From a virus, in the IMG/VR virus record IMGVR_UViG_3300045973_000445, positions 1 through 64,000 of that record: 64,000 nucleotides of DNA; one strand, written 5' to 3'. Positions 1-64,000 of this stretch are shown here, piece by piece. Numbering within the stretch: position 1 is the stretch's first letter; each line of letters starts with the position of its first letter. The position numbers and the translations under genes are program-made. Below the pieces are notes generated by a model. That model was not told where the DNA came from, searched no databases, and saw nothing but the letters and a program-made list of their open reading frames with translations.

Positions 1-232
1 CACAGGAGACCAAGCTGGATCGCAAGCCACAGGAGACCGAGCTGGATCGCAAGCCACAGGAAACCGAGCTGGATCGCAAGCCACAGGAGACCAAGCTGGA
101 TCGCAAGCCACAGGAAACCAAGCTGGATCGCAAGCCACAGGAAACCAAGCTGGATCGCAAGCCACAGGAAACCAAGCTGGATCGCAAGCCACAGGATACC
201 AAGCTGGATCGCAAGCCACAGGAGACCAAGCT
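1..232 (+). repeat. 27-bp tandem repeat array, about 8.5 copies, coding
   Basis: Near-identical 27-bp units (example core: ccacaggaaaccaagctgga) follow each other without spacers from the left edge to about 232. Copies differ mainly by a/g at two positions and one t. The unit is a multiple of three, so copy-number change keeps the frame. Read from base 2 it encodes the nine-residue unit TGDQAGSQA (variants TGN, TGY, R for Q). The array continues beyond the window. It is not a CRISPR because there are no spacers. Confidence 0.95.
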
Positions 233-469
233 ATGTCTTCTACTTCAGGTCATTATTCTTCCTCTTCCGTTATCGGAAAAGAATCAGTAGCATGCGGATT
301 GGGCTATCAAAACAAAGCTAAGGCATCCTTAGATTCCTGGATTGTTCTTGCTGAAAGAAATGATGATGGTGTTATTAAAAACATCAAAACAGCAAAGATT
401 GATGGGAAGAAAATGAAAGCTGACACCTTTTATATCTTAAAAAGAGGTAGATTTATTTACGTTAAATAA
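2..469 (+). CDS. Repeat-rich tail-fibre/adhesin-like protein, C-terminal part (5' end off window)
   Basis: The frame is open from the left edge, so the ATG at 233 is probably internal. About eight nine-residue repeats (TGDQAGSQA type) are followed by a serine-rich stretch and a compact C-terminal domain containing GKESVACGLGYQNKAKA and WIVLAER, ending in a basic tail. From memory, phage and Bacteroidota proteins with TGD/SAA-type repeats end in a similar KESVA...GYxxKAK...W.VLAE domain with a VDGxxIKADTWY-like strand; here the equivalent is IDGKKMKADTFY. The repeats probably form a beta-helical or trimeric stalk. Function in host binding is inference only. It sits just upstream of the replication genes, not in the tail operon, so a non-virion role remains possible. 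Confidence 0.75.
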   Translation, partial: TGDQAGSQATGDRAGSQATGNRAGSQATGDQAGSQATGNQAGSQATGNQAGSQATGNQAGSQATGYQAGSQATGDQAMSSTSGHYSSSSVIGKESVACGLGYQNKAKASLDSWIVLAERNDDGVIKNIKTAKIDGKKMKADTFYILKRGRFIYVK

Positions 470-478
470 ATAGAAATC

Positions 479-928
479 ATGAACAACGCACAAAAAAGAA
501 GATTAGTAATTGATACAGTTACTAGTTTAGTAAAAGAAACAGGAAACAAAGGATTAATAAAAGGAGTTAATCAACTCTGTATTCAATTCTTCCCTACAGG
601 TATAAAGTTTCAAGAAACACTAGATGGTATGGTGGGATTGATTCATTGGTGTGAAGATAATCCTGAACATAAGAAAGAACTAGCTACTACTCTAATTCAT
701 GACCTATCGGAGTTTGTGACTCACCGTACTGAAAACTGGTATTGTCCAAGAAGTCTTGATTATGCTAAATACATCAAGGAGAAAAAAAGTTGGACAAAAG
801 AAGAAGTAGACTCAATAAAAAGAGATGCTTTTGATGCTGGGACAAACTGGAAAGAGAAATATTTTAAAATAGTTGATGATAATATTATGATGCCTGACTT
901 TAAAGAATGGGATAAATCTAATTCATAA
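479..928 (+). CDS. Hypothetical protein, 149 aa
   Basis: Not recognised. It is a soluble, largely helical protein without membrane segments. It has a cluster of aromatic and charged residues (HRTENWYCPRSLDYA) near the middle and a lysine/glutamate-rich second half. It begins 9 bases after the preceding gene, and its TAA shares the last base with the ATG of the primase gene, so it is probably co-transcribed and translationally coupled with the primase. A role in replication is suggested only by position. Confidence 0.8.
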   Translation: MNNAQKRRLVIDTVTSLVKETGNKGLIKGVNQLCIQFFPTGIKFQETLDGMVGLIHWCEDNPEHKKELATTLIHDLSEFVTHRTENWYCPRSLDYAKYIKEKKSWTKEEVDSIKRDAFDAGTNWKEKYFKIVDDNIMMPDFKEWDKSNS

Positions 929-1824
929 TGGACGTCATTCAATTACTCACCGATTACAACATTCCATATTCCACTGAAGGGAAAAACGTCCATGCGGGAT
1001 GGATTGGTATGAGGTGCATCCATTGTGAAGACGCATCCGATCACCTCGGCTGGAATCTAGATGATGAATTTTTCAGCTGTTGGCGTTGTGGTGCACACAA
1101 AACCACAGATACGATAGCCAAGCTCCTCAACGTGGACTACCGAGAGGCTAAAAATATCATTAGAAAATATGGTGGAGTATCATCCTACACCCCTCCAGAG
1201 ACCGTAGTAAAAACAAACACCAAGCCACATCAACTCCCATCAGGTACTTATCCCTTAGCCCATAATCACATAAGCTACTTGGAACACAGGCGATTTGATT
1301 CTGAGCAATTAGAGTACGACTGGCATCTGCTTGGCACTGGGCCAGTAAGCAAACTCGACGACATCGACTTCAAGCACAGGGTGATTGCACCTATACTCTG
1401 GGATGGTCGACAGGTATCCTTTCAGGGAAGGGATGTGACAGGCAAAAGTGATCTGCGCTACATCACCTGCCCAGAGGACAGGGAAGTTGTGCATCATAAA
1501 AACATACTCTACGGATCTCAAAAGCACTGGGAATCTACAGGCATTGTTTGCGAGGGAATAACTGACGTCTGGCGATTTGGCTTGACAGCCTGCGCCACCT
1601 TCGGGATAAAGTACACAGCTGAACAGGTACGGGTGATCGCTAGATCGTTTAAACGAGTGGCTGTGTGCTTTGATAACGAGCCACAGGCTGTCGCTCAGGC
1701 GAACCAGCTGGTGAGCGAGCTCAAGTTCCGAGGCATCGATGCCTTCCGAATCCCTATCGTGGGTGATCCTGGGGGGATGAAACAACAGGAAGCTAATTAT
1801 TTAGTAAAACAGATACTGATATGA
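928..1824 (+). CDS. DNA primase, CHC2 zinc finger plus TOPRIM
   Basis: This is a DnaG-like primase that would make RNA primers for phage replication. The N-terminus has two Cys pairs (RCIHC near residue 32 and CWRCGAHKT near 51), giving a CHC2/zinc-ribbon DNA-binding module. The second half has TOPRIM features: a catalytic glutamate in VCEGITDVWRFG, an acidic motif in VAVCFDNEPQ, and a final GDPGGM. At 298 residues it is shorter than cellular DnaG and lacks the C-terminal helicase-binding domain. The ATG overlaps the previous stop by one base, and the next gene overlaps by 4 bases. The DnaB-type helicase is encoded about 2.7 kb downstream on the same strand. Confidence 0.88.
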   Translation: MDVIQLLTDYNIPYSTEGKNVHAGWIGMRCIHCEDASDHLGWNLDDEFFSCWRCGAHKTTDTIAKLLNVDYREAKNIIRKYGGVSSYTPPETVVKTNTKPHQLPSGTYPLAHNHISYLEHRRFDSEQLEYDWHLLGTGPVSKLDDIDFKHRVIAPILWDGRQVSFQGRDVTGKSDLRYITCPEDREVVHHKNILYGSQKHWESTGIVCEGITDVWRFGLTACATFGIKYTAEQVRVIARSFKRVAVCFDNEPQAVAQANQLVSELKFRGIDAFRIPIVGDPGGMKQQEANYLVKQILI

Positions 1825-2096
1825 AAGAACTACAAACCATCTTAGGAACAGAAGTCCCGATTTCTACAAGAGGTATTCTATACCTATGTATTTTAAAAAA
1901 TCACAAACTGACAGTTGTCAGAGAGTTATTTTTTACAAGTGGTTGGGAAGCTATGAATGCATATGCTAATATACCCAATCCGGAATCTCAACTGGTAACA
2001 GGAAAAACGTACGATGAGCTAATCAAAGCCCTACACATCCTACACGAGAACATAAAAGACACCAAGTGGATCAAAGAACTTGAAAATTGTATATAA
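1821..2096 (+). CDS. Hypothetical protein, 91 aa
   Basis: Not recognised. The start overlaps the primase stop by 4 bases (ATGA), implying translational coupling. It is a mixed alpha/beta small protein without Cys pairs or a clear membrane segment. It contains the short motif VTGKTYDELIKALHIL, which looks like an amphipathic helix. Position suggests a replication-associated accessory factor, but nothing in the sequence proves it. Confidence 0.7.
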   Translation: MKELQTILGTEVPISTRGILYLCILKNHKLTVVRELFFTSGWEAMNAYANIPNPESQLVTGKTYDELIKALHILHENIKDTKWIKELENCI

Positions 2097-2097
2097 T

Positions 2098-2202
2098 ATG
2101 AAAACAGGAATTTTCCTTTACATCGGACTGCTCATGGTATTATTTATCCTAGCATGGGCTATCAGTGAAGTCTACAAACATCAGAAACCCCGCTGGAGAT
2201 GA
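2098..2202 (+). CDS. Small single-span membrane protein, 34 aa
   Basis: An ATG immediately follows the preceding stop (one base between) and opens a 34-codon frame ending at the TGA that overlaps the ATG of the next gene (ATGA). The product has a short basic N-terminus, one hydrophobic segment (roughly residues 4-22, with IGLLMVLFILAWA) and a basic, polar C-terminus ending KPRWR. It looks like a one-span inner-membrane peptide. Tight packing on both sides supports it being real. Function is unknown. Confidence 0.6.
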   Translation: MKTGIFLYIGLLMVLFILAWAISEVYKHQKPRWR

Positions 2203-2393
2203 GAAAGCTACTCCGCCACAAGTGGATAAAGCAGGATGGCTTTCGCAGACACCGATGTGAACATTGTGGATGCCTTCGTGCTTGGGATGCTGGGTGGAAA
2301 CGACTGATGTACTATCATGGGTACGTCCACTCTACATTTAATGCCCCAGAGTGCAAACGAGTATTTCATTGCGACACAATACCTAAAATCTAA
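2199..2393 (+). CDS. Small zinc-ribbon protein, 64 aa
   Basis: This very basic 64-residue protein has a CEHCGC motif near residue 20 and later Cys and His residues (CKRVFHC), consistent with one zinc-binding ribbon. The start overlaps the upstream 34-residue gene by 4 bases. Small zinc-ribbon proteins of this type are common in phage early regions and may bind nucleic acid or host polymerase. Function is not established. Confidence 0.7.
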   Translation: MRKLLRHKWIKQDGFRRHRCEHCGCLRAWDAGWKRLMYYHGYVHSTFNAPECKRVFHCDTIPKI

Positions 2394-2396
2394 AAT

Positions 2397-2630
2397 ATGA
2401 AAACACTAATTATTATTACAGGAGTCTCTCTCTTGGGAGCTGTCAGCTTGCTGATCAAAGGCTGTCGTGACGGCAAATCTAAAGAACCGAAGGATGGTAC
2501 AGTAATCTCTTATCAGGATGATGACTCAGATGAATTCTCCCCTGAGAATCTTGATGTTGATAGATGCTTAGAACGACTTAGTCTTCGGAATAAACTAAAA
2601 GAGATTGAAGCAGAACGGGACATGGATTGA
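2397..2630 (+). CDS. Small membrane-anchored acidic protein, 77 aa
   Basis: An N-terminal hydrophobic helix (about residues 3-20, IIITGVSLLGAVSLLI) is followed by a lysine-rich then acidic cytoplasmic-type tail (DDDSDEF) and a charged helix. A cysteine after the hydrophobic segment (KGC) makes a lipoprotein possible, but no clear lipobox is seen. It is the last gene before a strong hairpin terminator at 2636-2683, so it probably ends the first operon. Function unknown. Confidence 0.7.
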   Translation: MKTLIIITGVSLLGAVSLLIKGCRDGKSKEPKDGTVISYQDDDSDEFSPENLDVDRCLERLSLRNKLKEIEAERDMD

Positions 2631-2635
2631 TGATT

Positions 2636-2683
2636 GCCAGATTGGGATATGGGCTCTGCCCAGAGTCCTAGTCTGGCTTTTTT
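2636..2683 (+). terminator. Rho-independent terminator after the first gene group
   Basis: GCCAGA (2636-2641) pairs with TCTGGC (2672-2677). The stem can extend inward through G-U pairs to about 13 bp and is capped by an inner GGGC-TCT-GCCC hairpin (2651-2661). A run of six T follows directly. It lies 5 bases after the stop of the preceding gene. Confidence 0.85.
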
Positions 2684-2702
2684 CGTTTTGATAACTTTCT
2701 TT

Positions 2703-2713
2703 TTTGTATAATT
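2703..2713 (+). promoter_or_regulatory. TTTGTATAAT-type putative promoter
   Basis: TTTGTATAATT lies 20 bases after the terminator hairpin. The same motif recurs before six other + strand genes and one - strand gene in this window. Here it is about 185 bases upstream of the HNH start codon, so the transcript would have a long leader with the structure described at 2741-2848. Confidence 0.6.
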
Positions 2714-2740
2714 CCTTAGTTTATAAATTTAAAGTTTATG

Positions 2741-2848
2741 TTTGTGGTGTACTTATCTCAGAGCGAATATGAAAAATAAAAATAACGTCTTTTTGACATA
2801 TTGCCCTTACCGGCATAAATTACCACAAAAACAGTACAGGTCGCTCTG
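2741..2848 (+). ncRNA. Candidate structured RNA leader with pseudoknot-type pairing
   Basis: Complementary segments are exact. TTTGTGGT (2741-2748) pairs with ACCACAAA (2822-2829). GTACT (2749-2753) pairs with AGTAC (2833-2837). CAGAGCGA (2759-2766) pairs with TCGCTCTG (2841-2848). Inside are AATATG (2766-2771) with CATATT (2797-2802) and TGCC/GGCA (2802-2815). The first and third long pairings interleave rather than nest, as in a pseudoknot. No coding frame explains it. It may be an ncRNA, a cis-regulatory leader of the HNH gene, or a ribozyme-like element; no family was recognised. Confidence 0.4.
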
Positions 2849-2898
2849 GGGTTTGCGTGGTTTTTTATTGCTTGGTAGGGGCTTTATCTTATATAATT

Positions 2899-3495
2899 AT
2901 GGAAAGATCTAATTCAATTAAAAAAAGTGAATGCCCACATGTACATAAATATAATTCAATATATGATGTATGGAGATTTGGACTATGTGTAGATTGTGAA
3001 ATATCAGATAACTGCCTATCTAAAGAAAACAAACCTAAAGATTCAAATTACTCTGAACTACTAAAGCATCCAGATTGGCAAAGAAAAAGACTTGAAATTT
3101 TACAAAGAGATGATTTTACTTGTCAAATATGCCATGATAAAGAAACTACACTCCACGTCCATCACAAAAAATATAAAGCAAACAGGAAGCCGTGGGAGTA
3201 TGAAAATGATGATTTAACTACAGTTTGTAAATACTGCCATGCAACATTAGAAGTCACAAAAGATAAATACCATCAATATAAAATAAATAAAATAGAAGCC
3301 CTTCTGTTTAATATAATAAGTGAGGAGAATGCTTCACTTAGAGTATATAAAATCACACAATCAACTAATGTAAATATAATACCCGAATATGATCAATATA
3401 TATCAATGATACTTACTAATAACACACATAATACAAGTCAAGTATTTGCCATAGATAAGGAAGATACATCAAAATTAATTGATTTTATAAAATAG
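2899..3495 (+). CDS. HNH endonuclease, free-standing homing type
   Basis: The product is about 198 residues when started at the ATG at 2899; an in-frame ATG at 2857 lies in the structured leader. The central HNH (His-Me finger) domain shows RDDFTCQIC, then LHVHHKKY, then DLTTVCKYCHATLE: two CxxC zinc pairs, the HH catalytic pair and the closing Cys/His. An N-terminal Cys cluster (CVDCEISDNC) may be a second metal site. The C-terminal third is unrecognised. Codons are more A/T-rich than in the primase gene, as expected for a mobile endonuclease. It stands between a terminator and the replication-initiation gene, with its own promoter-like motif and a structured leader. Confidence 0.85.
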   Translation: MERSNSIKKSECPHVHKYNSIYDVWRFGLCVDCEISDNCLSKENKPKDSNYSELLKHPDWQRKRLEILQRDDFTCQICHDKETTLHVHHKKYKANRKPWEYENDDLTTVCKYCHATLEVTKDKYHQYKINKIEALLFNIISEENASLRVYKITQSTNVNIIPEYDQYISMILTNNTHNTSQVFAIDKEDTSKLIDFIK

Positions 3496-3502
3496 AATCA
3501 AA

Positions 3503-4222
3503 ATGGCTAAAAGATTTACAGACACTAATAAGTATAAGAAGCCCTTTATAAGGGGCTTACAAGGGGCTTATAAGCTCCTTTGGGATTATCTGTACCATGA
3601 CTGCGATCATGCCGGTATATGGATTGTTGATTTTGAAGTAGCTCAATTATACTTAGGTAAGGATATGCCTGTAAATAAAACAGATGCTTTAAAGTACTTT
3701 AATACAGATGAACAGAGAATTATCGAAGTTGATAATGGTCAGAGATGGTTTATTCCTTCATTTATAGATATACAGTATGGGGAATTAAGTGAAGTTAATA
3801 GAGCTCATAATTCAGTGCTTAATATTTTAAAAACGTATAATCTTCTGGAAAAAATAAAAAAAGAAAACAAGCCCCTTCCAAGCCCCTTAAAAGGGGCTAA
3901 GGATAAGGATAAGGATAAGGACATGGTTAAGGACATGGAAATACAGCCTGAATTTTATGACACATTTTTAAGATGGCTACATTATAAAAGAAACAGAAGA
4001 GAATCTTATAAAGATAAAGATTCTACAACTACTGCATTTAGAAAACTAATGAGATTATCTGAAAGAGATGCTAATATAGCAAAAGATATAATAGAAGATG
4101 CTATTAGCAATAATTATTCTGGATTCTTTGAATTAAAACAAAAAAAGAAAATAGTGCATGGGAATACTACATTTGAAGATATTAAAAAAACAGCTGAAAA
4201 ATATGGAAACAATAACAACTGA
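3503..4222 (+). CDS. Replication initiation/replisome organizer-like protein
   Basis: The 239-residue protein has an N-terminal block (KPFIRGLQGAYKLLWDYLYHDCDHAGIW...) of the kind seen at the start of phage replisome-organizer proteins with a winged-helix fold. A low-complexity linker of KD repeats follows (near residues 133-142). The C-terminal domain (about 150-225) contains YDTFLRWLHYKRNRRESYK and FRKLMRLS, which resembles helicase-loader modules. It probably recognises the origin or loads the DnaB-type helicase encoded 300 bases downstream. No iteron array is visible within the gene, although it contains repeated AAGGGGCTTA-like words near 3550-3570 and 3880-3900. Family assignment is by resemblance, not by a diagnostic motif. 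Confidence 0.65.
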   Translation: MAKRFTDTNKYKKPFIRGLQGAYKLLWDYLYHDCDHAGIWIVDFEVAQLYLGKDMPVNKTDALKYFNTDEQRIIEVDNGQRWFIPSFIDIQYGELSEVNRAHNSVLNILKTYNLLEKIKKENKPLPSPLKGAKDKDKDKDMVKDMEIQPEFYDTFLRWLHYKRNRRESYKDKDSTTTAFRKLMRLSERDANIAKDIIEDAISNNYSGFFELKQKKKIVHGNTTFEDIKKTAEKYGNNNN

Positions 4223-4508
4223 GTGTTTGATAAAAAATATGGAAATGATTAAAAACACATTTCCATCTTTAACTCCTGGATTTTTAGATATCCTCTGTGG
4301 GCGTTTTAAAGCTAATGGATTTACTGATGCCCGAATTGATAATGCTGTCAAGGGTGTTATTGATTCTTATAATTACCCAACCCCAACAATAGCTAGTTTT
4401 ATTCAGTTTGATAAAGAAAACCCAATCCGGAAAATGCAGGACGGGGAATGGTACTATCGTGGTGAGGATGGTTTTTATAGAAACAAAAAGGGACAACAAA
4501 TAGACTAA
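4203..4508 (+). CDS. Hypothetical protein, 101 aa, possible helicase-loading accessory
   Basis: The start is taken at 4203 (METITTEC), overlapping the previous gene by 20 bases. An upstream in-frame ATG at 4158 would lie deeper inside that gene. The product has a helical block (FPSLTPGFLDILCGRFKANG) and a C-terminal WYYRGEDGFYRN element. It sits between the initiation-like gene and the DnaB-type helicase with 6 bases to the latter, so a helicase-loading role is plausible. No family was recognised. Confidence 0.7.
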   Translation: METITTECLIKNMEMIKNTFPSLTPGFLDILCGRFKANGFTDARIDNAVKGVIDSYNYPTPTIASFIQFDKENPIRKMQDGEWYYRGEDGFYRNKKGQQID

Positions 4509-4514
4509 AATAGA

Positions 4515-6083
4515 ATGTCAAAACTAAATGATGAGAAAGATAGATCAGAGATATTAATTATAACTGGTCTAATAACCTCGACTGAGTATCTACAGCAAAT
4601 TCAAAATAGCTGGAATATTCAATATATAGCTTCTCCACCAGCTAAACGCATAGCTGGATGGATATGGGCTTATTTTGATCATTATAATAAAGCACCAGGA
4701 AATATAGAAATTGAAAATATCTTTTATACACGAAGTAAAAATTTATCGGAAGCAGATGCTAAAGATATAGAGGATATACTTAATGAGATCAGTAAAAAAT
4801 ATGAAGATTTAAATTCATTTAATATTCAGTATGCTGTAGATGAAACTCAGAAATATTTTCAGGAGCGTAATTTATATTTACTTTTAAATAATGGACAAGG
4901 GCATCTTCATAAAGGCAATATAGCAGAAGCTGAAAAATTAATTCTTGATTACAAACCAATAGTCAATGCATCAGAGTCAGATTTGGATTTGAGTAGTGAT
5001 GTTTCACTGGACAGAGTAGAAAAGGCATTTAATATAACCAACGTTCCTATTTTGACCTACCCAAAGCAACTGGGAGCATTTTGGAACTCCCAGCTTGTCA
5101 AGGGGGGACTGGTGGCTATTATGGCGAGCGAAAAGAGGGGAAAAACGTTTTTGCTAATGGACATGGCCATCCGAGCTTGTAAGGGGGGGAAGAATGTTTG
5201 TTTTTTCCAAGCTGGGGATATGACGGAAGCACAGCAGATAAAAAGAATCTGTATCTACTTGGCAAAAAAGTCGGATCAGCAACGCTACTGTGGGGAGATG
5301 TGGGAACCTGTCCGAGACTGTATTTTAAATCAAATGGGTAATTGTAAATGTGAAGAGCAGACCAGCGAAGGAGGGGTTTTTAAAGGGGAACAGAGAGAAT
5401 TCTTTAAACAGGAGGTTTCTATCGAGGACTTGATTGAAGCCTATGAAGCATCCCCTGATTATAAACCCTGCACGGCCTGCGATGAATATGACAACAAAGC
5501 ACTGGGCGCTGTTTGGATTCAAAAGGTTGATGTAGGCAATGTTCCGCTGGAAGCGGAGGAGGCTAAGAAAGTTCTATCTGATTTTTTTATAAAGCACAAA
5601 CGACATTTCAAACTCTCCAGCCACGCCAATGGGACTTTGTCCGTTAAGCAGATCCGAGCCATGTTATCTGTTTGGGAAAAGCAGGATGATTGGATACCTG
5701 ATTTGATTGTCATCGACTACGCAGACCTGTTAGTGGGGGAGACTAAAGAATTCCGACATCTCCAAAATGAGATCTGGAAAGACCTCCGTAGGCTGTCACA
5801 GGAGAAGGGTCAGCCGTTGGTTATTACCGCTACTCAGGCAGATGCGAAAGCGTATGATGCTAACAAACTCAAGATGAGTAACTTCTCTGAGGACAAGAGG
5901 AAATATGCTCATGTGACCGCCTGCTACACACTTAATCAAGATCCAAAAGGACGAGAGAAGAGAATCGGATTACTTCGGATCGGAGAACTTCTGGTTCGTG
6001 AGGGGGACTTCAATGTTGGGAATGAAGTCACTGTTCTTCAGAATCTTCGCAGGGGACGTCCCTTCATATCAAGCTACTTCTAA
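4515..6083 (+). CDS. dnaB: Replicative DNA helicase, DnaB type
   Basis: The 522-residue RecA-fold hexameric helicase would unwind DNA at the fork. The N-terminal helical region (1-150) matches the position of the DnaB primase-binding domain. Walker A is degenerate, ASEKRGKTFLL (from about residue 204). Walker B is LIVIDYADLL, and a late arginine-rich segment (NLRRGRPF) fits the arginine-finger/loop region. A Cys-rich insertion between Walker A and B (CKCEEQ, then CTACDE) suggests an extra metal-binding knob that typical DnaB lacks. The C-terminus ends shortly after the RecA core. The bases change from A/T-rich to G-richer codons about 5040, where the core begins. Confidence 0.88.
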   Translation: MSKLNDEKDRSEILIITGLITSTEYLQQIQNSWNIQYIASPPAKRIAGWIWAYFDHYNKAPGNIEIENIFYTRSKNLSEADAKDIEDILNEISKKYEDLNSFNIQYAVDETQKYFQERNLYLLLNNGQGHLHKGNIAEAEKLILDYKPIVNASESDLDLSSDVSLDRVEKAFNITNVPILTYPKQLGAFWNSQLVKGGLVAIMASEKRGKTFLLMDMAIRACKGGKNVCFFQAGDMTEAQQIKRICIYLAKKSDQQRYCGEMWEPVRDCILNQMGNCKCEEQTSEGGVFKGEQREFFKQEVSIEDLIEAYEASPDYKPCTACDEYDNKALGAVWIQKVDVGNVPLEAEEAKKVLSDFFIKHKRHFKLSSHANGTLSVKQIRAMLSVWEKQDDWIPDLIVIDYADLLVGETKEFRHLQNEIWKDLRRLSQEKGQPLVITATQADAKAYDANKLKMSNFSEDKRKYAHVTACYTLNQDPKGREKRIGLLRIGELLVREGDFNVGNEVTVLQNLRRGRPFISSYF

Positions 6084-6098
6084 TACTTAAAAATAAAA

Positions 6099-6129
6099 TT
6101 TGTATAATGATCTGTATTTTGTATATTTG
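6099..6129 (+). promoter_or_regulatory. Promoter region: TTTGTATAATG plus TATATTTG
   Basis: TTTGTATAATG (6099-6109) follows the helicase stop. A perfect TAnnTTTG box (TATATTTG, 6122-6129) lies 36 bases before the next ATG at 6165. The second box matches the Bacteroidota -7 consensus; the first is the recurrent motif of this phage. Confidence 0.6.
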
Positions 6130-6164
6130 AAAACTAAAATTGTAAACTAATAAAAATTTGAAAA

Positions 6165-7031
6165 ATGAAAACGTTAACTAGAATTGAAATTTTACTTGCA
6201 GCAAACGCACTCATCCGTGTTCTTGAGCTGAAAGCTCCAAACGCACAGGGTGAGAAAGTACCAGTTGTAATTGAAGAAGATGCTAGCGAGGCTGATATCA
6301 CGGCAATCGTAACTGAGGCCGTTGGCTTTATTGAACCGAGGGACGGAGAGCACTTCACAGCGGAAGAGAAAGCTGTCATTCATGAATTTGCCCCAGACCT
6401 TTATGGGGATGCAGTGGTTGATCCTCCAGCTGAAGAACCGGAAGAGACCCTTCTTGATGAGGTTACTGGCGCACAGCGTCTCAGCCAGCTCAAGGACATA
6501 GCAACTTCAAATGACGAGTTTAAGTCGATCCGAGGCCAGCTGTCAAGTTACAAAACGGCAGGAATCCTCAAAGATGCAATGTTGAAGATGCTTAGTGGAG
6601 CAGAAGAATCTACTGGGGACTCCGCAGAGGTTGCTGAAAAGATACATGAGAAGAACATCGAAAGCAAGGGTGTCAACGAGGTAAAAGATGAGACTAAGGC
6701 AAAGGCTACACCAAAAGATAATCCTGAAGATGATGCAGAGATTATTGGATCTCTTGAAAAGGATAAGCCAGCAAAGGTCGTAAAGGATAAGCCAGCAAAA
6801 GCTGACAAGCCAGAGGGAAGCAAAACCAGGGCTGGGATATTTGCTGAGATCTATGCCGAGGGCAAACCGTTGAGTATGTCTGAATGGTCAGAGCAGATGA
6901 ATGCAAGGTACAGTTCTGACTCGCTTGCTGGAGCAAAAACCTTCACTTCGCTTTATATGCAGATTCTGCTTGAACTCGGATTTGTTGTAAAGGGAGCTGA
7001 TGGGAAGTATGTGAAGGCTGGAAAGAAATAA
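6165..7031 (+). CDS. Acidic/lysine-rich protein of unknown function, 288 aa
   Basis: Not recognised. Residues 1-85 are ordered and acidic, with an EARLY-type helix (LLAANALIRVLELKAPN). Residues 90-150 are helical. Residues 150-225 are a low-complexity charged linker with repeated DKPAK units. Residues 225-288 form a compact domain (TRAGIFAEIYAEGKPLSMSEW...) that looks like a winged-helix or HARE-like fold. It is preceded by the best promoter in this stretch and followed by a strong hairpin, so it is probably a single-gene transcript. It may be made in quantity. A DNA-binding or replication-accessory role is inferred only from position. Confidence 0.75.
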   Translation: MKTLTRIEILLAANALIRVLELKAPNAQGEKVPVVIEEDASEADITAIVTEAVGFIEPRDGEHFTAEEKAVIHEFAPDLYGDAVVDPPAEEPEETLLDEVTGAQRLSQLKDIATSNDEFKSIRGQLSSYKTAGILKDAMLKMLSGAEESTGDSAEVAEKIHEKNIESKGVNEVKDETKAKATPKDNPEDDAEIIGSLEKDKPAKVVKDKPAKADKPEGSKTRAGIFAEIYAEGKPLSMSEWSEQMNARYSSDSLAGAKTFTSLYMQILLELGFVVKGADGKYVKAGKK

Positions 7032-7067
7032 CCCTAACCCAAATCTAGCCTTTTCTGGCCTGAAAGG

Positions 7068-7096
7068 AGTGGTAGCTGTATAAAGCTACCACTTTT
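7068..7096 (+). terminator. Hairpin terminator after the 288-aa gene
   Basis: A perfect 10-bp stem AGTGGTAGCT (7068-7077) / AGCTACCACT (7084-7093) has a six-base loop and is followed by TTT. It lies about 37 bases after the stop codon. A weaker hairpin (CCTTT...AAAGG) precedes it. Confidence 0.7.
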
Positions 7097-7100
7097 GGTG

Positions 7101-7135
7101 GTAGGAGGGCAGAAAGTGCCCTTAAACCAGCCTAC
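7101..7135 (+). other. Second hairpin in the 7032-7173 intergenic region
   Basis: GTAGG (7101-7105) can pair with CCTAC (7131-7135), enclosing a GGGCA-GAAAG-TGCCC hairpin (7107-7121). It follows the terminator hairpin directly, and with it nearly fills the 142-base gap before the methyltransferase. It may be part of a leader structure for that gene. No known RNA family was recognised. Confidence 0.4.
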
Positions 7136-7173
7136 GTTTTTAAAATTTACGTTTACTGAAACCTGCATTTTGA

Positions 7174-8301
7174 ATGGAAAGAGGAAACAGCCCTGATTTG
7201 AGTCTTTGGATAAATAAAATACATCAAGGAAATACTCTTGATGTTTTAAGAACAATTCCTTCAGGAATAGTTAACTGCTGTGTGACTTCTCCTCCTTACT
7301 GGGGGTTGAGAGATTATAATACTGCTATATGGGAGGGTGGTGATATGGGGTGTGATCATATTCAAAGAACAAATAAACAAGGAAATAAAACACAACCTTG
7401 CTTTGAAAATACAGTCTTTGAATATAAAAACATTTGTAAAAAGTGTGGTGCTGTAAGAACAGACAATCAAATTGGTCTTGAAAAGACACCAGAAGAATAT
7501 GTAGAAAAGTTAGTTAAGATTTTCAGGGAAGTAAAACGAGTCCTGAGAGATGATGGAATCTTCTGGTTAAATTTAGGTGATTCTTATTATAACTATCGAG
7601 GAGAAACTGATTATCAAGTAAAGCAAACAATATCTTCAAATGAAGCACATACGATGAATTCTGCTTCAGGAAAAAGAAATGTCAAAAACAATACTTTGAA
7701 AGGGAAAGACTTAGTGGGCATTCCCTGGATGACAGCTTTCGCATTGCGAACAGATGGGTGGTATTTGAGATCAGATGTGATTTGGTATAAAAGGAATCCG
7801 ATGCCAGAAAGCGTTACAGATCGTCCTACTAAAAGTCATGAGTATGTTTTCTTATTAACAAAATCACCTCAATATTATTATGATTACAAAGCCATACTTG
7901 AGCCTTATACAGAACCTATGAATCGTTGGGGGGGTCAGAATCTAAAGGCTAATGGTAAAAGTATGTGGGATTTTGGCACAGGACAGCAAACTTATAGAGA
8001 TCGTGATATGCGTCCTGATCCAAATGGAAGTCGTAAAAGAGATGTCTGGGATATCCCCACAAAGCCTTTTAAAGGAAGTCACTTTGCTGTATTTCCTGAA
8101 ACGTTAATTAGACCCATGATAAAAGCAGGATGTCCCAAAGGAGGAGTTGTGATCGATCCTTTTATAGGCTCAGGTACAACTGCTGTTGAATCTAGGAATC
8201 AATTTAAAAACTATATAGGAATCGAACTGAATCCTAAGTATATTGAATTAGCTAATCGGAGGATTAGACGAAGCACAATTCAGTGGATGAAAAATATGTA
8301 A
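7174..8301 (+). CDS. DNA methyltransferase with SPPY motif (N4-cytosine or N6-adenine, beta-type order)
   Basis: This 375-residue site-specific DNA methylase has the catalytic motif IV VTSPPYWGLRDY at about residues 35-46. The SAM-binding motif I lies near the C-terminus (VIDPFIGSGTTAVES, then YIGIELNPKYIELA). That order (IV before I) is the N4C/N6A beta class. A zinc-like Cys pair (CKKC) and CDH lie in an insertion at about 65-90. No partner restriction nuclease is adjacent, so it more probably protects or marks phage DNA than forms a full restriction system. Codons are A/T-rich compared with the clamp gene that follows. Confidence 0.9.
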   Translation: MERGNSPDLSLWINKIHQGNTLDVLRTIPSGIVNCCVTSPPYWGLRDYNTAIWEGGDMGCDHIQRTNKQGNKTQPCFENTVFEYKNICKKCGAVRTDNQIGLEKTPEEYVEKLVKIFREVKRVLRDDGIFWLNLGDSYYNYRGETDYQVKQTISSNEAHTMNSASGKRNVKNNTLKGKDLVGIPWMTAFALRTDGWYLRSDVIWYKRNPMPESVTDRPTKSHEYVFLLTKSPQYYYDYKAILEPYTEPMNRWGGQNLKANGKSMWDFGTGQQTYRDRDMRPDPNGSRKRDVWDIPTKPFKGSHFAVFPETLIRPMIKAGCPKGGVVIDPFIGSGTTAVESRNQFKNYIGIELNPKYIELANRRIRRSTIQWMKNM

Positions 8302-8308
8302 AAATAAA

Positions 8309-8320
8309 ATTGTATAATTG
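8309..8320 (+). promoter_or_regulatory. TTGTATAATT-type putative promoter
   Basis: ATTGTATAATTG starts 8 bases after the methyltransferase stop and ends 3 bases before the ATG at 8324. This is the same close spacing to the start codon as at 15108, 21085 and 22369. Confidence 0.55.
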
Positions 8321-8323
8321 ATT

Positions 8324-9328
8324 ATGAAAAAAGAGGAACTTCTTAAGGCACTAGAAATAGTGAAACCAGGACTCACCAACAAGGATGTAATTGAGCAAGC
8401 CAACTCCTTTGCCTTCGTAGAGGGCAGAGTGGTAACCTACAACGATGAGATCAGCCTAAGCCACCCAGTGGAAGGGCTGACGATCACAGGTGCAATCAAA
8501 GCCGAAGAGCTCCACCAGCTCCTGCGGAAGATAAAAAAGGATGACATTGAGATTGTCATATCAGACAAGGCAATCATCCTGACGGCAGGAAAGGCTAAGG
8601 CTGAGCTGACGCTCCAGCAGGAGATCAAGCTCCCGATAAAGGCAATAGGGGAGAGAGGGGAATGGCTAAAGCTACCTGAAGACTTTATAAAACCGTTGAG
8701 GTTTGCGATGGCTGCCTGTAGTCACGATTCCAGCCAACCCGTCCTGACCTGCGTTCATGTGAACCAGAAAGGGTTTGTTGAGGGCTCAGATAACTATCGG
8801 GTCACCCGATACACCCTTGCCAAAAAGCTACCTGTTAAAACATTCTTAATTCCAGCTACAAGCGTACGAGAGGTGATCAAAATCACTCCGATTGAAATCG
8901 CTGAGGGAGATGGGTGGATACATTTCCGCACAGCGGCAGATACCGTTCTCAGCTGTCGAATATTGGAAGATGCTTATCCTGACACAACCCAGTTTCTGAA
9001 TGTTGAGGGGGTTGAGATTGTGTTCCCGAAGACCATCAAGGATATTCTGGACAGGGCTTCAGTGTTTGCAAAACAGGGAGATGTGGTAAATGAAGAGGTG
9101 TCCGTCACGCTGGAGAACAAACGGATTACGCTAAGGTCTCAGAGTGAAACGGGTAAGTTCGAAGAGGAGTCTAACTCAAGCTACGATGGTGAGATTATCG
9201 AGTTCACTATCGTTCCATATCTGCTCAGGGACATCCTTTCGGAAACACAGGTGTGCGTATACAACGGAAGCATGCTGAAGTTTGAGGGAGAGAACTGGAA
9301 GTATATTAATGCTATAATTGAGAAGTAG
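8324..9328 (+). CDS. dnaN: DNA polymerase sliding clamp, beta-subunit (DnaN)-like
   Basis: The 334-residue protein has the three-domain length and strand pattern of the bacterial beta clamp. It starts with MKKEELLKALEIVKPGL. The middle contains CVHVNQKGFVEGSDNYRVTRY (compare the clamp motif of the type G.AtDs.Rl), and it ends with a third domain. It would tether the polymerase to DNA. The start at ATG 8324 is chosen over a TTG 6 bases upstream. A clamp loader is encoded at 15596. Phage-encoded beta-type clamps are less common than gp45-type clamps, and the C-terminal residues do not end in the usual MPM motif. Confidence 0.82.
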   Translation: MKKEELLKALEIVKPGLTNKDVIEQANSFAFVEGRVVTYNDEISLSHPVEGLTITGAIKAEELHQLLRKIKKDDIEIVISDKAIILTAGKAKAELTLQQEIKLPIKAIGERGEWLKLPEDFIKPLRFAMAACSHDSSQPVLTCVHVNQKGFVEGSDNYRVTRYTLAKKLPVKTFLIPATSVREVIKITPIEIAEGDGWIHFRTAADTVLSCRILEDAYPDTTQFLNVEGVEIVFPKTIKDILDRASVFAKQGDVVNEEVSVTLENKRITLRSQSETGKFEEESNSSYDGEIIEFTIVPYLLRDILSETQVCVYNGSMLKFEGENWKYINAIIEK

Positions 9329-9556
9329 ATGACATCGAAAGACAAGAAAATAATAGAAGATTCGGAAGCCAAAGGAATCCCGATCTTCGTTCTGACTGCA
9401 AAGGATATCTGTTCTTATAGAACTTTATTAGCATATAGACAAGAATGTGTCAAAAACGATTGTGATGGACTTCATGTTGAAAATGTAGCTAATAGAATTT
9501 CTGAATTCAGAGATTGGCAGATTGAAAATGAGAACTTGGTTAAAATTCCTGATTGA
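9329..9556 (+). CDS. Hypothetical protein, 75 aa
   Basis: Not recognised. The ATG follows the clamp TAG directly and in the same frame, so a rare readthrough product would fuse it to the clamp. The protein is small and charged, with a helical middle (TLLAYRQECVKNDCDGLHVENVANRIS shape). It is one base from the following Dam-like gene. Confidence 0.7.
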   Translation: MTSKDKKIIEDSEAKGIPIFVLTAKDICSYRTLLAYRQECVKNDCDGLHVENVANRISEFRDWQIENENLVKIPD

Positions 9557-9557
9557 T

Positions 9558-10394
9558 ATGAGAACTCCAATAACCTATTACGGAGGCAAGCAGAAGATGC
9601 TAAAGCATATACTGCCAATGTTCCCAAAGCACAAACAATATGTTGAACCCTTCACAGGTGGTGGTGCTGTGTTCTTTGCGAAAGTGAAAAGCGAGCACGA
9701 GGTGATCAACGACTTGGACGGCAGGATCACTAACTTCTACAAGATCTGCCAGTCTGATAAATTCTATGAACTCCAGGAAAAGATCCGAAGCACTGCCAAC
9801 AGCGAGATTCCTTATAAATACACGAAGGAAATCATGGAAGGGAAGATTGAACCAAAAGACGATGTGGACTACGCATGGGCTTTCTGGGTGCAGACCTGTA
9901 TGACCTTTGCATCTCAGATTGGGGGTGGCTTTGGCTTTGCCAACCAAGACATTCAGGCTAAGAAAGCAATGAACAAACGGGATGCGTTTACCGAGCAGTA
10001 TATGAACCGATTGAAGAGGGTGGAGATCTTTCAAAGGGATGCTGTGGAGCTCATCAAGCTGAAGGACGGTAGGGATGTGTTTTTCTACTGTGATCCTCCT
10101 TATGTTTCTTCTAATCAATCACATTATGCTGGTTACACAGAGGATCACTTTATTGCACTTCTTGAGATACTTTCAAATATAAAAGGTAAGTTTCTTCTGA
10201 GCTCATATCCTGAGACAATTCTTCAGGAATACACCGATAGGTATGGTTGGCATAGAAAAGAAATCCACCAAAAAACATCTGTGGCTAATGTAAATCAGTC
10301 GGATCACAACACAAACACTGTCCGTAAAGAAAAGACGGAAGTGCTGACTTGGAACTATGAGGATCGCTGTTTGAAACCTTTATTCTATACCTAA
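9558..10394 (+). CDS. dam: Dam-family N6-adenine DNA methyltransferase
   Basis: The first motif is MRTPITYYGGKQKML (Dam-type N-terminus), followed by the SAM-binding motif VEPFTGGGAVFFAK. The catalytic DPPY motif is FYCDPPYVSSNQSHYAGYT at about residue 178. This is the alpha-class D12 adenine methylase family. The start is placed at ATG 9558 because the conserved YGGK block begins there; a TTG 36 bases upstream lies inside the previous gene. It is the second methylase of the module and probably has a different target from the SPPY enzyme. There is no adjacent restriction gene. The stop overlaps the next ATG by one base. Confidence 0.92.
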   Translation: MRTPITYYGGKQKMLKHILPMFPKHKQYVEPFTGGGAVFFAKVKSEHEVINDLDGRITNFYKICQSDKFYELQEKIRSTANSEIPYKYTKEIMEGKIEPKDDVDYAWAFWVQTCMTFASQIGGGFGFANQDIQAKKAMNKRDAFTEQYMNRLKRVEIFQRDAVELIKLKDGRDVFFYCDPPYVSSNQSHYAGYTEDHFIALLEILSNIKGKFLLSSYPETILQEYTDRYGWHRKEIHQKTSVANVNQSDHNTNTVRKEKTEVLTWNYEDRCLKPLFYT

Positions 10395-10753
10395 TGAGGA
10401 TTGTATACATTGGACATCAAATTTCGGGAGACGTAGAAGGAAACCTCCAAAAGATAAAGGATATCATGAGAGAGATCAATCTCACGATGCCCGACGTACT
10501 TCCGTTTGCACACTACGTGGTTGATTGTCAAGTGCTAAACGATTTGATTCCTGAAGAAAGAAAACGAGGCATTAAAAATGATGTAGCTCTTTTGAAGGCT
10601 GGCTTTATAAACGAGCTGTGGCTTTATGGCCCTAAAATCAGTCACGGCATGAAGTGTGAGATTGAGTTGGCAATAGCCAACAACATCTCCGTGTTTGCCA
10701 AAACCATAGGAACACAAAGAGACTTATATGATGTTCTAAATAGCATTCGATGA
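10394..10753 (+). CDS. Nucleoside 2-deoxyribosyltransferase-like/DUF4406-like protein
   Basis: The 119-residue Rossmann-like protein begins MRIVYIGHQISGDVEGNLQKI. It later has ELWLYGPKISHGMKCEIELAIANNISV, the arrangement seen in nucleoside deoxyribosyltransferase-fold and DUF4406 proteins, where a glutamate in the GM..EI segment acts in catalysis. It may act on nucleotides, for example in salvage or base modification, near the two methylases. Exact chemistry cannot be told. It overlaps the previous and next genes by 1 and 4 bases. Confidence 0.7.
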   Translation: MRIVYIGHQISGDVEGNLQKIKDIMREINLTMPDVLPFAHYVVDCQVLNDLIPEERKRGIKNDVALLKAGFINELWLYGPKISHGMKCEIELAIANNISVFAKTIGTQRDLYDVLNSIR

Positions 10754-11085
10754 AGCCCTTCTTTCAGGATTATCAGATAAGAAAGTACACACATGACGAA
10801 AAGATAAAATGGGTTTTCAAATACTTATTCACTAAACTAAAGCCAGTAGAACTGACAACAAGGAATGAAAGAGCATGGACTACAAAGGGGAATCCTACAA
10901 CATATAAGATCATATTTGCAGAATGTATATCATTAACTGATACACAAATCAAAGTTCCCTTCCCCGATATCTCATTGAGTATCTCGGAGGAGTTTATAAT
11001 AATATTAGGGGATAATTTTAAATATCAGTTTGCTCCAAACATGATCCTAACTGTTTGGATGAGACTAAAAATAGTACTTAAATGA
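10750..11085 (+). CDS. Hypothetical protein, 111 aa
   Basis: Not recognised. It is an aromatic- and isoleucine-rich small protein with predicted beta strands (KIIFAECISL, FIIILGDNFKYQF) and no cysteine pairs or membrane span. It overlaps its neighbours by 4 bases on each side (ATGA junctions), so it is coupled to the UDG-exonuclease gene. Confidence 0.7.
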   Translation: MKPFFQDYQIRKYTHDEKIKWVFKYLFTKLKPVELTTRNERAWTTKGNPTTYKIIFAECISLTDTQIKVPFPDISLSISEEFIIILGDNFKYQFAPNMILTVWMRLKIVLK

Positions 11086-12308
11086 AATCTTTTTTTTCAT
11101 CATCTCAGACCTCGTCTGTCAGCCGACCAAATGGAGTGGTCAGTAGCTGTATCTCCTGTGGGCTATATAAAAACTCGGTGTCTCCCAAGATGAAACCCTA
11201 CGGAAACTTCAAAAAGAAGATTCTGAATATAGGTGAGTTTCCTGGGGATCAGGATGATCGATCAGGGAAGCCCTTTCAGGGCAAATCAGGGCAGCTATTA
11301 CAACAGATGTATAAGAAACTGGGGGTTGATTTATTTGAGGACTGCCTCAATATAAATGCCTGCATGTGCCATCCTACGGGGATGCCTACGCCACAGATAC
11401 TGGATAACTGCCGAAGGAACGTCCTACAGGTCATTCAAGAGTATAAACCCCACATAATAGTTCTGTTTGGACAAGCTCCACTTGTTAGTGTGATCGGCCA
11501 TCGGTGGAAGAAGAACTTGGGTGCTATAAGTAAATGGAGAGGTTTTGTTATTCCGGATCACGACTTTACAATGCTCAGACAGCCAGCTTGGATATGTCCT
11601 ACGCTGTCTCCTGTTATGGTTGAGCGATCTAAAAGTGGCATAGAAGAGGTCATCTGGATGCAAGACCTGAAACAGGTGGTGGAGCATATAGATATGCCTG
11701 TGCCAGAGTACATAGAACCAGAAATTGAGATTATAACAGATCTGTCTGTCTTTGATAAGATCACATCTGGCTGGATCACTTTTGATTATGAAACGACTGG
11801 ATTGAAGCCACACGCTACTGGACACCGCATAATCTGTTGTTCAGTGGCCGATACAGCAAACCACGTGTACGTGTTTATGATGCCTGAGACTCGAAAGGAA
11901 CGAAAGCCGTTTGTGGATTTGCTACTTCGAAAGGAAGTGGGGAAGGTGGCTCAGAATATGAAGTTTGAGCACACTTGGAGCGAAGTTCGATTGAATGTAA
12001 TTGTTGAGAACTGGATATGGGACACCATGCTGGCATCTCATATCTTGGATAATCGAACAGGTGTCACAGGACTAAAGTTTCAATCGTACATCCAGTTTGG
12101 TATAATAGATTACAGCTCGGAAATTCAACCGTATCTGGAAGCCTCAGACAATGACAATGCCAACGCAATAAATAAGATTCAAACGCTGACAGCTACCGAA
12201 AGTGGTAGAAATAAGCTGATGAGGTACTGTGGCTATGATAGTATCTATGAGAGACGCTTGGCAGAATTGCAAATGGATTTTATTTGGGAAAATGAACTAC
12301 CTTTTTAA
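11082..12308 (+). CDS. Uracil-DNA-glycosylase-like / DEDD 3'-5' exonuclease fusion
   Basis: The N-terminal half resembles family 4 UDG. It has Fe-S-type cysteines C23, C26, C94 and C110 (CxxC...C-x15-C), a GEFPG motif at 51-55, and SGKPFQGKSGQLL. The second UDG motif, usually HPA, reads RQPAWI, so the pocket histidine is Gln167. The C-terminal half is a PolA-type proofreading exonuclease. ExoI is FDYETTG (D235, E237), ExoII is AQNMKFEH with Glu296 where Asp is usual, and ExoIII is YCGYD (Y382, D386). The polymerase domain of PolA is on a separate gene 320 bases downstream, so proofreading would act in trans. The UDG part may bind DNA or a partner rather than excise uracil (inference). Confidence 0.83.
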   Translation: MKSFFSSSQTSSVSRPNGVVSSCISCGLYKNSVSPKMKPYGNFKKKILNIGEFPGDQDDRSGKPFQGKSGQLLQQMYKKLGVDLFEDCLNINACMCHPTGMPTPQILDNCRRNVLQVIQEYKPHIIVLFGQAPLVSVIGHRWKKNLGAISKWRGFVIPDHDFTMLRQPAWICPTLSPVMVERSKSGIEEVIWMQDLKQVVEHIDMPVPEYIEPEIEIITDLSVFDKITSGWITFDYETTGLKPHATGHRIICCSVADTANHVYVFMMPETRKERKPFVDLLLRKEVGKVAQNMKFEHTWSEVRLNVIVENWIWDTMLASHILDNRTGVTGLKFQSYIQFGIIDYSSEIQPYLEASDNDNANAINKIQTLTATESGRNKLMRYCGYDSIYERRLAELQMDFIWENELPF

Positions 12309-12309
12309 T

Positions 12310-12320
12310 TTTGTATCATC
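12310..12320 (+). promoter_or_regulatory. TTTGTATCATC putative promoter
   Basis: The motif starts one base after the UDG-exonuclease stop, within TAATTTTG that also fits TAnnTTTG. It lies 14 bases before the ATG at 12335. Confidence 0.55.
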
Positions 12321-12334
12321 TATAAAATAAGGAT

Positions 12335-12640
12335 ATGACAAAGACTATAAAAATGACTCCCGATCTTCAGAAGAAGTTAGAGGGATTCAATAAAGCAGAT
12401 GATCATTTCAAAAAGATATATACCAAAGATGGGATAGATAAAATGGAATTGATCACGTTCATTGAGGAAAGCATTAAACTTATGCCTGATGAAGATAAGT
12501 CTGATTTTGTACAACACGTGATATTTCATATCCTGTTATGGGGATCGTGGAATTTCCGAGATGCAATGGGTATATTAGAATGTGCTAAAATAGATTTTTA
12601 TGAATCAATGCGTTCTGTAGAAGAAGAAGATGAAAATTAA
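12335..12640 (+). CDS. Hypothetical protein, 101 aa
   Basis: Not recognised. It is an acidic, helical protein (KMELITFIEESIKLMPDEDK; C-terminus SVEEEDEN). It lies between the exonuclease and polymerase genes, and its last 11 bases overlap the polymerase start. A small acidic protein here could bridge the two separated PolA parts, but this is only a guess from position. Confidence 0.75.
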   Translation: MTKTIKMTPDLQKKLEGFNKADDHFKKIYTKDGIDKMELITFIEESIKLMPDEDKSDFVQHVIFHILLWGSWNFRDAMGILECAKIDFYESMRSVEEEDEN

Positions 12641-15107
12641 CCCCAAAACAAGCGAAGCCTATCAACTTTTCCATGACGGAACGCTCGCCTTACAAAGAGC
12701 GGAATCTGCTGGAATACGTGTTGATATGGATTACGTCAACGAAAAGAAAATCCACCTGACCCGAAAGATTAATAGGCTGGAGAATGAGTTTAAAGAAACT
12801 AAGTTCTACAAGGAGTGGGAGACAGCTACAAAAGGAAAGCTAAACATCAACAGCGATGCTCAGCTTCGGAACTTCCTGTACAATGTCAAAAAGCTGAAGC
12901 CAGCAAAGCTCACAGCCTCTGGTGTAGGATCTACAGATGGGGAAGCCTTAGCACAGCTAAACATCCCAGAATTAAATATCCTTGCCGACAAGGCTAAGAT
13001 TGAACGTCTGAGAGATACTAACTTGGATGGCTTTGCCAGAGAACAGGTAAATGGATATCTCCATCCCTTTTTCAATCTGCATTTGGCTCGTACTTTTAGA
13101 TCATGTGTAGCTAAGGGATCATTAGTATTAGCTGTACGTGATTTTTTATCATATCCTAAAGGAGTACCAATAGAAGAAATTCGAGAAGGAGATTATGTTT
13201 ATTGTTTTGATAATAATTTAAACCCAGCCATTCGTAAAGTATTATGGGCTGGTAAAACAGGACATCGGGAAGTTATCCGAGTTTATTATTCTATACATGG
13301 TAGGGGTAAGGGGTATGTGGATGTTACCCCAGAACACTTAATCAGATTAATAGATGGTTCTTATGTACAAGCTCAGAATCTAATTGGTGATTTTAGAACA
13401 AAAGATGATGATAAGCATATTGCTAAAATAAGAACACTATCATGTGCAAGAAAAGATGATAAATTAAGTTTTACAGGTCATTTGAAAGGAGGTAAGGGCA
13501 TACATGAGCATCGTTTAATTTACTCTCAGTTAATTGGAGATTTAAATGATAGCGATTTAGTGCATCATGAAAATGAAATACACTTAGATCATACTCCAAG
13601 TAATCTAATAAAAATGACAGCATCTGAGCATGCCACTCTTCATGTTATAAATACATTACAAAGCCCTATCTCAAGAATAAATAATAAAATATCTATTCAA
13701 AAGTCAAAAGAAGCAGGAGTATACAAAAGATCAGCTAGGAGAGGAGCAGATGCATTCAATTATCTCGGATTATCTAAATACACATGCTATCGAATCTTGG
13801 CTATGTCTGCTGGGCAAATGACTAAAGCAGAGTATGATTTTTCAGTATTTAAAAAGTATGTAAAAAGTCATGAGATAGATATACAAGAAGTAAAATTACG
13901 ATATGATGTACATGGGAAATATATATGGAAGTCAAAATTAAAGGAACTCTCTAAACTAGGCCGACCAGCAGTATCTAAAATAATAGGACATAACTATTAT
14001 CGACTTATTCAATTGTATACTTTATATGATATAGATACTAAAAGAAAATGGGCTAATCAATTCGGATCTTTTGTACCTGGAAATCATACAATAACAAAAA
14101 TAGAATGGATTAAGGAAATAGTAGATGTTTATGATATTGAAGTGGAAGATTATCACAACTTCTTTGCTAATGAAATATGTGTTCATAATTCGAGTTCTAA
14201 TATTAATTTCCAAAACATACCCAACCGAGATGAAGAATCGATGCAAGTTTGCCGTAGGGCACTCTTTGCACGTCCAGGAAATCAACTTATGGAAGTGGAC
14301 ACAAGTGGTATGGAAGTTAGAATTAGTGCATGTTATCACAAGGATCCCACGATGATTAAATACATAAAGGATCCTAAATCAGATCTTCATCGGGACATGG
14401 CTCAACAGATCTTTTTACTCGATAACTTAGATAAAAAGAATCCTGATCATGCCAACCTGCGATTTATAGCAAAAAGTGCATTTGTCTTTGCTCAATTTTA
14501 TGGAGACTATTATAAAAACTGTGCTATCAATATTGTAAGTAACTGGTGCAAACTCCCACAGTCTCGCTGGAAAGCTGGTCAGGGTATCCCTTTTGAAGGA
14601 GGTACAATATCAGATCACATGATTAGCAAAGGCATAAAATCCTTTGATGCGTTTACAGATCATCTAAAAGATATCGAGGATAACTTCTGGGGAGTTCGTT
14701 TTGCTGAATATGCTGAGTGGAAAGAGAGATGGTATAAGACCTATCTTAAGTACGGGTATTTGGATATGTACACGGGCTTTAGATGTAGTGGAGTGATAAG
14801 TAGAAACGACTGCATCAACTATCCCGTACAGGGTGCTGCTTTTCATTGTCTCCTATGGAGTCTGATTCAAATAGATAGAATTCAAAGAGAAGAGAACTGG
14901 GACACTCGTCTGGTAGGGCAAATCCATGATTCACTAGTTTTGGACGTTCACCCGGATGAAGCAGAGCATGTTTATAAAACCATCCGAAGGGTAATGTGTG
15001 AGGATTTGCCTAATGCATGGAAGTGGATATCGGTTCCAATAGATGTGGAGGCCAAGATATCTCCAGCTGGAGATTCATGGGCTAACATGAATCTATTCAA
15101 AATATAA
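12630..15107 (+). CDS. polA: DNA polymerase I (family A) polymerase domain, interrupted by an intein
   Basis: The frame encodes 825 residues. Removing the 362-residue intein (159-520) leaves about 463 residues of polymerase domain. Extein motifs after splicing are RTFRS+SSSNINFQNIPN (thumb/fingers junction), motif A VDTSGMEVRISA with the catalytic Asp, motif B RFIAKSAFVFAQFYG, and motif C QIHDSLVLD. All catalytic residues are present. There is no 3'-5' exonuclease domain; that activity is on the UDG fusion gene upstream. The intein sits exactly in the conserved SSxNxNxQNIP motif, so unspliced protein should be inactive. The overlap with the upstream 101-residue gene suggests coupling. Confidence 0.93.
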   Translation: MKINPKTSEAYQLFHDGTLALQRAESAGIRVDMDYVNEKKIHLTRKINRLENEFKETKFYKEWETATKGKLNINSDAQLRNFLYNVKKLKPAKLTASGVGSTDGEALAQLNIPELNILADKAKIERLRDTNLDGFAREQVNGYLHPFFNLHLARTFRSCVAKGSLVLAVRDFLSYPKGVPIEEIREGDYVYCFDNNLNPAIRKVLWAGKTGHREVIRVYYSIHGRGKGYVDVTPEHLIRLIDGSYVQAQNLIGDFRTKDDDKHIAKIRTLSCARKDDKLSFTGHLKGGKGIHEHRLIYSQLIGDLNDSDLVHHENEIHLDHTPSNLIKMTASEHATLHVINTLQSPISRINNKISIQKSKEAGVYKRSARRGADAFNYLGLSKYTCYRILAMSAGQMTKAEYDFSVFKKYVKSHEIDIQEVKLRYDVHGKYIWKSKLKELSKLGRPAVSKIIGHNYYRLIQLYTLYDIDTKRKWANQFGSFVPGNHTITKIEWIKEIVDVYDIEVEDYHNFFANEICVHNSSSNINFQNIPNRDEESMQVCRRALFARPGNQLMEVDTSGMEVRISACYHKDPTMIKYIKDPKSDLHRDMAQQIFLLDNLDKKNPDHANLRFIAKSAFVFAQFYGDYYKNCAINIVSNWCKLPQSRWKAGQGIPFEGGTISDHMISKGIKSFDAFTDHLKDIEDNFWGVRFAEYAEWKERWYKTYLKYGYLDMYTGFRCSGVISRNDCINYPVQGAAFHCLLWSLIQIDRIQREENWDTRLVGQIHDSLVLDVHPDEAEHVYKTIRRVMCEDLPNAWKWISVPIDVEAKISPAGDSWANMNLFKI
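13104..14189 (+). mobile_element. Intein with HNH homing endonuclease in the polymerase
   Basis: Residues 159-520 of the polymerase frame form an intein. It begins with Cys159 (block A, CVAKGSLVL). Block B is VTPEHLI (TxxH). Block F is VYDIEVEDYHNFFA, and block G ends CVHN, followed by Ser521 as the +1 residue. The middle has an HNH endonuclease signature (LVHHENEIHLDHTPSNLIKM...EHATLH). Base composition shifts to A/T-rich at both borders relative to the extein. All splicing residues are present, so splicing and homing look competent. The class is Cys1/HN/Ser+1. Confidence 0.95.
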
Positions 15108-15118
15108 TTTGTATCATG
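15108..15118 (+). promoter_or_regulatory. TTTGTATCATG putative promoter before RNase H
   Basis: The motif directly follows the polymerase stop and ends 4 bases before the ATG at 15123. The 4-base spacing is the same as at 21085, 22369 and (minus strand) 53835. If TTTG is a -7 box, transcription would begin almost at the start codon. Confidence 0.6.
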
Positions 15119-15122
15119 TAGC

Positions 15123-15590
15123 ATGTTTTCAAATCTCAAAAAATATCCTCCAGAACAGGTCGCTACAATCAACTGCGATGCTTCCTTCAAATACGATATA
15201 AAGAAAGGTGGCTGGGCATGCTGGATATCCTACGATGGAGGAAGGATACTAAGACATGGTGTGTTTAAAGAAAGTATAAACGATTCAACTGAAGCTGAGT
15301 TAAAGTCCTGCTGTAATGCATTTCACATAATAGAAAAACTCCTGAAAGATAAACCCATAAAGCTGGTGTTTGTAAACTGTGATAACTCTGGGGTTCGTTC
15401 CATTATAATAAACAAATCAGTCACTGAAAAATACAAAGTTGAAGGTGAATTACTTCTTAATCATTTAGCAAAGTATGAACAGGTCATTGCTCTTAGCATC
15501 AAAGGACACCAGTCCAGCTCTGAGCCTCGGCACTGGGTTAATAATTGGTGCGATAAACAAAGTAGAAACTATTTAAAAGCTAAAATATAA
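15123..15590 (+). CDS. rnhA: Ribonuclease H (RNase HI type)
   Basis: This 155-residue RNase H-fold enzyme would remove RNA primers. The catalytic carboxylates are visible in order: NCDASFK (Asp), STEAELKS (Glu), VNCDNSG (Asp) and the final HWVNNWCDKQSR (Asp). LSIKGHQS precedes the last as the His-bearing loop. It lies directly downstream of the polymerase and 5 bases before the clamp loader, fitting a lagging-strand maturation role. No 5'-3' exonuclease/FEN gene is seen in the window, so RNase H may carry primer removal. Confidence 0.88.
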   Translation: MFSNLKKYPPEQVATINCDASFKYDIKKGGWACWISYDGGRILRHGVFKESINDSTEAELKSCCNAFHIIEKLLKDKPIKLVFVNCDNSGVRSIIINKSVTEKYKVEGELLLNHLAKYEQVIALSIKGHQSSSEPRHWVNNWCDKQSRNYLKAKI

Positions 15591-15595
15591 TAAAT

Positions 15596-16510
15596 ATGTC
15601 ACTATACCAGAAATACAGACCGTCAGCATTAGATCAGATAAAAGGTAATCAGGACGTTGTAACAGCCCTTGAGGGGTATTTAAAGGACATCAATAAATGT
15701 CCCCACGTGATTCTTTTCACTGGGCCAAAAGGAAATGGGAAGACGACTTTAGCACGAATTGTCGCAGAGCGACTGGGTTGTGTGGGTAATGATCTGAAAG
15801 AACTCAATATAGCAGACTTCCGAGGGATTGAAACGGCACGGGATATATTATCAAAGATAAACTACAAGCCAATGGAGGGTGCTTGTAGAGTTTTTATCAT
15901 GGATGAATTTCATCGTGCAACTAAGGATTTTATGTCGGCTTTACTGAAAGTTTTTGAAGATACACCAAAGCATATATTTTTCATATTATGTACAACAGAT
16001 CCAAAAGATATACTTAAAACCATAATGGATCGCTGCACCCAGTTTCAGATGAAACCATTGTCAGATTCTCAAATGAAAGGTCTGCTCCGCAGAATATTGC
16101 ATGAGGAGAAGGAGACTATTCCAGATGAGGTATATGAGCAAATCGCTCAGGACAGCTTAGGTCATCCTCGTGCAGCCTTGCAGATTCTGGATCAGGTGCT
16201 TCAAGTACCGCTGGAGCGGAGATTAGAAGTGGCCAAGAGGTCGGCTGAAATGCAGAGTGAGTGTATTTTACTATGCCGAGCTTTAATGGATGGTTCTGGG
16301 TGGAAAAAAGTCCGGAATATCTTAAGCGGACTTAAGAATGAAGAACCTGAAGGCATCAGAAGGGCTGTACTGAGATACAGCACTAATTCCTTACTTGGTA
16401 GTGATGAGAATGATCATGCAGGAATGATCATGGAAGAATTCATGAATCCATTTTATGACAATCCTTTGGATCAGTTGGTGTATGCTTGTTATGCTGTTGC
16501 TAGAAAATAA
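15596..16510 (+). CDS. Clamp loader subunit, DnaX/RFC-like AAA+ ATPase
   Basis: The 304-residue AAA+ protein begins with the clamp-loader signature SLYQKYRPSALDQIKGN. Walker A is GPKGNGKTT (from residue 43), Walker B is VFIMDEFHRA, and FFILCTTDPKD is sensor 1, followed by a DRCTQF SRC-like motif (DRCTQF). It would load the beta-type clamp encoded at 8324. Only one loader gene is evident in the window, so it may form a homo-oligomer or use a small partner not recognised here. The zinc-binding Cys cluster of bacterial DnaX is absent. Confidence 0.9.
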   Translation: MSLYQKYRPSALDQIKGNQDVVTALEGYLKDINKCPHVILFTGPKGNGKTTLARIVAERLGCVGNDLKELNIADFRGIETARDILSKINYKPMEGACRVFIMDEFHRATKDFMSALLKVFEDTPKHIFFILCTTDPKDILKTIMDRCTQFQMKPLSDSQMKGLLRRILHEEKETIPDEVYEQIAQDSLGHPRAALQILDQVLQVPLERRLEVAKRSAEMQSECILLCRALMDGSGWKKVRNILSGLKNEEPEGIRRAVLRYSTNSLLGSDENDHAGMIMEEFMNPFYDNPLDQLVYACYAVARK

Positions 16511-16588
16511 TTAAGATATGAAAACATTTGGAGATAACTTTAAGTTGATAGTCAATCAGAACTAAAAACTCACTGATCATTTAATTAA

Positions 16589-16948
16589 ATGAAGTGTTGG
16601 ACGAGGGATTGCAAGAACGATGCAAGGAAAGGGCATAGATACTGTGGATCATGTGAAAACAAAAAGTACAGAGAGAAATATCCCCTGAAGTATTGGTACG
16701 ACACTCTAAAGATGAATGCCAAACGTAGAAGGAAACCATTTGATTTGACACTTGAGCAATTTAGTAACTTTTGTATGAAAACAGGCTACGGAGAACTTAA
16801 GGGCAAGACAGCGACCTCGCTGAGTGTGGATAGGATTCGTTCTTGGGAAGGTTATACTGTTAACAACATACGAGCGATCTCGTTGTCTGACAACACAAAA
16901 TTACGAAATGATCCTACATACGAAGTAGATGAATTTTGTCCTTTTTAA
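16589..16948 (+). CDS. HNH-like endonuclease with zinc finger, 119 aa
   Basis: The N-terminus carries a zinc knuckle (CWTRDCKNDARKGHRYCGSC). The C-terminal half has SVDRIRSWEGYTVNNIRAIS, the ...VDRI...GY...NI... arrangement seen in His-Me finger/endonuclease VII-like phage proteins, with the usual first His replaced. It is probably a nuclease or a degenerate homing endonuclease. The 78-base gap before it holds only a 15-codon open frame (16518-16565) not supported as a gene. It ends in TAA, immediately followed by the TTTGTATAATG motif of the next gene. Confidence 0.6.
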   Translation: MKCWTRDCKNDARKGHRYCGSCENKKYREKYPLKYWYDTLKMNAKRRRKPFDLTLEQFSNFCMKTGYGELKGKTATSLSVDRIRSWEGYTVNNIRAISLSDNTKLRNDPTYEVDEFCPF

Positions 16949-16959
16949 TTTGTATAATG
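16949..16959 (+). promoter_or_regulatory. TTTGTATAATG putative promoter
   Basis: A perfect copy of the recurrent motif, just after the preceding stop and 20 bases before the ATG at 16980. It would drive the SSB/RecA gene group. Confidence 0.6.
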
Positions 16960-16979
16960 TACTATAAAACCAAACGAAA

Positions 16980-17459
16980 ATGAACTACGAAAATGACATA
17001 CGAATAGATGAAGATTCCTTAGATTTGGAATGTCTTGAACAACCATCTCTTATGATGAGGTATGCTAAACACTCAGCTGAAATGAGAATGGCTGTGGATA
17101 ATACAAAACAATCTCTTGATGTAGTTAGAGCTGAATTGGATAGAAACATCAGAGAGAAACCTGAAGATTATGATATAGGAAAGGTTACTGAGGCTGCAAT
17201 ATCCAGTGCCATCCTGACAGATAGAAAATATCAAAAAGCCTATGATGACTTTTTAAAAGCTAAATATGAATCTGATATGGCTCAGGGAGCTATTCGTGCT
17301 GTCGAACAACGCAAGGATATGCTGGAGGCTCTTATAAAACTTCATCTCGGTCAGTATTTTGCTGGCCCTAAAGTCCCACATAACCTAACGGAACTTCGTC
17401 AGGCAAAAGCAAGCAGAGTGGATGCTGGTATTTCCTCACGCATACAAAGAGGGAAGTAA
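16980..17459 (+). CDS. Coiled-coil protein upstream of SSB, possible recombination mediator
   Basis: The 159-residue, mostly helical protein has a central coiled coil (about 35-120) and a C-terminal basic tail (AKASRVDAGISSRIQRGK). The segment LIKLHLGQYFAGPKVPH is a recognisable core before the tail. It is placed directly before a small membrane-like protein, the gp32-like SSB and the RecA/UvsX homologue, which is the neighbourhood expected for a UvsY-type mediator. No motif proves this. The stop and next start overlap by one base. Confidence 0.65.
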   Translation: MNYENDIRIDEDSLDLECLEQPSLMMRYAKHSAEMRMAVDNTKQSLDVVRAELDRNIREKPEDYDIGKVTEAAISSAILTDRKYQKAYDDFLKAKYESDMAQGAIRAVEQRKDMLEALIKLHLGQYFAGPKVPHNLTELRQAKASRVDAGISSRIQRGK

Positions 17460-17641
17460 TGGATAACTTACTTATAGCCATCTACGTTATACTGGGAGGA
17501 GCTGTTCTTACAGGTCTCGTATTCTTCTTAAGCCAAGTTCAGATGAAGGGCTGGCTGAAACAACTGGATTTATTTTTGGATAAAAAGCTAAACGAATATT
17601 TTAACGCAAAAAAAGAAAGCAATGAGAGAGAAAAAAAGTAA
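17459..17641 (+). CDS. Small membrane protein, 60 aa
   Basis: One strong hydrophobic span (residues 4-25, LLIAIYVILGGAVLTGLVFFL) is followed by a charged, lysine-rich tail. The gene overlaps the start of SSB by 20 bases. It is probably a one-span membrane protein. An odd neighbour for SSB and the recombinase; it could anchor something to the membrane, but function is unknown. Confidence 0.7.
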   Translation: MDNLLIAIYVILGGAVLTGLVFFLSQVQMKGWLKQLDLFLDKKLNEYFNAKKESNEREKK

Positions 17642-18998
17642 TTTTAGGGGTAAGGTTAACTCTGATGCCCAGACACAAAAGAATGCTAGGAGTAGTTCTG
17701 GCTATTTAAATCTGCCAAGAGGGATCAAAGTATACAATGCTGAAAGTGAAGTGAAGAAGGTAAAACTGGACTTCTTGCCGTATGTTATCACAGATCCGAA
17801 TCATCCTTGTAAAAATCCTAGTCTAGAAATAGCTATGGTTGGGGATCAGTGGTGGTATCGTCCATTCAAGATTCACAGAGATGTTGGATCGGACAGAAAG
17901 ACAAGCACAGTTGTTTGCCCTCACTCTGTAGGGAAAAAGTGCCCTATCTGTGATTATCAGAAGAAGCTGTTTGATCAGGGGGCTCCCAAAACAGAAACTG
18001 TTCCACTGTATCCAAAGGACAGAGCTCTTTATGTAGTCATTCCGCTGGGACAGAAAGCCTACGAGGAGACCCCTCACGTTTGGGATATGTCAAAGAAGAT
18101 GTTTCATGATATCCTAGTGGAGCTGTTGGAAGAGGATGATTCTAACGAGGTGTTCCCAGCTTTAGATGAAGGCAAGACGCTGGAGATTAGTTTCAAATGG
18201 GATACCATCGGAGAAAAAGGTAAACCATTCCCAGAGGCACGTAATATTATCTTTTCTGATCGTGAGCCCTACGATGAAAAGATACTTGATGAAGTTCCGA
18301 ATCTTGATGACATCTTGGTTATTCTTCCCTATGAGGAGCTTTCCAATAAGTTCTTCGGGATCGATGACGAACCTGATGCTGGTAAATTAAATGATGTTGA
18401 GGATGAGCCCCTATCACGCTCAGAGAGATCTCGCAAGTCAGCTGAACCTGATGCAGAGAAAGAGCCTCCTGCAAGATCATCTCGCAGAGCATCAGAATCT
18501 GCTGAGAAAGAACCACCGGCAAGAACATCTCGTAGAGCTCCTGTTGCTGAAAAAGAAAAGGATGCTTTGCCAACATGGGATGAACTCACACGTATAGGTA
18601 GAGAGAATTTAGCTACCATGATTACTGCCTACGAACTCCCACTTGACATCGAATTATTTGAAGATACAGATGAGGGGGATGTTGATATTCGTAAATCCAT
18701 CGCACAGGCACTGGACATTGAAGTTCCTGAAGATAAGCCGAAACCTACACGTGGATCAGTATCATCCTCAGTAAAAGAAAAGGAAACAGCTCCAGCTAAG
18801 GAAAAAACACCTCCTCCAGCTGAGAAGTCAGCAAGGATGAGCAGAGCAGGGGATGCTGCGGAAAAGGGAAGAACAGGAGGAGATGCAAAAGACAAATGCC
18901 CTACTGGTCACGTCTTCGGCAAAGATACTGAACGCTTTGATGACTGTGATGAGTGCAAGGCATTTGATGCTTGTCTTGATGCAAAACGTAACAAGTAA
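17622..18998 (+). CDS. ssb: Single-stranded DNA-binding protein, T4 gp32-like
   Basis: The 458-residue protein has a basic N-terminus, then an OB-fold core containing a zinc site (CPHSVGKKCPICDYQKK, about residues 104-120), as in gp32-type SSBs. The residues that follow fit the gp32 pattern (ALYVVIPLGQKAYEETPHVW). After residue 250 there is a long disordered region with a near repeat (AEKEPPARSSRRA / AEKEPPARTSRRA). An acidic helical patch follows, then a final Cys-bearing segment. The acidic, flexible C-terminal part probably recruits replication partners. It is about 150 residues longer than T4 gp32. RecA-like and RuvC-like genes follow. Confidence 0.78.
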   Translation: MREKKSNFRGKVNSDAQTQKNARSSSGYLNLPRGIKVYNAESEVKKVKLDFLPYVITDPNHPCKNPSLEIAMVGDQWWYRPFKIHRDVGSDRKTSTVVCPHSVGKKCPICDYQKKLFDQGAPKTETVPLYPKDRALYVVIPLGQKAYEETPHVWDMSKKMFHDILVELLEEDDSNEVFPALDEGKTLEISFKWDTIGEKGKPFPEARNIIFSDREPYDEKILDEVPNLDDILVILPYEELSNKFFGIDDEPDAGKLNDVEDEPLSRSERSRKSAEPDAEKEPPARSSRRASESAEKEPPARTSRRAPVAEKEKDALPTWDELTRIGRENLATMITAYELPLDIELFEDTDEGDVDIRKSIAQALDIEVPEDKPKPTRGSVSSSVKEKETAPAKEKTPPPAEKSARMSRAGDAAEKGRTGGDAKDKCPTGHVFGKDTERFDDCDECKAFDACLDAKRNK

Positions 18999-19348
18999 TG
19001 GTTATTCTGAAAGCTCATAGTAAAAAAGAACCTACGAAATTCATTGGGGCCTTTTTGCCCCAGTGGATTCATGGTTACTTTGCCATGTACACTCTGGCCA
19101 AAGGAGTATCTAAATCAGAGCTGATACGAAACCTGATCGAGGAGTGGATCAAACAGCAACGGCTGATCGTAACTGATAAAGAACTCTTAGATGATATTCT
19201 CCACAACGTCAGGCAGGAGTGGAAGCTGGAGCGCATAGGTACACCCACCGCAAAGCTCTGTGACTTTAAAATAAGTATACGTGCAGAACTGAAAAGTAGA
19301 GGGCTTGGCATAGAACAGATTGAAACGATATTAAAAGAAATTGAATAA
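18998..19348 (+). CDS. Hypothetical protein, 116 aa, possible DNA-binding
   Basis: The N-terminal half contains FAMYTLAKGVSKSELIRNLIEEWI, which has the spacing of a ribbon-helix-helix (Arc/MetJ-like) motif. The C-terminal half is a charged helical region (KLCDFKISIRAELKSRG). It overlaps SSB and RecA genes by one base each, so it is coupled to both. A regulator or a recombination accessory are both possible. Confidence 0.6.
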   Translation: MVILKAHSKKEPTKFIGAFLPQWIHGYFAMYTLAKGVSKSELIRNLIEEWIKQQRLIVTDKELLDDILHNVRQEWKLERIGTPTAKLCDFKISIRAELKSRGLGIEQIETILKEIE

Positions 19349-20406
19349 TGGAAAGAGCTACAGCAGAACCCCTTAGCACTCAGATGAAACGCAGAGCCGA
19401 GGCTAAGCCAGAAAAGGAAGAGGAAACTAAATTGGATGGTAACTTTGAGATAATGACTTCTACAGGATCCACTCTGGTGGATTTGGCTATTTCAGGCAGT
19501 CGCATCCGAGGAGGGGGTATTCCTGGAGGAATACTAGTTGAGGCTTTCGGCATATCTCAATCGGGCAAAACAGCGTTTCTTTGCGAGGTAGCAGGGGATA
19601 TTCAACGCAGGAATGGGGAGGCTCAATTCCACGATCCTGAAGCCAGACTGGATCATCAGTATTTTGAAATGTACGGGGTGCGCATCAAACCAGAAAACTA
19701 CTACCAACCAGACACCGTTACAGAAGTCTTCAAGAACGTCCGGAAATGGGAACCTCCAGTGATCAAAGATAAAAAGATTGTACATGGTATCTTTGCAGAT
19801 TCTCTGGCCGCACTTTCTACAGATTTGGAGATGGGAGAAGATGATGGAGATAAGATGGGGATGCGGAGGGCTAAGGAATTCAGCGAACAACTTAGAAAAA
19901 CCTGTCGGATGATTAAACAGAATAATTATCTGATGGTCTGTAGTAATCAAGTGCGGGTGAATATGGGTGCAGGAACATACAGTCCCAAGTTCACTACTCC
20001 TGGAGGAGAGGCCTTTAAGTTCTACGCCAGTGTCCGTTTGCATTTTGGTAATCCTGAAAAGATATACAAAGTAGTTAAAGTAGCTGGTAAAGAGGTCAAG
20101 AAGGTCATCGGCATAACTACCATGATTGAGGTGGTTAAAACAGTAGATAAACCATATCGGAAAGCCCCGATGACGATAATTTTCGATTACGGGATCGATC
20201 AGATTCGTGACAATCTACAATATATAAAAGACTACACCCGAAATACAACATACTGCTTGGGGGATCGTAGTTTGGCTACGTCAATGGAAGAGGCTATCAA
20301 AATAATTGAATCAGAAAAACTTGAAGATCAACTCAAAGAAGAAGTAATTGATTTGTGGGAGATGATCGAAAGTAAGTTTGAATCGAATCGTAAACCAAAA
20401 AGATAA
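19348..20406 (+). CDS. recA: RecA/UvsX-like recombinase
   Basis: The 352-residue RecA-fold ATPase has Walker A GISQSGKT (from residue 68), preceded by the characteristic GGGIPGGILVEAFG. The Walker B region is GIFADSLAALSTDLE, where the usual Asp lies in FADS. An L2-like loop lies near QVRVNMGAGTYSPKFTTPGG, which binds DNA in RecA. It would catalyse strand exchange for recombination-dependent replication or repair. Its neighbours SSB, RuvC-like resolvase and Mre11/Rad50 complete a recombination set. It lacks the long N- and C-terminal domains of bacterial RecA. Confidence 0.9.
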   Translation: MERATAEPLSTQMKRRAEAKPEKEEETKLDGNFEIMTSTGSTLVDLAISGSRIRGGGIPGGILVEAFGISQSGKTAFLCEVAGDIQRRNGEAQFHDPEARLDHQYFEMYGVRIKPENYYQPDTVTEVFKNVRKWEPPVIKDKKIVHGIFADSLAALSTDLEMGEDDGDKMGMRRAKEFSEQLRKTCRMIKQNNYLMVCSNQVRVNMGAGTYSPKFTTPGGEAFKFYASVRLHFGNPEKIYKVVKVAGKEVKKVIGITTMIEVVKTVDKPYRKAPMTIIFDYGIDQIRDNLQYIKDYTRNTTYCLGDRSLATSMEEAIKIIESEKLEDQLKEEVIDLWEMIESKFESNRKPKR

Positions 20407-20609
20407 TGGACAATCCAGTAAGAAAACAAGGCGATACTATCATGGGGTTTGGAAATCCATCCAATTGGACTGTTCCGCTAGGTCAAATAACTCTACATAG
20501 ATTTGTAAAGTCTACAGCAAATTTGGAACTTTGGTTAGTAGAATATGCTGATCAACCAGAAGTATTATATGAACTTTGGATAAATAAAAAAGATGGAACG
20601 GGGAAGTAG
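20406..20609 (+). CDS. Hypothetical protein, 67 aa
   Basis: Not recognised. It is a small beta-rich protein (TVPLGQITLHRFVKS, LWLVEYADQPEVLYELWI). It overlaps the RecA stop by one base, and its last 17 bases overlap the RuvC-like gene. Tight packing supports it being translated. Confidence 0.65.
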   Translation: MDNPVRKQGDTIMGFGNPSNWTVPLGQITLHRFVKSTANLELWLVEYADQPEVLYELWINKKDGTGK

Positions 20610-21084
20610 TAAAACCTATCTGGGTATAGATAACGGAGTTTCAGGAGCCGTTACCATCCTCTCTGACACGGGGGATATCATCATTCATATAAATACACCT
20701 GTAAAGAACTGTCTGAACTATACAAAGAAGAAGGCTTTTATAAACAGAGTGGATTTTCAAAAGATGAGATCTATCCTGAATCTTGCTGGGGATAATACAT
20801 TCTGTTTAATTGAACGTCCAATGGTCAACCCTATGCGCTGGAATGCATCAGTATCGGCTTTGCGATGCCTTGAGGCTACACAGATACTTCTGGAGAACTT
20901 TCAAATTCCTTATCAGTTTATTGATAGCAAGGAATGGCAAAAGGCACTTCTACCATCAGGTCTTGTAAAGGATCAATTAAAGACAGGTGCGGATCAGGTC
21001 GCTAAGCGACTTTATCCAAAAGCTACAATCGTAAACTCAGATGCTCTTTTGATAGCTCACTATTGCAGAAAGATGTATAAATAA
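20593..21084 (+). CDS. ruvC: Holliday-junction resolvase, RuvC-like
   Basis: The 163-residue RNase H-fold nuclease would cut branched DNA. Catalytic acidic residues are in LGIDNGVSGAV (first Asp), FCLIERPMVNP (Glu) and NSDALLIAHY (C-terminal Asp). This is the order of RuvC-type resolvases. Phage need such an enzyme to trim branched concatemers before packaging. It directly follows RecA and precedes the Rad50-like ATPase. Confidence 0.85.
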   Translation: MERGSSKTYLGIDNGVSGAVTILSDTGDIIIHINTPVKNCLNYTKKKAFINRVDFQKMRSILNLAGDNTFCLIERPMVNPMRWNASVSALRCLEATQILLENFQIPYQFIDSKEWQKALLPSGLVKDQLKTGADQVAKRLYPKATIVNSDALLIAHYCRKMYK

Positions 21085-21095
21085 TTTGTATAATC
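21085..21095 (+). promoter_or_regulatory. TTTGTATAATC putative promoter before Rad50-N
   Basis: The motif directly follows the resolvase stop and ends 4 bases before the ATG at 21100, the same fixed spacing as at 15108 and 22369. Confidence 0.6.
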
Positions 21096-21099
21096 CAGT

Positions 21100-22149
21100 A
21101 TGATAAAAAGTTTAACACTCCACAACTTCGAAAGCCATCGTTACAGCTCACTATCCTTCGCTGAAGGAGTTAACATAATTTGTGGGAGCTCAGATTCGGG
21201 CAAAACAGCCCTTTTAAGGGCATTGCGCTGGTGTCTAATTAACCGTCCGCTGGGTGATGATATTGTCAGCTGGAAGGGCGTTTCTGACGGCAAGGAGACC
21301 TCTGTGCAACTTATAACAAGTACAGACACGATCACCCGTAGCAAAGGCAAGCAGGAAGAGTATAAACTGAATACCACTGAGTTTCATGCTTTCAACAAAG
21401 AAGTCCCACAGGAGATTCTTCAAGCACTGAACATCGATGACACCAACTTCAAAACTCAATTTGAATCCCATTTCCTTCTCAGCTCTACGGCTGGCGAGGT
21501 GGCTCAGCATTTTAACAAGGTTGCACGTCTTGACAAGATAGACCTCTCCACGGCAAACCTGAACAAATGGATCACTGGGATTAAGCAAACAATAACCTTT
21601 AAGAATGGGGAAATTGTAAAGAACCAGGAAAAACTACTCTCTTATGATTATCTGGTTACGTTTGAAAAAGAAATAATTCTTCTTGAAGCTGACGATAAAG
21701 CACTAACACTCCAACAAACCAAGAGACTCCTATTACATGATGTAATAACCACGCTAGAGGATATCAACGGAGACATTGAACGGGAACAAGCTATTCTTAC
21801 TATTGAACCATTGCTGGACTCGTTATTGAAAAGCATTGCAGAGCGAAAAGAGGCTATTATAAAAGCAGACAAGCTGGATATTTTTATAAATGACATCCTA
21901 CAGGTTCAGAAAGATCTGGATGAGTATGAAGTAATCCTTTCTGTAGAGAGTCTAGTGGTTGATCTGCTAAAACTACATGCAGATAAAAAGGAATCTGAAA
22001 CAAAGAGGGTGGGCTTGAGACGTATAGTAAATAGTATAACCAATACCAATACTCAGTTAGAGTTAGCTGAGGTAAAATATAAAAAATTACATAAGCAGTT
22101 TGAGGATGAATTTCCTGAGATTTGCCCTCTCTGTAACAAACCTAAATAA
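21100..22149 (+). CDS. Rad50/SbcC-like ATPase, N-terminal half ending in a zinc hook
   Basis: Walker A lies at CGSSDSGKTALL (about residues 28-39), preceded by LTLHNFESHRYSSLSF, the standard SbcC/Rad50 N-terminus. After the ATPase lobe comes a coiled-coil region (roughly 165-335), and the protein stops with CPLCNKPK, a CxxC zinc-hook motif at the very end. There is no signature motif or Walker B; those are on the gene at 24134. The enzyme is therefore split at the hook, and two chains would have to meet through the ATPase heads and coiled coils. The Mre11-like nuclease is encoded between the halves. Confidence 0.88.
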   Translation: MIKSLTLHNFESHRYSSLSFAEGVNIICGSSDSGKTALLRALRWCLINRPLGDDIVSWKGVSDGKETSVQLITSTDTITRSKGKQEEYKLNTTEFHAFNKEVPQEILQALNIDDTNFKTQFESHFLLSSTAGEVAQHFNKVARLDKIDLSTANLNKWITGIKQTITFKNGEIVKNQEKLLSYDYLVTFEKEIILLEADDKALTLQQTKRLLLHDVITTLEDINGDIEREQAILTIEPLLDSLLKSIAERKEAIIKADKLDIFINDILQVQKDLDEYEVILSVESLVVDLLKLHADKKESETKRVGLRRIVNSITNTNTQLELAEVKYKKLHKQFEDEFPEICPLCNKPK

Positions 22150-22365
22150 ATGGAAAGAACTACAAAAGTAGAGTCCTTCGGGACTCAATTGTGTCAGGTG
22201 CTGAAGCTGAACCCAGCCAAGATAAAAACAATTACTATCAAGGTTCAGGCAGAAAAAGTTACTGTAACCACAGAGGAGATCTTGTTGGTGGATGAGGCTA
22301 AGGATGTTTTAAAAATGCTACAGTATTATCATCTAGTGGAAACCATAAATGGGAAGCCAAAGTAA
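22150..22365 (+). CDS. Hypothetical protein, 71 aa
   Basis: Not recognised. It is a small, charged beta/alpha protein (KIKTITIKVQAEKVTVTTEEILLVDEA shape). The ATG follows the Rad50-N stop directly. It is followed by the TTTGTATAATG motif. It may be a partner of the split Rad50, but only position suggests this. Confidence 0.65.
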   Translation: MERTTKVESFGTQLCQVLKLNPAKIKTITIKVQAEKVTVTTEEILLVDEAKDVLKMLQYYHLVETINGKPK

Positions 22366-22368
22366 TTA

Positions 22369-22379
22369 TTTGTATAATG
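22369..22379 (+). promoter_or_regulatory. TTTGTATAATG putative promoter
   Basis: A perfect motif copy that ends 4 bases before the ATG at 22384. Confidence 0.6.
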
Positions 22380-22383
22380 AATC

Positions 22384-22614
22384 ATGACAAATCACATTAT
22401 CAAACCAGAAGAATTTATAAATTATCACACTGAGGTTGTTTTAGCATCACATAGTGATCCTCGTAAGCGATTGATATTTAACATAGATACAACAAATGTC
22501 AATGGTCAAATAGAATTAATCACAGCATATTTTGTCAAGAATAAATTTGATCGATTGGTTCATGTCGGATCTCATCTACAACAGGCCATCAAAGAATATA
22601 ATAAACTTTCGTAA
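22384..22614 (+). CDS. Hypothetical protein, 76 aa
   Basis: Not recognised. A small alpha/beta protein with a helical C-terminus (HLQQAIKEYNKLS). Its last base overlaps the Mre11-like ATG. It is the first gene behind the motif at 22369. Confidence 0.65.
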   Translation: MTNHIIKPEEFINYHTEVVLASHSDPRKRLIFNIDTTNVNGQIELITAYFVKNKFDRLVHVGSHLQQAIKEYNKLS

Positions 22615-23498
22615 TGGAACGTACAAGATCTGTTAACAGAACGCCCAGTGCCATATTAACTGCTGATTGGCATTTGACTGAAAGCACACCTGTTTGTCGC
22701 ACAGATGCATATTGGGATGCTGAATGGAAAAAGGTGGATTATATAAGTATGCTACAAAAGACATATAATTGCCCAGTTCTAATGTCGGGAGATCTTTTTG
22801 ACGGATGGAAGCCGTCACCAAATTTACTAAGGGAAACAATCCTACATCTTCCGGATCAGCTCCACTTGGTATACGGAAATCACGACCTCCCAGCACATAA
22901 CATCTCCCTTGTAGATAAGTGCGGAATTAACGTCCTACAGGCTGCGGAAAAGTTAACAGTGCTATCTACTTGTCATTTCAATCAAACCCCCACTGAACCC
23001 AGCTTAGTTATCAAAGGAAGGAAGATTCTGGTATGGCACGTGATGAATTATCAAAGCAAGCTACCGTGGCCTGGATGTGAAGCTCCTATGGCAGCTAAGT
23101 TGCTGAGGAAGTTTCCAGATTATGATTTAATCCTATCGGGGGATAACCACAAGACTTTCCATGAAGAACTCGATGGCAGACATCTGGTAAATCCAGGATC
23201 GCTGATGCGAATGGATGCCGATCAGATTGATCACAAGCCCTGTGTGTGGTTTTGGTTTGCTGAAGACAACGCTGTGGAACAAGTCTTTATTCCAATTGAA
23301 CAAGGTGTGATTAGCAGAGAACATTTAGAGCGCAAGGAGGAGCGAGACGCTCGGATTGATGCTTTTGTGAGTCGATTGGATACAGAATGGGTAGCTGATG
23401 TTTCCTTCGAACAGAATCTTGAGCAGTTTGAGAAAACCAATCAGATCAGAAAAAGTGTCATGGAAATAGTTTTTAAATCCTTAGAGACTAAAATATGA
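22614..23498 (+). CDS. Mre11/SbcD-like nuclease (calcineurin-type phosphoesterase)
   Basis: The 294-residue protein shows all metallophosphoesterase motifs: ADWHLTES (DxH), SGDLFDGW (GDxxD), VYGNHDLPA (GNHD), LVWHVMNY (His), LSGDNHKTF (GxxH-like) and NPGSLMRM. It would work with the split Rad50 to process DNA ends, like T4 gp47/gp46. The C-terminal third is helical and may form the ATPase-contact region. The gene lies between the two Rad50 halves, instead of beside one full-length gene. Confidence 0.9.
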   Translation: MERTRSVNRTPSAILTADWHLTESTPVCRTDAYWDAEWKKVDYISMLQKTYNCPVLMSGDLFDGWKPSPNLLRETILHLPDQLHLVYGNHDLPAHNISLVDKCGINVLQAAEKLTVLSTCHFNQTPTEPSLVIKGRKILVWHVMNYQSKLPWPGCEAPMAAKLLRKFPDYDLILSGDNHKTFHEELDGRHLVNPGSLMRMDADQIDHKPCVWFWFAEDNAVEQVFIPIEQGVISREHLERKEERDARIDAFVSRLDTEWVADVSFEQNLEQFEKTNQIRKSVMEIVFKSLETKI

Positions 23499-23677
23499 CA
23501 CCTCTTGAATTGCTAGAAAAACAACTTCAGGGATTTTTAAAGAATATACAGAAATCTAAAGAGGCTCTATCAAAGGGTTTAATCTCCCCTGAACTCCATG
23601 AAAAACACAAGGCAAACAATGAGCTTAAAATAAAGGAATTCAAATACGCAATAAGAGTCTTAACAACATATATGTGA
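23495..23677 (+). CDS. Small coiled-coil protein, 60 aa
   Basis: A wholly helical, lysine-rich 60-residue protein (TPLELLEKQLQGFLKNI...). It overlaps the Mre11-like stop by 4 bases. It may contribute coiled coil to the split Rad50 system or be a remnant of it. Unknown function. Confidence 0.65.
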   Translation: MTPLELLEKQLQGFLKNIQKSKEALSKGLISPELHEKHKANNELKIKEFKYAIRVLTTYM

Positions 23678-23678
23678 T

Positions 23679-23915
23679 ATGAAAACAGAACAGCAATTAC
23701 TCGATCTGAAAAAGAATGTGGATGAAGCCAAAACATCCGTGGCCGAACTGACAGGTCAGCAAAAAAGCCTGATGAAACAGCTAAAGGATGACTGGCAGTG
23801 CTCTACCATTGAAGCTGCTCAAATGAAACTTAAAAGTATGGATAATGACATAGCTAATCTTGATGCCAAGATTGCTAAGGGTACAAAAGAGCTGGAAGAG
23901 AAGTATAATGTCTAA
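23679..23915 (+). CDS. Small coiled-coil protein, 78 aa
   Basis: A helical, charged protein with heptad-like spacing (EQQLLDLKKNVDEAKTSVAEL...). It lies one base after the preceding coiled-coil gene. It sits upstream of the Rad50 C-terminal half, where a full-length Rad50 would have its second coiled-coil arm, so a derived or partner role is possible. Confidence 0.65.
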   Translation: MKTEQQLLDLKKNVDEAKTSVAELTGQQKSLMKQLKDDWQCSTIEAAQMKLKSMDNDIANLDAKIAKGTKELEEKYNV

Positions 23916-24141
23916 TCAAATGAATATGAAAATTACAACATTACGAGGGGTTACTCTACTTATCGAAGGGGATTATATCGTACGTATAATTAAGACGGGA
24001 TTTACTAAACCTCAACGATACCATGTAATAATTGAAACACCATATGACTATGTTTCTGATGCCAGTATGAAAACGATGGATGAAATATGTAAGACATATA
24101 ATGTTACTGCAAAAGAACTAACAGCAAAATTTGATGAATAG
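23908..24141 (+). CDS. Hypothetical protein, about 77 aa
   Basis: A small beta-rich N-terminus (ITTLRGVTLLIEGDYIVRIIKT) followed by an alpha-helical C-terminus. The start is uncertain: ATG 23908 overlaps the previous gene by 8 bases, and ATG 23920 lies just after it. The gene overlaps the Rad50-C start by 8 bases. Not recognised. Confidence 0.55.
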   Translation: MSNQMNMKITTLRGVTLLIEGDYIVRIIKTGFTKPQRYHVIIETPYDYVSDASMKTMDEICKTYNVTAKELTAKFDE

Positions 24142-24760
24142 TATATCTCAACTACGATCTCATCTGGAGCAACAGAAAGGCAAGCGAGCCGAGGTTGTTA
24201 AAACGATAGACGACACCCAGCTGGAGGTTAAGGAGCTGGAGAAGTCCATGAGACGTCACGAGGAGGCTCGTGAGATTGTTCGGGCTGTGGGATTAAAAAC
24301 ACAGCAACAAATCCAATATCACATATCTGATATCACATCATTGGCTATGGAAGCCGTCTTTAACAATCCCTACGAACTGAAGGTAGAGTTTATCCAACGT
24401 AGGAATAAAACCGAATGCGACCTGTATTTTTTAAGGGATGGGAATCGGGTGGATCCTTTGGAAGGTGGAGGTGGTGGAGCTGCCGACGTAGCATCCTTCG
24501 CATTGCGAGTGGCCAGCTGGTCGATGCAAATCCCACGCACCCGAAATGTGCTGGTGCTAGATGAGCCTTTCAAACATCTAAAGGGAGAGAATGAAAACAA
24601 GAGGATGCTGGATATGATCCGGAAAATCTCCCAGGAATTGAAAGTTCAGATCATTATGATCAGTGATGAGCGCATCAGCCGTGAGGCTACTATTGAAGCT
24701 ACGGATAGGCTATTTGAAACAAAGATTAGGCGAGGTATTACTGAAGTAACTGTAACATAA
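24134..24760 (+). CDS. Rad50/SbcC-like ATPase, C-terminal half
   Basis: The product begins with a coiled coil (about 1-60), then the C-terminal ATPase lobe. The signature motif region is EGGGGGAADVASFALRVA and Walker B is VLVLDEPFKHL, followed by a D-loop-like segment and MISDERIS. It complements the 21100-22149 half, which carries Walker A. The start ATG at 24134 is chosen over a TTG one codon upstream. The last base overlaps the next HNH gene ATG. No zinc hook is visible here, so the hook would come only from the N-half protein. Confidence 0.87.
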   Translation: MNSISQLRSHLEQQKGKRAEVVKTIDDTQLEVKELEKSMRRHEEAREIVRAVGLKTQQQIQYHISDITSLAMEAVFNNPYELKVEFIQRRNKTECDLYFLRDGNRVDPLEGGGGGAADVASFALRVASWSMQIPRTRNVLVLDEPFKHLKGENENKRMLDMIRKISQELKVQIIMISDERISREATIEATDRLFETKIRRGITEVTVT

Positions 24761-25149
24761 TGACTAAGAAAGAACGAATAGCTGTCTGGAATAAATACAA
24801 CAAACACTGTGCTTATTGTGGCAAAGAGATAGCTTATAATGAAATGCAGGTTGATCACAAGCATCCTCAGCATTTGGCTTTTTGGAATCAGCATCTTGTC
24901 ATGAGGGAAAAGTATCATTTAACAAATGATATAAATGATTTTGAAAACCTCATGCCTTCCTGTAGACGCTGTAATCATTATAAACGAGGTGAGCGTCTAG
25001 AAACATTCCGAAAGTCAATGCTAACCCTACATAAACGATTGCAAGAGATCTATATAAATAAAGTAGCCATTGATTATGGTATTATTACCATGCATACTTG
25101 GGATGGTGTTTTTTATTTTGAACATGATGAATCAGGAGACGGCAGTTAA
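24760..25149 (+). CDS. HNH endonuclease, 129 aa
   Basis: The HNH domain is compact: CAYCGKEI, VDHKHPQHLAF, then ENLMPSCRRCNHYKRGER. Two CxxC pairs bind zinc and the DH pair is the catalytic entry. The order is that of free-standing HNH homing enzymes or McrA-like nucleases. It is fused directly to the Rad50-C stop by a one-base overlap. The following NUMOD-like gene may have been one protein with it in the past. Confidence 0.82.
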   Translation: MTKKERIAVWNKYNKHCAYCGKEIAYNEMQVDHKHPQHLAFWNQHLVMREKYHLTNDINDFENLMPSCRRCNHYKRGERLETFRKSMLTLHKRLQEIYINKVAIDYGIITMHTWDGVFYFEHDESGDGS

Positions 25150-25501
25150 TAAAATGATGCTGGAGATAGAAATCCAAGAAGCTCTTCTTGTTGAGGATAG
25201 ATATACCCTAGAAGAACGTCATGAGTATTTAAAATCAACCATCAAGCAGAAACTTCAATTGATGTGGGTGGTTGGTTATGATCATAATTTTATAGTTCCA
25301 CATAGTAATGGTTGTAAAAAACCAGTAACACAATTTGGATCTGATATGAAATACATAGCGGAATATCCCAGTGCCAAATTCATAACAGACAATCTAAAAA
25401 TATCCAAGCACACTATATTAAATGCATTAAAAGATAATCATTTAACTCGTCAGGGGTATTATTGGTTCTACACAGATGAATTACTCAGCAAATCAATATA
25501 G
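25127..25501 (+). CDS. NUMOD1-like DNA-binding protein, 124 aa
   Basis: The C-terminal part (IAEYPSAKFITDNLKISKHTI, then NHLTRQGYYWFY) fits the NUMOD1 helix-turn-helix repeat that accompanies homing endonucleases. The rest is unrecognised. The start is uncertain: ATG 25127 (or 25124) overlaps the HNH gene, and ATG 25154 lies after it. With the HNH upstream it may be the separated DNA-recognition part of one homing enzyme. The 3' end overlaps the convergent minus-strand gene by 34 bases, and no terminator is seen at this junction. Confidence 0.6.
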   Translation: MNQETAVNKMMLEIEIQEALLVEDRYTLEERHEYLKSTIKQKLQLMWVVGYDHNFIVPHSNGCKKPVTQFGSDMKYIAEYPSAKFITDNLKISKHTILNALKDNHLTRQGYYWFYTDELLSKSI

Positions 25502-25986
25502 AAGCTGGACGGGAATATCCGAGTAACACAATCTATATTTTTCCGAACCACTCCAGATTCTATTTTAAGTATCACCTCTCTGTCTTCTATAAGACATTCC
25601 TGAATCCTTCCTATTTCCACTTCATTATTAATAACAACACGAACACTTGTACCAATCATGTAATAGTATGAAATATCCCAGTGGCCTTTGATTTTCAACT
25701 GATACTCATCCCGATAGCAAAACGAGGGCATCCCATCCTTCTTAAAGAACTTCTGAAGGTACTTCTCTCGCTGAACCATATTATTGAATATAGTAGGGAT
25801 GCAGTTCTCCAGAGCTATCTGATCTATCTTTTCCTTCTTCTTTGCACAGATATCGGCAAACTTCTTCTTGTCAAAGGGTCTCTGATAAATCAATTCTCTA
25901 AATCGATAGCACAGATATTCCATCTGCAACCGGCTAAAGAAGTCTGACAAAGGAATGATTCGAGTACGAGGTAGTGTTGCTGTCAT
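25468..25986 (-). CDS. Hypothetical protein downstream of terminase, 172 aa
   Basis: The start is ATG 25986 (MTATLPRTRIIP), one base from the terminase stop. The product is basic, with charged helices in the N-terminal half and a beta-rich C-terminus (YMIGTSVRVVINNEVEIGRIQECLIEDREVILKIE). Not recognised. It lies at the extreme 3' end of the structural operon. The convergent overlap with the + strand NUMOD-like gene is unusual. Confidence 0.7.
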   Translation of the reverse strand: MTATLPRTRIIPLSDFFSRLQMEYLCYRFRELIYQRPFDKKKFADICAKKKEKIDQIALENCIPTIFNNMVQREKYLQKFFKKDGMPSFCYRDEYQLKIKGHWDISYYYMIGTSVRVVINNEVEIGRIQECLIEDREVILKIESGVVRKNIDCVTRIFPSSFYIDLLSNSSV

Positions 25987-25987
25987 G

Positions 25988-27673
25988 TTACATGTAATGA
26001 ACTTTAAATACAGATTTGGCTTCCCGAAGGTCAGTGATAGCAAAGAAGGAGCTCATAGCACCGTCATCGTGATCTGAGCTCGATTCCAGCTTACCACTAT
26101 CCTCATGGAAGGTGACGCTATTAAACTCCCCACACAGCCATGCGAAGGTGTTTTTACTCTCCTCATTGCCATAGGGTATTTTGATCTCTCCTCTTTCGAA
26201 CATTGCACTTAAACTAGGTAGTCCTTCATATAAATCCTTCTTAAGGTTTGACTCTGTTATAAAGGATTCTATATTAGCTACACCTCTCTCTTTGACCAAT
26301 TCAATCATTACGCTTTGAAAACCATTACCCTCAGCCACAATTTTATTGGGTCGGAATCTATTATTCAAAGAAACAATCTCAGATACCTGTTCTCCATGAG
26401 GCATTCCCTTTTTGCGGAAGACATGAAGCAGATAGTATTTCTTATCCTCTCCTCGTCCCCAAACGCTAAACACAGAATAGTCAGCACTGACAGCTCCTGA
26501 TATAGCAAAGTCACAGCCTAGCACAACTCGCTCTAGCTTCACTGGGAATGAATCTATATTGTTTACTAGTGAGATACTATCCATCCCAACCTTAGCCCTA
26601 TTGAGGTACTCCCACGGGAACAGGGATGAGTAATCACTTATTGGTTTAACTAGGTGCTCTCTAGTAAACACGATACTACCCAGAGATTCCTTCAGCTCCA
26701 TCAGCTTTTTAAAGTCATATCGATCTGGAGCAAGAATACGACCATCAGGAAATATTCCAGGATAAATAAATGTCTTAAAGTTGGGGTCTTCTTTTATCCG
26801 AGAGTACAAATCCTGGGAGTGAAATGGCGTACCTGATACGATTAAGTACCCTCCAGATTCCACGATGTTCATGATTTCTGCATAAAATACCTCCTCAAAC
26901 TTATCTCTCTGATCTTTTGAATACAGACAGGACTTATCCAAGAAGTCGTCCACGACAACATTGCCTACGTGCAATCCCCTGATAAATGAACCCTTTGAAC
27001 GGAGAAGAATAGATGCTCCGTTTTTAGTTCGGATTTGCTCTTTTCCTAGATCATTTCTACTATCTGGTAATAAGATATCATGTAAGAAGTCGTTTACACG
27101 AATCTCCTCTACAATTTTTTCCAAATGTAAGATACCTAGTTTGCTCTCATTGGTAATTAGAACTGTTTCTTTACAGTTTCGATTCTCTCTTGTATCTTTA
27201 GACATCCAACTAGGTCTCCGATAGCTATAGGCTCTCCAGAGGGGAAACGCAAAGCAAAAATTAAAACTCTTCCCACTTCCCCTTTCACATTGAAATGAAC
27301 TCCAGTGATATAACTGTAGTAAATTACACCATTCTATGTTGCGCCACCCCATCGTAAAATTAGGAAGCATGGTAGCTATGAAGTAATTCAGAGATTGTAT
27401 CTTCATCGTCTCATCCATCACAGATTCCAGCTGTGGTAGATAGTCTATGCTTTCTGGATCAATAGATATAGCATTGGTATGAACCACCCGATGTGTCTCC
27501 TGAAGCATACTTAGGAAAAGTTTATCTAAGTCATTATCATATCCACTCATCAATTCATTTAATGCTGCTGGAGATAGGTTGTTTATGATCTGATCCACGT
27601 AGGTGTATAAATCCCTACGCTCCCCCTTAGTTAGAATCTTACCGTTGATAGTATCTGTGTACCCTCTTTCCAT
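25988..27673 (-). CDS. terL: Terminase large subunit
   Basis: The 561-residue packaging motor/nuclease has Walker A CERGSGKSF (about residue 129), preceded by WSSFQ, and Walker B VVVDDFLDK. A GTPF motif (SGTPFHS) follows as coupling motif. The C-terminal nuclease has GCDFAISG (Asp), VAEGNGFQ (Glu) and SDHDDGAMS (Asp). It packages DNA into the prohead. Oddly, it sits at the far end of the structural cluster, next to tail-fibre genes, not beside the portal. No small terminase was identified; the upstream 190-residue gene is a weak candidate. Confidence 0.9.
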   Translation of the reverse strand: MERGYTDTINGKILTKGERRDLYTYVDQIINNLSPAALNELMSGYDNDLDKLFLSMLQETHRVVHTNAISIDPESIDYLPQLESVMDETMKIQSLNYFIATMLPNFTMGWRNIEWCNLLQLYHWSSFQCERGSGKSFNFCFAFPLWRAYSYRRPSWMSKDTRENRNCKETVLITNESKLGILHLEKIVEEIRVNDFLHDILLPDSRNDLGKEQIRTKNGASILLRSKGSFIRGLHVGNVVVDDFLDKSCLYSKDQRDKFEEVFYAEIMNIVESGGYLIVSGTPFHSQDLYSRIKEDPNFKTFIYPGIFPDGRILAPDRYDFKKLMELKESLGSIVFTREHLVKPISDYSSLFPWEYLNRAKVGMDSISLVNNIDSFPVKLERVVLGCDFAISGAVSADYSVFSVWGRGEDKKYYLLHVFRKKGMPHGEQVSEIVSLNNRFRPNKIVAEGNGFQSVMIELVKERGVANIESFITESNLKKDLYEGLPSLSAMFERGEIKIPYGNEESKNTFAWLCGEFNSVTFHEDSGKLESSSDHDDGAMSSFFAITDLREAKSVFKVHYM

Positions 27674-27678
27674 AATAA

Positions 27679-28251
27679 TTACTCTGTACGCTCGTTGATA
27701 AAAGTAATCCCAGAATAGTGACTCATGTATTCGTCAAGAAGGACAAAGTCAGCGTCTCGCTGATCCATATCAGAATATGATATAACTTTGTTAGAAGTGA
27801 CATTCTTGGCGGAGGTTGTTTCGGGCAAAGGGTTGATAATAATGAGATATTCCATTACCCCCTTAGTTACTTTATACTCGTCTTTTTTCTCATAGCACAG
27901 GACATGTTCCAAGTCCATCCTGTAGCCTTTGAAGTGAATCCAGTTTCGTGTAAAAATAAGGCCTGTTTTAAAGGGGTTTGTGGGCTTTATTCCCTCGGTG
28001 GCGATGTCAGCTTCGTCTTCGGGCAAAACCACAGCCTTAGCGTTTAAACCAGCCAAAGCCTCTCGGATTTCGCTATCCTTGAGATATTTATATTGCTCTA
28101 GTACGATTTTGATTTTTGCCAGCCCTGCTTTATCCATAAGAGCTATCAGCTCTGTGATGATTAACCCATCAGCTGTGCTTATGGGATGGATTAATGCTTG
28201 TTTTAATTCTTTCGGGTAACGCTTACTCGATGATTCCAGATATGTATTCAT
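27679..28251 (-). CDS. Hypothetical protein upstream of terminase, 190 aa
   Basis: The N-terminal half is helical with KELKQALIHPISTADGLIITELIALMDKA, followed by KYLKDSEIREALAGLNAKAVVLPEDE, compatible with a helix-turn-helix. The C-terminal half is beta-rich (LIFTRNWIHFKGYRMDLEHV). It is preceded by a good TAAATTTG box. A small-terminase role is possible from position directly upstream of the large subunit, but no diagnostic motif was seen. Confidence 0.6.
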   Translation of the reverse strand: MNTYLESSSKRYPKELKQALIHPISTADGLIITELIALMDKAGLAKIKIVLEQYKYLKDSEIREALAGLNAKAVVLPEDEADIATEGIKPTNPFKTGLIFTRNWIHFKGYRMDLEHVLCYEKKDEYKVTKGVMEYLIIINPLPETTSAKNVTSNKVISYSDMDQRDADFVLLDEYMSHYSGITFINERTE

Positions 28252-28255
28252 ATAA

Positions 28256-28263
28256 CAAATTTA
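28256..28263 (-). promoter_or_regulatory. TAnnTTTG-type promoter box
   Basis: Read on the minus strand, TAAATTTG lies 4 bases before the ATG at 28251. It fits the Bacteroidota -7 consensus and would drive the gene before terminase. Confidence 0.5.
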
Positions 28264-28271
28264 TTTATTTA

Positions 28272-28889
28272 TCAAATTAAGTCTGTACCAATATCAGCAC
28301 CGTAATAATAATCAGCACCCCAAACTAGTTTAATAGAAATACTGTCTTGTTTTGTCGGCACGACAGGAATGACAAGATCAGAGTTGTTAGGATCCGTGGT
28401 ATATAGATTAGCATCAGATTGTACTAAAGAAGCCAAGTCAGCTATCAGCTGACGAGATATCCAAAGCCCCAACATACCATCAATCTCCACTGATCCTAGT
28501 GAAACTGCATTGTTTATTCCATTAGCCTCATAGAAATCAGCGTATATGGGTTTGCTGTTTTTAGTAGGTATGTGTTCCATTGCCAATACTCCATTAGCAT
28601 CGGCTACTAGATCAACAGCAGCCACTAAAAACTTTGAATAGCTCCCTACAGGAAATTCGAACCACAGCCAAAGGTTCTCTACGGCTACTCCCGTTTCATT
28701 TTTAAGAACCAGTCCCACGTACTCATCTTCTGGGATGTCCTTAGAGAGCAAAAACTGGGATATCTCACCAAACAGATTATCAAAGGCATCGTTTGGTAAT
28801 GGGCTTAGTGCTTTATAGCCACCAAGAGATAATCTCGGATCATTTTGAATCTGATCTTGATTTACAGAATTTGTATAGTATAATTTCAT
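28272..28889 (-). CDS. Virion-associated protein, 205 aa (tail tip region)
   Basis: Not recognised by motif. It is a beta-rich protein with NETGVAVENLWLWFEFP and repeated short strands, ending in GADYYYGADIGT. It lies between terminase-side genes and the tail fibre, with one base to the latter. A tail-fibre assembly or distal tail role is likely by position. Confidence 0.6.
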   Translation of the reverse strand: MKLYYTNSVNQDQIQNDPRLSLGGYKALSPLPNDAFDNLFGEISQFLLSKDIPEDEYVGLVLKNETGVAVENLWLWFEFPVGSYSKFLVAAVDLVADANGVLAMEHIPTKNSKPIYADFYEANGINNAVSLGSVEIDGMLGLWISRQLIADLASLVQSDANLYTTDPNNSDLVIPVVPTKQDSISIKLVWGADYYYGADIGTDLI

Positions 28890-28890
28890 A

Positions 28891-30516
28891 TTAAGCTATA
28901 TATTGAATTGTTACCCACCCCCTATTATAACTAGTTGCAGCAAATGCAGGATCATTAAAAATACCAGTATCAGATCTTAAAAGAATGAGATTGGTTGCAT
29001 TCACATACCAACAACCATTAGGAACTACAGCATTACCATGATCAAGAGGGAATCGAACTGAATCATCATCTCTTCTTATCAAAACTAGAACAGTTCTGAT
29101 CTTAGTCCAAGTTAAACCATGAGCAATTGCCTTAGTACCAGTACTATCCATATTCCAATCTCCTATCTCAACAACTACAGTTAATAGTAAACCCTGTTCA
29201 TCTTTTGAATACACATTAAGATTACCCCTTGAAGCAGCTGCATCAACATCACTTAGATTGGCACTTTTCAAACATCTTAAATTATGCTTAACATCTGCTG
29301 CTGTTGTTAAGTCTACGCCTAAATTTGAAGCTGCTGTGGCTGCATTCACATCACTTAAATTAGCACTCTTCAGACATCTTAAAGCAAGAGCTGCATCTAC
29401 TTGAGCTGTTGTATAGATAACTAGTTTTGCTAACCATGAACTAACTGTAATATTATCAGCCCCCACATTAGCCTTTCCAGATACATTTGTCATAGCATCT
29501 ATCTGAGCCATAGTATAAACACTTAATAAAGATCTCCATGTAGCAAGATTCCCAGCTGTTAAGTTTCCTCCATCTATTGCAGCTTTTCCAGAAAGATAAG
29601 AAGTAATCTGAGCCTGTGTGTATACACTTAATTTAGCTAACCATGAATTAACTGTAATATTATCAGCACCTATATTAGCCTTACTAGCATCTCCTACATT
29701 TATATTACTAATATTAAACCTGTAGTAATAACTCAGTCTCTTATCATAAAGTGTTACAGCAGCTCCGTTGCAATATACTCTCGCAATATAAAATTCTTCA
29801 TCTGTTGTAAGTCCAATTATAGGAGCTGTATCATTAACCTCTTCTGCTACAAACTCAATATTGCAACTATCGTATGAATACAAACCCGTAGATGTAATTG
29901 CAGCTACTGATGTATTTACAGAGAAAGCACCTAATACAACATATCTTAACTGTGTCTCTACCGTGAGATTCCCTGCGATGATTGCTGTATTATCTGAAAC
30001 AACGTTAACCACTTCATACGTCCCACTATTTGTTGCTGGGGTAAGTGTTCCGTCATCCGCCTGTGTGTAGAATTTTATTTTTACAGGAAACCCTGAAGAA
30101 CTACCTCTTAACACTTCTGTAAACAGTGTACTAGCACCGGAAATAGTACCATCTACGGCTATATTGACAAACCCAGGTTCATAATTATCATATCGATGAG
30201 AAATCTTCACCCAATACCATAAACTATCTGTAGGGACAGGTAAGTTATCAAAAGCTCTCTGATAAATCATAGCCCCATTCTTATCCAAAGCATAACTATC
30301 AGCTCCGATTTTAATAGTATTTGCATTCGTCCCAACCTCAACTTTAAAGGCTGTATCATTAGTTGTAGTTGTACCCTGTTGAAGAATCCCAAAAGATTGA
30401 GCATTACTCACAAATAAAAACAAAGCAGCATTATCATTGATAAAACTCATTAATCGATCCAATTCCTCTTTTTCTAAGAAACTGTCTCTATAAACGTTTA
30501 ACTTACCTTTTGACAT
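28891..30516 (-). CDS. Tail fibre protein with internal repeats, 541 aa
   Basis: After an N-terminal block that probably attaches to the baseplate (residues 1-100) there is a beta-rich region. From about 290 to 430 come fibre-type repeats: ADNITVNSWLAKL and ADNITVSSWLAKL, and two copies of LRCLKSANLSDV, joined by short helical linkers (YTQAQI, YTMAQI, YTTAQV). The AASNLGV-like words are typical of phage tail fibres. The C-terminal 100 residues may be the receptor-binding tip. Host binding is inferred from the fibre pattern and place after the baseplate. Confidence 0.75.
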   Translation of the reverse strand: MSKGKLNVYRDSFLEKEELDRLMSFINDNAALFLFVSNAQSFGILQQGTTTTNDTAFKVEVGTNANTIKIGADSYALDKNGAMIYQRAFDNLPVPTDSLWYWVKISHRYDNYEPGFVNIAVDGTISGASTLFTEVLRGSSSGFPVKIKFYTQADDGTLTPATNSGTYEVVNVVSDNTAIIAGNLTVETQLRYVVLGAFSVNTSVAAITSTGLYSYDSCNIEFVAEEVNDTAPIIGLTTDEEFYIARVYCNGAAVTLYDKRLSYYYRFNISNINVGDASKANIGADNITVNSWLAKLSVYTQAQITSYLSGKAAIDGGNLTAGNLATWRSLLSVYTMAQIDAMTNVSGKANVGADNITVSSWLAKLVIYTTAQVDAALALRCLKSANLSDVNAATAASNLGVDLTTAADVKHNLRCLKSANLSDVDAAASRGNLNVYSKDEQGLLLTVVVEIGDWNMDSTGTKAIAHGLTWTKIRTVLVLIRRDDDSVRFPLDHGNAVVPNGCWYVNATNLILLRSDTGIFNDPAFAATSYNRGWVTIQYIA

Positions 30517-30518
30517 AA

Positions 30519-32156
30519 TTATAAGAATTTTAATAGTGAAAATGAATTATATGGAATCAGCTGTTCATCAATGATCTTCTTTACTTGAGCATCACTGTAA
30601 TCAGCACTTCGATTTCGTAGATAACCTAATATAAAGTTTCTTGAAGAAAGTAAACCTCTTGAAAACCAGAGTGATGCTGGGCGTATCTTAATATCCCAAA
30701 TACTAACAATATCTCCTGTAGGAACACCCGTTGAATTTTCAACAATGATTAGGGGAATTAAGAATACTGTATTATAACGAGATCGGAGATTTTGTCCAAA
30801 CCCTATATTTAAAGTATCTCCTGTTACTAGAAGACTATCTGAAGCGTTTAATACCCCCCGAACCCAATACTCCGTGTTAAGTTTCTTTAATGCTAGTTTT
30901 GTAAAGAAACGATTATTAACTGTTCCGTCCGTAATTTGTGTAGCACTTACAGCTGTACCGTTCATGTCGTATAAAGCTACACCAAAAGATAAATCAGCAA
31001 TAAGTGATGTCTGTTTTAAAACTTTAAAACTGATCTCATAACTCAAAGATGGGTCAATAACTACAGCCTTTGCGAGATCAAACACGGATGAACCGATACC
31101 ACAACTCAAACCATCAGGAACATTCGCTATCTGTATTTTCTGATTGGGAACAGAAAGATAGGATTCTTCTATTAAAGGATATCTACTAATATCTACTACT
31201 TCACTATCATATTCATAGGCTTTTATCAAATTTTCAATGTTGTCTGCTCCGGTATATAAAGGAGAACTCTGCCCAATACACCATCCCAATTCAAATCTTG
31301 AAGTGGGAGCAACTAAACATTCATCTGTTAAATCTGTATTCAGTAATCGCACTAATTCCCCATCTACATCAGCATTTAACAAATCCACCCCAATACCCCC
31401 ACCATAGTATGTTGTATCAGCTGAAATATCAAAACTACCAAGTCCCCTACGATAAATTTCTTTTGTCCCTCTTAATTTAATCTCATTAATATAATTAGCA
31501 TATACATACAGAAGCTCCTCAATGTCTGGGTTATTTCTCATGTACACCCCTCTTCCCTTTACATATTCCCGCATCAAAGAGGTATTGGCTGCTATGTTTT
31601 CAAACCCACGAGCATAATAAACAAGTACAGCAAAAAAATGTGTAATAGAAAACCAAAAGGCTATATAGTCACTATCATCTTTTGAACCAGTATTTCTAGT
31701 AATATAATTCGGAATGATTCCATTCTTATAAAGTTTTTCCAAAACATTTAAAGCCCAGCCAAGAACAGATACGTTATTTGAAGTAAAGAACGGAGAAAAC
31801 ATTGAGCCTCCAAAAATAGGAAAGTCTAATGGAAGAAGTGTCCCAGCAATATCAACACTAGTAAACCCTATATCCGAACCGACTCCTATTCTCTTGTATC
31901 TATACTCTATAACAAAATAGTTTATCTTTTCAATGACAATATTCTGAATATTAAGAGTCGTTAATTCAATCCAATCTGTAAAAGTTAGACCTCCATTAAT
32001 AGAATATCTAAAAGTCTTTTGAAAATATGTAGTACCAGTTTCTCCTGTTGTAGCGTCTGAAAAAGAAGTCAAAGCTACAATCCCTACTATAGGAACATCG
32101 GTTTGAATACTTATAATATCCCCGTCTTCTGTTGCTCTGTTTTCAATTACTGCCAT
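30519..32156 (-). CDS. Baseplate/tail structural protein, 545 aa
   Basis: A long beta-rich protein with an N-terminal Ig-like region (IVGIVALTSFSDATTGETGTTYFQ). The middle is aromatic and helical (AFWFSITHFFAVLVYYARGF) and the end has FILGYLRNRSADYSDAQ. It sits between the FISUMP adhesin genes and the tail fibre, 2 bases from the latter. It could connect the fibre to the baseplate (inference). Confidence 0.65.
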   Translation of the reverse strand: MAVIENRATEDGDIISIQTDVPIVGIVALTSFSDATTGETGTTYFQKTFRYSINGGLTFTDWIELTTLNIQNIVIEKINYFVIEYRYKRIGVGSDIGFTSVDIAGTLLPLDFPIFGGSMFSPFFTSNNVSVLGWALNVLEKLYKNGIIPNYITRNTGSKDDSDYIAFWFSITHFFAVLVYYARGFENIAANTSLMREYVKGRGVYMRNNPDIEELLYVYANYINEIKLRGTKEIYRRGLGSFDISADTTYYGGGIGVDLLNADVDGELVRLLNTDLTDECLVAPTSRFELGWCIGQSSPLYTGADNIENLIKAYEYDSEVVDISRYPLIEESYLSVPNQKIQIANVPDGLSCGIGSSVFDLAKAVVIDPSLSYEISFKVLKQTSLIADLSFGVALYDMNGTAVSATQITDGTVNNRFFTKLALKKLNTEYWVRGVLNASDSLLVTGDTLNIGFGQNLRSRYNTVFLIPLIIVENSTGVPTGDIVSIWDIKIRPASLWFSRGLLSSRNFILGYLRNRSADYSDAQVKKIIDEQLIPYNSFSLLKFL

Positions 32157-32157
32157 A

Positions 32158-32496
32158 CTACACTGCTTTTGTCATAACAACATACTGCCAATTTGCTCCA
32201 TCTGATTCAACCAAGTATACTAGTGTGGTTCCTGTTGTATCTGTTATAGTACACTTATACCCAGCACCAGCCACAACAGCAGTTATACCTATAATTGTAT
32301 TTAATTCTGCGTTTGTTGGAGCTCCGTCTGTTACAGCACCTGTTAAATACAATTGTACAGGCTGCCACTTCAAAGTTATTATGTTATATAGTTTTAATAC
32401 ATTAACTGTTGTATCATACCATAAAACATCTGTACGAATTGGAGCTGTAGTCTGACGAAATGTTCCTTTAACTAGTCCTAGATTCCTTGTTTCCAT
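32158..32496 (-). CDS. Small adhesin-module paralogue, 112 aa
   Basis: Start is ATG 32496 (METRNLGLVKGTFRQ), overlapping no gene; the upstream in-frame ATG at 32517 would overlap the neighbour. It matches the first about 110 residues of the adjacent FISUMP gene (SSNLGLTKTIFRQATAP... DVLWYDT...): both carry FRQxTAP, TDVLWYDT and a VxVGAGxxxTI core. It is a standalone copy of the N-terminal module without a FISUMP domain. It may be a trimerisation or attachment unit. Recent enough duplication to be obvious, but diverged. Confidence 0.7.
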   Translation of the reverse strand: METRNLGLVKGTFRQTTAPIRTDVLWYDTTVNVLKLYNIITLKWQPVQLYLTGAVTDGAPTNAELNTIIGITAVVAGAGYKCTITDTTGTTLVYLVESDGANWQYVVMTKAV

Positions 32497-32501
32497 TATT
32501 C

Positions 32502-33428
32502 TTAATCTTTTACACAATGAACAGAAAAACCCATCGGTTTATCAAAATTACCTTGAGTAATATAGTCATAATACCCTAATATATAATAGGCACGAGCTTT
32601 TCCAACACTATATGAATCAGCACTCCACCATACACCATAATCACCTAAACTATTGAAAGCCCCATTATTACTTTGTCTTTGTCCTCCTGGTACTGCTGTA
32701 AACCCAGTTGAATTAGTTGCTCCATTATTAATACTCCAATGAGCTATTCCTACTTCTTTAAGTGATCCCCCACCATGTTCCCACCCACCCACAGAAGCAA
32801 TTAAAGCTTCCCAGTCAGCATTTGTAGCTACATGATATCCGGCAGGGGCTATTCCATGTGCATTATGAACAGCATACCAATTATACATCAGTCCATAAAC
32901 TTCAGCATAAACAGGGTCATTATTATAATAACAACAAGCTCCAGCAGTATCAGCATCCCAACTAGCATTAGATGTTAAAATTGGAATAGAAGTACCATCA
33001 GCATACTTCGTTGCTTTTAGTGGTTCAACTAGCCATGTCTGAGCACCTACTATTACTTTATTATATTCATTCCCATTAGCATCTGTAACACCTACATTCT
33101 TTATACTTACTCTGTAAAACCATGAAGTCCCGTCTGAAGTTATTTGATACAATAAACTATCTGTTGTATTTAAAATTGTTACTTGAAAACCAGCTCCAAC
33201 CTGTACAGGTGTTAAACCAATTACTGTTGTAATCTGAGCACTTGTTGGGGTCGTTGCTGTTAGTGTTCCTGATAGCTGTGAACGATATAGTACTGTCCAA
33301 GTAAGAGTCGGAATGTGAAAATACTTAAATACATTATTTATAGTATCATACCATAAAACATCAGTAACAGCAGGTGCTGTAGCCTGTCGAAATATTGTCT
33401 TTGTTAGTCCTAAATTACTTGATAACAT
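32502..33428 (-). CDS. FISUMP-domain tail adhesin, 308 aa
   Basis: Residues 1-110 are the module shared with the downstream 112-residue protein. Residues about 113-308 form a FISUMP domain: DANGNEYNKVIVGAQTWLVEPL, TKYADGT, then LMYNWYAVHN, GYHVATNADW, and a C-terminal GVWWSAD...GFSVHCVKD. FISUMP folds are C-type-lectin-like and often displayed on Bacteroidota surfaces or phage tails. It is probably a receptor-binding protein. The C-terminus is the kind that is diversified in some phages; no reverse transcriptase is visible in this window. Confidence 0.78.
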   Translation of the reverse strand: MLSSNLGLTKTIFRQATAPAVTDVLWYDTINNVFKYFHIPTLTWTVLYRSQLSGTLTATTPTSAQITTVIGLTPVQVGAGFQVTILNTTDSLLYQITSDGTSWFYRVSIKNVGVTDANGNEYNKVIVGAQTWLVEPLKATKYADGTSIPILTSNASWDADTAGACCYYNNDPVYAEVYGLMYNWYAVHNAHGIAPAGYHVATNADWEALIASVGGWEHGGGSLKEVGIAHWSINNGATNSTGFTAVPGGQRQSNNGAFNSLGDYGVWWSADSYSVGKARAYYILGYYDYITQGNFDKPMGFSVHCVKD

Positions 33429-33440
33429 TCTTTCTAGTTT

Positions 33441-35105
33441 TTATATATCTCTCATACAGCGAATTGCTAAACCATAGTTCTTAGGGGCATTTTGAATTTC
33501 CGCAGAACCCCCATCATAACCAACCCTCCATTTTGCATTAAAACTATCCACTGATGTGCTTGACCAATGTAATCCTTCTTCTTTTAAAACAGCAAATGAC
33601 CCATCAAAATCAGTTCTTAAACCAGATCCTAACATTTTAAAACCATACAAATCACGACCATACGCTGATAGCCAGTGCACTGTTCCAGCTTCCTTAATAA
33701 CATTAATGTCAAAGTACAAACCACCTCCAATAGGAGTCATACCTATAAAATTCCACAAAATAGTCCAATCTGAATCACTTGGCACTCTCCATCCCGTAGG
33801 AGCTAGTCCATGAACATTATTTACTGCGTACCAATTATATAATGCTCCGTAGTCCGGTTTATTTGCTATATCGTTATTATACCATGCCCTAGCCCCAGTA
33901 ACATCACCAATCCACCCTATAGTAGTCCCAAGATCATTACATAGCTTAGCAGCACTTGTAGTGTGACCAGACTGACCAATAATAGCTAGAGTATTCAAAT
34001 TCCCATACACTGTCTGAGCTGTAGCTCCTATAAGAGTTGTATTTCTGTTTGACCAGATAGAATTAGCAACACTAGTTAATCTACATTCTACATATTTATA
34101 AGACAACCCACCCCCTAAGTCTGTTTTTTCAGTTATTATACCCCCCAACGGCCCAGTATCTCCTATAGAATATGCTCCATCTGCTATAAAATTCCTTACA
34201 GGTCGAACTTGAAGAGATGTGCTTTTTGCCACATCACTAAAAAGACCTGTATCAAAATTAACCTGATAGGCTGTTGTTGATGTACCTTCTGTTGACGACC
34301 AAAAAATACCAGTCATGCCTAGAGCAACTCTATTAGCATAAAGCCCATTTATTTCTTGGAAACTTGGCAAATACCACAAATTTCCATTTGCTTCAGTTAT
34401 ATTTGGTATTTTTGTACCATCTCTATATTTAGCTGTCTTTAGATTTTCTACAAGCCACTCTTGTGTACCTATTATTACAGAATGGTATTGATTTCCATCT
34501 ATATCAGTAACTGCTATAATATCTTGAGGAATAGCTAAAATAATATTTGAATCTATACTCGTTTGAATACCATCATAAGCTCGTACTCGATAATAATAAG
34601 GTACACTTTCTAACAAACCTGTTATGTTACAAAATAAAACATTACCTAATTCCAAATTTTGATACCCAACAATGAGAGTGTTAAAATGAGCATCTAAAGA
34701 GATATCGATATAATATTTTGTAGCTCTAGGAACAGCATTCCAATTAGCCTTAAAACCATCAATTACAACTATACTAGCTGGTACAGCAACAGGAGCTACT
34801 AAAACATCATTATAAATTAGATCTCCTACTCCATCTATTGAATACACAGTCGCATCTACATCAATTGCTATTAATTCTCCATAATCATTCAAAACAAAGC
34901 TCGTATTTGGTAAGTCATTTATTTGATACCCAAGCTCTCCTTCTGCAAAATTTACATCTCCAACATATCCCAACACATCTTTAATGAAAAAGATGAGAGA
35001 GGACAAAGTTGCAACCGCTTCATCCCTATATGAAGTGTATATATCAAGGAGGGTGTTACTAACACGAACTATAGTTGTTGTTGATATTTTCTTTGTTTCC
35101 GACAT
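33441..35105 (-). CDS. FN3- and FISUMP-domain tail protein, 554 aa
   Basis: The N-terminus (1-100) is a virion-attachment region. A fibronectin type III-like domain lies at about 105-190 (FKANWNAVPRATKYYIDIS ... YYYRVRAYD). A first FISUMP unit follows (IDGNQYHSVIIGTQEWLVENL, about 195-315), apparently short. A second FISUMP unit ends the protein (ALYNWYAVNNVHGL, TGWRVPSDSDW, LHWSSTS, LAIRCMRDI, about 400-554). It is thus a tandem adhesin beside the simpler FISUMP protein. The probable role is host-receptor recognition. Confidence 0.78.
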   Translation of the reverse strand: MSETKKISTTTIVRVSNTLLDIYTSYRDEAVATLSSLIFFIKDVLGYVGDVNFAEGELGYQINDLPNTSFVLNDYGELIAIDVDATVYSIDGVGDLIYNDVLVAPVAVPASIVVIDGFKANWNAVPRATKYYIDISLDAHFNTLIVGYQNLELGNVLFCNITGLLESVPYYYRVRAYDGIQTSIDSNIILAIPQDIIAVTDIDGNQYHSVIIGTQEWLVENLKTAKYRDGTKIPNITEANGNLWYLPSFQEINGLYANRVALGMTGIFWSSTEGTSTTAYQVNFDTGLFSDVAKSTSLQVRPVRNFIADGAYSIGDTGPLGGIITEKTDLGGGLSYKYVECRLTSVANSIWSNRNTTLIGATAQTVYGNLNTLAIIGQSGHTTSAAKLCNDLGTTIGWIGDVTGARAWYNNDIANKPDYGALYNWYAVNNVHGLAPTGWRVPSDSDWTILWNFIGMTPIGGGLYFDINVIKEAGTVHWLSAYGRDLYGFKMLGSGLRTDFDGSFAVLKEEGLHWSSTSVDSFNAKWRVGYDGGSAEIQNAPKNYGLAIRCMRDI

Positions 35106-35106
35106 A

Positions 35107-36285
35107 CTATACTATAGGATAAAATATAGGAACAAGGACTGCACTTTCAAATATTATAACTCCGTCGAGATCTCTCATAATGAACTTTTTGGTTCTTGGC
35201 AATCTTCCCAGTGGCACAGTGATATCATAGTGTGGATTGAAATAACCATCTGGAACATACCTTACTCCAGTTACACCCTTTACAATTCCTAATAAGTCTG
35301 ACCATGAGATTGTTTTAGACCAATCCCAATATCTATAATCGATGTAATTAGACATTGCTATCTGTATGTTTTTCCGCACCTCTATTGGATCGTAGTTATC
35401 CAATAACTGAACACGAAAATCTATCCCTGTGTCTGCTACTTCATCTCCACCTATTGCAAACCAGATAGGATTGATTAATGACAAACCTGTACTGTTTCCA
35501 TTTGGTGCAAGGTCAGATACTGCTAAGTAAGGCTCAATATAGTCTAACAAACTAGCCAATTCCGAAACAGTCAAATCTGCACCATTCTGAAGTAATACAG
35601 CAAGTATCTGTTTACCATTCTCATCAATACCATAGTTCAATACCCGCAAGACATCCGAATTAGATACTCTTAGAATCTCCGCAAAATAGGTTAGTGTTTT
35701 CTGTGCTGTTATATTTGGATGCTGTATTATTCTTAATCGGAAATCATCGTCTGACTCAGCATCTCGACCTCCCACGGCTGAGTATTCATTAACCACCCCT
35801 ATATGTCCTGTAGGTGCTGGAGTTACTTTTAAAATGGTCTGTGCATTTACATTAGTATTAACTCCAATTTCTATGCTACGTATCTTAGCATAACCATACC
35901 CACCCACCCCAACCGTAAAATCTTCAGTAAGTTCAAAGGTAATACCATTCTCTCCTGTAAACGTGTTTACTGATTGAGCATACACCGTCCCAGCCAATGC
36001 TCGAATAAGAATGTATGTAGAACTACCACTTGCCCCCAAGCGAACAGGAGCTCCAAACAGTGCTGCTACATTATCCAGGTACGTCCCATAGGCGTACTGA
36101 GGGAATATATGACTTTCAACTAAAGAAATATCCTTCATCGCTTTCTGGGCAGTCTTTGCAACCCCAAAGAATATAGCATTGATCACTGACTCATCAGATG
36201 CAGCTGTTACCCTTGTCGTTTTATTATAGAACAACTCGGCTATCAGCGACTTGAGTTTTTCTATAGTATATACTTTAGTTATCAT
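35107..36285 (-). CDS. Baseplate assembly protein J-like (gp6-like)
   Basis: The 392-residue protein has the J-family pattern: GTYLDNVAALFGAPVRLGASG near residues 70-90, then a beta region (ENGITFELTEDFTVG) and GVVNEYSAVGGRDAESDDDFRLRI at about 170. J proteins form the baseplate wedge. Preceded by a wedge-like gene with a 4-base overlap and followed by the FISUMP gene one base away. Family assignment is by motif and place. Confidence 0.8.
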   Translation of the reverse strand: MITKVYTIEKLKSLIAELFYNKTTRVTAASDESVINAIFFGVAKTAQKAMKDISLVESHIFPQYAYGTYLDNVAALFGAPVRLGASGSSTYILIRALAGTVYAQSVNTFTGENGITFELTEDFTVGVGGYGYAKIRSIEIGVNTNVNAQTILKVTPAPTGHIGVVNEYSAVGGRDAESDDDFRLRIIQHPNITAQKTLTYFAEILRVSNSDVLRVLNYGIDENGKQILAVLLQNGADLTVSELASLLDYIEPYLAVSDLAPNGNSTGLSLINPIWFAIGGDEVADTGIDFRVQLLDNYDPIEVRKNIQIAMSNYIDYRYWDWSKTISWSDLLGIVKGVTGVRYVPDGYFNPHYDITVPLGRLPRTKKFIMRDLDGVIIFESAVLVPIFYPIV

Positions 36286-37199
36286 GGTTGTAATACTAAT
36301 TTTTCATCCAGTACATCATCTAATTTAGTTGTGATCTGCATATCTATAATAAGAGCCTCCCCCAGATGAGAAAATCCACTAACTGCAATAGCTTTATATC
36401 GATCATCTTTTTCAAAGACCAAAGATTGCTGCCTAAGTATCATAGGATACTGAATAGCATTCACATTACTACTTATCAGGTTTTTATCAATCCCATCTTG
36501 TGGAAACTCTGGGACACTCCCCTTTACTAATCCCAGCAATATTAGAGTTTGTTGATTGATATTATCCCGATAACCTAGTACAGCCAGATCATTGTTTTCA
36601 AAGTAGAAGTTACGATCTATGTCAAGACCATACAGCTTCTCCCCACTAATACTATCGATGACAGAGTTTACAAAATAGTTCAAGTTGTTTGTAAATGATA
36701 TCTTTAGTTTATTCCCACCTTCAAACGAGTAATCCTCTTCTTTGAGGTTATTGGTAATCGCTATTTGAGACCAGTCATTCGTAGCATCCCCTGATCCTAT
36801 TTCAGATGCTAGTTGCTCAAGGCTTTGTTGCTGACGCAATATAAAATCATTACTCACTGCATTACTCCGTAGCACGTTCTTTGTACTTCTGAGCCAGCGA
36901 CTGGAATTTACTATTGTAAGTAGCGTCACTTTTGTAGATTCAAAGAAGTCAAGCATCTCCCAAACCTCCACCGTAGTTGCACTCAGCCGATCCCCGTAGA
37001 CAAAGAACAAGTCATTTATCTGAGCCATACGACTCATCAGATCATTTACCTTTAGGATTGTATCTGATGTTAGAGGTGTGCCTGTTTGATAATAAGCAGA
37101 GATACTTTGATAATCAGATAGAACAAATGAGGAGAAGTCCTCAAAGTAACTCTGAATATCAAATCTGGTTATATTTTTAAAGGTATCAAAAATATTCAT
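36282..37199 (-). CDS. Baseplate wedge-like protein, 305 aa
   Basis: Not firmly recognised. It lies between the hub/tube-initiator gene and baseplate J. The C-terminal part (FPQDGIDKNLISSN, then QSLVFEKDDRYKAIAVSGFSHLGEALIIDMQIT) has a rhythm similar to gp25/W-type baseplate wedge proteins (inference). The N-terminal half is helical (SRMAQINDLFFVYGDR...). Overlaps of 4 bases on both sides support coupling in the baseplate group. Confidence 0.6.
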   Translation of the reverse strand: MNIFDTFKNITRFDIQSYFEDFSSFVLSDYQSISAYYQTGTPLTSDTILKVNDLMSRMAQINDLFFVYGDRLSATTVEVWEMLDFFESTKVTLLTIVNSSRWLRSTKNVLRSNAVSNDFILRQQQSLEQLASEIGSGDATNDWSQIAITNNLKEEDYSFEGGNKLKISFTNNLNYFVNSVIDSISGEKLYGLDIDRNFYFENNDLAVLGYRDNINQQTLILLGLVKGSVPEFPQDGIDKNLISSNVNAIQYPMILRQQSLVFEKDDRYKAIAVSGFSHLGEALIIDMQITTKLDDVLDEKLVLQP

Positions 37200-37978
37200 A
37201 GCCTTCTTAATGTTCGAGATAAATAACTGACCACATCCTTTCCGGCCCTGTTAACAGCATTCTGAACTACATTAGCCTCAAAAAGATTCCTAAGAGAAGA
37301 CAAAGGAGTTATATTTTTTACTAATTCCAAAGGAGCTATAATGGTAAGATTCAAATTGTAATTCCAGATCATATTCATATTGGCATCATTCTGCTCTAGC
37401 GTCAATGCCTTAGTGGGAGCTACAACTAAGTAACTCTCCCCCAATGCAAAGTTGTACAGGTATAATCTATATGGGCCGTTTTGATCGCTCCCATCCGACT
37501 TCTGAATAATTGACTGTAATAGCTTAGTAGCTCCGTATCCTGTCTTCACAAATTGATTAAATTGCAGAGAAGGCATAGTTAATCCCTTGCCACTAAACAA
37601 ACCAAAAATACCATTCTTGACAGAGGATACAAAAGCGATCCCACTAAGTATCTCTTTAGGGCCAGCTAATATCTTAAATGCCCTACCGAAATTACCCCTG
37701 ATATTTATATCCTGTGGTGTATATGCTGTAGAGGTTAAAATCAGAGTTGATTTGAAAGCCTTCTTGATGTTAATCCTTTTATTCTCTGATTTGGTTATTG
37801 CCGAAGGTAGTATTGGAAATGCAAAGTAGTCAATAGTATCCCCTGCACCATCCACCAGTTCCAGTGCAATCATATAGTACTCGAAGTCTTTAGGATAGGT
37901 CTGATGTAGCAAAGATCTCCCTAGATCTTCTGCCAACTGGACTGCCCTACGATTAACCGTTGTTAAATCTAAACTCAA
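37196..37978 (-). CDS. Baseplate hub/tail-tube initiator-like protein, 260 aa
   Basis: Starts with TTG at 37978, because an in-frame TAG lies two codons upstream and no ATG fits. The N-terminal domain has FPILPSAITKSENKRINIKKAFKS, and later TPQDINIRGNFGRAFK, the pattern of tube-initiator/LysM-type hub proteins in other contractile phages. The basic character fits contact with the tube. It is directly behind a 33-base promoter-like element (37987-38019) shared with the sheath gene. Name is by resemblance, not proof. Confidence 0.6.
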   Translation of the reverse strand: MSLDLTTVNRRAVQLAEDLGRSLLHQTYPKDFEYYMIALELVDGAGDTIDYFAFPILPSAITKSENKRINIKKAFKSTLILTSTAYTPQDINIRGNFGRAFKILAGPKEILSGIAFVSSVKNGIFGLFSGKGLTMPSLQFNQFVKTGYGATKLLQSIIQKSDGSDQNGPYRLYLYNFALGESYLVVAPTKALTLEQNDANMNMIWNYNLNLTIIAPLELVKNITPLSSLRNLFEANVVQNAVNRAGKDVVSYLSRTLRRL

Positions 37979-37986
37979 GTGCTATA

Positions 37987-38019
37987 TTTTTTATAAAAAT
38001 AACTAATCTTTTTAAAAAT
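37987..38019 (-). promoter_or_regulatory. 33-bp element shared with the tail-sheath upstream region
   Basis: On the minus strand an A/T-rich 33-base sequence containing TTTTTAAAAAGATTA and TTATTTTTATAAAAAA lies in the 40-base gap before the TTG at 37978. It matches 46920-46952 with one mismatch. The two sites head the hub/baseplate group and the sheath/tube group, so it is probably a late promoter or activator site. Confidence 0.6.
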
Positions 38020-38864
38020 CAATCTAGAAAAGACTCCGTGCTTTTGATATCCGTGTAGCTCCCCAAAGCCTTTCCGATTATAGCCGTTTTCAGGGCAAGC
38101 TGAAGGGCACTGGGCGCACCAGCTCCTGGTTCGGGTATAGCTGTCTCATTAAGGATAGTTACCAAAGCCTGAAGCAAGTCGTTTGTCTTATTGAGCTGTG
38201 TTTGCAGTTCATCCCCTTTAACCATCGCCTCTGATCCAGTATTGATCTTAAATGTATCTTCTACCTCCAGAGTAGCTGTTTTGGATTTCAAAGCCAGTGC
38301 TTCCTTAGCCTCTATGCTGACATCTTTACTAGATACAATCTTAAGGGTGTCATCCAGTTCTATATTGATGTTTCCATTACAGCGAAGATTAACAACAGCT
38401 GTCCTGTCTTTATTGGCTACTGATATATTAAGCTGGCTCAGTGATCCTCCGTTTACTGTTAAGTTTAACACCCCTGTCTTGGCATCTCCAGATACTGTAA
38501 CAGAACCATCTCCTAGGATTTCGGTGATCTTAAAAAATCCTTCCCGTAGCAACTGGGACTCATCCTCCTTTGAAAGCACCCCGATTACCATCGGAAGTCC
38601 ATTGTTTGGATCCATCAGGAACATCACACAGCTACCCAGCTTTTTATAATCTGCTGGGAACTCAATATCTCGAATAGCTGACTTTGTTATATAGCACTCA
38701 TGGCTTACTCCTCCTCCTTTTTCAATCAAGATCGATACCCTTTCCCAGCGATAGCACTGTTCTATAAAAGTAGCCCGATCTACATCTGATGGGAGTATGA
38801 TATAACCATACTGTAGTCCTCCATAGTACTGAGATGATTTTATGGGATGTGGTCTATTGTTCAT
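38019..38864 (-). CDS. Baseplate spike protein, gpV/gp5-like
   Basis: The 281-residue protein has an N-terminal OB-like region (YGYIILPSDVDRATFIEQCYRWERVSI), then strands. From about 120 to 215 come beta-helix-like repeats (VNLRCNGNINIELDDTLKIVSS..., EAKEALALKSKTATLEVED) typical of the gpV/gp5 spike. A Pro-Gly-rich segment (AIPEPGAGAPSA) precedes the C-terminus. It would form the central membrane-puncturing needle. It is the first gene after the TnpB insertion and starts 42 bases from the TnpB ATG. Confidence 0.75.
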   Translation of the reverse strand: MNNRPHPIKSSQYYGGLQYGYIILPSDVDRATFIEQCYRWERVSILIEKGGGVSHECYITKSAIRDIEFPADYKKLGSCVMFLMDPNNGLPMVIGVLSKEDESQLLREGFFKITEILGDGSVTVSGDAKTGVLNLTVNGGSLSQLNISVANKDRTAVVNLRCNGNINIELDDTLKIVSSKDVSIEAKEALALKSKTATLEVEDTFKINTGSEAMVKGDELQTQLNKTNDLLQALVTILNETAIPEPGAGAPSALQLALKTAIIGKALGSYTDIKSTESFLD

Positions 38865-38880
38865 GGGATTACGCTAAATG

Positions 38881-38892
38881 TCAAATATTTGA
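38881..38892. repeat. 12-bp perfect palindrome 14 bases before the TnpB start
   Basis: TCAAATATTTGA is its own reverse complement. It lies between the spike start and the TnpB ATG. It may mark the left end of the inserted unit or be an operator. IS200/IS605-type elements carry end hairpins, but a matching right-end copy was not seen. Confidence 0.4.
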
Positions 38893-38905
38893 TGTATATT
38901 TGTGT

Positions 38906-40006
38906 ATGAAATTGACATTGAAAATAAAACTTTTGCCCACTCCAGAGCAATTTATTTTTCTTAAAGATACATTGATAGAAGCTAATAATGCTTGTAATGC
39001 TATTTCTGAAATTTCTTTTAATGAAAAACAATACAATCAATATAAACTGCATCATAGAACATACTATGATATAAAACGAGAATTTAATCTTTCTGCTCAA
39101 GTAGTAGCTCGTTGCATTAGTAAAGTAGCTAATGCTTATAAATTGAATAAAACTATTAAAAGTGAATTTAACCCACTTGGTGGTATTACATATGATGCTC
39201 GAATTCTTTCGTATGTTAAAAAAGGTATTTCTTTGTGGTCTGTTGGGGGTAGAATTAAAGTTCCCTTTATTTGCCATAATCAAAACTATATCCCTTATAT
39301 AAAGGGAGAGGCTGATTTGGTATTTAAAAAGGATAAGTTTTATCTTTTTCAAACAGTAGATGTTCCCGAAGAGGGTATTAGAGATGTGGAAGAGTTTATT
39401 GGTGTTGATTTTGGACAAACTGACATAGCAGTATTGTCTGATGGGACTAGTTTTAATTCTGAACAACTTAAAAAAGTTCGTAAAAGATATTCTAAAGTAA
39501 GAACAAGTATTCAATCCAAAGGCACAAAAGGAAGTAAGAAACTTCTGAAACGGCTTAGTGGGAGGGAAACTCGTTTTGTTTCTATTAATAATCACACAAT
39601 AAGTAAACAAATAGTAGCAAAGGCCAAAATAGAAAACAAAGGAATTGCTATTGAGGATTTGACAGATATTCGCAAAACAGCAAAGCCAAAAAGTAAAGTA
39701 CAAAAGACAGAATTGAATCGTTGGAGTTTCTTTCAACTCCGCACTTTTCTGACCTATAAGGCATTGCTCAATGGAGTTAAATTGATTGTAGCTCCTCCCG
39801 CCTATACCTCTCAGACTTGTAATGTTTGTAATCATATTGGTATTAGAACTGGGAAATACTTTAGATGTAAAAATTGTGGTAATATAGCAGATGCAGATCA
39901 TAATGCTGCTCTGAATATAGCTACATGGGGGTGTTCTATAAATCACCCTGAAAAATCGACTATGTTTTGCTCTTTGCATTCATTGTTAGGTTTAAAACTT
40001 ATCTAA
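38906..40006 (+). CDS. tnpB: TnpB (IS605-family OrfB), RNA-guided nuclease homologue, no TnpA
   Basis: The 366-residue protein starts MKLTLKIKLLPTPEQF, standard TnpB N-terminus. RuvC-type catalytic residues are present: Asp168 in GVDFGQ, Glu250 in AIEDLT, Asp331 in DADHNAALNIA. A zinc finger lies between the last two (TCNVCNHIG, then FRCKNCG). It is therefore an intact putative RNA-guided endonuclease. An in-frame ATG 72 bases upstream gives a nonconserved extension and is rejected. It lies antisense between the spike and hub genes of the minus-strand operon, with 18 bases to the hub stop, and no transposase TnpA gene is nearby. Its codons are A/T-rich, unlike the neighbours, so it is a recent acquisition. 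Confidence 0.93.
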   Translation: MKLTLKIKLLPTPEQFIFLKDTLIEANNACNAISEISFNEKQYNQYKLHHRTYYDIKREFNLSAQVVARCISKVANAYKLNKTIKSEFNPLGGITYDARILSYVKKGISLWSVGGRIKVPFICHNQNYIPYIKGEADLVFKKDKFYLFQTVDVPEEGIRDVEEFIGVDFGQTDIAVLSDGTSFNSEQLKKVRKRYSKVRTSIQSKGTKGSKKLLKRLSGRETRFVSINNHTISKQIVAKAKIENKGIAIEDLTDIRKTAKPKSKVQKTELNRWSFFQLRTFLTYKALLNGVKLIVAPPAYTSQTCNVCNHIGIRTGKYFRCKNCGNIADADHNAALNIATWGCSINHPEKSTMFCSLHSLLGLKLI

Positions 40007-40024
40007 TTCTAATTGATTGGTGTT

Positions 40025-42268
40025 TTATGGGATAAATTTTCGATGTAAAAAGAAATCAAAGGCATCTTTATCCGTTCCAAAGGAAACCTTAACTGTATTT
40101 TTTGGAACATTAGCTTTTAGCAACGTCCCCACAGCAGCTCCAGCAGCACTAGCCTCGGCTTCAGAACCGTAAATTACCAGTTTCTGTATTAGCACCTTCC
40201 GGATAACATCCAACTGCACCATGCTCCAATAGGATATCTTCCGACCTAATTCGGCTACTAGCTTTCCACGGATGTAATCGATGTACATTCCCCTACTCAC
40301 ACTTATTGTCGTCGAGCCATCGATGCGCTCACCCATCGTTATAAACGAATTGGTAACGGCATCCACATAAAAGAACTGAGCTCCTATCTTAATCCATGCC
40401 TTAGCCTTTATCCTTCTGTCTCGCCTTAGTGTAATTGTGCCGGTTTCCGTAAATGGGAGATTACAAAAACACTCAATAGCATACATAAAATCCTCAATAA
40501 CCTTCTGCTTAAATTCATCTCTATTTTCTGATAGATGATCCCCCGTCATTGCACGGGATGATATATAGTTATCTGTAATTTTCATTTGCTTATTCCCGAA
40601 AGCCTCCGCTATCTCCGGAAAGTAAATAATTGGCAAATAAGCCAAAGCAATACTATCTGTACGTCCCAAGAACATATTCCGAGGATCAAACTCAAACCAA
40701 GTAAAGAAATTAGGATCCCAGTCCAAATCCATCTCCTCTACGTCCCGCAGATTAACATCAATATAATCTCCACTGTCCAGAACGCTCAGTATGGCTGCCT
40801 GAGTAAAGGGAGGAGTTCGTGCTATAAAAGTAAACTTATCTCCGTAAGTATCCCCATAAAATTCAACGAAGGGATTCTGACAAAAGGAATCGATTACACT
40901 CATCAGATTTCCATTAGGATTGCTTATCTGACTGTTGGCGATACGCCTGTCATCAATCTGCTCATCTACTAATAAATCTACGATCTGCCAAATTCCACTA
41001 ACAGCATTCCATTCAAGTATATTATGACCATCCCCCGTCATCTTCAACGTCTGGGATCGTCTACCTCCTAAACCAGCCCCTATCTGATTATTCCCTTTGC
41101 CCATATCATCATAACTACTAAATAAGACATCATTACAACATCCCAAGTTAGATAGCTGATTCACTACAAAGCTCAGAGAATCTCGCACAGATTTCATTTG
41201 ATATAGCCACAAGTAATTGAAGTCCCCCTTCAGGAAGTTACGCTTAAACCACTTACTATCATCCTGAGTATTAAAAAATAATGTATCTGCATTCTCTGTA
41301 AATAATAAAGGAAAGAAGTAACTCCCGTCCTCCACCAAAAGTTTATTAAGATCTCGTCCAGTTATAGATACCTCCATGTCTGTATTCTGTGGAATCATCC
41401 TACTGCCTACATGATCTATCAGTCCGATCATATCAAACACTTTCCCTGGAAGATTGCTAGCTGACAGCTCCATGCTATCAGCTTCCCTGTCATCAGGAGA
41501 TTCCATCGTCAGTCGCTCAAAGCGAATGAATACTATGTCGTTCTGTTGCAGTATCTTTTTGAACCACGGGATCGGGAGTCTTTCAGATATCAAAGTATCT
41601 GGATTAACAAAGTCTGATAAGGAATGTCTCTTATTATTAGTATCGATATCAACACGCTGGAAGACCTCGTCCCCTGCTCCTATTCCTAATCCTTTCTCAT
41701 CTACTGCTATGGCCTGAAGGAATATACTAAAGGAATTGCCTATGCCATTAACAGTAGTCGTACAGCTTTCCACGTACTTCGAAACATCCAATAGAGTCGT
41801 TCCATTTTCACTATGTGCTCTTGACCAAATCCAGACCGATATGCTGTACTCTCGTATATCAATGGTATTATCTTTATCGGTAACAGTAAAAATTGGTGTG
41901 TAGGATGGGCTTCGGAGCAAATCTAAATAGTGACCATAAAAGGCAGTGAATGATTTAATATCCTTCACAAATAGATTCCTACCCTGTAGGGCAAGCATAT
42001 CTACGGACAGTTCTCCCTTTGGTAAAAATAAGACTGTTCCAGCTTTAACTAAAGTTAATTCTCTAGTAGCTATCTTAGTAGCCTCAGCATCAAGATCTAC
42101 CTTAGAGTACTGTGTAATAATACGATCAAAGTTAAACTCACTGTTATTTTGAATGCCTGTAATTAGTAACGGAATGTTATTTTTATATGCACTAAATACA
42201 GAAAGAGGAGCTGAAACCAACTCTTCTAATGTAGTATCAAAATCAACTTTCTGTTCGTAAAAATCCAT
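40025..42268 (-). CDS. Baseplate hub protein, 747 aa
   Basis: A large beta-rich protein upstream of the spike. The central part (FKKILQQNDIVFIRFERLT, AVDEKGLGIGAGDEV, then MEVSITGRDLNKLL at about 300) fits a gpD/gp27-like hub, whose barrel binds the tube end and spike. The rest has several aromatic strands and a final AGAAVGTLLKANVPKNTVKV. It is separated from the spike gene only by the TnpB insertion, so the two were probably adjacent originally. Confidence 0.7.
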   Translation of the reverse strand: MDFYEQKVDFDTTLEELVSAPLSVFSAYKNNIPLLITGIQNNSEFNFDRIITQYSKVDLDAEATKIATRELTLVKAGTVLFLPKGELSVDMLALQGRNLFVKDIKSFTAFYGHYLDLLRSPSYTPIFTVTDKDNTIDIREYSISVWIWSRAHSENGTTLLDVSKYVESCTTTVNGIGNSFSIFLQAIAVDEKGLGIGAGDEVFQRVDIDTNNKRHSLSDFVNPDTLISERLPIPWFKKILQQNDIVFIRFERLTMESPDDREADSMELSASNLPGKVFDMIGLIDHVGSRMIPQNTDMEVSITGRDLNKLLVEDGSYFFPLLFTENADTLFFNTQDDSKWFKRNFLKGDFNYLWLYQMKSVRDSLSFVVNQLSNLGCCNDVLFSSYDDMGKGNNQIGAGLGGRRSQTLKMTGDGHNILEWNAVSGIWQIVDLLVDEQIDDRRIANSQISNPNGNLMSVIDSFCQNPFVEFYGDTYGDKFTFIARTPPFTQAAILSVLDSGDYIDVNLRDVEEMDLDWDPNFFTWFEFDPRNMFLGRTDSIALAYLPIIYFPEIAEAFGNKQMKITDNYISSRAMTGDHLSENRDEFKQKVIEDFMYAIECFCNLPFTETGTITLRRDRRIKAKAWIKIGAQFFYVDAVTNSFITMGERIDGSTTISVSRGMYIDYIRGKLVAELGRKISYWSMVQLDVIRKVLIQKLVIYGSEAEASAAGAAVGTLLKANVPKNTVKVSFGTDKDAFDFFLHRKFIP

Positions 42269-42275
42269 ATATTAA

Positions 42276-43991
42276 TTATTGAGCCAATCCATCTACATAA
42301 TCACGTATCTTTTTATTCAACCTCATTGTATCTGCCATTAAATACGCTCTTCTCTCTTCAGTTTTTTCTTCCTTTAACCATCTAGCATCATTTTTTAATT
42401 GCTGCTTATCCATATAATTATCAAACTTATCCATTAAACCATCTACTTTATGCATTACTACTTTTACTATTGTAGCAGTAGTGGTGGTACTATCTGACAT
42501 ATTTTCAATTAACATGCCCATTTTCTCTACATTAACAAACCCAGTCCTTTCTGTAAATCCAGATAGACGAGCTGTTCCTTTCTCTGTAATACCAGTCAGC
42601 TCTTTGGCATCTTCTTCATACCCCCCTGTAGGTGTTTTCTTAAACCGATCTATTTCCTTTGAATAGTTTTCAGCCGTTAGATTTTTTCCTGACATACCCA
42701 TAGCAATAGTCAATGAAGGAGCTAGCCCAGCATTAAATATACTACGCGCATAATCTTCTTGATTACCCTCTGACATTTTTTTAAGCTGATCAAACATACC
42801 TGTTACATACTTAGGATTAGCCATCGGATTTTCCATAGCCATCTGCATCTGCATCAAAGAAGATCCCTTTGGCATAGAACGCTCCATTACGGAATACTGC
42901 AATGCTTGTATCGCAGGATTCGTTGATTGTTGTAATCCCTGACGCATTGTATCATATACATTCTGCAATGGTTCTCCTGTAAGACCAAACCCCTTACTTA
43001 CAGCAGATACAGAACCAGCAATAGTAGATGAATCCACTTTTCCTGTAACTCGTAATATTGTACCTGCCTCCGTAGTAAATGCCTGTAATATCTCAGGAAG
43101 TACTGCTATGTTTTGTGATGTTGCTCTTAGGTATTTTTCAAAGTAACGCTCGATATTGGTAACCTTACCCTCCCCGTAACGCTCCACCCCCATCACTCCT
43201 GAAAGATTCACCCCTCTAGCTTTCTCCCCCGCAATAATCCCCATCATATCCTCATTTACAACACCAGCCCCAGATCTAGTTAATTGCGCTGATTTTGTAA
43301 AGTATTGACTAGGTGTCATTCCATATCTCCATAGTCCTATATCTTTTGTAGCAGATACTTCATCTCGCATACCATACATTGATGAGCCTCTGAGAATAGC
43401 ATAGTCTCGCACAGCAGGCTCCATCGTGGATGCTCCCTGTATTTCTTTTATCGTTCCAGCTACAGCTAATGCAGCTACAGCTGCCGTAGCAATAGCTGCT
43501 ATGGAAGCCCCAGCCACCAAGCCTGTTACCCCCCCACCAACGGCACTAGCCATCCCACCAGTAGACTCAGCCATCATAGCTCCATTAGCGATCCTCATAA
43601 AACCAGAACCCATACGTTCTATTTTCTGCTGAGATACCTTCTGATCATTAGTCCACTGCTTAGTAATTTTGTTAAGCTCCTTGAGCTCCTCTACATCTTC
43701 CTTGCCCTCAGAACGGGTCTCTCGAATAAGTTTAGAACGATCCTTTCCAGATAAAGATGTATCATCATGAAGCCTATTGATTGTTTCCTCTTGTCCCAGC
43801 CTGTTGCGAACCTTCATCAATTCAATCTCTCGCTCCATCCACTGAACACGTTGCTTGGCATTCAGTCCAAGTTCGATTGATTGTTTATTTAATACATTGA
43901 ATGTTTCAGTAGCTGCACGAACATACTTTTGGTTCTCCGTCAACGCAGGAGAACTATCCACTGTCATTCGTACCGATGCCTCGTCTGCCAT
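42276..43991 (-). CDS. Tail tape measure protein, 571 aa
   Basis: The protein is helical with an Ala/Gly-rich hydrophobic segment (AVGGGVTGLVAGASIAAIATAAVAALAVAGT, about residues 145-175). The N-terminal 130 residues are charged and coiled-coil-like (TRSEGKEDVEELKELNKITKQW). It lies between the tail chaperone cistrons and the hub, the normal place of the tape measure. Length of 571 residues would suggest a tail of about 85 nm using the usual 0.15 nm per residue (estimate). No lysozyme or peptidase domain was seen. Confidence 0.8.
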   Translation of the reverse strand: MADEASVRMTVDSSPALTENQKYVRAATETFNVLNKQSIELGLNAKQRVQWMEREIELMKVRNRLGQEETINRLHDDTSLSGKDRSKLIRETRSEGKEDVEELKELNKITKQWTNDQKVSQQKIERMGSGFMRIANGAMMAESTGGMASAVGGGVTGLVAGASIAAIATAAVAALAVAGTIKEIQGASTMEPAVRDYAILRGSSMYGMRDEVSATKDIGLWRYGMTPSQYFTKSAQLTRSGAGVVNEDMMGIIAGEKARGVNLSGVMGVERYGEGKVTNIERYFEKYLRATSQNIAVLPEILQAFTTEAGTILRVTGKVDSSTIAGSVSAVSKGFGLTGEPLQNVYDTMRQGLQQSTNPAIQALQYSVMERSMPKGSSLMQMQMAMENPMANPKYVTGMFDQLKKMSEGNQEDYARSIFNAGLAPSLTIAMGMSGKNLTAENYSKEIDRFKKTPTGGYEEDAKELTGITEKGTARLSGFTERTGFVNVEKMGMLIENMSDSTTTTATIVKVVMHKVDGLMDKFDNYMDKQQLKNDARWLKEEKTEERRAYLMADTMRLNKKIRDYVDGLAQ

Positions 43992-43994
43992 TAT

Positions 43995-44348
43995 TTATTT
44001 CTTATCATCAAATTGACTCAAATCCATTTTTTCAAAGTCTTCTATCTCAGTAGCCTCATCTATTATTTCTTTGCGCTCTTCCAACCAGTCACCCTGTTTA
44101 TATGCATCCTTCTTAAGCCTCTCTTCAATTGCTTTGTTGTAAAGCTGCTCCTCTTGCCACTCAATGTAAATGTCCAAAAAAGAAACAACCCTATGCTCAG
44201 GCGAGTTGAACGCTATCTTGTGCCGTTCCCTCCACCATCTGTCAATAGGGTAGTTAACATTCCACTTATAAATGAATGAGTCTATGTCATCTTTAAAAGG
44301 CTGTTTATTTTCAATAAAGACAGCCTTTTTGATGTTTGATCTGGGCAT
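43995..44348 (-). CDS. Tail assembly chaperone, second cistron (gpT-like), 117 aa
   Basis: The segment YPIDRWWRERHKIAFNSPEHR and the following FLDIYIEWQEEQLY match the second part of tape-measure chaperones in related phages (PIDRWWR...FNSPEHR). It follows the first chaperone cistron in the same reading frame: TAG-GGT-ATG. In lambda-type phages this part is made only as a fusion through frameshifting. Here a fusion would need readthrough of one amber codon. It precedes the tape measure gene by 3 bases. Confidence 0.78.
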   Translation of the reverse strand: MPRSNIKKAVFIENKQPFKDDIDSFIYKWNVNYPIDRWWRERHKIAFNSPEHRVVSFLDIYIEWQEEQLYNKAIEERLKKDAYKQGDWLEERKEIIDEATEIEDFEKMDLSQFDDKK

Positions 44349-44351
44349 ACC

Positions 44352-44696
44352 CTACTTACCATCTTCACCTCTAAACAATTGTAGCCAGATATTCCACCAA
44401 GGTAGGAATTGCTTAGAATAAGCACTCTTTAGCACTTGGTAGTCTTCAGCAGATAGCTTGCTGATATCATCACATTTTAAGTCCTTCATGAGATCAGGAC
44501 ACTGAACAGAAAAATGACTTTGAATATCAATCACCATCAAGGACTCCTGAGCAGAAACTGTGCTGGTGCGCATCATCTCGTTGTAGTAACCACTTGAGAG
44601 TGCCATCTTTCTACGCTCAACGTCAATCATGTCTCCTGGTGTGGGGACTTTGATAGTGTAAGTGTTTCCCTTTACTTCGAATTTTAATTCACTCAT
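44352..44696 (-). CDS. Tail assembly chaperone, first cistron (gpG-like), 114 aa
   Basis: The product (ELKFEVKGNTYTIKVPTPGDMIDVERRKMALSSGYYNEMM...) has the small alpha-helical chaperone pattern seen between tube and tape measure genes. The stop is TAG at 44352-44354; one codon (GGT) later an ATG starts the next cistron in the same frame. No slippery sequence is seen at the end, so the classical -1 frameshift is unlikely. Preceded by a TAAATTTG box (44699-44706). Confidence 0.8.
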   Translation of the reverse strand: MSELKFEVKGNTYTIKVPTPGDMIDVERRKMALSSGYYNEMMRTSTVSAQESLMVIDIQSHFSVQCPDLMKDLKCDDISKLSAEDYQVLKSAYSKQFLPWWNIWLQLFRGEDGK

Positions 44697-44698
44697 AG

Positions 44699-44706
44699 CA
44701 AATTTA
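44699..44706 (-). promoter_or_regulatory. TAnnTTTG promoter box before the tail chaperone
   Basis: On the minus strand TAAATTTG is 2 bases before the ATG at 44696, within a short gap after the tube gene. The box is close to the start codon, as for the motif in the forward module. Confidence 0.45.
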
Positions 44707-44714
44707 TATTAAAT

Positions 44715-45194
44715 TTATGAACCGTTGAATACACACGGAGTCAGGTAGCGTCCGCTGATGTTTGTGCCTGATATCTGACCCTCGGTAACATCAAACGATT
44801 GTGAATCTGGAAAGAAGTCTTTAATCATGGCTATAGTCTCCCCCTCATTATCCACTTCAGTAACCACATTGTTTACTTCCGTCTTTTTGGTTTTCTTAAA
44901 GACCTGAATCTGACATGGCTGTTCCCCAAGTAATAGTGTGTTGAGGAAGTTGGCTACCGATCCAGCCCTGTTAACCAATGCCTGAAGTTCAGGACGCTTT
45001 AGGCTGATGAAAAAGAAGTCAGCTGTCAGCTGGCAGGTATATCCCGTTGCAGGTACTTCCAGCAAGGTGAGGTTGCTTATGCCCTTGACCTCTCCTCGTT
45101 GTACGTTTTCGGTACACCGCATGTTACGCATGTAACCACTAGCGATTCCGTTTATCTTAATTACTGCCTTTGGAGCTGTTAATACTAGTCCCAT
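44715..45194 (-). CDS. Tail tube protein, 159 aa
   Basis: The tube-fold protein (AVIKINGIASGYMRNMRCTENVQRGEVKGISNLTLLEVP ATGYTC pattern) has the beta-rich XkdM-like signature and a KKTKK segment in the middle. It follows the sheath gene and precedes the chaperones, the classical order sheath-tube-chaperone-tape measure. Forms the inner tube of the contractile tail. Confidence 0.85.
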   Translation of the reverse strand: MGLVLTAPKAVIKINGIASGYMRNMRCTENVQRGEVKGISNLTLLEVPATGYTCQLTADFFFISLKRPELQALVNRAGSVANFLNTLLLGEQPCQIQVFKKTKKTEVNNVVTEVDNEGETIAMIKDFFPDSQSFDVTEGQISGTNISGRYLTPCVFNGS

Positions 45195-45215
45195 ATACTT
45201 TGATTTTTAATATGT

Positions 45216-46892
45216 TTACTCAATCATAAATCCTGTGAAGAAGATCTTATCAATCTCGTTGTTGATAACAATAGCATAAGAAACCCAGTAGGTATCCTGT
45301 TTTGGAGTTACCACTACATCCTGAAATGAAAGAATCAGATTGTCCTGCGATGCCGTAGCTACCTTTGTTTCCAAGAATGCCATAGTCCAGTTCTTTACAA
45401 AGTTAGCCGACAGGGTGTTTCTGTTCACACCAGCTGGCTGACCAAGAAGTTGAAGTTTGGCATTTACAATCAGATCATGGTTGACCTGACCAATGATCCT
45501 CTCGACCTGAACACTAAAGGAAGTGCCGTCCTGATTGATAAGGTTGTCATTATTTTGAAGTGAGTTACATCCCTTCAGGCAGACAAAATCATTGAAGTCT
45601 GAATCGAAGTAGGTTGTCATGATTCCTGCATCCAGTGCCTGTTCCTTCTGGAGCTGAGTCAGATTATGAACCAGTCCATCGACACCCACCGATTTATTTG
45701 TTATCGGAACCTGTGGAGGTAGTCCGCAAAGCCGTCCCAAAAGATAAGCTGCATGTACCTGAGCATCCCATATCCGGAAGCCCGTAGGGTTTGCCTGAGA
45801 TACTTTCTTACATCCACCATGAACCACCAAAGCCTGTGCGCTGTTGAAGTACTCGGCTACGATCTTAGATGAGTTGCTGGATTGTGCAAACTCTCCATCA
45901 TCCTGCCCAGCACCGTAAACCATAAACTTCAGGTACTTGGCTTCTGTTTGGATGTGTGCCAGAATCTTACCGACCTCAACTGAAGTGTAATCTAATATTC
46001 CGTAGTTGTCAGATATGACAAACACGTAGTCCAGATCTTTTACCTGCTCAAGGACAAGGTCAAGGTTTGCTGTAGAGTAAACCTCTGTACCGCCTGTAGC
46101 CAAGTTATACCCAGGATGTCCACTTACATCAGCTCCGTTTACGGAAGCATCCCCGTGGACGTGGTTTGAATCAAGAGCTGAAAAGAACTGGTTGAAAAGT
46201 CTATCTGTTTTTGACCAGTCGATCAAAGTCTGTATGCTATTGAATTCCGGTGATTTTGCTAAAAGCAATGGAGGAGCATCATCAGCCAGAACCTCATCAT
46301 AAATAAGCTCTGCTCCAATAGCCTCTCCGTAATATGTAGCATCATCCGGATACGCTCCTTTATAAGTGCCAACCCAGAACTTCATGATCCACTTGGTAGC
46401 ATCAATAACTCCTGTTTCCAGTGTGAAGGCATATCCTTTATCAAGGTGAGATACTGTTTTGACTCCGTTTCCAATCTGCCCTTCATCCTTTACATAGGCA
46501 CTAAATGTACCTCCCTTTGCGCCACCGCCTGTGGCTGTGAAGTTCAATACGGCAGGAACGGTAGTAGCTGCTTTAACGTGGTATATCTTGCTGACCCCAG
46601 GTTCTGCCTTACGTGGTTTGAAAAGTGGCTCTGCCAGCTTCCAGAACTTACCTCCCTTGAGGAATGATCGGTAATCAAGTAAACTTGAAAAAGTATAAAC
46701 GGCATCAGCCCCATTAGCCAATGATCCGTCAATACCAACTCCACCACCCCACAAAGCACCGAGGCCTGTGTCGATAATCAGCACTGTGCCATAATCAGCT
46801 GTTAATGGTGTATTTTGAATTCCACTTTTGATAGTAGCATAGACTCCTGGTAGGGATTCTCTGCGACCATTGAAAATATAAGAAGTAGCCAT
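45216..46892 (-). CDS. Tail sheath protein, 558 aa
   Basis: The sheath subunit (starts ATSYIFNGRRESLPGVYATIKSG) has a LPGVYATI-type N-terminus, a large middle domain with FVISDNYGILDY and YMVYGAGQDDG-like regions, and a C-terminal region conserved in sheath proteins (SVQVERIIGQVNHDLI, VTPKQDTYWVSYAIVI). It assembles around the tube and contracts during injection. Its gene begins the late tail group behind a 33-base element shared with 37987-38019. Confidence 0.9.
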   Translation of the reverse strand: MATSYIFNGRRESLPGVYATIKSGIQNTPLTADYGTVLIIDTGLGALWGGGVGIDGSLANGADAVYTFSSLLDYRSFLKGGKFWKLAEPLFKPRKAEPGVSKIYHVKAATTVPAVLNFTATGGGAKGGTFSAYVKDEGQIGNGVKTVSHLDKGYAFTLETGVIDATKWIMKFWVGTYKGAYPDDATYYGEAIGAELIYDEVLADDAPPLLLAKSPEFNSIQTLIDWSKTDRLFNQFFSALDSNHVHGDASVNGADVSGHPGYNLATGGTEVYSTANLDLVLEQVKDLDYVFVISDNYGILDYTSVEVGKILAHIQTEAKYLKFMVYGAGQDDGEFAQSSNSSKIVAEYFNSAQALVVHGGCKKVSQANPTGFRIWDAQVHAAYLLGRLCGLPPQVPITNKSVGVDGLVHNLTQLQKEQALDAGIMTTYFDSDFNDFVCLKGCNSLQNNDNLINQDGTSFSVQVERIIGQVNHDLIVNAKLQLLGQPAGVNRNTLSANFVKNWTMAFLETKVATASQDNLILSFQDVVVTPKQDTYWVSYAIVINNEIDKIFFTGFMIE

Positions 46893-46908
46893 TGAAATCG
46901 ATTATTAT

Positions 46909-46952
46909 ATGATACCAAATTTTTTATAAAAATAAATAATCTTTTTAAAAAT
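46909..46952 (-). promoter_or_regulatory. Sheath promoter region: 33-bp shared element plus TTTGGTATCAT
   Basis: On the minus strand, 46952-46920 has the A/T-rich element also found at 38019-37987 (32 of 33 identical). It is followed by TTTGGTATCAT (46919-46909), a one-base variant of the TTTGTATCATG motif. The sheath ATG is at 46892. The element covers the last bases of the upstream gene stop. Confidence 0.65.
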
Positions 46953-47146
46953 TAACAAATCCTTTGCTCAGAGAACATACGAGACCATTCTTCAATTGAA
47001 TGAACATCATCTTTAAACTTCTTTAGTACATGCGCACGTGTCGTGCCAACCAGCTGAAACTCATTACAAGCCTGATCAGCATTTAAGGATGTCTCAGGTA
47101 TCTCAGGAAGAGTTGCTTTTTCTTTTTTTGTAGATTTGCGTTCCAT
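46952..47146 (-). CDS. Hypothetical protein, 64 aa
   Basis: A short, charged protein (start ERKSTKKEKATLPEIPE) between a neck-type protein and the sheath. Not recognised. It is packed 5 bases from its upstream neighbour, so probably real. Confidence 0.6.
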   Translation of the reverse strand: MERKSTKKEKATLPEIPETSLNADQACNEFQLVGTTRAHVLKKFKDDVHSIEEWSRMFSEQRIC

Positions 47147-47151
47147 GTCTT

Positions 47152-47844
47152 TTATATTAATTCTTCACCTATTGCTTTAACATCATAAACTGTAGCTGGG
47201 TAGAACTCTACCAGCGAAAGGAATGACTGAGGAGTACCCAGCCGAGGGAACTCCTTAACATAATCCATGTCCATCTGAATGGTCTTGATAAACAGTGGGG
47301 TAGACATCTCCTCGTTCTTGGCTACCAGCTCTTTTCCCACTATGCTTACATTATTGAAGTACTCAGATAATGTATCAATAGCTCCATTCAATGCAGCATA
47401 CAAAACCTCATATACCAATATCGTCTCCAGCACATTAGGGCTAGTGATTACATACTCAAACACACTTCCTGAGCCTCGGAACAGTTTATCTGTCTGGGAT
47501 CCGTCCGTGTTGTTGTAGAATTCGTTAGTATCATATCCCCAGCCGATGGTGTTTATTCCCTTCATCGCTTCACTTGGCTGATGGACGTAGATCGTTGGCA
47601 GGGTAGCCATTCCCAAATCAAAACCCATTCGAGTCTGAATCTGTCTGGCTGAGGCATCCGTGCGGATAAATATATCCTTGCCCTGTTCATAGAAGTCAAA
47701 GTCTCCGAGCGTGTTTCCATACAGCACCCGATATAAGAAAGACTCCTCTTCTATACCTGCTTGCAGTGCTGCATTGTAATCATCCTTTACTAGGGTGATT
47801 ACAGCATCTAGAATCTTCTTTATTTTAGTTACCGGTATAAACAT
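47152..47844 (-). CDS. Tail terminator/neck protein, 230 aa
   Basis: An alpha/beta protein with a helical start (VTKIKKILDAVITLVKDDYNAAL) and a C-terminal LVEFYPATVYDVKAIG. It lies just upstream of the sheath and small gene, where tail-terminator proteins are encoded in contractile phages. No motif proves it. It follows the 576-residue virion gene by 3 bases. Confidence 0.55.
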   Translation of the reverse strand: MFIPVTKIKKILDAVITLVKDDYNAALQAGIEEESFLYRVLYGNTLGDFDFYEQGKDIFIRTDASARQIQTRMGFDLGMATLPTIYVHQPSEAMKGINTIGWGYDTNEFYNNTDGSQTDKLFRGSGSVFEYVITSPNVLETILVYEVLYAALNGAIDTLSEYFNNVSIVGKELVAKNEEMSTPLFIKTIQMDMDYVKEFPRLGTPQSFLSLVEFYPATVYDVKAIGEELI

Positions 47845-47847
47845 GGC

Positions 47848-49578
47848 TTAGAAGTATCTGATGCCCTGTATTGATTTTTTGACTTCTGCATCTTTCTTTA
47901 TTTCAGAACCTTCTTTCAGATGTCTTTTCATAATCCCCACATACAAAGCATTATTAGGATACCCTAGTTCTTTCAAAGCAGATGCTATCTTCTTTTCATT
48001 CTGGATGTCTTTGAAGTCCAACTTATCATAGACTTTTGCAGCTAAATCAAATAACTTTTCTTTTGCAGCTTTTGCTTCTCTTTCTCCCTTAGCTGCATCA
48101 GATTCTCCTTTATCCTTTTTATTTTGGTACTCGGTTATTTTACCTTTTTCATGTTTGTTATCATCCTCTCTCATCTTCTTCTGTCCTTCTGTCTGAATTT
48201 GATCTCCCTTAAGTTTAGGTTTGTTATCTTTTTTATCTCCACCACCCATAAACTCTTTACTTGGAAATTCTCCCTTGCCGTCAGACGGAGACTCTTCCTT
48301 TTTGCGCCTCTGCAACTCCGTGTGGGCTACCTGTCGGACAGTTGGATCAGGAGAGCTCTTTATGGCGTTTGTCAACGCCTGTTCGCTAGATTGCTTAGCA
48401 TGTTCTGACAACGCTTCCTCCGACATCTTCCCTTCTCCACCTTCAGCTGGTTTATCAGCAGATGATTTGCCCTCTCCCTGTTTGATTGGCTGCCAGTCCT
48501 TCTTGCTATCCCCTGATTCCGACACCTTTTTCATCTGTACCCCATGCCATGTTCGGGTTTCCCCGATTTGGCCTTTTTTGCCCTTCTCAAATACATCCTT
48601 GCTGAGAATACCGTCTTCAAAGGCTTTGTATATAGTTTCCAATTCAGAATTGATTGACTTTTGTATCGTATTAGAATCATACTTTACATTACCAAAGTCT
48701 CCCGATGATGTTGTGTAAGAAACCATATCACCTCTAACACCTGTAACTTTAGCTGATTCAAACATACCTGCATGTTTTTCTACTTTAATTTTATCCCCAA
48801 CTTTGAATTTGTTTTTTCCTTTTCCACTTTCCAAATCCTGAGTCGATCCCCCGTTCACCATATTCCCGAATCTCTCCCCAGCACGACCATGTTTGAGATT
48901 TTCCTTTGTTGGCTTGTAAATGCCAGAACGGGACTTCTCAAATTCATCCCCCTCTGCCTTTATAATATGTACAGAGGGGGTGCGATCAAATCCCTTCGGA
49001 GATGCTGGTAGTACATGAGCATGTAGTTTCCCCTCTCCCTGTTTTACAAACTGGGATGCTCTCTTATTGGTAGTTACCATAAAGCCTTTGTTAGTCTTTA
49101 AAACAGAGTAGTTCTCTGGCTTTGTCAGATGCTTTACTGCCGACTGCACCGTCTCCATCGAGGAGTACTGCATATCGCCATGTGCAGAGGATGCTGTTAT
49201 GGTAGGATGACTTATTTTCTCATTCTCAGCTGACTGCTCTTTGGTAAGAGTATTGAGTTTATCAGTATGCTCGTTGAAGTGTTTCTGACGCTCATTGCGA
49301 TGTTTTTGAGTAGTGAAATGAAGTTTGTGGGCATCAGACTCCCTCGATATCTCATGATGTTTATCGGCAGCATCCTTATGATCTTGTGCATTGAAGTCCT
49401 TATGCCCTTCATGCTCAAAGGTATCATAGATCGGCTTCCCTGACTTTGTATGTCCGATAACCTTCCCACCACGGGATCCTTCTCCTAATGCTTTCTCAAA
49501 GGATGCATCGAACTCAGTTTCAACTTTTAGTTGCTGGTTGAGATTGTGCAGTTTTATAGATTTTTCGAAGTTTTCCAT
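47848..49578 (-). CDS. Large charged virion protein with TRTWHG module, 576 aa
   Basis: The N-terminus (MENFEKSIKLHNLNQQLKVETEF) resembles that of the upstream neighbour at 49590. A block follows with GKVIGHTKSGKPIYDTFEHEGHKDF and many His residues (DHKDAADKHHEI). The middle has a KOW/SH3-like strand set (KFKVGDKIKVEKHAGMF). Another block is GETRTWHGVQMKKV, then a long low-complexity charged region. KSGKPIYD blocks are known from phage and mobile-element proteins that accompany ejected or head proteins. It is probably a minor head or ejected protein; a role in injection is inference. Confidence 0.6.
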   Translation of the reverse strand: MENFEKSIKLHNLNQQLKVETEFDASFEKALGEGSRGGKVIGHTKSGKPIYDTFEHEGHKDFNAQDHKDAADKHHEISRESDAHKLHFTTQKHRNERQKHFNEHTDKLNTLTKEQSAENEKISHPTITASSAHGDMQYSSMETVQSAVKHLTKPENYSVLKTNKGFMVTTNKRASQFVKQGEGKLHAHVLPASPKGFDRTPSVHIIKAEGDEFEKSRSGIYKPTKENLKHGRAGERFGNMVNGGSTQDLESGKGKNKFKVGDKIKVEKHAGMFESAKVTGVRGDMVSYTTSSGDFGNVKYDSNTIQKSINSELETIYKAFEDGILSKDVFEKGKKGQIGETRTWHGVQMKKVSESGDSKKDWQPIKQGEGKSSADKPAEGGEGKMSEEALSEHAKQSSEQALTNAIKSSPDPTVRQVAHTELQRRKKEESPSDGKGEFPSKEFMGGGDKKDNKPKLKGDQIQTEGQKKMREDDNKHEKGKITEYQNKKDKGESDAAKGEREAKAAKEKLFDLAAKVYDKLDFKDIQNEKKIASALKELGYPNNALYVGIMKRHLKEGSEIKKDAEVKKSIQGIRYF

Positions 49579-49589
49579 TATAGTATATT

Positions 49590-50285
49590 TTATTTTCCTA
49601 TTTTCAATCCCAGATATTCTTTAACGGTTTTCCAAACACCAGCTGATGCTTGTTGTCTTTGTTCTTTTGTAGCACCGTGAGTAGTACTTGATCCAGAAGA
49701 TATGTATTGAGTAGACATAAATCTATCTACTTCAAATAAAGATTTTCCTTCTTTAAGAAGCTCCTGCATTTTAAGTACAGTATGGGTATATTTAATTCCT
49801 TGTAATTGATCAGAACCCGTTCCAGCTGGGTATAATGCGCCTGATAACATACCAACACCACGACCCCCTAATTTCACATACCCCCGATTTCTATCCACCA
49901 CAACTTCTTTACCATCTATATGCATTCTACTTCCATGCAAAGTACCCTCTCCCTTAAACTCTATTTTAGATTCATTTGATTTTTCCTTCACTCCCATCTG
50001 CTTTCTCATAAGATGAGCTGTTCCACCATTATCAGGAACACTATCCACTAATCTTTGAAGTCTCTCATCCTCTGTTTCCTTCTCTCCTTCTTTCTTGCTT
50101 CCCTTTGGTACTGGCTTCCAGCCCTCAGCAGTCTTAACAAACTCCCGTCCCCCCTGCCACGTCTTCCTTGTGCCAATCGGTGCTGCCTTTTCGAGGAGCT
50201 CCTCGATAGGCATAACGTAGCCAAATTCTGTATTGATGGCCTTTTGAAGATTATGTTGCTGTAGTTCTTTTTCCCAGTTTTCCAT
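49590..50285 (-). CDS. Virion protein with TRKTWQG module, 231 aa
   Basis: The N-terminus (MENWEKELQQHNLQKAINTEFG) is a paralogue of the downstream 576-residue protein start. The GTRKTWQGGREFVKTAEGWKPV motif at about 38-59 recurs in that protein as GETRTWHGVQMKKV...W.P. The C-terminal half has beta strands (HGSRMHIDGKEVVVDRNRGYVKLGG). Function unknown; probably a minor structural or ejected protein. It overlaps the GIY-YIG gene stop by one base. Confidence 0.6.
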   Translation of the reverse strand: MENWEKELQQHNLQKAINTEFGYVMPIEELLEKAAPIGTRKTWQGGREFVKTAEGWKPVPKGSKKEGEKETEDERLQRLVDSVPDNGGTAHLMRKQMGVKEKSNESKIEFKGEGTLHGSRMHIDGKEVVVDRNRGYVKLGGRGVGMLSGALYPAGTGSDQLQGIKYTHTVLKMQELLKEGKSLFEVDRFMSTQYISSGSSTTHGATKEQRQQASAGVWKTVKEYLGLKIGK

Positions 50286-51169
50286 TATGCTGTTTTTATA
50301 TTTGTTATCTCAATATTCTTGTTAGGGTTGTGCTTACAATTATCAAAATGATAATGATACATATTACTCTTTCCCTGAAACCCACAAAAAGGACATGCTA
50401 GAATAGGTTTATTTCTTAAAGTTTCCCTTATCTTATTTCGATGACTTTCAGATACTACTCGATTTACTTTGCCTTCATTTCCTGGTTTCATTATACAATT
50501 ATCAAAATGAAATTGCGTAGTCCCACTCCCACTTTTACTTTGAAAACCACACCACGGACAGGTTTTTAATTCACGAGTATCTGGTTTCTTTTCTTTAATA
50601 ACTACTATTCGATTAGGGTTCTTTTTACAATTATCAAAATGATATGTTCTCATATTAACTTCACTCTTACTTTGAAGCCCACAATAAGGACAGATAAGTA
50701 TTGGTTTTTCACTAAATGTCTTTTTTATTTTCTCTTTAGTTGATTCCAATACAACATGCCCTATATTTATCCCTTTGCGATCTTCAATCATTGCAGATAC
50801 TATTTTATCATAATCAGGATGATTAGTAAAGGTATCTCCTCCTCCACCCCCATTAGTTATATTATATCCTATTTCCCTATTTGTAGCTTTAAGTTCTGCA
50901 ATCCACCAAATTTCTCTTTCATTAAGATGATACTTATCTTTACAAAATTCAAGAATATCTCTTTTAAAACACTCATACTTATATTTCCTTATAGCATTAT
51001 GAAGGGGTGTGTTGTGTCTGACACTACTTTGTCTACGAACACCATCACCAATATACCCATCATTCAATTTTTTAGTTTGATGTTTTCCCACATAGATTTT
51101 ACCATTTATAAGATTTGTAGTCTTATAAACTATAAAAAACATACCATCGTATTTAGTTCGAATCATCAT
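50285..51169 (-). CDS. GIY-YIG homing endonuclease with zinc fingers, 294 aa
   Basis: The N-terminal domain reads FIVYKTTNLINGKIYVGKHQT...GYIGDG, the GIY-YIG family with a VYK/YVG core, and a downstream EREIWWIAELKA region carrying the family glutamate. The C-terminal half carries three zinc-finger repeats of CPxCGxQ...HFDNC type: CPYCGLQ, CPWCGFQ and CPFCGFQ, each with HxDNC. These probably bind DNA. It overlaps the upstream gene at ATGATG by 4 bases, so it is coupled to a virion gene. A related enzyme is at 52697. Confidence 0.9.
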   Translation of the reverse strand: MMIRTKYDGMFFIVYKTTNLINGKIYVGKHQTKKLNDGYIGDGVRRQSSVRHNTPLHNAIRKYKYECFKRDILEFCKDKYHLNEREIWWIAELKATNREIGYNITNGGGGGDTFTNHPDYDKIVSAMIEDRKGINIGHVVLESTKEKIKKTFSEKPILICPYCGLQSKSEVNMRTYHFDNCKKNPNRIVVIKEKKPDTRELKTCPWCGFQSKSGSGTTQFHFDNCIMKPGNEGKVNRVVSESHRNKIRETLRNKPILACPFCGFQGKSNMYHYHFDNCKHNPNKNIEITNIKTA

Positions 51170-51924
51170 GTACTAAAAAATTCTATTTTAGATTTTCTTA
51201 TTATTGATGCTATGTCTGTTTTAGCTAATGCTTTACCTAATAAATTTCGAGGAAGAAATCCAGGGTGTATGAAAGCATTCTTATCGCTGAGGTCTGAAAC
51301 TCTCCGGAATGTTAGATATCCGCTCCTGTTCTCATCCTTATTCGGAACTTTAACCAAGCCCTCAAACTTTGCACTCTTGTGCGTATATGCCTGAAAGGAG
51401 CGTCCAGCAGAGTTAAACCCTGCCCTGATGCCCTTGACCTGCTGATCAGCTGGAAGCTGGGCTAGGGTGAGTGGCTTTGTGGCAGTCTTCACTATCTTAT
51501 ATACACTAACAGGCATCGCTCCAGCAAACACAGCACTCTCTCCAAGTGAATTTGGAGTATTGTGATGGAAGGGGATCGTGATAAACCATCCCTTACCATC
51601 CTTCTTCATAGTCTTCTTGGGACTCATTTGAAATCCGATCTTCTCATCAAATGCGTCCTGTCCAAGCTCAAGATTTACAGCCAGCTTACTCTGACGAGCC
51701 GTCACTCCAATAACAATAGAATTATCATCCGGACGTTCAACGTATATACCTTTCAGGTATTCATTTCTTGTGCTGTGCAGATTCTCGTTGATCTGATTTG
51801 TCCACTCATTCTCAAAACCCTCCTTGAGCCTATCCAGCAACAGGTCATGAAAGCCATTGATATCATCAGGACTCAAAGCACTAGATTCTATAAAATTTGA
51901 TGCATCTATCGAGATCTGTAACAT
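51166..51924 (-). CDS. Head-tail neck protein, 252 aa
   Basis: Not firmly recognised. A mixed protein with EWTNQINENLHSTRNEYLKGIYVERP, and a C-terminus with SDKNAFIHPGFLPRNLLGKAL, in the neck/completion region between connector and sheath. It is overlapped by both neighbouring genes. Neck or head-closure role by position. Confidence 0.6.
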   Translation of the reverse strand: MLQISIDASNFIESSALSPDDINGFHDLLLDRLKEGFENEWTNQINENLHSTRNEYLKGIYVERPDDNSIVIGVTARQSKLAVNLELGQDAFDEKIGFQMSPKKTMKKDGKGWFITIPFHHNTPNSLGESAVFAGAMPVSVYKIVKTATKPLTLAQLPADQQVKGIRAGFNSAGRSFQAYTHKSAKFEGLVKVPNKDENRSGYLTFRRVSDLSDKNAFIHPGFLPRNLLGKALAKTDIASIIRKSKIEFFST

Positions 51925-52700
51925 TACTTGTAGCTATTATCCTGTGTAACAATACCCCCGTCATAATCATTCAATCCCAAAACAACATGAGATTTCTTTA
52001 ATACAGCATTAATCGGCATATTAACTGATTCCATCTGACCGTTATTATTTACAACAGTAGCTGATCGACTGTCATGCGGAATATCTATGACATGATAAGA
52101 AGGAGCACATAAATAAGTAATTGTAACAGTATTATTAAAACCACTAGGAGGTACAAAGTTAAGCAATACTATGTACTTGTTATTTTCATCAATAGAATAA
52201 TCACTCGTACTAAGTTTAACCAAAGGCAGAGTTGATAACTCAAAGTAAAAGATATCTAGTATTTCTGTTGGCAAGTAAGTTGCAAAAACAAATAGCCGAC
52301 CATCTACAGATCGTACCCTTAGAGTTTCACTTCGTTTTGATGTTATCTCAGTAAAAGTAATACGATCCATTTCAGCCAGTCTATTTACATTCATTAGTGA
52401 AACCATTATAGTCCCCTTATTTTCCTCACTCCACTCAGTGCCGTATTTGCCTTTCTTATTGATGTTACTTATAATAGCCCTACTTTTTATAGGATTTAAA
52501 AAATTCCACCCAAATCCTCTACAATTTTGACAATCTACTCTTGCAGCACCAGACTCTCGTGTTTGGCAAGGGCACTGTCGTGCTTCTTCCAACAAAATGG
52601 AGTAACCCTGCTGCCAAAGCAAAGCATCAAAAGCCTCGTTGTTAAACGAAGCCTTCGGCTGACCTGCCAGTGGTGGGGGACTCTGAGTTCTTATTGTCAT
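51924..52700 (-). CDS. Head-closure/neck protein with Cys cluster, 258 aa
   Basis: The protein has four Cys in the pattern CPCQTRESGAARVDCQNCRGFG near residues 38-59, reminiscent of a zinc site, then a beta-rich body. It belongs to the connector/neck cluster between the capsid and tail genes. Role is inferred from order. It overlaps the GIY-YIG gene by 4 bases and ends one base from the next neck gene. Confidence 0.6.
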   Translation of the reverse strand: MTIRTQSPPPLAGQPKASFNNEAFDALLWQQGYSILLEEARQCPCQTRESGAARVDCQNCRGFGWNFLNPIKSRAIISNINKKGKYGTEWSEENKGTIMVSLMNVNRLAEMDRITFTEITSKRSETLRVRSVDGRLFVFATYLPTEILDIFYFELSTLPLVKLSTSDYSIDENNKYIVLLNFVPPSGFNNTVTITYLCAPSYHVIDIPHDSRSATVVNNNGQMESVNMPINAVLKKSHVVLGLNDYDGGIVTQDNSYK

Positions 52701-53830
52701 GCCGTAGCTAATTGTTTAATGTTCACAGATTCAACCGTTCGGTTGGGATTGTGCTTGCAGTTACCCCCATGATATCGTAACATCAGGCTTTTATTTTGAC
52801 TTTGCATACCACAATACTCACAAGTAGTATATGGTTGTTTTTTAAAAGAATCACTTTTTCTTTTACTAGATTCCATTGAATGTACACGACCTCTATTGGA
52901 TGCTCCCTTTTTTATATTTGTTTCTTTTTCCTTTTCAATTTGCTCCTGCGTAAGTACTCTATTTGGATTAAATTTACAGTTATCAAAATGAAACTGTGTG
53001 ATATTAGTCGCTCTACTTTGAAAACCACAATGAGGGCATATTCGCAATTCTCTCTGAGGAGGTATTACTCGATTAGGATTCATTTTACAATTATCAAAAT
53101 GCCAATGATACATAAATCCACTTTTTCCTAGCTTACCACAATGAGGGCAGATTAGCATAGGCCGATTATCCATCACAATTTTTATTAAATCTTTATACTC
53201 TTGTTTAGTACATGTTTCCCTATGTTTTTGATTGGATGCTTCCGTATGTGTCTTTCCTAAATTAGCTTCTCTCAAATGCTGTCTATGAATTTCCGACTTA
53301 GGTACTCCTGCTAAGGCAACACTAATATTATTACATTGTTCTTTTGTTGCTATGTGTTTTTTTCCAGCATTTCCCGATGGTATTCCTCTTCGAGTCGGAT
53401 GTCCTTTTTCTTTAATTTCTTTTGCCCGCTCAACCCCATATAATTCTACAAATGTTCCTCTATGAGCATCACCTACAGCTTTCTTTATCTTATTTTGAAC
53501 ATATACTGGTAATAAATTATAAATATCACCTCCTTTACCACCTTCATGTATATTATATCCTATTTTCTTATTACGAGCATCATGTTCTTTAATCCAAAAT
53601 ACTTCTTGTACAATCATATGTTCAAAAGAAACACAATATTCTATTACTTCTCGTTTAAACATATCAACACCATACTTATCTACAGCATTATTAAAAGCTG
53701 TACCAGATCCGATGTAACCATCATTTAATTTTTTAGTTTTTCGTCTACCTACATAAATCTTACCATTCACAAGATTTGTAGTCTTGTAAATTAAATAAAA
53801 CCAACCATCATATTTTGTTCGGATCATCAT
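52697..53830 (-). CDS. GIY-YIG homing endonuclease with zinc fingers, 377 aa
   Basis: The N-terminal domain (FYLIYKTTNLVNGKIYVGRRKT ... GYIGSG) is closely related to the enzyme at 50285. A middle region has HRGTFVE...GHPTRRGIPSGNAGKK and SEIHRQHLREANLGKTH, a NUMOD3-like HxxLREANLGKTHT repeat. C-terminal zinc fingers are CPHCGKLG, CPHCGFQ and CEYCGMQ, each with H-F/H-DNC or HGGNC. A TTTGTATCATA motif lies 4 bases before the ATG, as in the forward module, so it seems to have its own promoter. It stands between two connector genes. Confidence 0.92.
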   Translation of the reverse strand: MMIRTKYDGWFYLIYKTTNLVNGKIYVGRRKTKKLNDGYIGSGTAFNNAVDKYGVDMFKREVIEYCVSFEHMIVQEVFWIKEHDARNKKIGYNIHEGGKGGDIYNLLPVYVQNKIKKAVGDAHRGTFVELYGVERAKEIKEKGHPTRRGIPSGNAGKKHIATKEQCNNISVALAGVPKSEIHRQHLREANLGKTHTEASNQKHRETCTKQEYKDLIKIVMDNRPMLICPHCGKLGKSGFMYHWHFDNCKMNPNRVIPPQRELRICPHCGFQSRATNITQFHFDNCKFNPNRVLTQEQIEKEKETNIKKGASNRGRVHSMESSKRKSDSFKKQPYTTCEYCGMQSQNKSLMLRYHGGNCKHNPNRTVESVNIKQLATA

Positions 53831-53834
53831 AGAC

Positions 53835-53845
53835 TATGATACAAA
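53835..53845 (-). promoter_or_regulatory. TTTGTATCATA putative promoter of the GIY-YIG gene
   Basis: On the minus strand, TTTGTATCATA ends 4 bases before the ATG at 53830. It is the minus-strand counterpart of the motif at 15108. Confidence 0.6.
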
Positions 53846-53852
53846 TAATAAT

Positions 53853-54644
53853 TTAGAGAACAGCAAAGTTTACTCCAGTGTATGTTATTTTTAATCTCAA
53901 CAAAGTATCTTTTATATCCTGTAGGTACTGTGATATTCTACCTGAAAAAGCACCACCCTTTGCACTAATTACAGTATTAATACTCTGACTAAGTCCGTCT
54001 ATACTTAGGCTACTACCCGAAAGTCCAGGAGGAAGAACAACATCACCATAAATACTTAGTATTTGTACGGCTGCCAATTTACCAACAATATCTACTAATT
54101 CCATTGGCATTTTTTGTGGAGTCCATCCAGTAAGATATTGTACCGACCAATATTGAGGCACAATATTTAATGAACGTAGCCCTAATTGTGACATTAACCC
54201 CATAAGAATTAGAGATGTTGCACCTGTAGCCGATCCAGATGGTATTAAGCTGATTCTCCTCATTGCCCACTCATCTGAACTTTCATAACATGATAGCCAT
54301 GATTGGGGATAGCGAATCTGCTCTACATTATTTATTTTACCTAAAAGGGTTACTGGCTTAACTACTGGAAAAGACGAGGAAAGTAAAGGAAGATTGTTAA
54401 GGTAATCATCCCGAAAGTACGTCAACGTTTCACTAAACAATTGACGTACTATCTTAATTGCCAGAAACTTCTCTATCTCACTCTGAGCACTTTTAATCTT
54501 CTGTTCCCACACGTATGTAGGTATTTCCGATCCGTCTCGTGCCTTCGGGTTTATTCCATAGAGATAAAGTTCCTTAAGTTCCGTAGGACTTAAAACAGCA
54601 CCTGTGTTCTTTTTATATTTTATGCTATAGGTTAATGAGCTCAT
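53853..54644 (-). CDS. Head-tail connector protein, 263 aa
   Basis: An alpha-helical protein (EWEQKIKSAQSEIEKFLAIKIVRQL-like N-terminal helices) with a middle segment FPVVKPVTLLGKINNVEQIRYP and GDVVLPPGLSGSSLSID at the end. It is at the connector position downstream of the major capsid and decoration-type genes. Adaptor-type (gp6/gp15-like) role by position and helical content. Confidence 0.65.
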   Translation of the reverse strand: MSSLTYSIKYKKNTGAVLSPTELKELYLYGINPKARDGSEIPTYVWEQKIKSAQSEIEKFLAIKIVRQLFSETLTYFRDDYLNNLPLLSSSFPVVKPVTLLGKINNVEQIRYPQSWLSCYESSDEWAMRRISLIPSGSATGATSLILMGLMSQLGLRSLNIVPQYWSVQYLTGWTPQKMPMELVDIVGKLAAVQILSIYGDVVLPPGLSGSSLSIDGLSQSINTVISAKGGAFSGRISQYLQDIKDTLLRLKITYTGVNFAVL

Positions 54645-55238
54645 TTAAGCATTTGTCTTTTCTACAAGATACTCGACCAGTTTTGCTTTGTTCAGTTTAC
54701 TATATTCCTCAATCGGAAGATTCAGCTCCACTGCAAATGCCTGAAGCTCCTTGACAGTCTTAGCTTCCAGCTTAGCCGTCAAAGCTGCTAAATCCGCCTC
54801 GATCTTCTCTTCTGCGGATAGCTCTTTGACTTCCTCTTTAGGAGCATCCTCGGCTGGCTTTCCAGCCAACTGTGCCTTCAATCCTTTGATCTCAGTCATC
54901 AGCTCATCGCACTTGTCTCTCCACATCTTCTCACCATTCTTGGCTACATCAGCTGAAGCCTTATGATCCCCAACTAAGCGATTAGCTTTCTGAAGGGATA
55001 TCTTCAACTCGGCTACGGTTTCATTATCTTTTCCGGATGTCGTAGGCACTGAGCGAACCATCGCTGGCTTTGGAACCTGTCCAGCAGGATATATCAGACC
55101 TTTGTATTTTTCAATCAGGTCTTCCCCATCCTCTTCGCTGACCTCAGCGATGCCCTTACTGTCGTAAGTAACTACAATACTACCCGAATATTTAACTGGA
55201 TGTCCAGCATGTGAAGGAACTGTTGTTTCAATTTTCAT
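54645..55238 (-). CDS. Head-associated protein with C-terminal SAP/Rho-N-like domain, 197 aa
   Basis: A beta N-terminus (VPSHAGHPVKYSGSIVVTYDS), then a coiled coil (about 70-150), and a C-terminal helix-turn-helix-type segment VKELQAFAVELNLPIEEYSKLNKAKLVEYL of SAP/Rho-N type. It is immediately downstream of the major capsid gene's terminator. It may bind DNA or decorate the head. Rho-N-like tails are known in several phage head proteins. Confidence 0.62.
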   Translation of the reverse strand: MKIETTVPSHAGHPVKYSGSIVVTYDSKGIAEVSEEDGEDLIEKYKGLIYPAGQVPKPAMVRSVPTTSGKDNETVAELKISLQKANRLVGDHKASADVAKNGEKMWRDKCDELMTEIKGLKAQLAGKPAEDAPKEEVKELSAEEKIEADLAALTAKLEAKTVKELQAFAVELNLPIEEYSKLNKAKLVEYLVEKTNA

Positions 55239-55265
55239 GACTTAACAAATTAATTATTTAATATT

Positions 55266-55297
55266 AAAAAAGGGCGAGCGTTTGTATGGCTCGCCCT
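55266..55297 (-). terminator. Rho-independent terminator after the major capsid gene
   Basis: On the minus strand a perfect 9-bp stem AGGGCGAGC/GCTCGCCCT (55297-55289 with 55279-55271) is capped by a 9-base loop and followed by six T. It lies 26 bases after the capsid stop. It would limit readthrough from the abundant capsid transcript. Confidence 0.88.
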
Positions 55298-55322
55298 GAT
55301 GACTGATTAAGGAAAGAGAAGA

Positions 55323-56843
55323 CTAAGCTGGTATTGCTTTTCCGATATTCACAATCCTGGCAATCTTCTTAGGCGCAAAGAGCACCATCGTAAGGTAAGC
55401 CAAAATCATAAATCTGAACGATGGGCTGGTTCTGGCCAGATCCATTCTCATGATCGGTGCAAGTTGTTTAAGAGCCCATACATCCAATGAGTTGTCAAGG
55501 ACGATGGTTGAGTGAGTGTTCGGGATGACCCTGTTACGGTCACGTACAGAAAGCTGAGCTGCTCCATCATAACCGGCTGCAAGTTCCGACTTGGTTATTG
55601 TTATGATCGGGTAGAACTTAGCGGAAGCGTATGCTGTAGCTGCTTTCTCTGTGCGATATATAATAAGGCACTCAGCTGCGTATGCTCCATCCACATGTGT
55701 GAAGGTCAAATCCACCGATTCTGTTGCAACAACAGCCTGAACAGCTGTATCAAGAAGAGTCATTGCAGATTCACCGTAACGGTTCTTTGCAGTTACACCG
55801 TACCAGTATGAGCCCGCCCCATCGGTAAACCGTGTCTGGGTATCAGCAGGTACTGCTGTAGTTGAGTTTGTTATCGGGTTGGTTGATAAAGGAGCAGTAG
55901 GTGCTTTAGCACTTGTTGCAGCCTCGTTGTAGGCTTTCGATACTTTATAATCAAAGAAGATGTCACTTACAACGTTGATCTTGCCAAACTGTGTCATGAT
56001 GTCGTTGACCGACTGACCCATTGTAGCTCCCTCAACACCACCCTGTTGACCAACGATGATCCTCTTGGATTCGTGGAACTGGCTGACGTAGTTTGAGAAT
56101 ACGATTGGAGGCCCTATGATGGTACTTACCATTCCGAAGTTGTCGTTTACAACGCCATGAGCAGCATCTTCAACCATCTTATCAGAAAGGATGTATCCAC
56201 GAGCATCAACAACGCTCGAATCGGCAAAATACTTGTTCAGGTTGGCTGCACTTGGAAGAGCTGCACCAGTTACGCCTGTATAATGCTGTTTGAAGATTCC
56301 ATCGAATTCGTCTTCGATCAAACGGCTGTCCGATACAGGATATGCTTTGTTGAGAGCCCTCAGAAGGAACTGAGTTTTATTTTTTACTTCCTGTGCAAGA
56401 GCATCTCCTACACCTGATCCAAGTCTTACAAGTGTAAACGGGTGGGTGACCTCACCTGATACTCCGGTATACTTGATCAGCACAGATTCCCTACGGTAGA
56501 TCGAATCAGTAAACTGAGGGGTTTCCCCTTCTTTGTTAAAGATTCCGATATTCAAACCGTAATCAACCAGCTGGTTGAATTCTTCCACGGTGTTGTATGC
56601 ATTCTGTTTCGGCAGAATCTTGTGCAACACGATGTGCTTATCCTGAGATGTTAAAATCTTCAGCATTGGTTCCAGTGATTCTGTTTTCAAAGCAGCTCCA
56701 CTTGTCAGAGTGCCGATAAGACCCTGTCCTGTGGTATCACCAGCAGACATTGCCTTAGCAAGTTCATAAATCTTATCCGGAGAATCAATACCAGGGAACA
56801 CCCCAGTCTCAAGCCCAGCGTAGTTGTATAAATCAGCGTTCAT
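55323..56843 (-). CDS. Major capsid protein, HK97-fold, with insertion domain
   Basis: The 506-residue capsid protein has the HK97-type core: NAYNTVEEFNQLVDYG at about 80, and a conserved C-terminus (WALKQLAPIMRMDLARTSPSFRFMI). Residues 30-65 are a segment (KAMSAGDTTGQGL..., SGAALKTESLEP) almost copied from the C-terminus of the upstream protease gene; cleavage of the N-terminal propeptide near here is likely. Residues about 320-430 are an extra domain with FN3/Ig-like words (YWYGVTAKNRYGES), absent from the basic HK97 subunit; it may be exposed on the capsid surface. No full-length propeptide scaffold is fused. Confidence 0.88.
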   Translation of the reverse strand: MNADLYNYAGLETGVFPGIDSPDKIYELAKAMSAGDTTGQGLIGTLTSGAALKTESLEPMLKILTSQDKHIVLHKILPKQNAYNTVEEFNQLVDYGLNIGIFNKEGETPQFTDSIYRRESVLIKYTGVSGEVTHPFTLVRLGSGVGDALAQEVKNKTQFLLRALNKAYPVSDSRLIEDEFDGIFKQHYTGVTGAALPSAANLNKYFADSSVVDARGYILSDKMVEDAAHGVVNDNFGMVSTIIGPPIVFSNYVSQFHESKRIIVGQQGGVEGATMGQSVNDIMTQFGKINVVSDIFFDYKVSKAYNEAATSAKAPTAPLSTNPITNSTTAVPADTQTRFTDGAGSYWYGVTAKNRYGESAMTLLDTAVQAVVATESVDLTFTHVDGAYAAECLIIYRTEKAATAYASAKFYPIITITKSELAAGYDGAAQLSVRDRNRVIPNTHSTIVLDNSLDVWALKQLAPIMRMDLARTSPSFRFMILAYLTMVLFAPKKIARIVNIGKAIPA

Positions 56844-56878
56844 TGTTTCGTATTATATTATTAATGTCAAAATTTTTC

Positions 56879-57592
56879 TTATTTAACCAGGCGGATGCCG
56901 AAGTTCTCAAACAAGTCCATCGCAACGGTCTGGTTTATTGTTCCACCCCCACCATTGTATCGTACGATAGAATCCTCGTAGCTTTTCTTAAGCTCAGGCT
57001 CAACGGCTTTATTCATGCCGTCTTCAAGACTCTTCAGGATCTGCTCCTTGTGAGCTGATACAGAAAGCATCTTCTTTCCACTCTCATCTTCCTGCTCGCC
57101 ACCGAGGGCTTTCTCAAAGAAGTTAGCTCCCATTGCGTTTTTGATTGCTTTATTGCCAAGAGGCATGTCCGCAATCTTCTCAACGAGGGTAGTTACAGAA
57201 TCGATAGATTTCTGAAGATCAGCAATCCTGTCCTCTGTATCGAGCGACTTCTGAATCATCTCGGTAACAGTCTTGAACTTGCTGTTCATCTCATCTGAGA
57301 GACCCTTTAGCATTTCAGAAGAAACTGCTTTTTCAGTATCCTCTTCTTTTTTCTCTTTCTCTTTGGATTCCCCAGCTTCGTGTTCTTCCTTATCTTCCTT
57401 GTCATCTTCCTTGTCATCTTCTTCCCCTTCTTTGTCTTTTTCCCACGGCTTCTCGCCCTTTAGGAACTCGACAACTTCAGGGAATGCACGAAGTTTAGAG
57501 GAGTCTTCACTCTTCATAAACTCGGCATAATCATCTGTCGACAGTAATGTCTTGAATGATTTTATGGTTTCAATAGCCTGATTGCCTGTCAT
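56879..57592 (-). CDS. Scaffolding protein, 237 aa
   Basis: A highly charged, coiled-coil protein with a long acidic/lysine stretch (about residues 50-90, KDKEGEEDDKEDD...). The C-terminal third (SVSAHKEQILKSLEDGMNKAVEPELKKSYEDSIVRYNG) may bind the capsid subunit. It lies between the prohead protease and the major capsid gene, the standard scaffold position. A GC shift is seen at the acidic region from repeats of GAC/GAA. Confidence 0.8.
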   Translation of the reverse strand: MTGNQAIETIKSFKTLLSTDDYAEFMKSEDSSKLRAFPEVVEFLKGEKPWEKDKEGEEDDKEDDKEDKEEHEAGESKEKEKKEEDTEKAVSSEMLKGLSDEMNSKFKTVTEMIQKSLDTEDRIADLQKSIDSVTTLVEKIADMPLGNKAIKNAMGANFFEKALGGEQEDESGKKMLSVSAHKEQILKSLEDGMNKAVEPELKKSYEDSIVRYNGGGGTINQTVAMDLFENFGIRLVK

Positions 57593-57631
57593 GTTTATTA
57601 ACGTTAATTATTAATTGTCAGATTTAAATAT

Positions 57632-57639
57632 CAAAATTA
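57632..57639 (-). promoter_or_regulatory. TAATTTTG box before scaffold and capsid
   Basis: On the minus strand TAATTTTG fits TAnnTTTG and lies in the 81-base gap before the scaffold ATG (57592). It would drive the scaffold-capsid group. Confidence 0.5.
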
Positions 57640-57673
57640 CACTATGATGTAGTTTAAATAATCACTACTAGGA

Positions 57674-58507
57674 TTAATTTTTTAGTTTATTATGCAACCC
57701 CTTCTGAATCGCCTTCTTTGTATCCTTTGTGAAGTTGTCCCAGTTGTCCGCAGCCCAGTTTACACTGGCTATCGGAATAGTTAAGATTTTTAAATCAGGA
57801 TCCAATGATTCTGTTTTAAGAGCTGCCCCACTTGTTAAATCCCCTACAAGCCCCTGTCCTGTTTCAGCACCAGCACTCATTGCCTTGGTAATTGTGAAGT
57901 CCTTGTTCAAAGTAAATTCACAGTCTCCCAACATCCCTTTAAAAAGATAATCCACGTTTGCAGGGATGTCATAATCAAGACTTTCCTGAACCGTACTCAT
58001 ACCTCCCTTACATATATCAGCATATGTCTGACCATTTTTTGGCATGAACGTTAATGCCATATGGGTGATCATTGCTTTAGTGATATGATTCTTGTTATGA
58101 GGATCCAATTGTAAAGGAACACCCTCAATAGACCAAGCTAACTTTCTGTCACTTCCTGATTCCTTCATGATATGCACAGTATCCCAAAGATCACGAGCCA
58201 ATGGCGACTTCTCCCACAATCTAGCTTTTACAAAAAGTTTATTGTCCTTAATCTCAGCCATTACAGGTTCTCCTACGAATGCCTTTGGTGATTTCTTTGC
58301 CCCGTGTTCGTAGTTCACAAGTCCTTTGCTTTTGAATACACTCAGCTCAAATCCACTAGGTTCTAGTGATTGCTCATCTGTATCATATGCATTAGTTGAA
58401 GCACATCCCTGAAGATACATATTTTTATATCTGTTCTCTCCTGTTTGTTCTCCTGCTTTTTCTAATCCATCTACAGGCACAAAGAAATTAAAATGTTCGT
58501 TTTTCAT
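57674..58507 (-). CDS. Prohead protease with a capsid-like C-terminal segment, 277 aa
   Basis: The protease part (HK97/XkdF-like) has NYEHGAKKSPKAFVG (His), then DRKLAWSIEGVP (Ser), and ALTFMPKNG. Residues 208-243 (KAMSAGAETGQGLVGDLTSG..., ESLDPDLKILT) match residues 30-65 of the capsid protein at 30 of 36 positions. This is followed by a short tail with SVNWAADNWDNFTKD. The likeliest role of the shared segment is a cleavage or docking site used by protease and capsid alike. Located upstream of scaffold and capsid. Confidence 0.82.
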   Translation of the reverse strand: MKNEHFNFFVPVDGLEKAGEQTGENRYKNMYLQGCASTNAYDTDEQSLEPSGFELSVFKSKGLVNYEHGAKKSPKAFVGEPVMAEIKDNKLFVKARLWEKSPLARDLWDTVHIMKESGSDRKLAWSIEGVPLQLDPHNKNHITKAMITHMALTFMPKNGQTYADICKGGMSTVQESLDYDIPANVDYLFKGMLGDCEFTLNKDFTITKAMSAGAETGQGLVGDLTSGAALKTESLDPDLKILTIPIASVNWAADNWDNFTKDTKKAIQKGLHNKLKN

Positions 58508-58512
58508 ATCTT

Positions 58513-61500
58513 TTATTTTAATTCAGTTACTTTTGCTTTCATCTTTCCAATCTCTTTCTCTAAACTCTTTACATTCTCTTCTTTTGATTTGATCTTAAGC
58601 TGCTTAAAAGAGTCCAACGTTTGTTGTCTGTATTTTAATTTTGATGCATCATACGTCTCTTTACTATTATTAAAATTAACAGCTGCCCCTCGACTTACGA
58701 TTTCGTCCCAGTCAACATTAAGACGCATATAATTCTCACTCTGTTGTAAGATTTCATCATCTGTTAATTTCTTAGCTGTTTCGACTTCTTGTTTATACAA
58801 CACAACCCGTTTTGTGTAAGATTCGATTTCTTTATTGAGTTTTTGTACTTTAGTTAACTTTTGGATCTTTTCTTTAATCTTATCCGCTTCCTCTGTGTTG
58901 TTTGTTTTTGGTAATCTTGTATTTGTTAGATAACGGAAATGCAACTGTTGTATATTATATCCACCAGCATATATAACTTCTGTATGAAAATGATACCTTT
59001 GTCCATCTCTATTTATGGACGCTTCAACTACAAAAGAACCGTTATTACCAACCCTCGAACTTAAATCGCTTAAAACATCTGTAGGTTTAGTATATACATT
59101 AATAGCTTTAACTAAATTCCAAACTAATGACAATCTAGTCAATTCTTTATCATACTTACCCATTTGAGATCTGTCATGTTCCTTAGCGTAGGCATCTTCA
59201 TATAATTTAGCAATACGTTCTATTTCCGGATCCATCACAGCAAGGATCGACTCAGTTAAAGTATTAGATTTTTGTTGATTAGTATTACCCCTCTCCATAC
59301 CATAATGCTGACCAACTCTACCTAATTTACGATTCTCATCATCATTCACATAAACACCTTTCTCAAACACATCCTCCATCGCCTTCTGAAGTTCAGGAGA
59401 CCCACAAATATCTGACATCGTCTTGAGCACCCCGTGATTATCCAGGATAACATCCATCGGGATCAAAGCATCTCTGTAAATAAGCCCATTCACACGCACC
59501 GCAGGTGCTATCTGCTTTGGTACAAAGTCATCCGCATGTTGTGTGTAAACACAATCAGCTATTTCAGTATCCTTCATCCCCTTCCCTCGCAAAGCATAGT
59601 ACTGCTCCTTTGTTATCTCGATGCAAGGCACTAGCTGTTTATTCATCTTAGCCACCTCCAGCCTCACCCCTCCATCAATAACCAATCGGTTCATCCCATC
59701 CTTTACAGCAACCACGGGAGGCATCGAGTGAATCGAGTAATCCTTTCTTAACTTAATTGTAGGCTTGTGTAGCTTTACCTTCTCCTCCTGACTGATTCCC
59801 ATAGTCCACGGAGAATTCAAAGTAATACTATGCTCATCTCCTCTCTCAGAAAGCCCTCGCTCAACCTCTTTATACTGACTCCAATGATCCAAACTCATCT
59901 TATCAACCCTATGTGGGAGCATCTTAGATATAGGCTGTTCCGAGGATACACTCTTTGCCGTGATCCTACTATGTACGTTCAATACTGTTCTGTCATTCGT
60001 TTTGAAGTACTTGTCAAAATGCTCTTTATTCAGATTGTAAAAGGAATAATACTCCGCAAACGCTTCACTGGGTGATTTATGCGAGTAATCCGTTATCAAA
60101 GTAACTGATGCATTCGATCCCCCTCTTGGTATATTCTTTTGATCGCCTGTAGCGGATAAACCTCTTCTCAGCTCTTCCTGCTGATACGACCATCCACATT
60201 CAACAGTAAACTTCTTATAATCATACGTGGCTTTTCCACCTATCTTTTTATCTACGGCATGTCCTATTTCATGTAGCATGACCGATTTGAACTCTGTAGG
60301 CTTGCCTAAGACACCCCAGTCGGCTGCTCGCTCCACGCACTTGGCACTCAGATTGATTCGTTTTTCATTCGCACTGTACCAAGCATATCCTCCATGATCG
60401 CCCCCAGAGTAATCCTTATTTGTAATCAGGTTCAGCTCATCGTTTGTTTTGAAATGCCCGTCTGGAAGTTCATTTATGATATTCTCCAAGTTCTGAATCG
60501 CTGGCAGATGATCCATCGTCCAATCTCCCTCTACTGATTTATTGTAATGCTTCATAAACCGTAGGTAAATCAGATCTTTGAACCCACCCCCAAACTCATC
60601 ATAGTCCTTTGATAACTTAACACCTCCCGACTTCAGTCGTTCAATCAAATTCAGTTCAAGACCATCATCTCTTTTGTAAGTAAGCTCATCATGTGTAGTT
60701 TCATTATCATCCACAGCCTTAATTGTCTTCCAAAATAAACGTACTCGATGTGTTCCTGACCAATCTGTTATTATTGTAATCTCCTTTCCTACATACTTTT
60801 CCAGAAAACTATAGTCCTGATTCTTTGCCTTTGCATAAATCTTAGAATAAAACTCATCCGGAGTCATATCGATAGTCACTCCGTACATCTTCATCTGCTC
60901 GTCCAAAGAATCCTGAGTGATTCGATCCGAATACTTCTTAACATACTCATCGAACTTCTTCTGAGCATAGTCCTTGCACGATTCCCGTACTCCCCAGTTG
61001 TCTTGGAACGCCCCCTCAATCATATCTACGGCATCAAACTTAGTCATTCTTTTCTCTGACATCAGCTTATACTCCTCTGGCAAAGAATCTGCCAGTTTCT
61101 TAAACTCATCATAGATTGCTTTCTTTTCAGGATCCTTAAAATCCAACCCCTCTTTTACCTGATCCCGTGTGCGCTTTACAATATCCAGTAGCTGTAATGC
61201 CTTCTCCTCATTTATAATATCTGGATCAGATTTAAAATCAGCTCGTACCTGTTTGCGTATTTCTTTTTTTGTTTCATCTGAAAGTTTATCAAGAACACGA
61301 TCACCACCAGCATCCTTATTAGCATCATTTAATGCATTAGCAATAGCCTCGGAAAGATTCATGTCATTCTTCATAAATAGTTCAGAGAATTTATTTCTGA
61401 AAGCATACCTACCTGCACCATACCATCCTTCAGATTTTTTAAATTCATCTGAATTAAAGAAATTCCCCCCTTCAGCTTCTCCAAATAAATTAATCTCATG

Positions 61501-61707
61501 GTCAAGGCACTTCTCACCATTGATAGGAACTTTGCAACCTATAATCTCCCGTGCAGTAGCATCTGCCTCTCTACCAATCTGATCAAAGCGAGCGTTTGTC
61601 TTGACAGGAATCCAGCCTGAACTATAGGGGGGAAGAGGATCATGGGCTTTTATCATCGGCCCCTGAGCCCATTCATGAATCACGCCCACAGGACAGACTT
61701 TTCCCAT
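58513..61707 (-). CDS. Giant multidomain virion protein: zincin peptidase plus ParB-like domain (polyvalent type), 1064 aa
   Basis: Residues about 1-450 are an unrecognised N-terminal region. A gluzincin-type peptidase site follows: LHEIGHAVDKK (HEIGH at 479-483), with SEAFAEYYS (Glu548/Glu552) as the third metal ligand candidate. A ParB/Spo0J-like segment has PPVVAVKDG and IDGGVRLE (677-682). The C-terminus (about 960-1064) is coiled coil. Such chains of unrelated domains are typical of polyvalent proteins thought to be injected with phage DNA. It is encoded in the head region, consistent with packaging into the virion. No MuF or portal motif is obvious. Cargo function (host protein cleavage) is inference. 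Confidence 0.75.
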   Translation of the reverse strand: MGKVCPVGVIHEWAQGPMIKAHDPLPPYSSGWIPVKTNARFDQIGREADATAREIIGCKVPINGEKCLDHEINLFGEAEGGNFFNSDEFKKSEGWYGAGRYAFRNKFSELFMKNDMNLSEAIANALNDANKDAGGDRVLDKLSDETKKEIRKQVRADFKSDPDIINEEKALQLLDIVKRTRDQVKEGLDFKDPEKKAIYDEFKKLADSLPEEYKLMSEKRMTKFDAVDMIEGAFQDNWGVRESCKDYAQKKFDEYVKKYSDRITQDSLDEQMKMYGVTIDMTPDEFYSKIYAKAKNQDYSFLEKYVGKEITIITDWSGTHRVRLFWKTIKAVDDNETTHDELTYKRDDGLELNLIERLKSGGVKLSKDYDEFGGGFKDLIYLRFMKHYNKSVEGDWTMDHLPAIQNLENIINELPDGHFKTNDELNLITNKDYSGGDHGGYAWYSANEKRINLSAKCVERAADWGVLGKPTEFKSVMLHEIGHAVDKKIGGKATYDYKKFTVECGWSYQQEELRRGLSATGDQKNIPRGGSNASVTLITDYSHKSPSEAFAEYYSFYNLNKEHFDKYFKTNDRTVLNVHSRITAKSVSSEQPISKMLPHRVDKMSLDHWSQYKEVERGLSERGDEHSITLNSPWTMGISQEEKVKLHKPTIKLRKDYSIHSMPPVVAVKDGMNRLVIDGGVRLEVAKMNKQLVPCIEITKEQYYALRGKGMKDTEIADCVYTQHADDFVPKQIAPAVRVNGLIYRDALIPMDVILDNHGVLKTMSDICGSPELQKAMEDVFEKGVYVNDDENRKLGRVGQHYGMERGNTNQQKSNTLTESILAVMDPEIERIAKLYEDAYAKEHDRSQMGKYDKELTRLSLVWNLVKAINVYTKPTDVLSDLSSRVGNNGSFVVEASINRDGQRYHFHTEVIYAGGYNIQQLHFRYLTNTRLPKTNNTEEADKIKEKIQKLTKVQKLNKEIESYTKRVVLYKQEVETAKKLTDDEILQQSENYMRLNVDWDEIVSRGAAVNFNNSKETYDASKLKYRQQTLDSFKQLKIKSKEENVKSLEKEIGKMKAKVTELK

Positions 61708-61865
61708 TAGATTAGAACTTCTTTTCTTTTGTTTATTTCAGTAGCCAACTCATCGGCAAAAGGACTGTCGATATCGATATACACCTCATTCTTCAGTAAT
61801 GATTCCAATCGCTCTATTGAGAGTTGCTCTAAATCAATCTCTTTGATTTTACTAATGTTAGCCAT
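61707..61865 (-). CDS. Small helical protein, 52 aa
   Basis: The frame opens at ATG 61865 and ends with TAA sharing a base with the ATG of the giant protein (1-base overlap). The product (ANISKIKEIDLEQLSIERLESLL..., ATEINKRKEVLI) is helical and charged. Its start is 1 base from the stop of the upstream Nudix-AAA gene. It fills the only gap in the operon, so it is likely real. It may be a linker or chaperone for its neighbours. Confidence 0.6.
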   Translation of the reverse strand: MANISKIKEIDLEQLSIERLESLLKNEVYIDIDSPFADELATEINKRKEVLI

Positions 61866-61866
61866 A

Positions 61867-64000
61867 TTATTTACTTTTACTTCTCATCATTTCATCAAAA
61901 GCACCTATTACACTATCAAAGTTAGATACTATCTTTCTCTTGATCCTATCTGTATCCAATCCCTGATTTAAAGCTCTGTTGGCTATAACCACTGCCGTGT
62001 AGTATGTTCTGGTATTCAGATCGTTTCCTAGCTTATCCTTATTCTCTTTGATCATTTCATAAGCCAAATCACGTGCTTCTTGAGTTACAGGGATAATAGT
62101 TGTTTTATCAGCTGAATAAATATCTATTTTATCTTTAATCATACCTAGCTTTAAGACAGTCTCATCTACTGTCATGGTGAGATTACTACAAAGAGCTCTA
62201 GACTTAACTGCCTGTGCTATATCCTTCGTGGTTAAGTTTGTAATTGCAATAACCCGTCCTTTAAATGAGAATACATCTGGTATTTTTCCAGATTCCTTAT
62301 CTCCCTCAATTATATAAGCATTCCTTCCTGTTTTGTTATCTATCTGAGAATCTTCTCCGGAATCCAAACCAGATTTTAAAAATCCCTGCACGTCTTCCGT
62401 TATCAAAAACGAATCACAGTCATCAAAAATGATTAACTTATCCCGATGCCGAAACATCTCTGCGTAAACCTGAACAGGAGATATCCTACCCTTTATAACC
62501 ACATAATCATACTGATCTTTATTAGGTTGAATCTCAGCATCAAATCTCCTGAGATTCATTTCTTTTAGTAATCTATTTAGCTCAAAGGTTTTCCCAACCC
62601 CGCCTGTACCATATGCTATTGCAAACTTAGCTCCAGCATCCCCCTCAATAACCATCTGAAGGCTGTCCTTGTAATCATCCCACAACTCTTGTATATCTTC
62701 TGGTTTACGAGTAAGCATCTTGTTTTGCTCTTTAGCTTCTGGAGTATCGTTGTTGGCCTGTTCCTTCCGAATCTCGGTCTTTATCGTTTCGGACTGATCT
62801 GGCAGATCTTTGAGATTGATATCGGCCTGCTTGATATATCGCTGTGGATAGGTCTCCCCTGTGAGAAGTGTCAGAACTTTAGGATCGTATATCCCCATGT
62901 TGATTAAGCTGTAGACCTTCTCATTCTTCTTCATCGATCCTCCAGCTATAGCTGCCACTGCATCTTCAAAGGTTTGCCCTTCGACCTTTTCCGTTTCCTT
63001 TGTATCTGCAAACTTCTCCGACTCGCCTGTTGCTGGGTTCACCCAGCGAATAGCGTAGTGAATCTGGCCAGACTTGGCTTTAATTTGGACTTTCTTTGGG
63101 ATCAGGTGTCCTAGTGCTCTTGCCTTCTCAAACTCGGCAAACTCGCTCTTTTCGATGGTTTTCAGCTTGCTGTAGTATTTTGGATTTTCCCACAAGTGAT
63201 CCCTTGTTATCTCACTTCTTTCTTCGGCATCAGTAGTATGTTCTCTCTCTTCCGTTACACCAATCTGCCATTCCTTTGTAAGCTCTTCAAGGCTGATTTT
63301 ATGTTTCTTAGCGATGTCCTCAAGAGTCTTCCCATCGGCACGACCTCCCTGAAGTTTCTCTTCTTTTTCAAAATCAGGGGGCTGCATCTTCTGTGCTTTC
63401 ATAAACCCACCCTCAACCATCTTCCCGATAATCTTCTCATCCGATAGAGATATCACTTTCTCATTCTTGACCAGTCCTTCGGCCACAGCCTTCTTAATAC
63501 TTACCACCTCTTCAATACCAAGAATCTTATAGACGTTATCCCACATATTTATAAATTGAGTAGGATAACTATAAAGATCTTTAACTGAAATAAAAGCAGT
63601 AGCCCGTGTTTCATCAACATCCACTACAGGAGACTGCTCCCTATCATCAATCATCGACATAAAATAATCTATGTGAATCTTATCTTCCTCAAACTCACCT
63701 ACCCACCTACAATCATCTACTTCAAAGCCTGTTTCCTCCAATAACTCCCTCCTTGCTGCCACTTTTATATCCTCTCCCAAATCCACATGTCCTCCAGGAA
63801 GAACCCATAAATTTGTACCCTTTTCTGCACCACCAAGAGGCTGACGCTGCACAATCAAAATCTCCCCGTTCTGATTAAACACAATGTTATCAGAATACCT
63901 AACTTTGTCCTTTGTAATGGCCTTGATCAACATATCACACTCATCCAAAGCCAGCTCATTATTCCGATAAGATAAGAGGGTGTTTTCTATAAAGTCATTC
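61867..64000 (-). CDS. Nudix hydrolase / AAA ATPase fusion in the head region (5' end off window)
   Basis: The frame runs open past the right edge (in-frame codons upstream of TTG 63948 encode LLSYRNNELA-like residues), so the N-terminus is missing. A Nudix domain follows first with a perfect box GGHVDLGEDIKVAARRELLEETGF (G-x5-E-x7-REL-x-EETGF, about residues 50-73 of the visible part). The middle is an unrecognised charged region (with KAKSGQIHYAIRWVNPATG, similar to modules of phage head proteins). The C-terminal AAA ATPase has Walker A GTGGVGKTFELN, Walker B LIIFDDCDSF and sensor-like AITNLTTKD. It is probably a second virion-linked polyvalent-type protein, or a portal-adjacent protein. 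The fusion is unusual. Confidence 0.75.
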   Translation of the reverse strand, partial: NDFIENTLLSYRNNELALDECDMLIKAITKDKVRYSDNIVFNQNGEILIVQRQPLGGAEKGTNLWVLPGGHVDLGEDIKVAARRELLEETGFEVDDCRWVGEFEEDKIHIDYFMSMIDDREQSPVVDVDETRATAFISVKDLYSYPTQFINMWDNVYKILGIEEVVSIKKAVAEGLVKNEKVISLSDEKIIGKMVEGGFMKAQKMQPPDFEKEEKLQGGRADGKTLEDIAKKHKISLEELTKEWQIGVTEEREHTTDAEERSEITRDHLWENPKYYSKLKTIEKSEFAEFEKARALGHLIPKKVQIKAKSGQIHYAIRWVNPATGESEKFADTKETEKVEGQTFEDAVAAIAGGSMKKNEKVYSLINMGIYDPKVLTLLTGETYPQRYIKQADINLKDLPDQSETIKTEIRKEQANNDTPEAKEQNKMLTRKPEDIQELWDDYKDSLQMVIEGDAGAKFAIAYGTGGVGKTFELNRLLKEMNLRRFDAEIQPNKDQYDYVVIKGRISPVQVYAEMFRHRDKLIIFDDCDSFLITEDVQGFLKSGLDSGEDSQIDNKTGRNAYIIEGDKESGKIPDVFSFKGRVIAITNLTTKDIAQAVKSRALCSNLTMTVDETVLKLGMIKDKIDIYSADKTTIIPVTQEARDLAYEMIKENKDKLGNDLNTRTYYTAVVIANRALNQGLDTDRIKRKIVSNFDSVIGAFDEMMRSKSK

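Follow-up and report, generated by a model that had tools for sequence, protein, structure and literature searches.

In IncI-alpha/IncB plasmids (ColIb-P9 repZ), a loop-loop pseudoknot forms in the leader of the initiator mRNA, and the loop sequences set specificity. The rep attenuators of the pT181 and pIP501 type contain a terminator in the rep leader that controls initiator supply. The CI RNA immunity of phage P4 involves RNA-RNA pairing in an early leader, with termination controlling transcription of the replication genes. The phage leader analyzed here appears, by analogy, to be most like an attenuator. With repZ it shares the pairing of distant loops in the mRNA leader of a replication initiator; however, the knot of the plasmid acts on translation and works together with a leader peptide and an antisense RNA, whereas no conserved open reading frame (ORF) is found among the homologous leaders described below, and the second loop is located in a terminator-like hairpin. 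The pT181 and pIP501 systems differ in employing an antisense RNA encoded on the opposite strand; at this leader, no such RNA was found. The P4 CI RNA, likened to the leader by description, differs in being processed and in having target sites outside the terminator loop.

Initiator leaders that contain pseudoknots are known from I-complex plasmids (Asano and Mizobuchi 1998, as cited in PMC10286972). The putL and putR RNAs of phage HK022 resemble the leader in being phage RNAs near early promoters that form hairpins and target transcription (PMC9378689), but they are about 70 nt long, have a common sequence, and lack a terminator of their own, whereas the leader is variable in sequence, pairs through a loop, and carries a U-run. 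Membership in the put class was rejected on the basis of this description, given a leader of about 130 nt with a terminator-like hairpin. IsrK of the Salmonella prophage Gifsy-1 is, according to the abstract of PMC4825925, a phage leader with a short terminated form and a read-through mRNA; the phage promoter and the structured leader with a terminator are common to both, but IsrK serves a toxic antiterminator module, and that abstract describes no knot of the present kind at a replication operon. A literature search conducted largely outside subscription journals found no description of this leader.

The window is a stretch of 64,000 nt (positions 1-64,000) of an 86.9-kb virus contig, IMG/VR record IMGVR_UViG_3300045973_000445. 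A first-pass annotation of this stretch described, behind a terminator and a promoter-like motif, three complementary segment pairs in interleaved order (here A/A', B/B', and C/C') and considered them a pseudoknot-like leader of an HNH endonuclease gene. The observation is confirmed in part, and the interpretation is partly supported. The three complementary segments are present at exactly the coordinates that it listed, and so is the upstream terminator (Table 1). Positions 2737-2744 match TAnnTTTG, the Bacteroides -7 consensus (PMC4747536); this predicted box, identified by motif, is kept in the window and in the three close homologues of the leader (L217, L100, and L305) and is found at the same place before other leaders.

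Table 1. Features of the leader and its surroundings in the window, and C/C' hairpins in relatives of the window phage (L121 to L131)
Feature	Position	Strand	Sequence or description	Basis
Upstream terminator	2636-2683	+	Intrinsic terminator of the preceding transcription unit, outside the leader	Sequence, by eye (approximate limits); consensus scan, 2660-2676; hairpin recovered a second time
Promoter box	2737-2744	+	TATGTTTG, Bacteroidota-type -7 box (TAnnTTTG), overlaps A	Motif kept
A/A'	2741-2748 / 2822-2829	+	UUUGUGGU / ACCACAAA	Exact complement
B/B' as first listed	2749-2753 / 2833-2837	+	GUACU / AGUAC	Sequence
B	2749-2752	+	GUAC by the presumed 5' end, partner 2834-2837	4 bp, tentative
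B'	2834-2837	+	Partner of 2749-2752	Homologue alignment
C	2759-2766	+	CAGAGCGA, 5' strand of the pseudoknot helix	Covariation in four leaders
C'	2841-2848	+	UCGCUCUG, in the loop of the terminator-like hairpin, partner of C	Sequence, covariation
Flanks of C'	2837-2839 / 2846-2848	+	CAG / CUG
D	2803-2813	+	GCCCUUACCGG, 5' strand of the outer stem	Two double-sided pairs, 100% of cells paired
D'	2872-2882	+	UUGGUAGGGGC, 3' strand of the outer stem, ~16 nt upstream of the start codon
E	2823-2832	+	5' strand of the inner terminator-like stem (CCAC 2823-2826, AAAC 2829-2832)
E'	2851-2860	+	3' strand (GUUU 2851-2854, GUGG 2857-2860)
U-run	2861-2866	+	U6 directly behind E', intrinsic-terminator signature	Invariant in four leaders
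HNH endonuclease gene	2899-3495	+	198 aa, PF01844; judged an insertion	Pfam E = 3.9e-5
Replication-initiator-like gene	3503-4222	+	Presumed first original gene of the operon	No Pfam match
DnaB-like replicative helicase gene	4515-6083	+	PF03796, same operon	E = 2.4e-7
L121			GAACGG with GGUG[CCGUUC]CACC
L126			GGGGCAC with GUGCCCC; matching hairpin farther upstream, second hairpin between it and the gene
L128			Weak case
L129			CAUG[GAGACCGA]CAUG with GGAG[CGGUCUC]UCC
L130			CAUG[GAAGCAGA]CAUG with GGGG[CUGCUUC]CCC
L131			GUGU[AGUUGG]ACAC with GGUG[CCAACU]CACC

The predicted leader RNA is about 130 nt long. The window scored 62.5 with a descriptor combining C, D, and E, a value that exceeds those of all 200 dinucleotide shuffles (maximum 53). 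Ordinary minimum free energy folding was unremarkable (z = -1.05), as expected for a pseudoknot, and a strict terminator scan did not call the leader hairpin because the loop is too large for the scan. In the window and in L165, E' and D' are separated by the U-run, which is odd for a simple terminator. Searching Rfam 15 at the gathering threshold yielded no matches in the window and 20 related loci, and at E <= 10 nothing credible appeared near the leader or in L100, in agreement with the initial remark that no known family came to mind. The analysis identified no ligand, protein, or antisense partner of the leader.

A pattern built on stem C retrieved about 120 viral loci, among which L100 was the one true homologue (76% identity over 178 nt, E = 2e-26). 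A second pattern yielded L217 (85% DNA identity to the window), and a third, in which C was not used, yielded L305. Because the sequence of C or C' served to select L100 and L217, an unchanged C in these two leaders and the window is not evidence; L305 is independent, and its C/C' (CGGAGCUA/UAGCUCUG) differs by a double change from G-C to U-A. D was never used as a pair in any search, and D/D' reads GCCUUCACCGG/CCGGUGGAGGC in L100, compared with GCCCUUACCGG/UUGGUAGGGGC in the window. In E, CCAC/GUGG is replaced by GCAC/GUGC in L100 and L305. Across the four leaders, 100% of the C, D, and E cells are paired, with double-sided changes at four pairs (one in C, where likewise all cells are paired), compared with 35-50% in slid controls. 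Aligning homologous leaders, as the first-pass annotation had proposed, reveals compensating changes in C, D, and E, and its claim of a pseudoknotted, promoter-proximal structured RNA is borne out. The knotted fold, as predicted by sequence comparison, is well supported.

The individual pairings fared differently. Of the three described initially, C is upheld by covariation. The A-A' complement decays across the four leaders (8, 7, 6, and 4 of 8 pairs), and this pairing was rejected: A is promoter box, with a complement that is not conserved, and because it overlies the -7 box, it is probably largely untranscribed. B is small but kept, as GUAC/GUAC in the window, L217, and L305 and as GUAU/AUAC in L100. 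The longer pairing D had been overlooked. Of two nested hairpins also described, GUC..GAC is not conserved; UGCC/GGCA is, yet its strand also participates in the better-supported long-range D. The confident reach of a covariance model (R1) was the four close homologues only; following up its two weak matches (L149 and L165) by eye opened the way to the wider class described below.

The genes behind the leader differ among these loci. In L100, the leader is immediately followed by a homologue of the window initiator-like gene (tblastn E = 4e-11), with no HNH gene; in L217, the leader is followed by a gene for a 91-aa HNH protein of another kind and then by a gene closely homologous to the L100 initiator gene; and in L305, the leader precedes a 55-aa ORF and a DUF1376-like gene. 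Given these neighborhoods and that of the window, the replication operon is the constant partner and the HNH gene a variable passenger. The leader is part of the replication-initiator operon and not of the HNH gene, to which it had been assigned initially. It lies 5' of HNH genes in the window, L217, L165, L170, L180, L181, and others, and it occurs without HNH in L100, L305, L121, L126, L129-L131, and the L318 group. The HNH gene of the window sits between the leader and the initiator gene and was probably inserted there rather than lost elsewhere; phage nuclease genes are known at genetic-exchange boundaries (PMC10448857). The HNH genes of the window and L217 (562-837, minus strand) occupy the same leader-initiator junction and are unrelated; the stop codon of the L217 gene overlaps the initiator start (ATGA), and the gap in the window is 7 nt. 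Separately, 7 of the 19 sites in the window that resemble AAGGGGCTT, in both orientations, cluster in the initiator-like gene (3539-3580 and 3869-3899). These clusters are iteron-like and perhaps indicate that, as in lambda O, the initiator gene harbors the replication origin. A further such site overlaps D' (2876-2884).

Relatives of the window phage were found through the helicase, and none of them has an HNH gene at the syntenic position between leader and initiator. Relatives L121, L126, and L128-L131 carry a leader of the same layout just 5' of the initiator and DnaB genes, with different sequences (Table 1). A terminator-like hairpin with a U-run lies mostly 15-40 nt 5' of the initiator gene, and its apical loop (C') is complementary to a segment (C) downstream of the promoter, often as kissing loops (GAACGG/CCGUUC, GGGGCAC/GUGCCCC, GAGACCG/CGGUCUC, GGAAGCAG/CUGCUUCC, AGUUGG/CCAACU, and the weaker GGAUAC/GUAUCC). 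In related leaders, C too is located in a hairpin loop, which makes C-C' a kissing-loop contact there. The true assignment of loops to 5' regions had the top score among all 5040 assignments, a permutation value that is approximate because the hairpins were chosen by synteny with C visible. In L126 (5361-5494), two strong terminator-like hairpins are arranged in tandem 5' of the initiator gene; the loop of the first matches the 5' region, and that of the second does not. In L121 and L128-L131, GGGAGUA ... GAAACC or a near variant recurs inside the terminator-like hairpin on the inner side of the outer stem; it is kept though loops and stems differ and might be a binding motif or a tertiary contact.

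The survey was extended to two sets of loci. Among 80 loci encoding relatives of the window HNH protein, 51 have a terminator-like hairpin in the 110 nt preceding the HNH match. With hairpins chosen by strength alone, the loop in 9 of these 51 has an upstream complement that is significant (p < 0.05) relative to shuffles of the upstream sequence. Examples from the survey are L148 (11 bp), L180 and L181 (10 bp each), L165, and L167. In nearly every inspected case, the gene behind the HNH gene is initiator-like and belongs to one of several unrelated families (named by eye). The second set comprised 80 loci encoding DUF1376-like initiators, 73 of them without an adjacent HNH gene; the leader is present in many of these loci, not all, and many initiator loci show none. 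In an independent set of 18 distinct HNH-less leaders (the L318 group), C-C' is 99.2% paired, with double-sided changes at 5 of 7 pairs (33-43% paired in slid versions), and the terminator stem is 100% paired. In columns 58-79 of A9, the inter-hairpin linker GTGTTTAGTGGTTAAATAATA is nearly invariant in these 18 leaders, and the loops change. U-runs occur 3' of the hairpins in related leaders. At 55 non-redundant sites drawn from the two sets and lying upstream of HNH or initiator genes, the C-C' score is 20 or higher in 18%, compared with 2.8% for locus-swapped pairs (Mann-Whitney p = 0.0017 with hairpins chosen by strength alone). From these counts, the leader class is real but not universal.

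Searching named phages with the leader sequence gave no match, and searches with the HNH and initiator proteins gave few. In Acinetobacter phage Abp95 (L124, ~1995-2465), a relative of the HNH gene, unannotated in the GenBank record, precedes an annotated replication initiation protein gene, and no such leader was found 5' of this HNH gene; in Pan5, no gap separates the HNH gene from the gene before it. Pattern matches in GTDB contigs (84) included no blastn homologue of the leader and were judged to be chance, and inspection by eye showed no obvious leader at HNH matches in 248 Bacteroidota genomes. Chlorobiaceae phage CV-1-33 (L397, 744-895) has a candidate leader before a DUF1376-like gene, with GUAGCUG/CAGCUAC, a long hairpin, and a T-run.

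The reading that we favor, with a probability of about 0.6, is that the knotted structure is the untranslated leader RNA of an initiator/helicase operon, most likely a transcription attenuator, with HNH genes inserting behind it. The leader lies between a promoter predicted by motif and the first gene and contains a terminator-like hairpin with a U-run, in the window and in relatives. The TAnnTTTG promoter would start an RNA with C at the 5' end, followed by a linker and then by the terminator-like hairpin (D/E stems and U-run) with C' in its loop; C and C' pair into the pseudoknot, as covariation shows. RNA polymerase would either stop at the U-run or read through into the replication genes, as we infer from this anatomy, and the C-C' contact may tune the choice and limit the replication operon. 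In the kissing-loop members, the terminator stem does not exclude C-C', and because the two are compatible, the sign of the effect is not readable from sequence. HNH genes of the homing type, of at least two kinds, would have entered the gap between leader and initiator, thereafter being driven by the promoter of the leader.

Tentatively, the terminated leader could instead be a trans-acting small RNA, the loops of which pair with C or C' on nascent leaders from phages of its own type, providing replication copy-number control or superinfection immunity with a separate C/C' key for each phage type. In the L318 group, divergence per site is 0.324 for C and C' together and 0.090 for the remainder of the leader; between L330 and L336, only four leader columns differ, and a single swapped C-C' pair accounts for two of them. 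The loops of the relatives of the window phage are all different but self-matching, and IsrK is a terminated phage leader that acts in trans on its read-through form (abstract of PMC4825925). However, a purely internal helix changes by compensation too: the fast compensatory change of C/C' could reflect ordinary compensation or else selection for distinct keys, which would be a sign of action in trans. It is improbable that the leader is a put-like antitermination RNA, which in cis would bind RNA polymerase and render it resistant to downstream terminators. The promoter-proximal position before early or replication genes and the two hairpins recall HK022 put (PMC9378689), but besides the short, common sequence of put, the leader ends in a terminator-like hairpin and U-run, and its loop sequence is free to vary while pairing holds. 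Very little speaks for repeats that act as DNA, either as an inverted-repeat operator or as part of a replication origin bound by the initiator: the replication genes adjoin, C and C' are inverted repeats, and the initiator gene contains the iteron-like repeats, but G-U pairs are present in C, D, and the terminator stems, and this tolerance indicates RNA rather than DNA; in addition, U-runs lie at the ends of the stems, and the promoter never switches sides. Hardly tenable is the view that the RNA accompanies the HNH protein as its partner, whether as a ribozyme, an RNA antitoxin, or a guide scaffold: leaders do precede HNH genes, but the HNH-less leaders largely refute this, and two unrelated HNH families lie behind similar leaders.

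An HNH-linked guide or ribozyme was accordingly rejected as the main reading, and the ribozyme or guide-RNA scaffold suggested at first has no support; a terminator-containing attenuator fits better. No Rfam family of self-cleaving ribozymes matched. An omegaRNA/HEARO scaffold was rejected given that only PF01844 HNH was found, with no IscB/IsrB-type linkage, and that HNH-less leaders exist. A type III toxin-antitoxin RNA was discarded because, in the sequence read, the leader is single copy and lacks tandem repeats, and because it precedes an HNH or initiator gene. A leader peptide starting at ATG 2769 (LTYC..RHKL in the window and L100) was rejected as well, its frame being broken by 1-nt indels between the window and L217.

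Many unrelated phages share this layout although their sequences are quite different, and it matches no catalogued RNA family. Searches of the Rfam type would miss such a regulatory RNA, in which fold and position are kept but sequence is not. A broader speculation, which we regard as unlikely, is a widespread, hypervariable class of phage RNAs heading the replication operons, with its own kissing-loop key for each type, conferring trans-acting incompatibility or superinfection immunity, with the junction behind it a recurrent landing site of HNH genes. If this were true, replication would be switched only by a matching phage, and the class would be invisible to sequence and covariance searches. 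The fast-changing loop pair makes phage-specific RNA control open to a simple reporter assay. HNH homing genes repeatedly pick the leader-initiator junction, and the leader may offer a direct handle on replication timing in many uncultured phages, whose promoters point largely to Bacteroidota.
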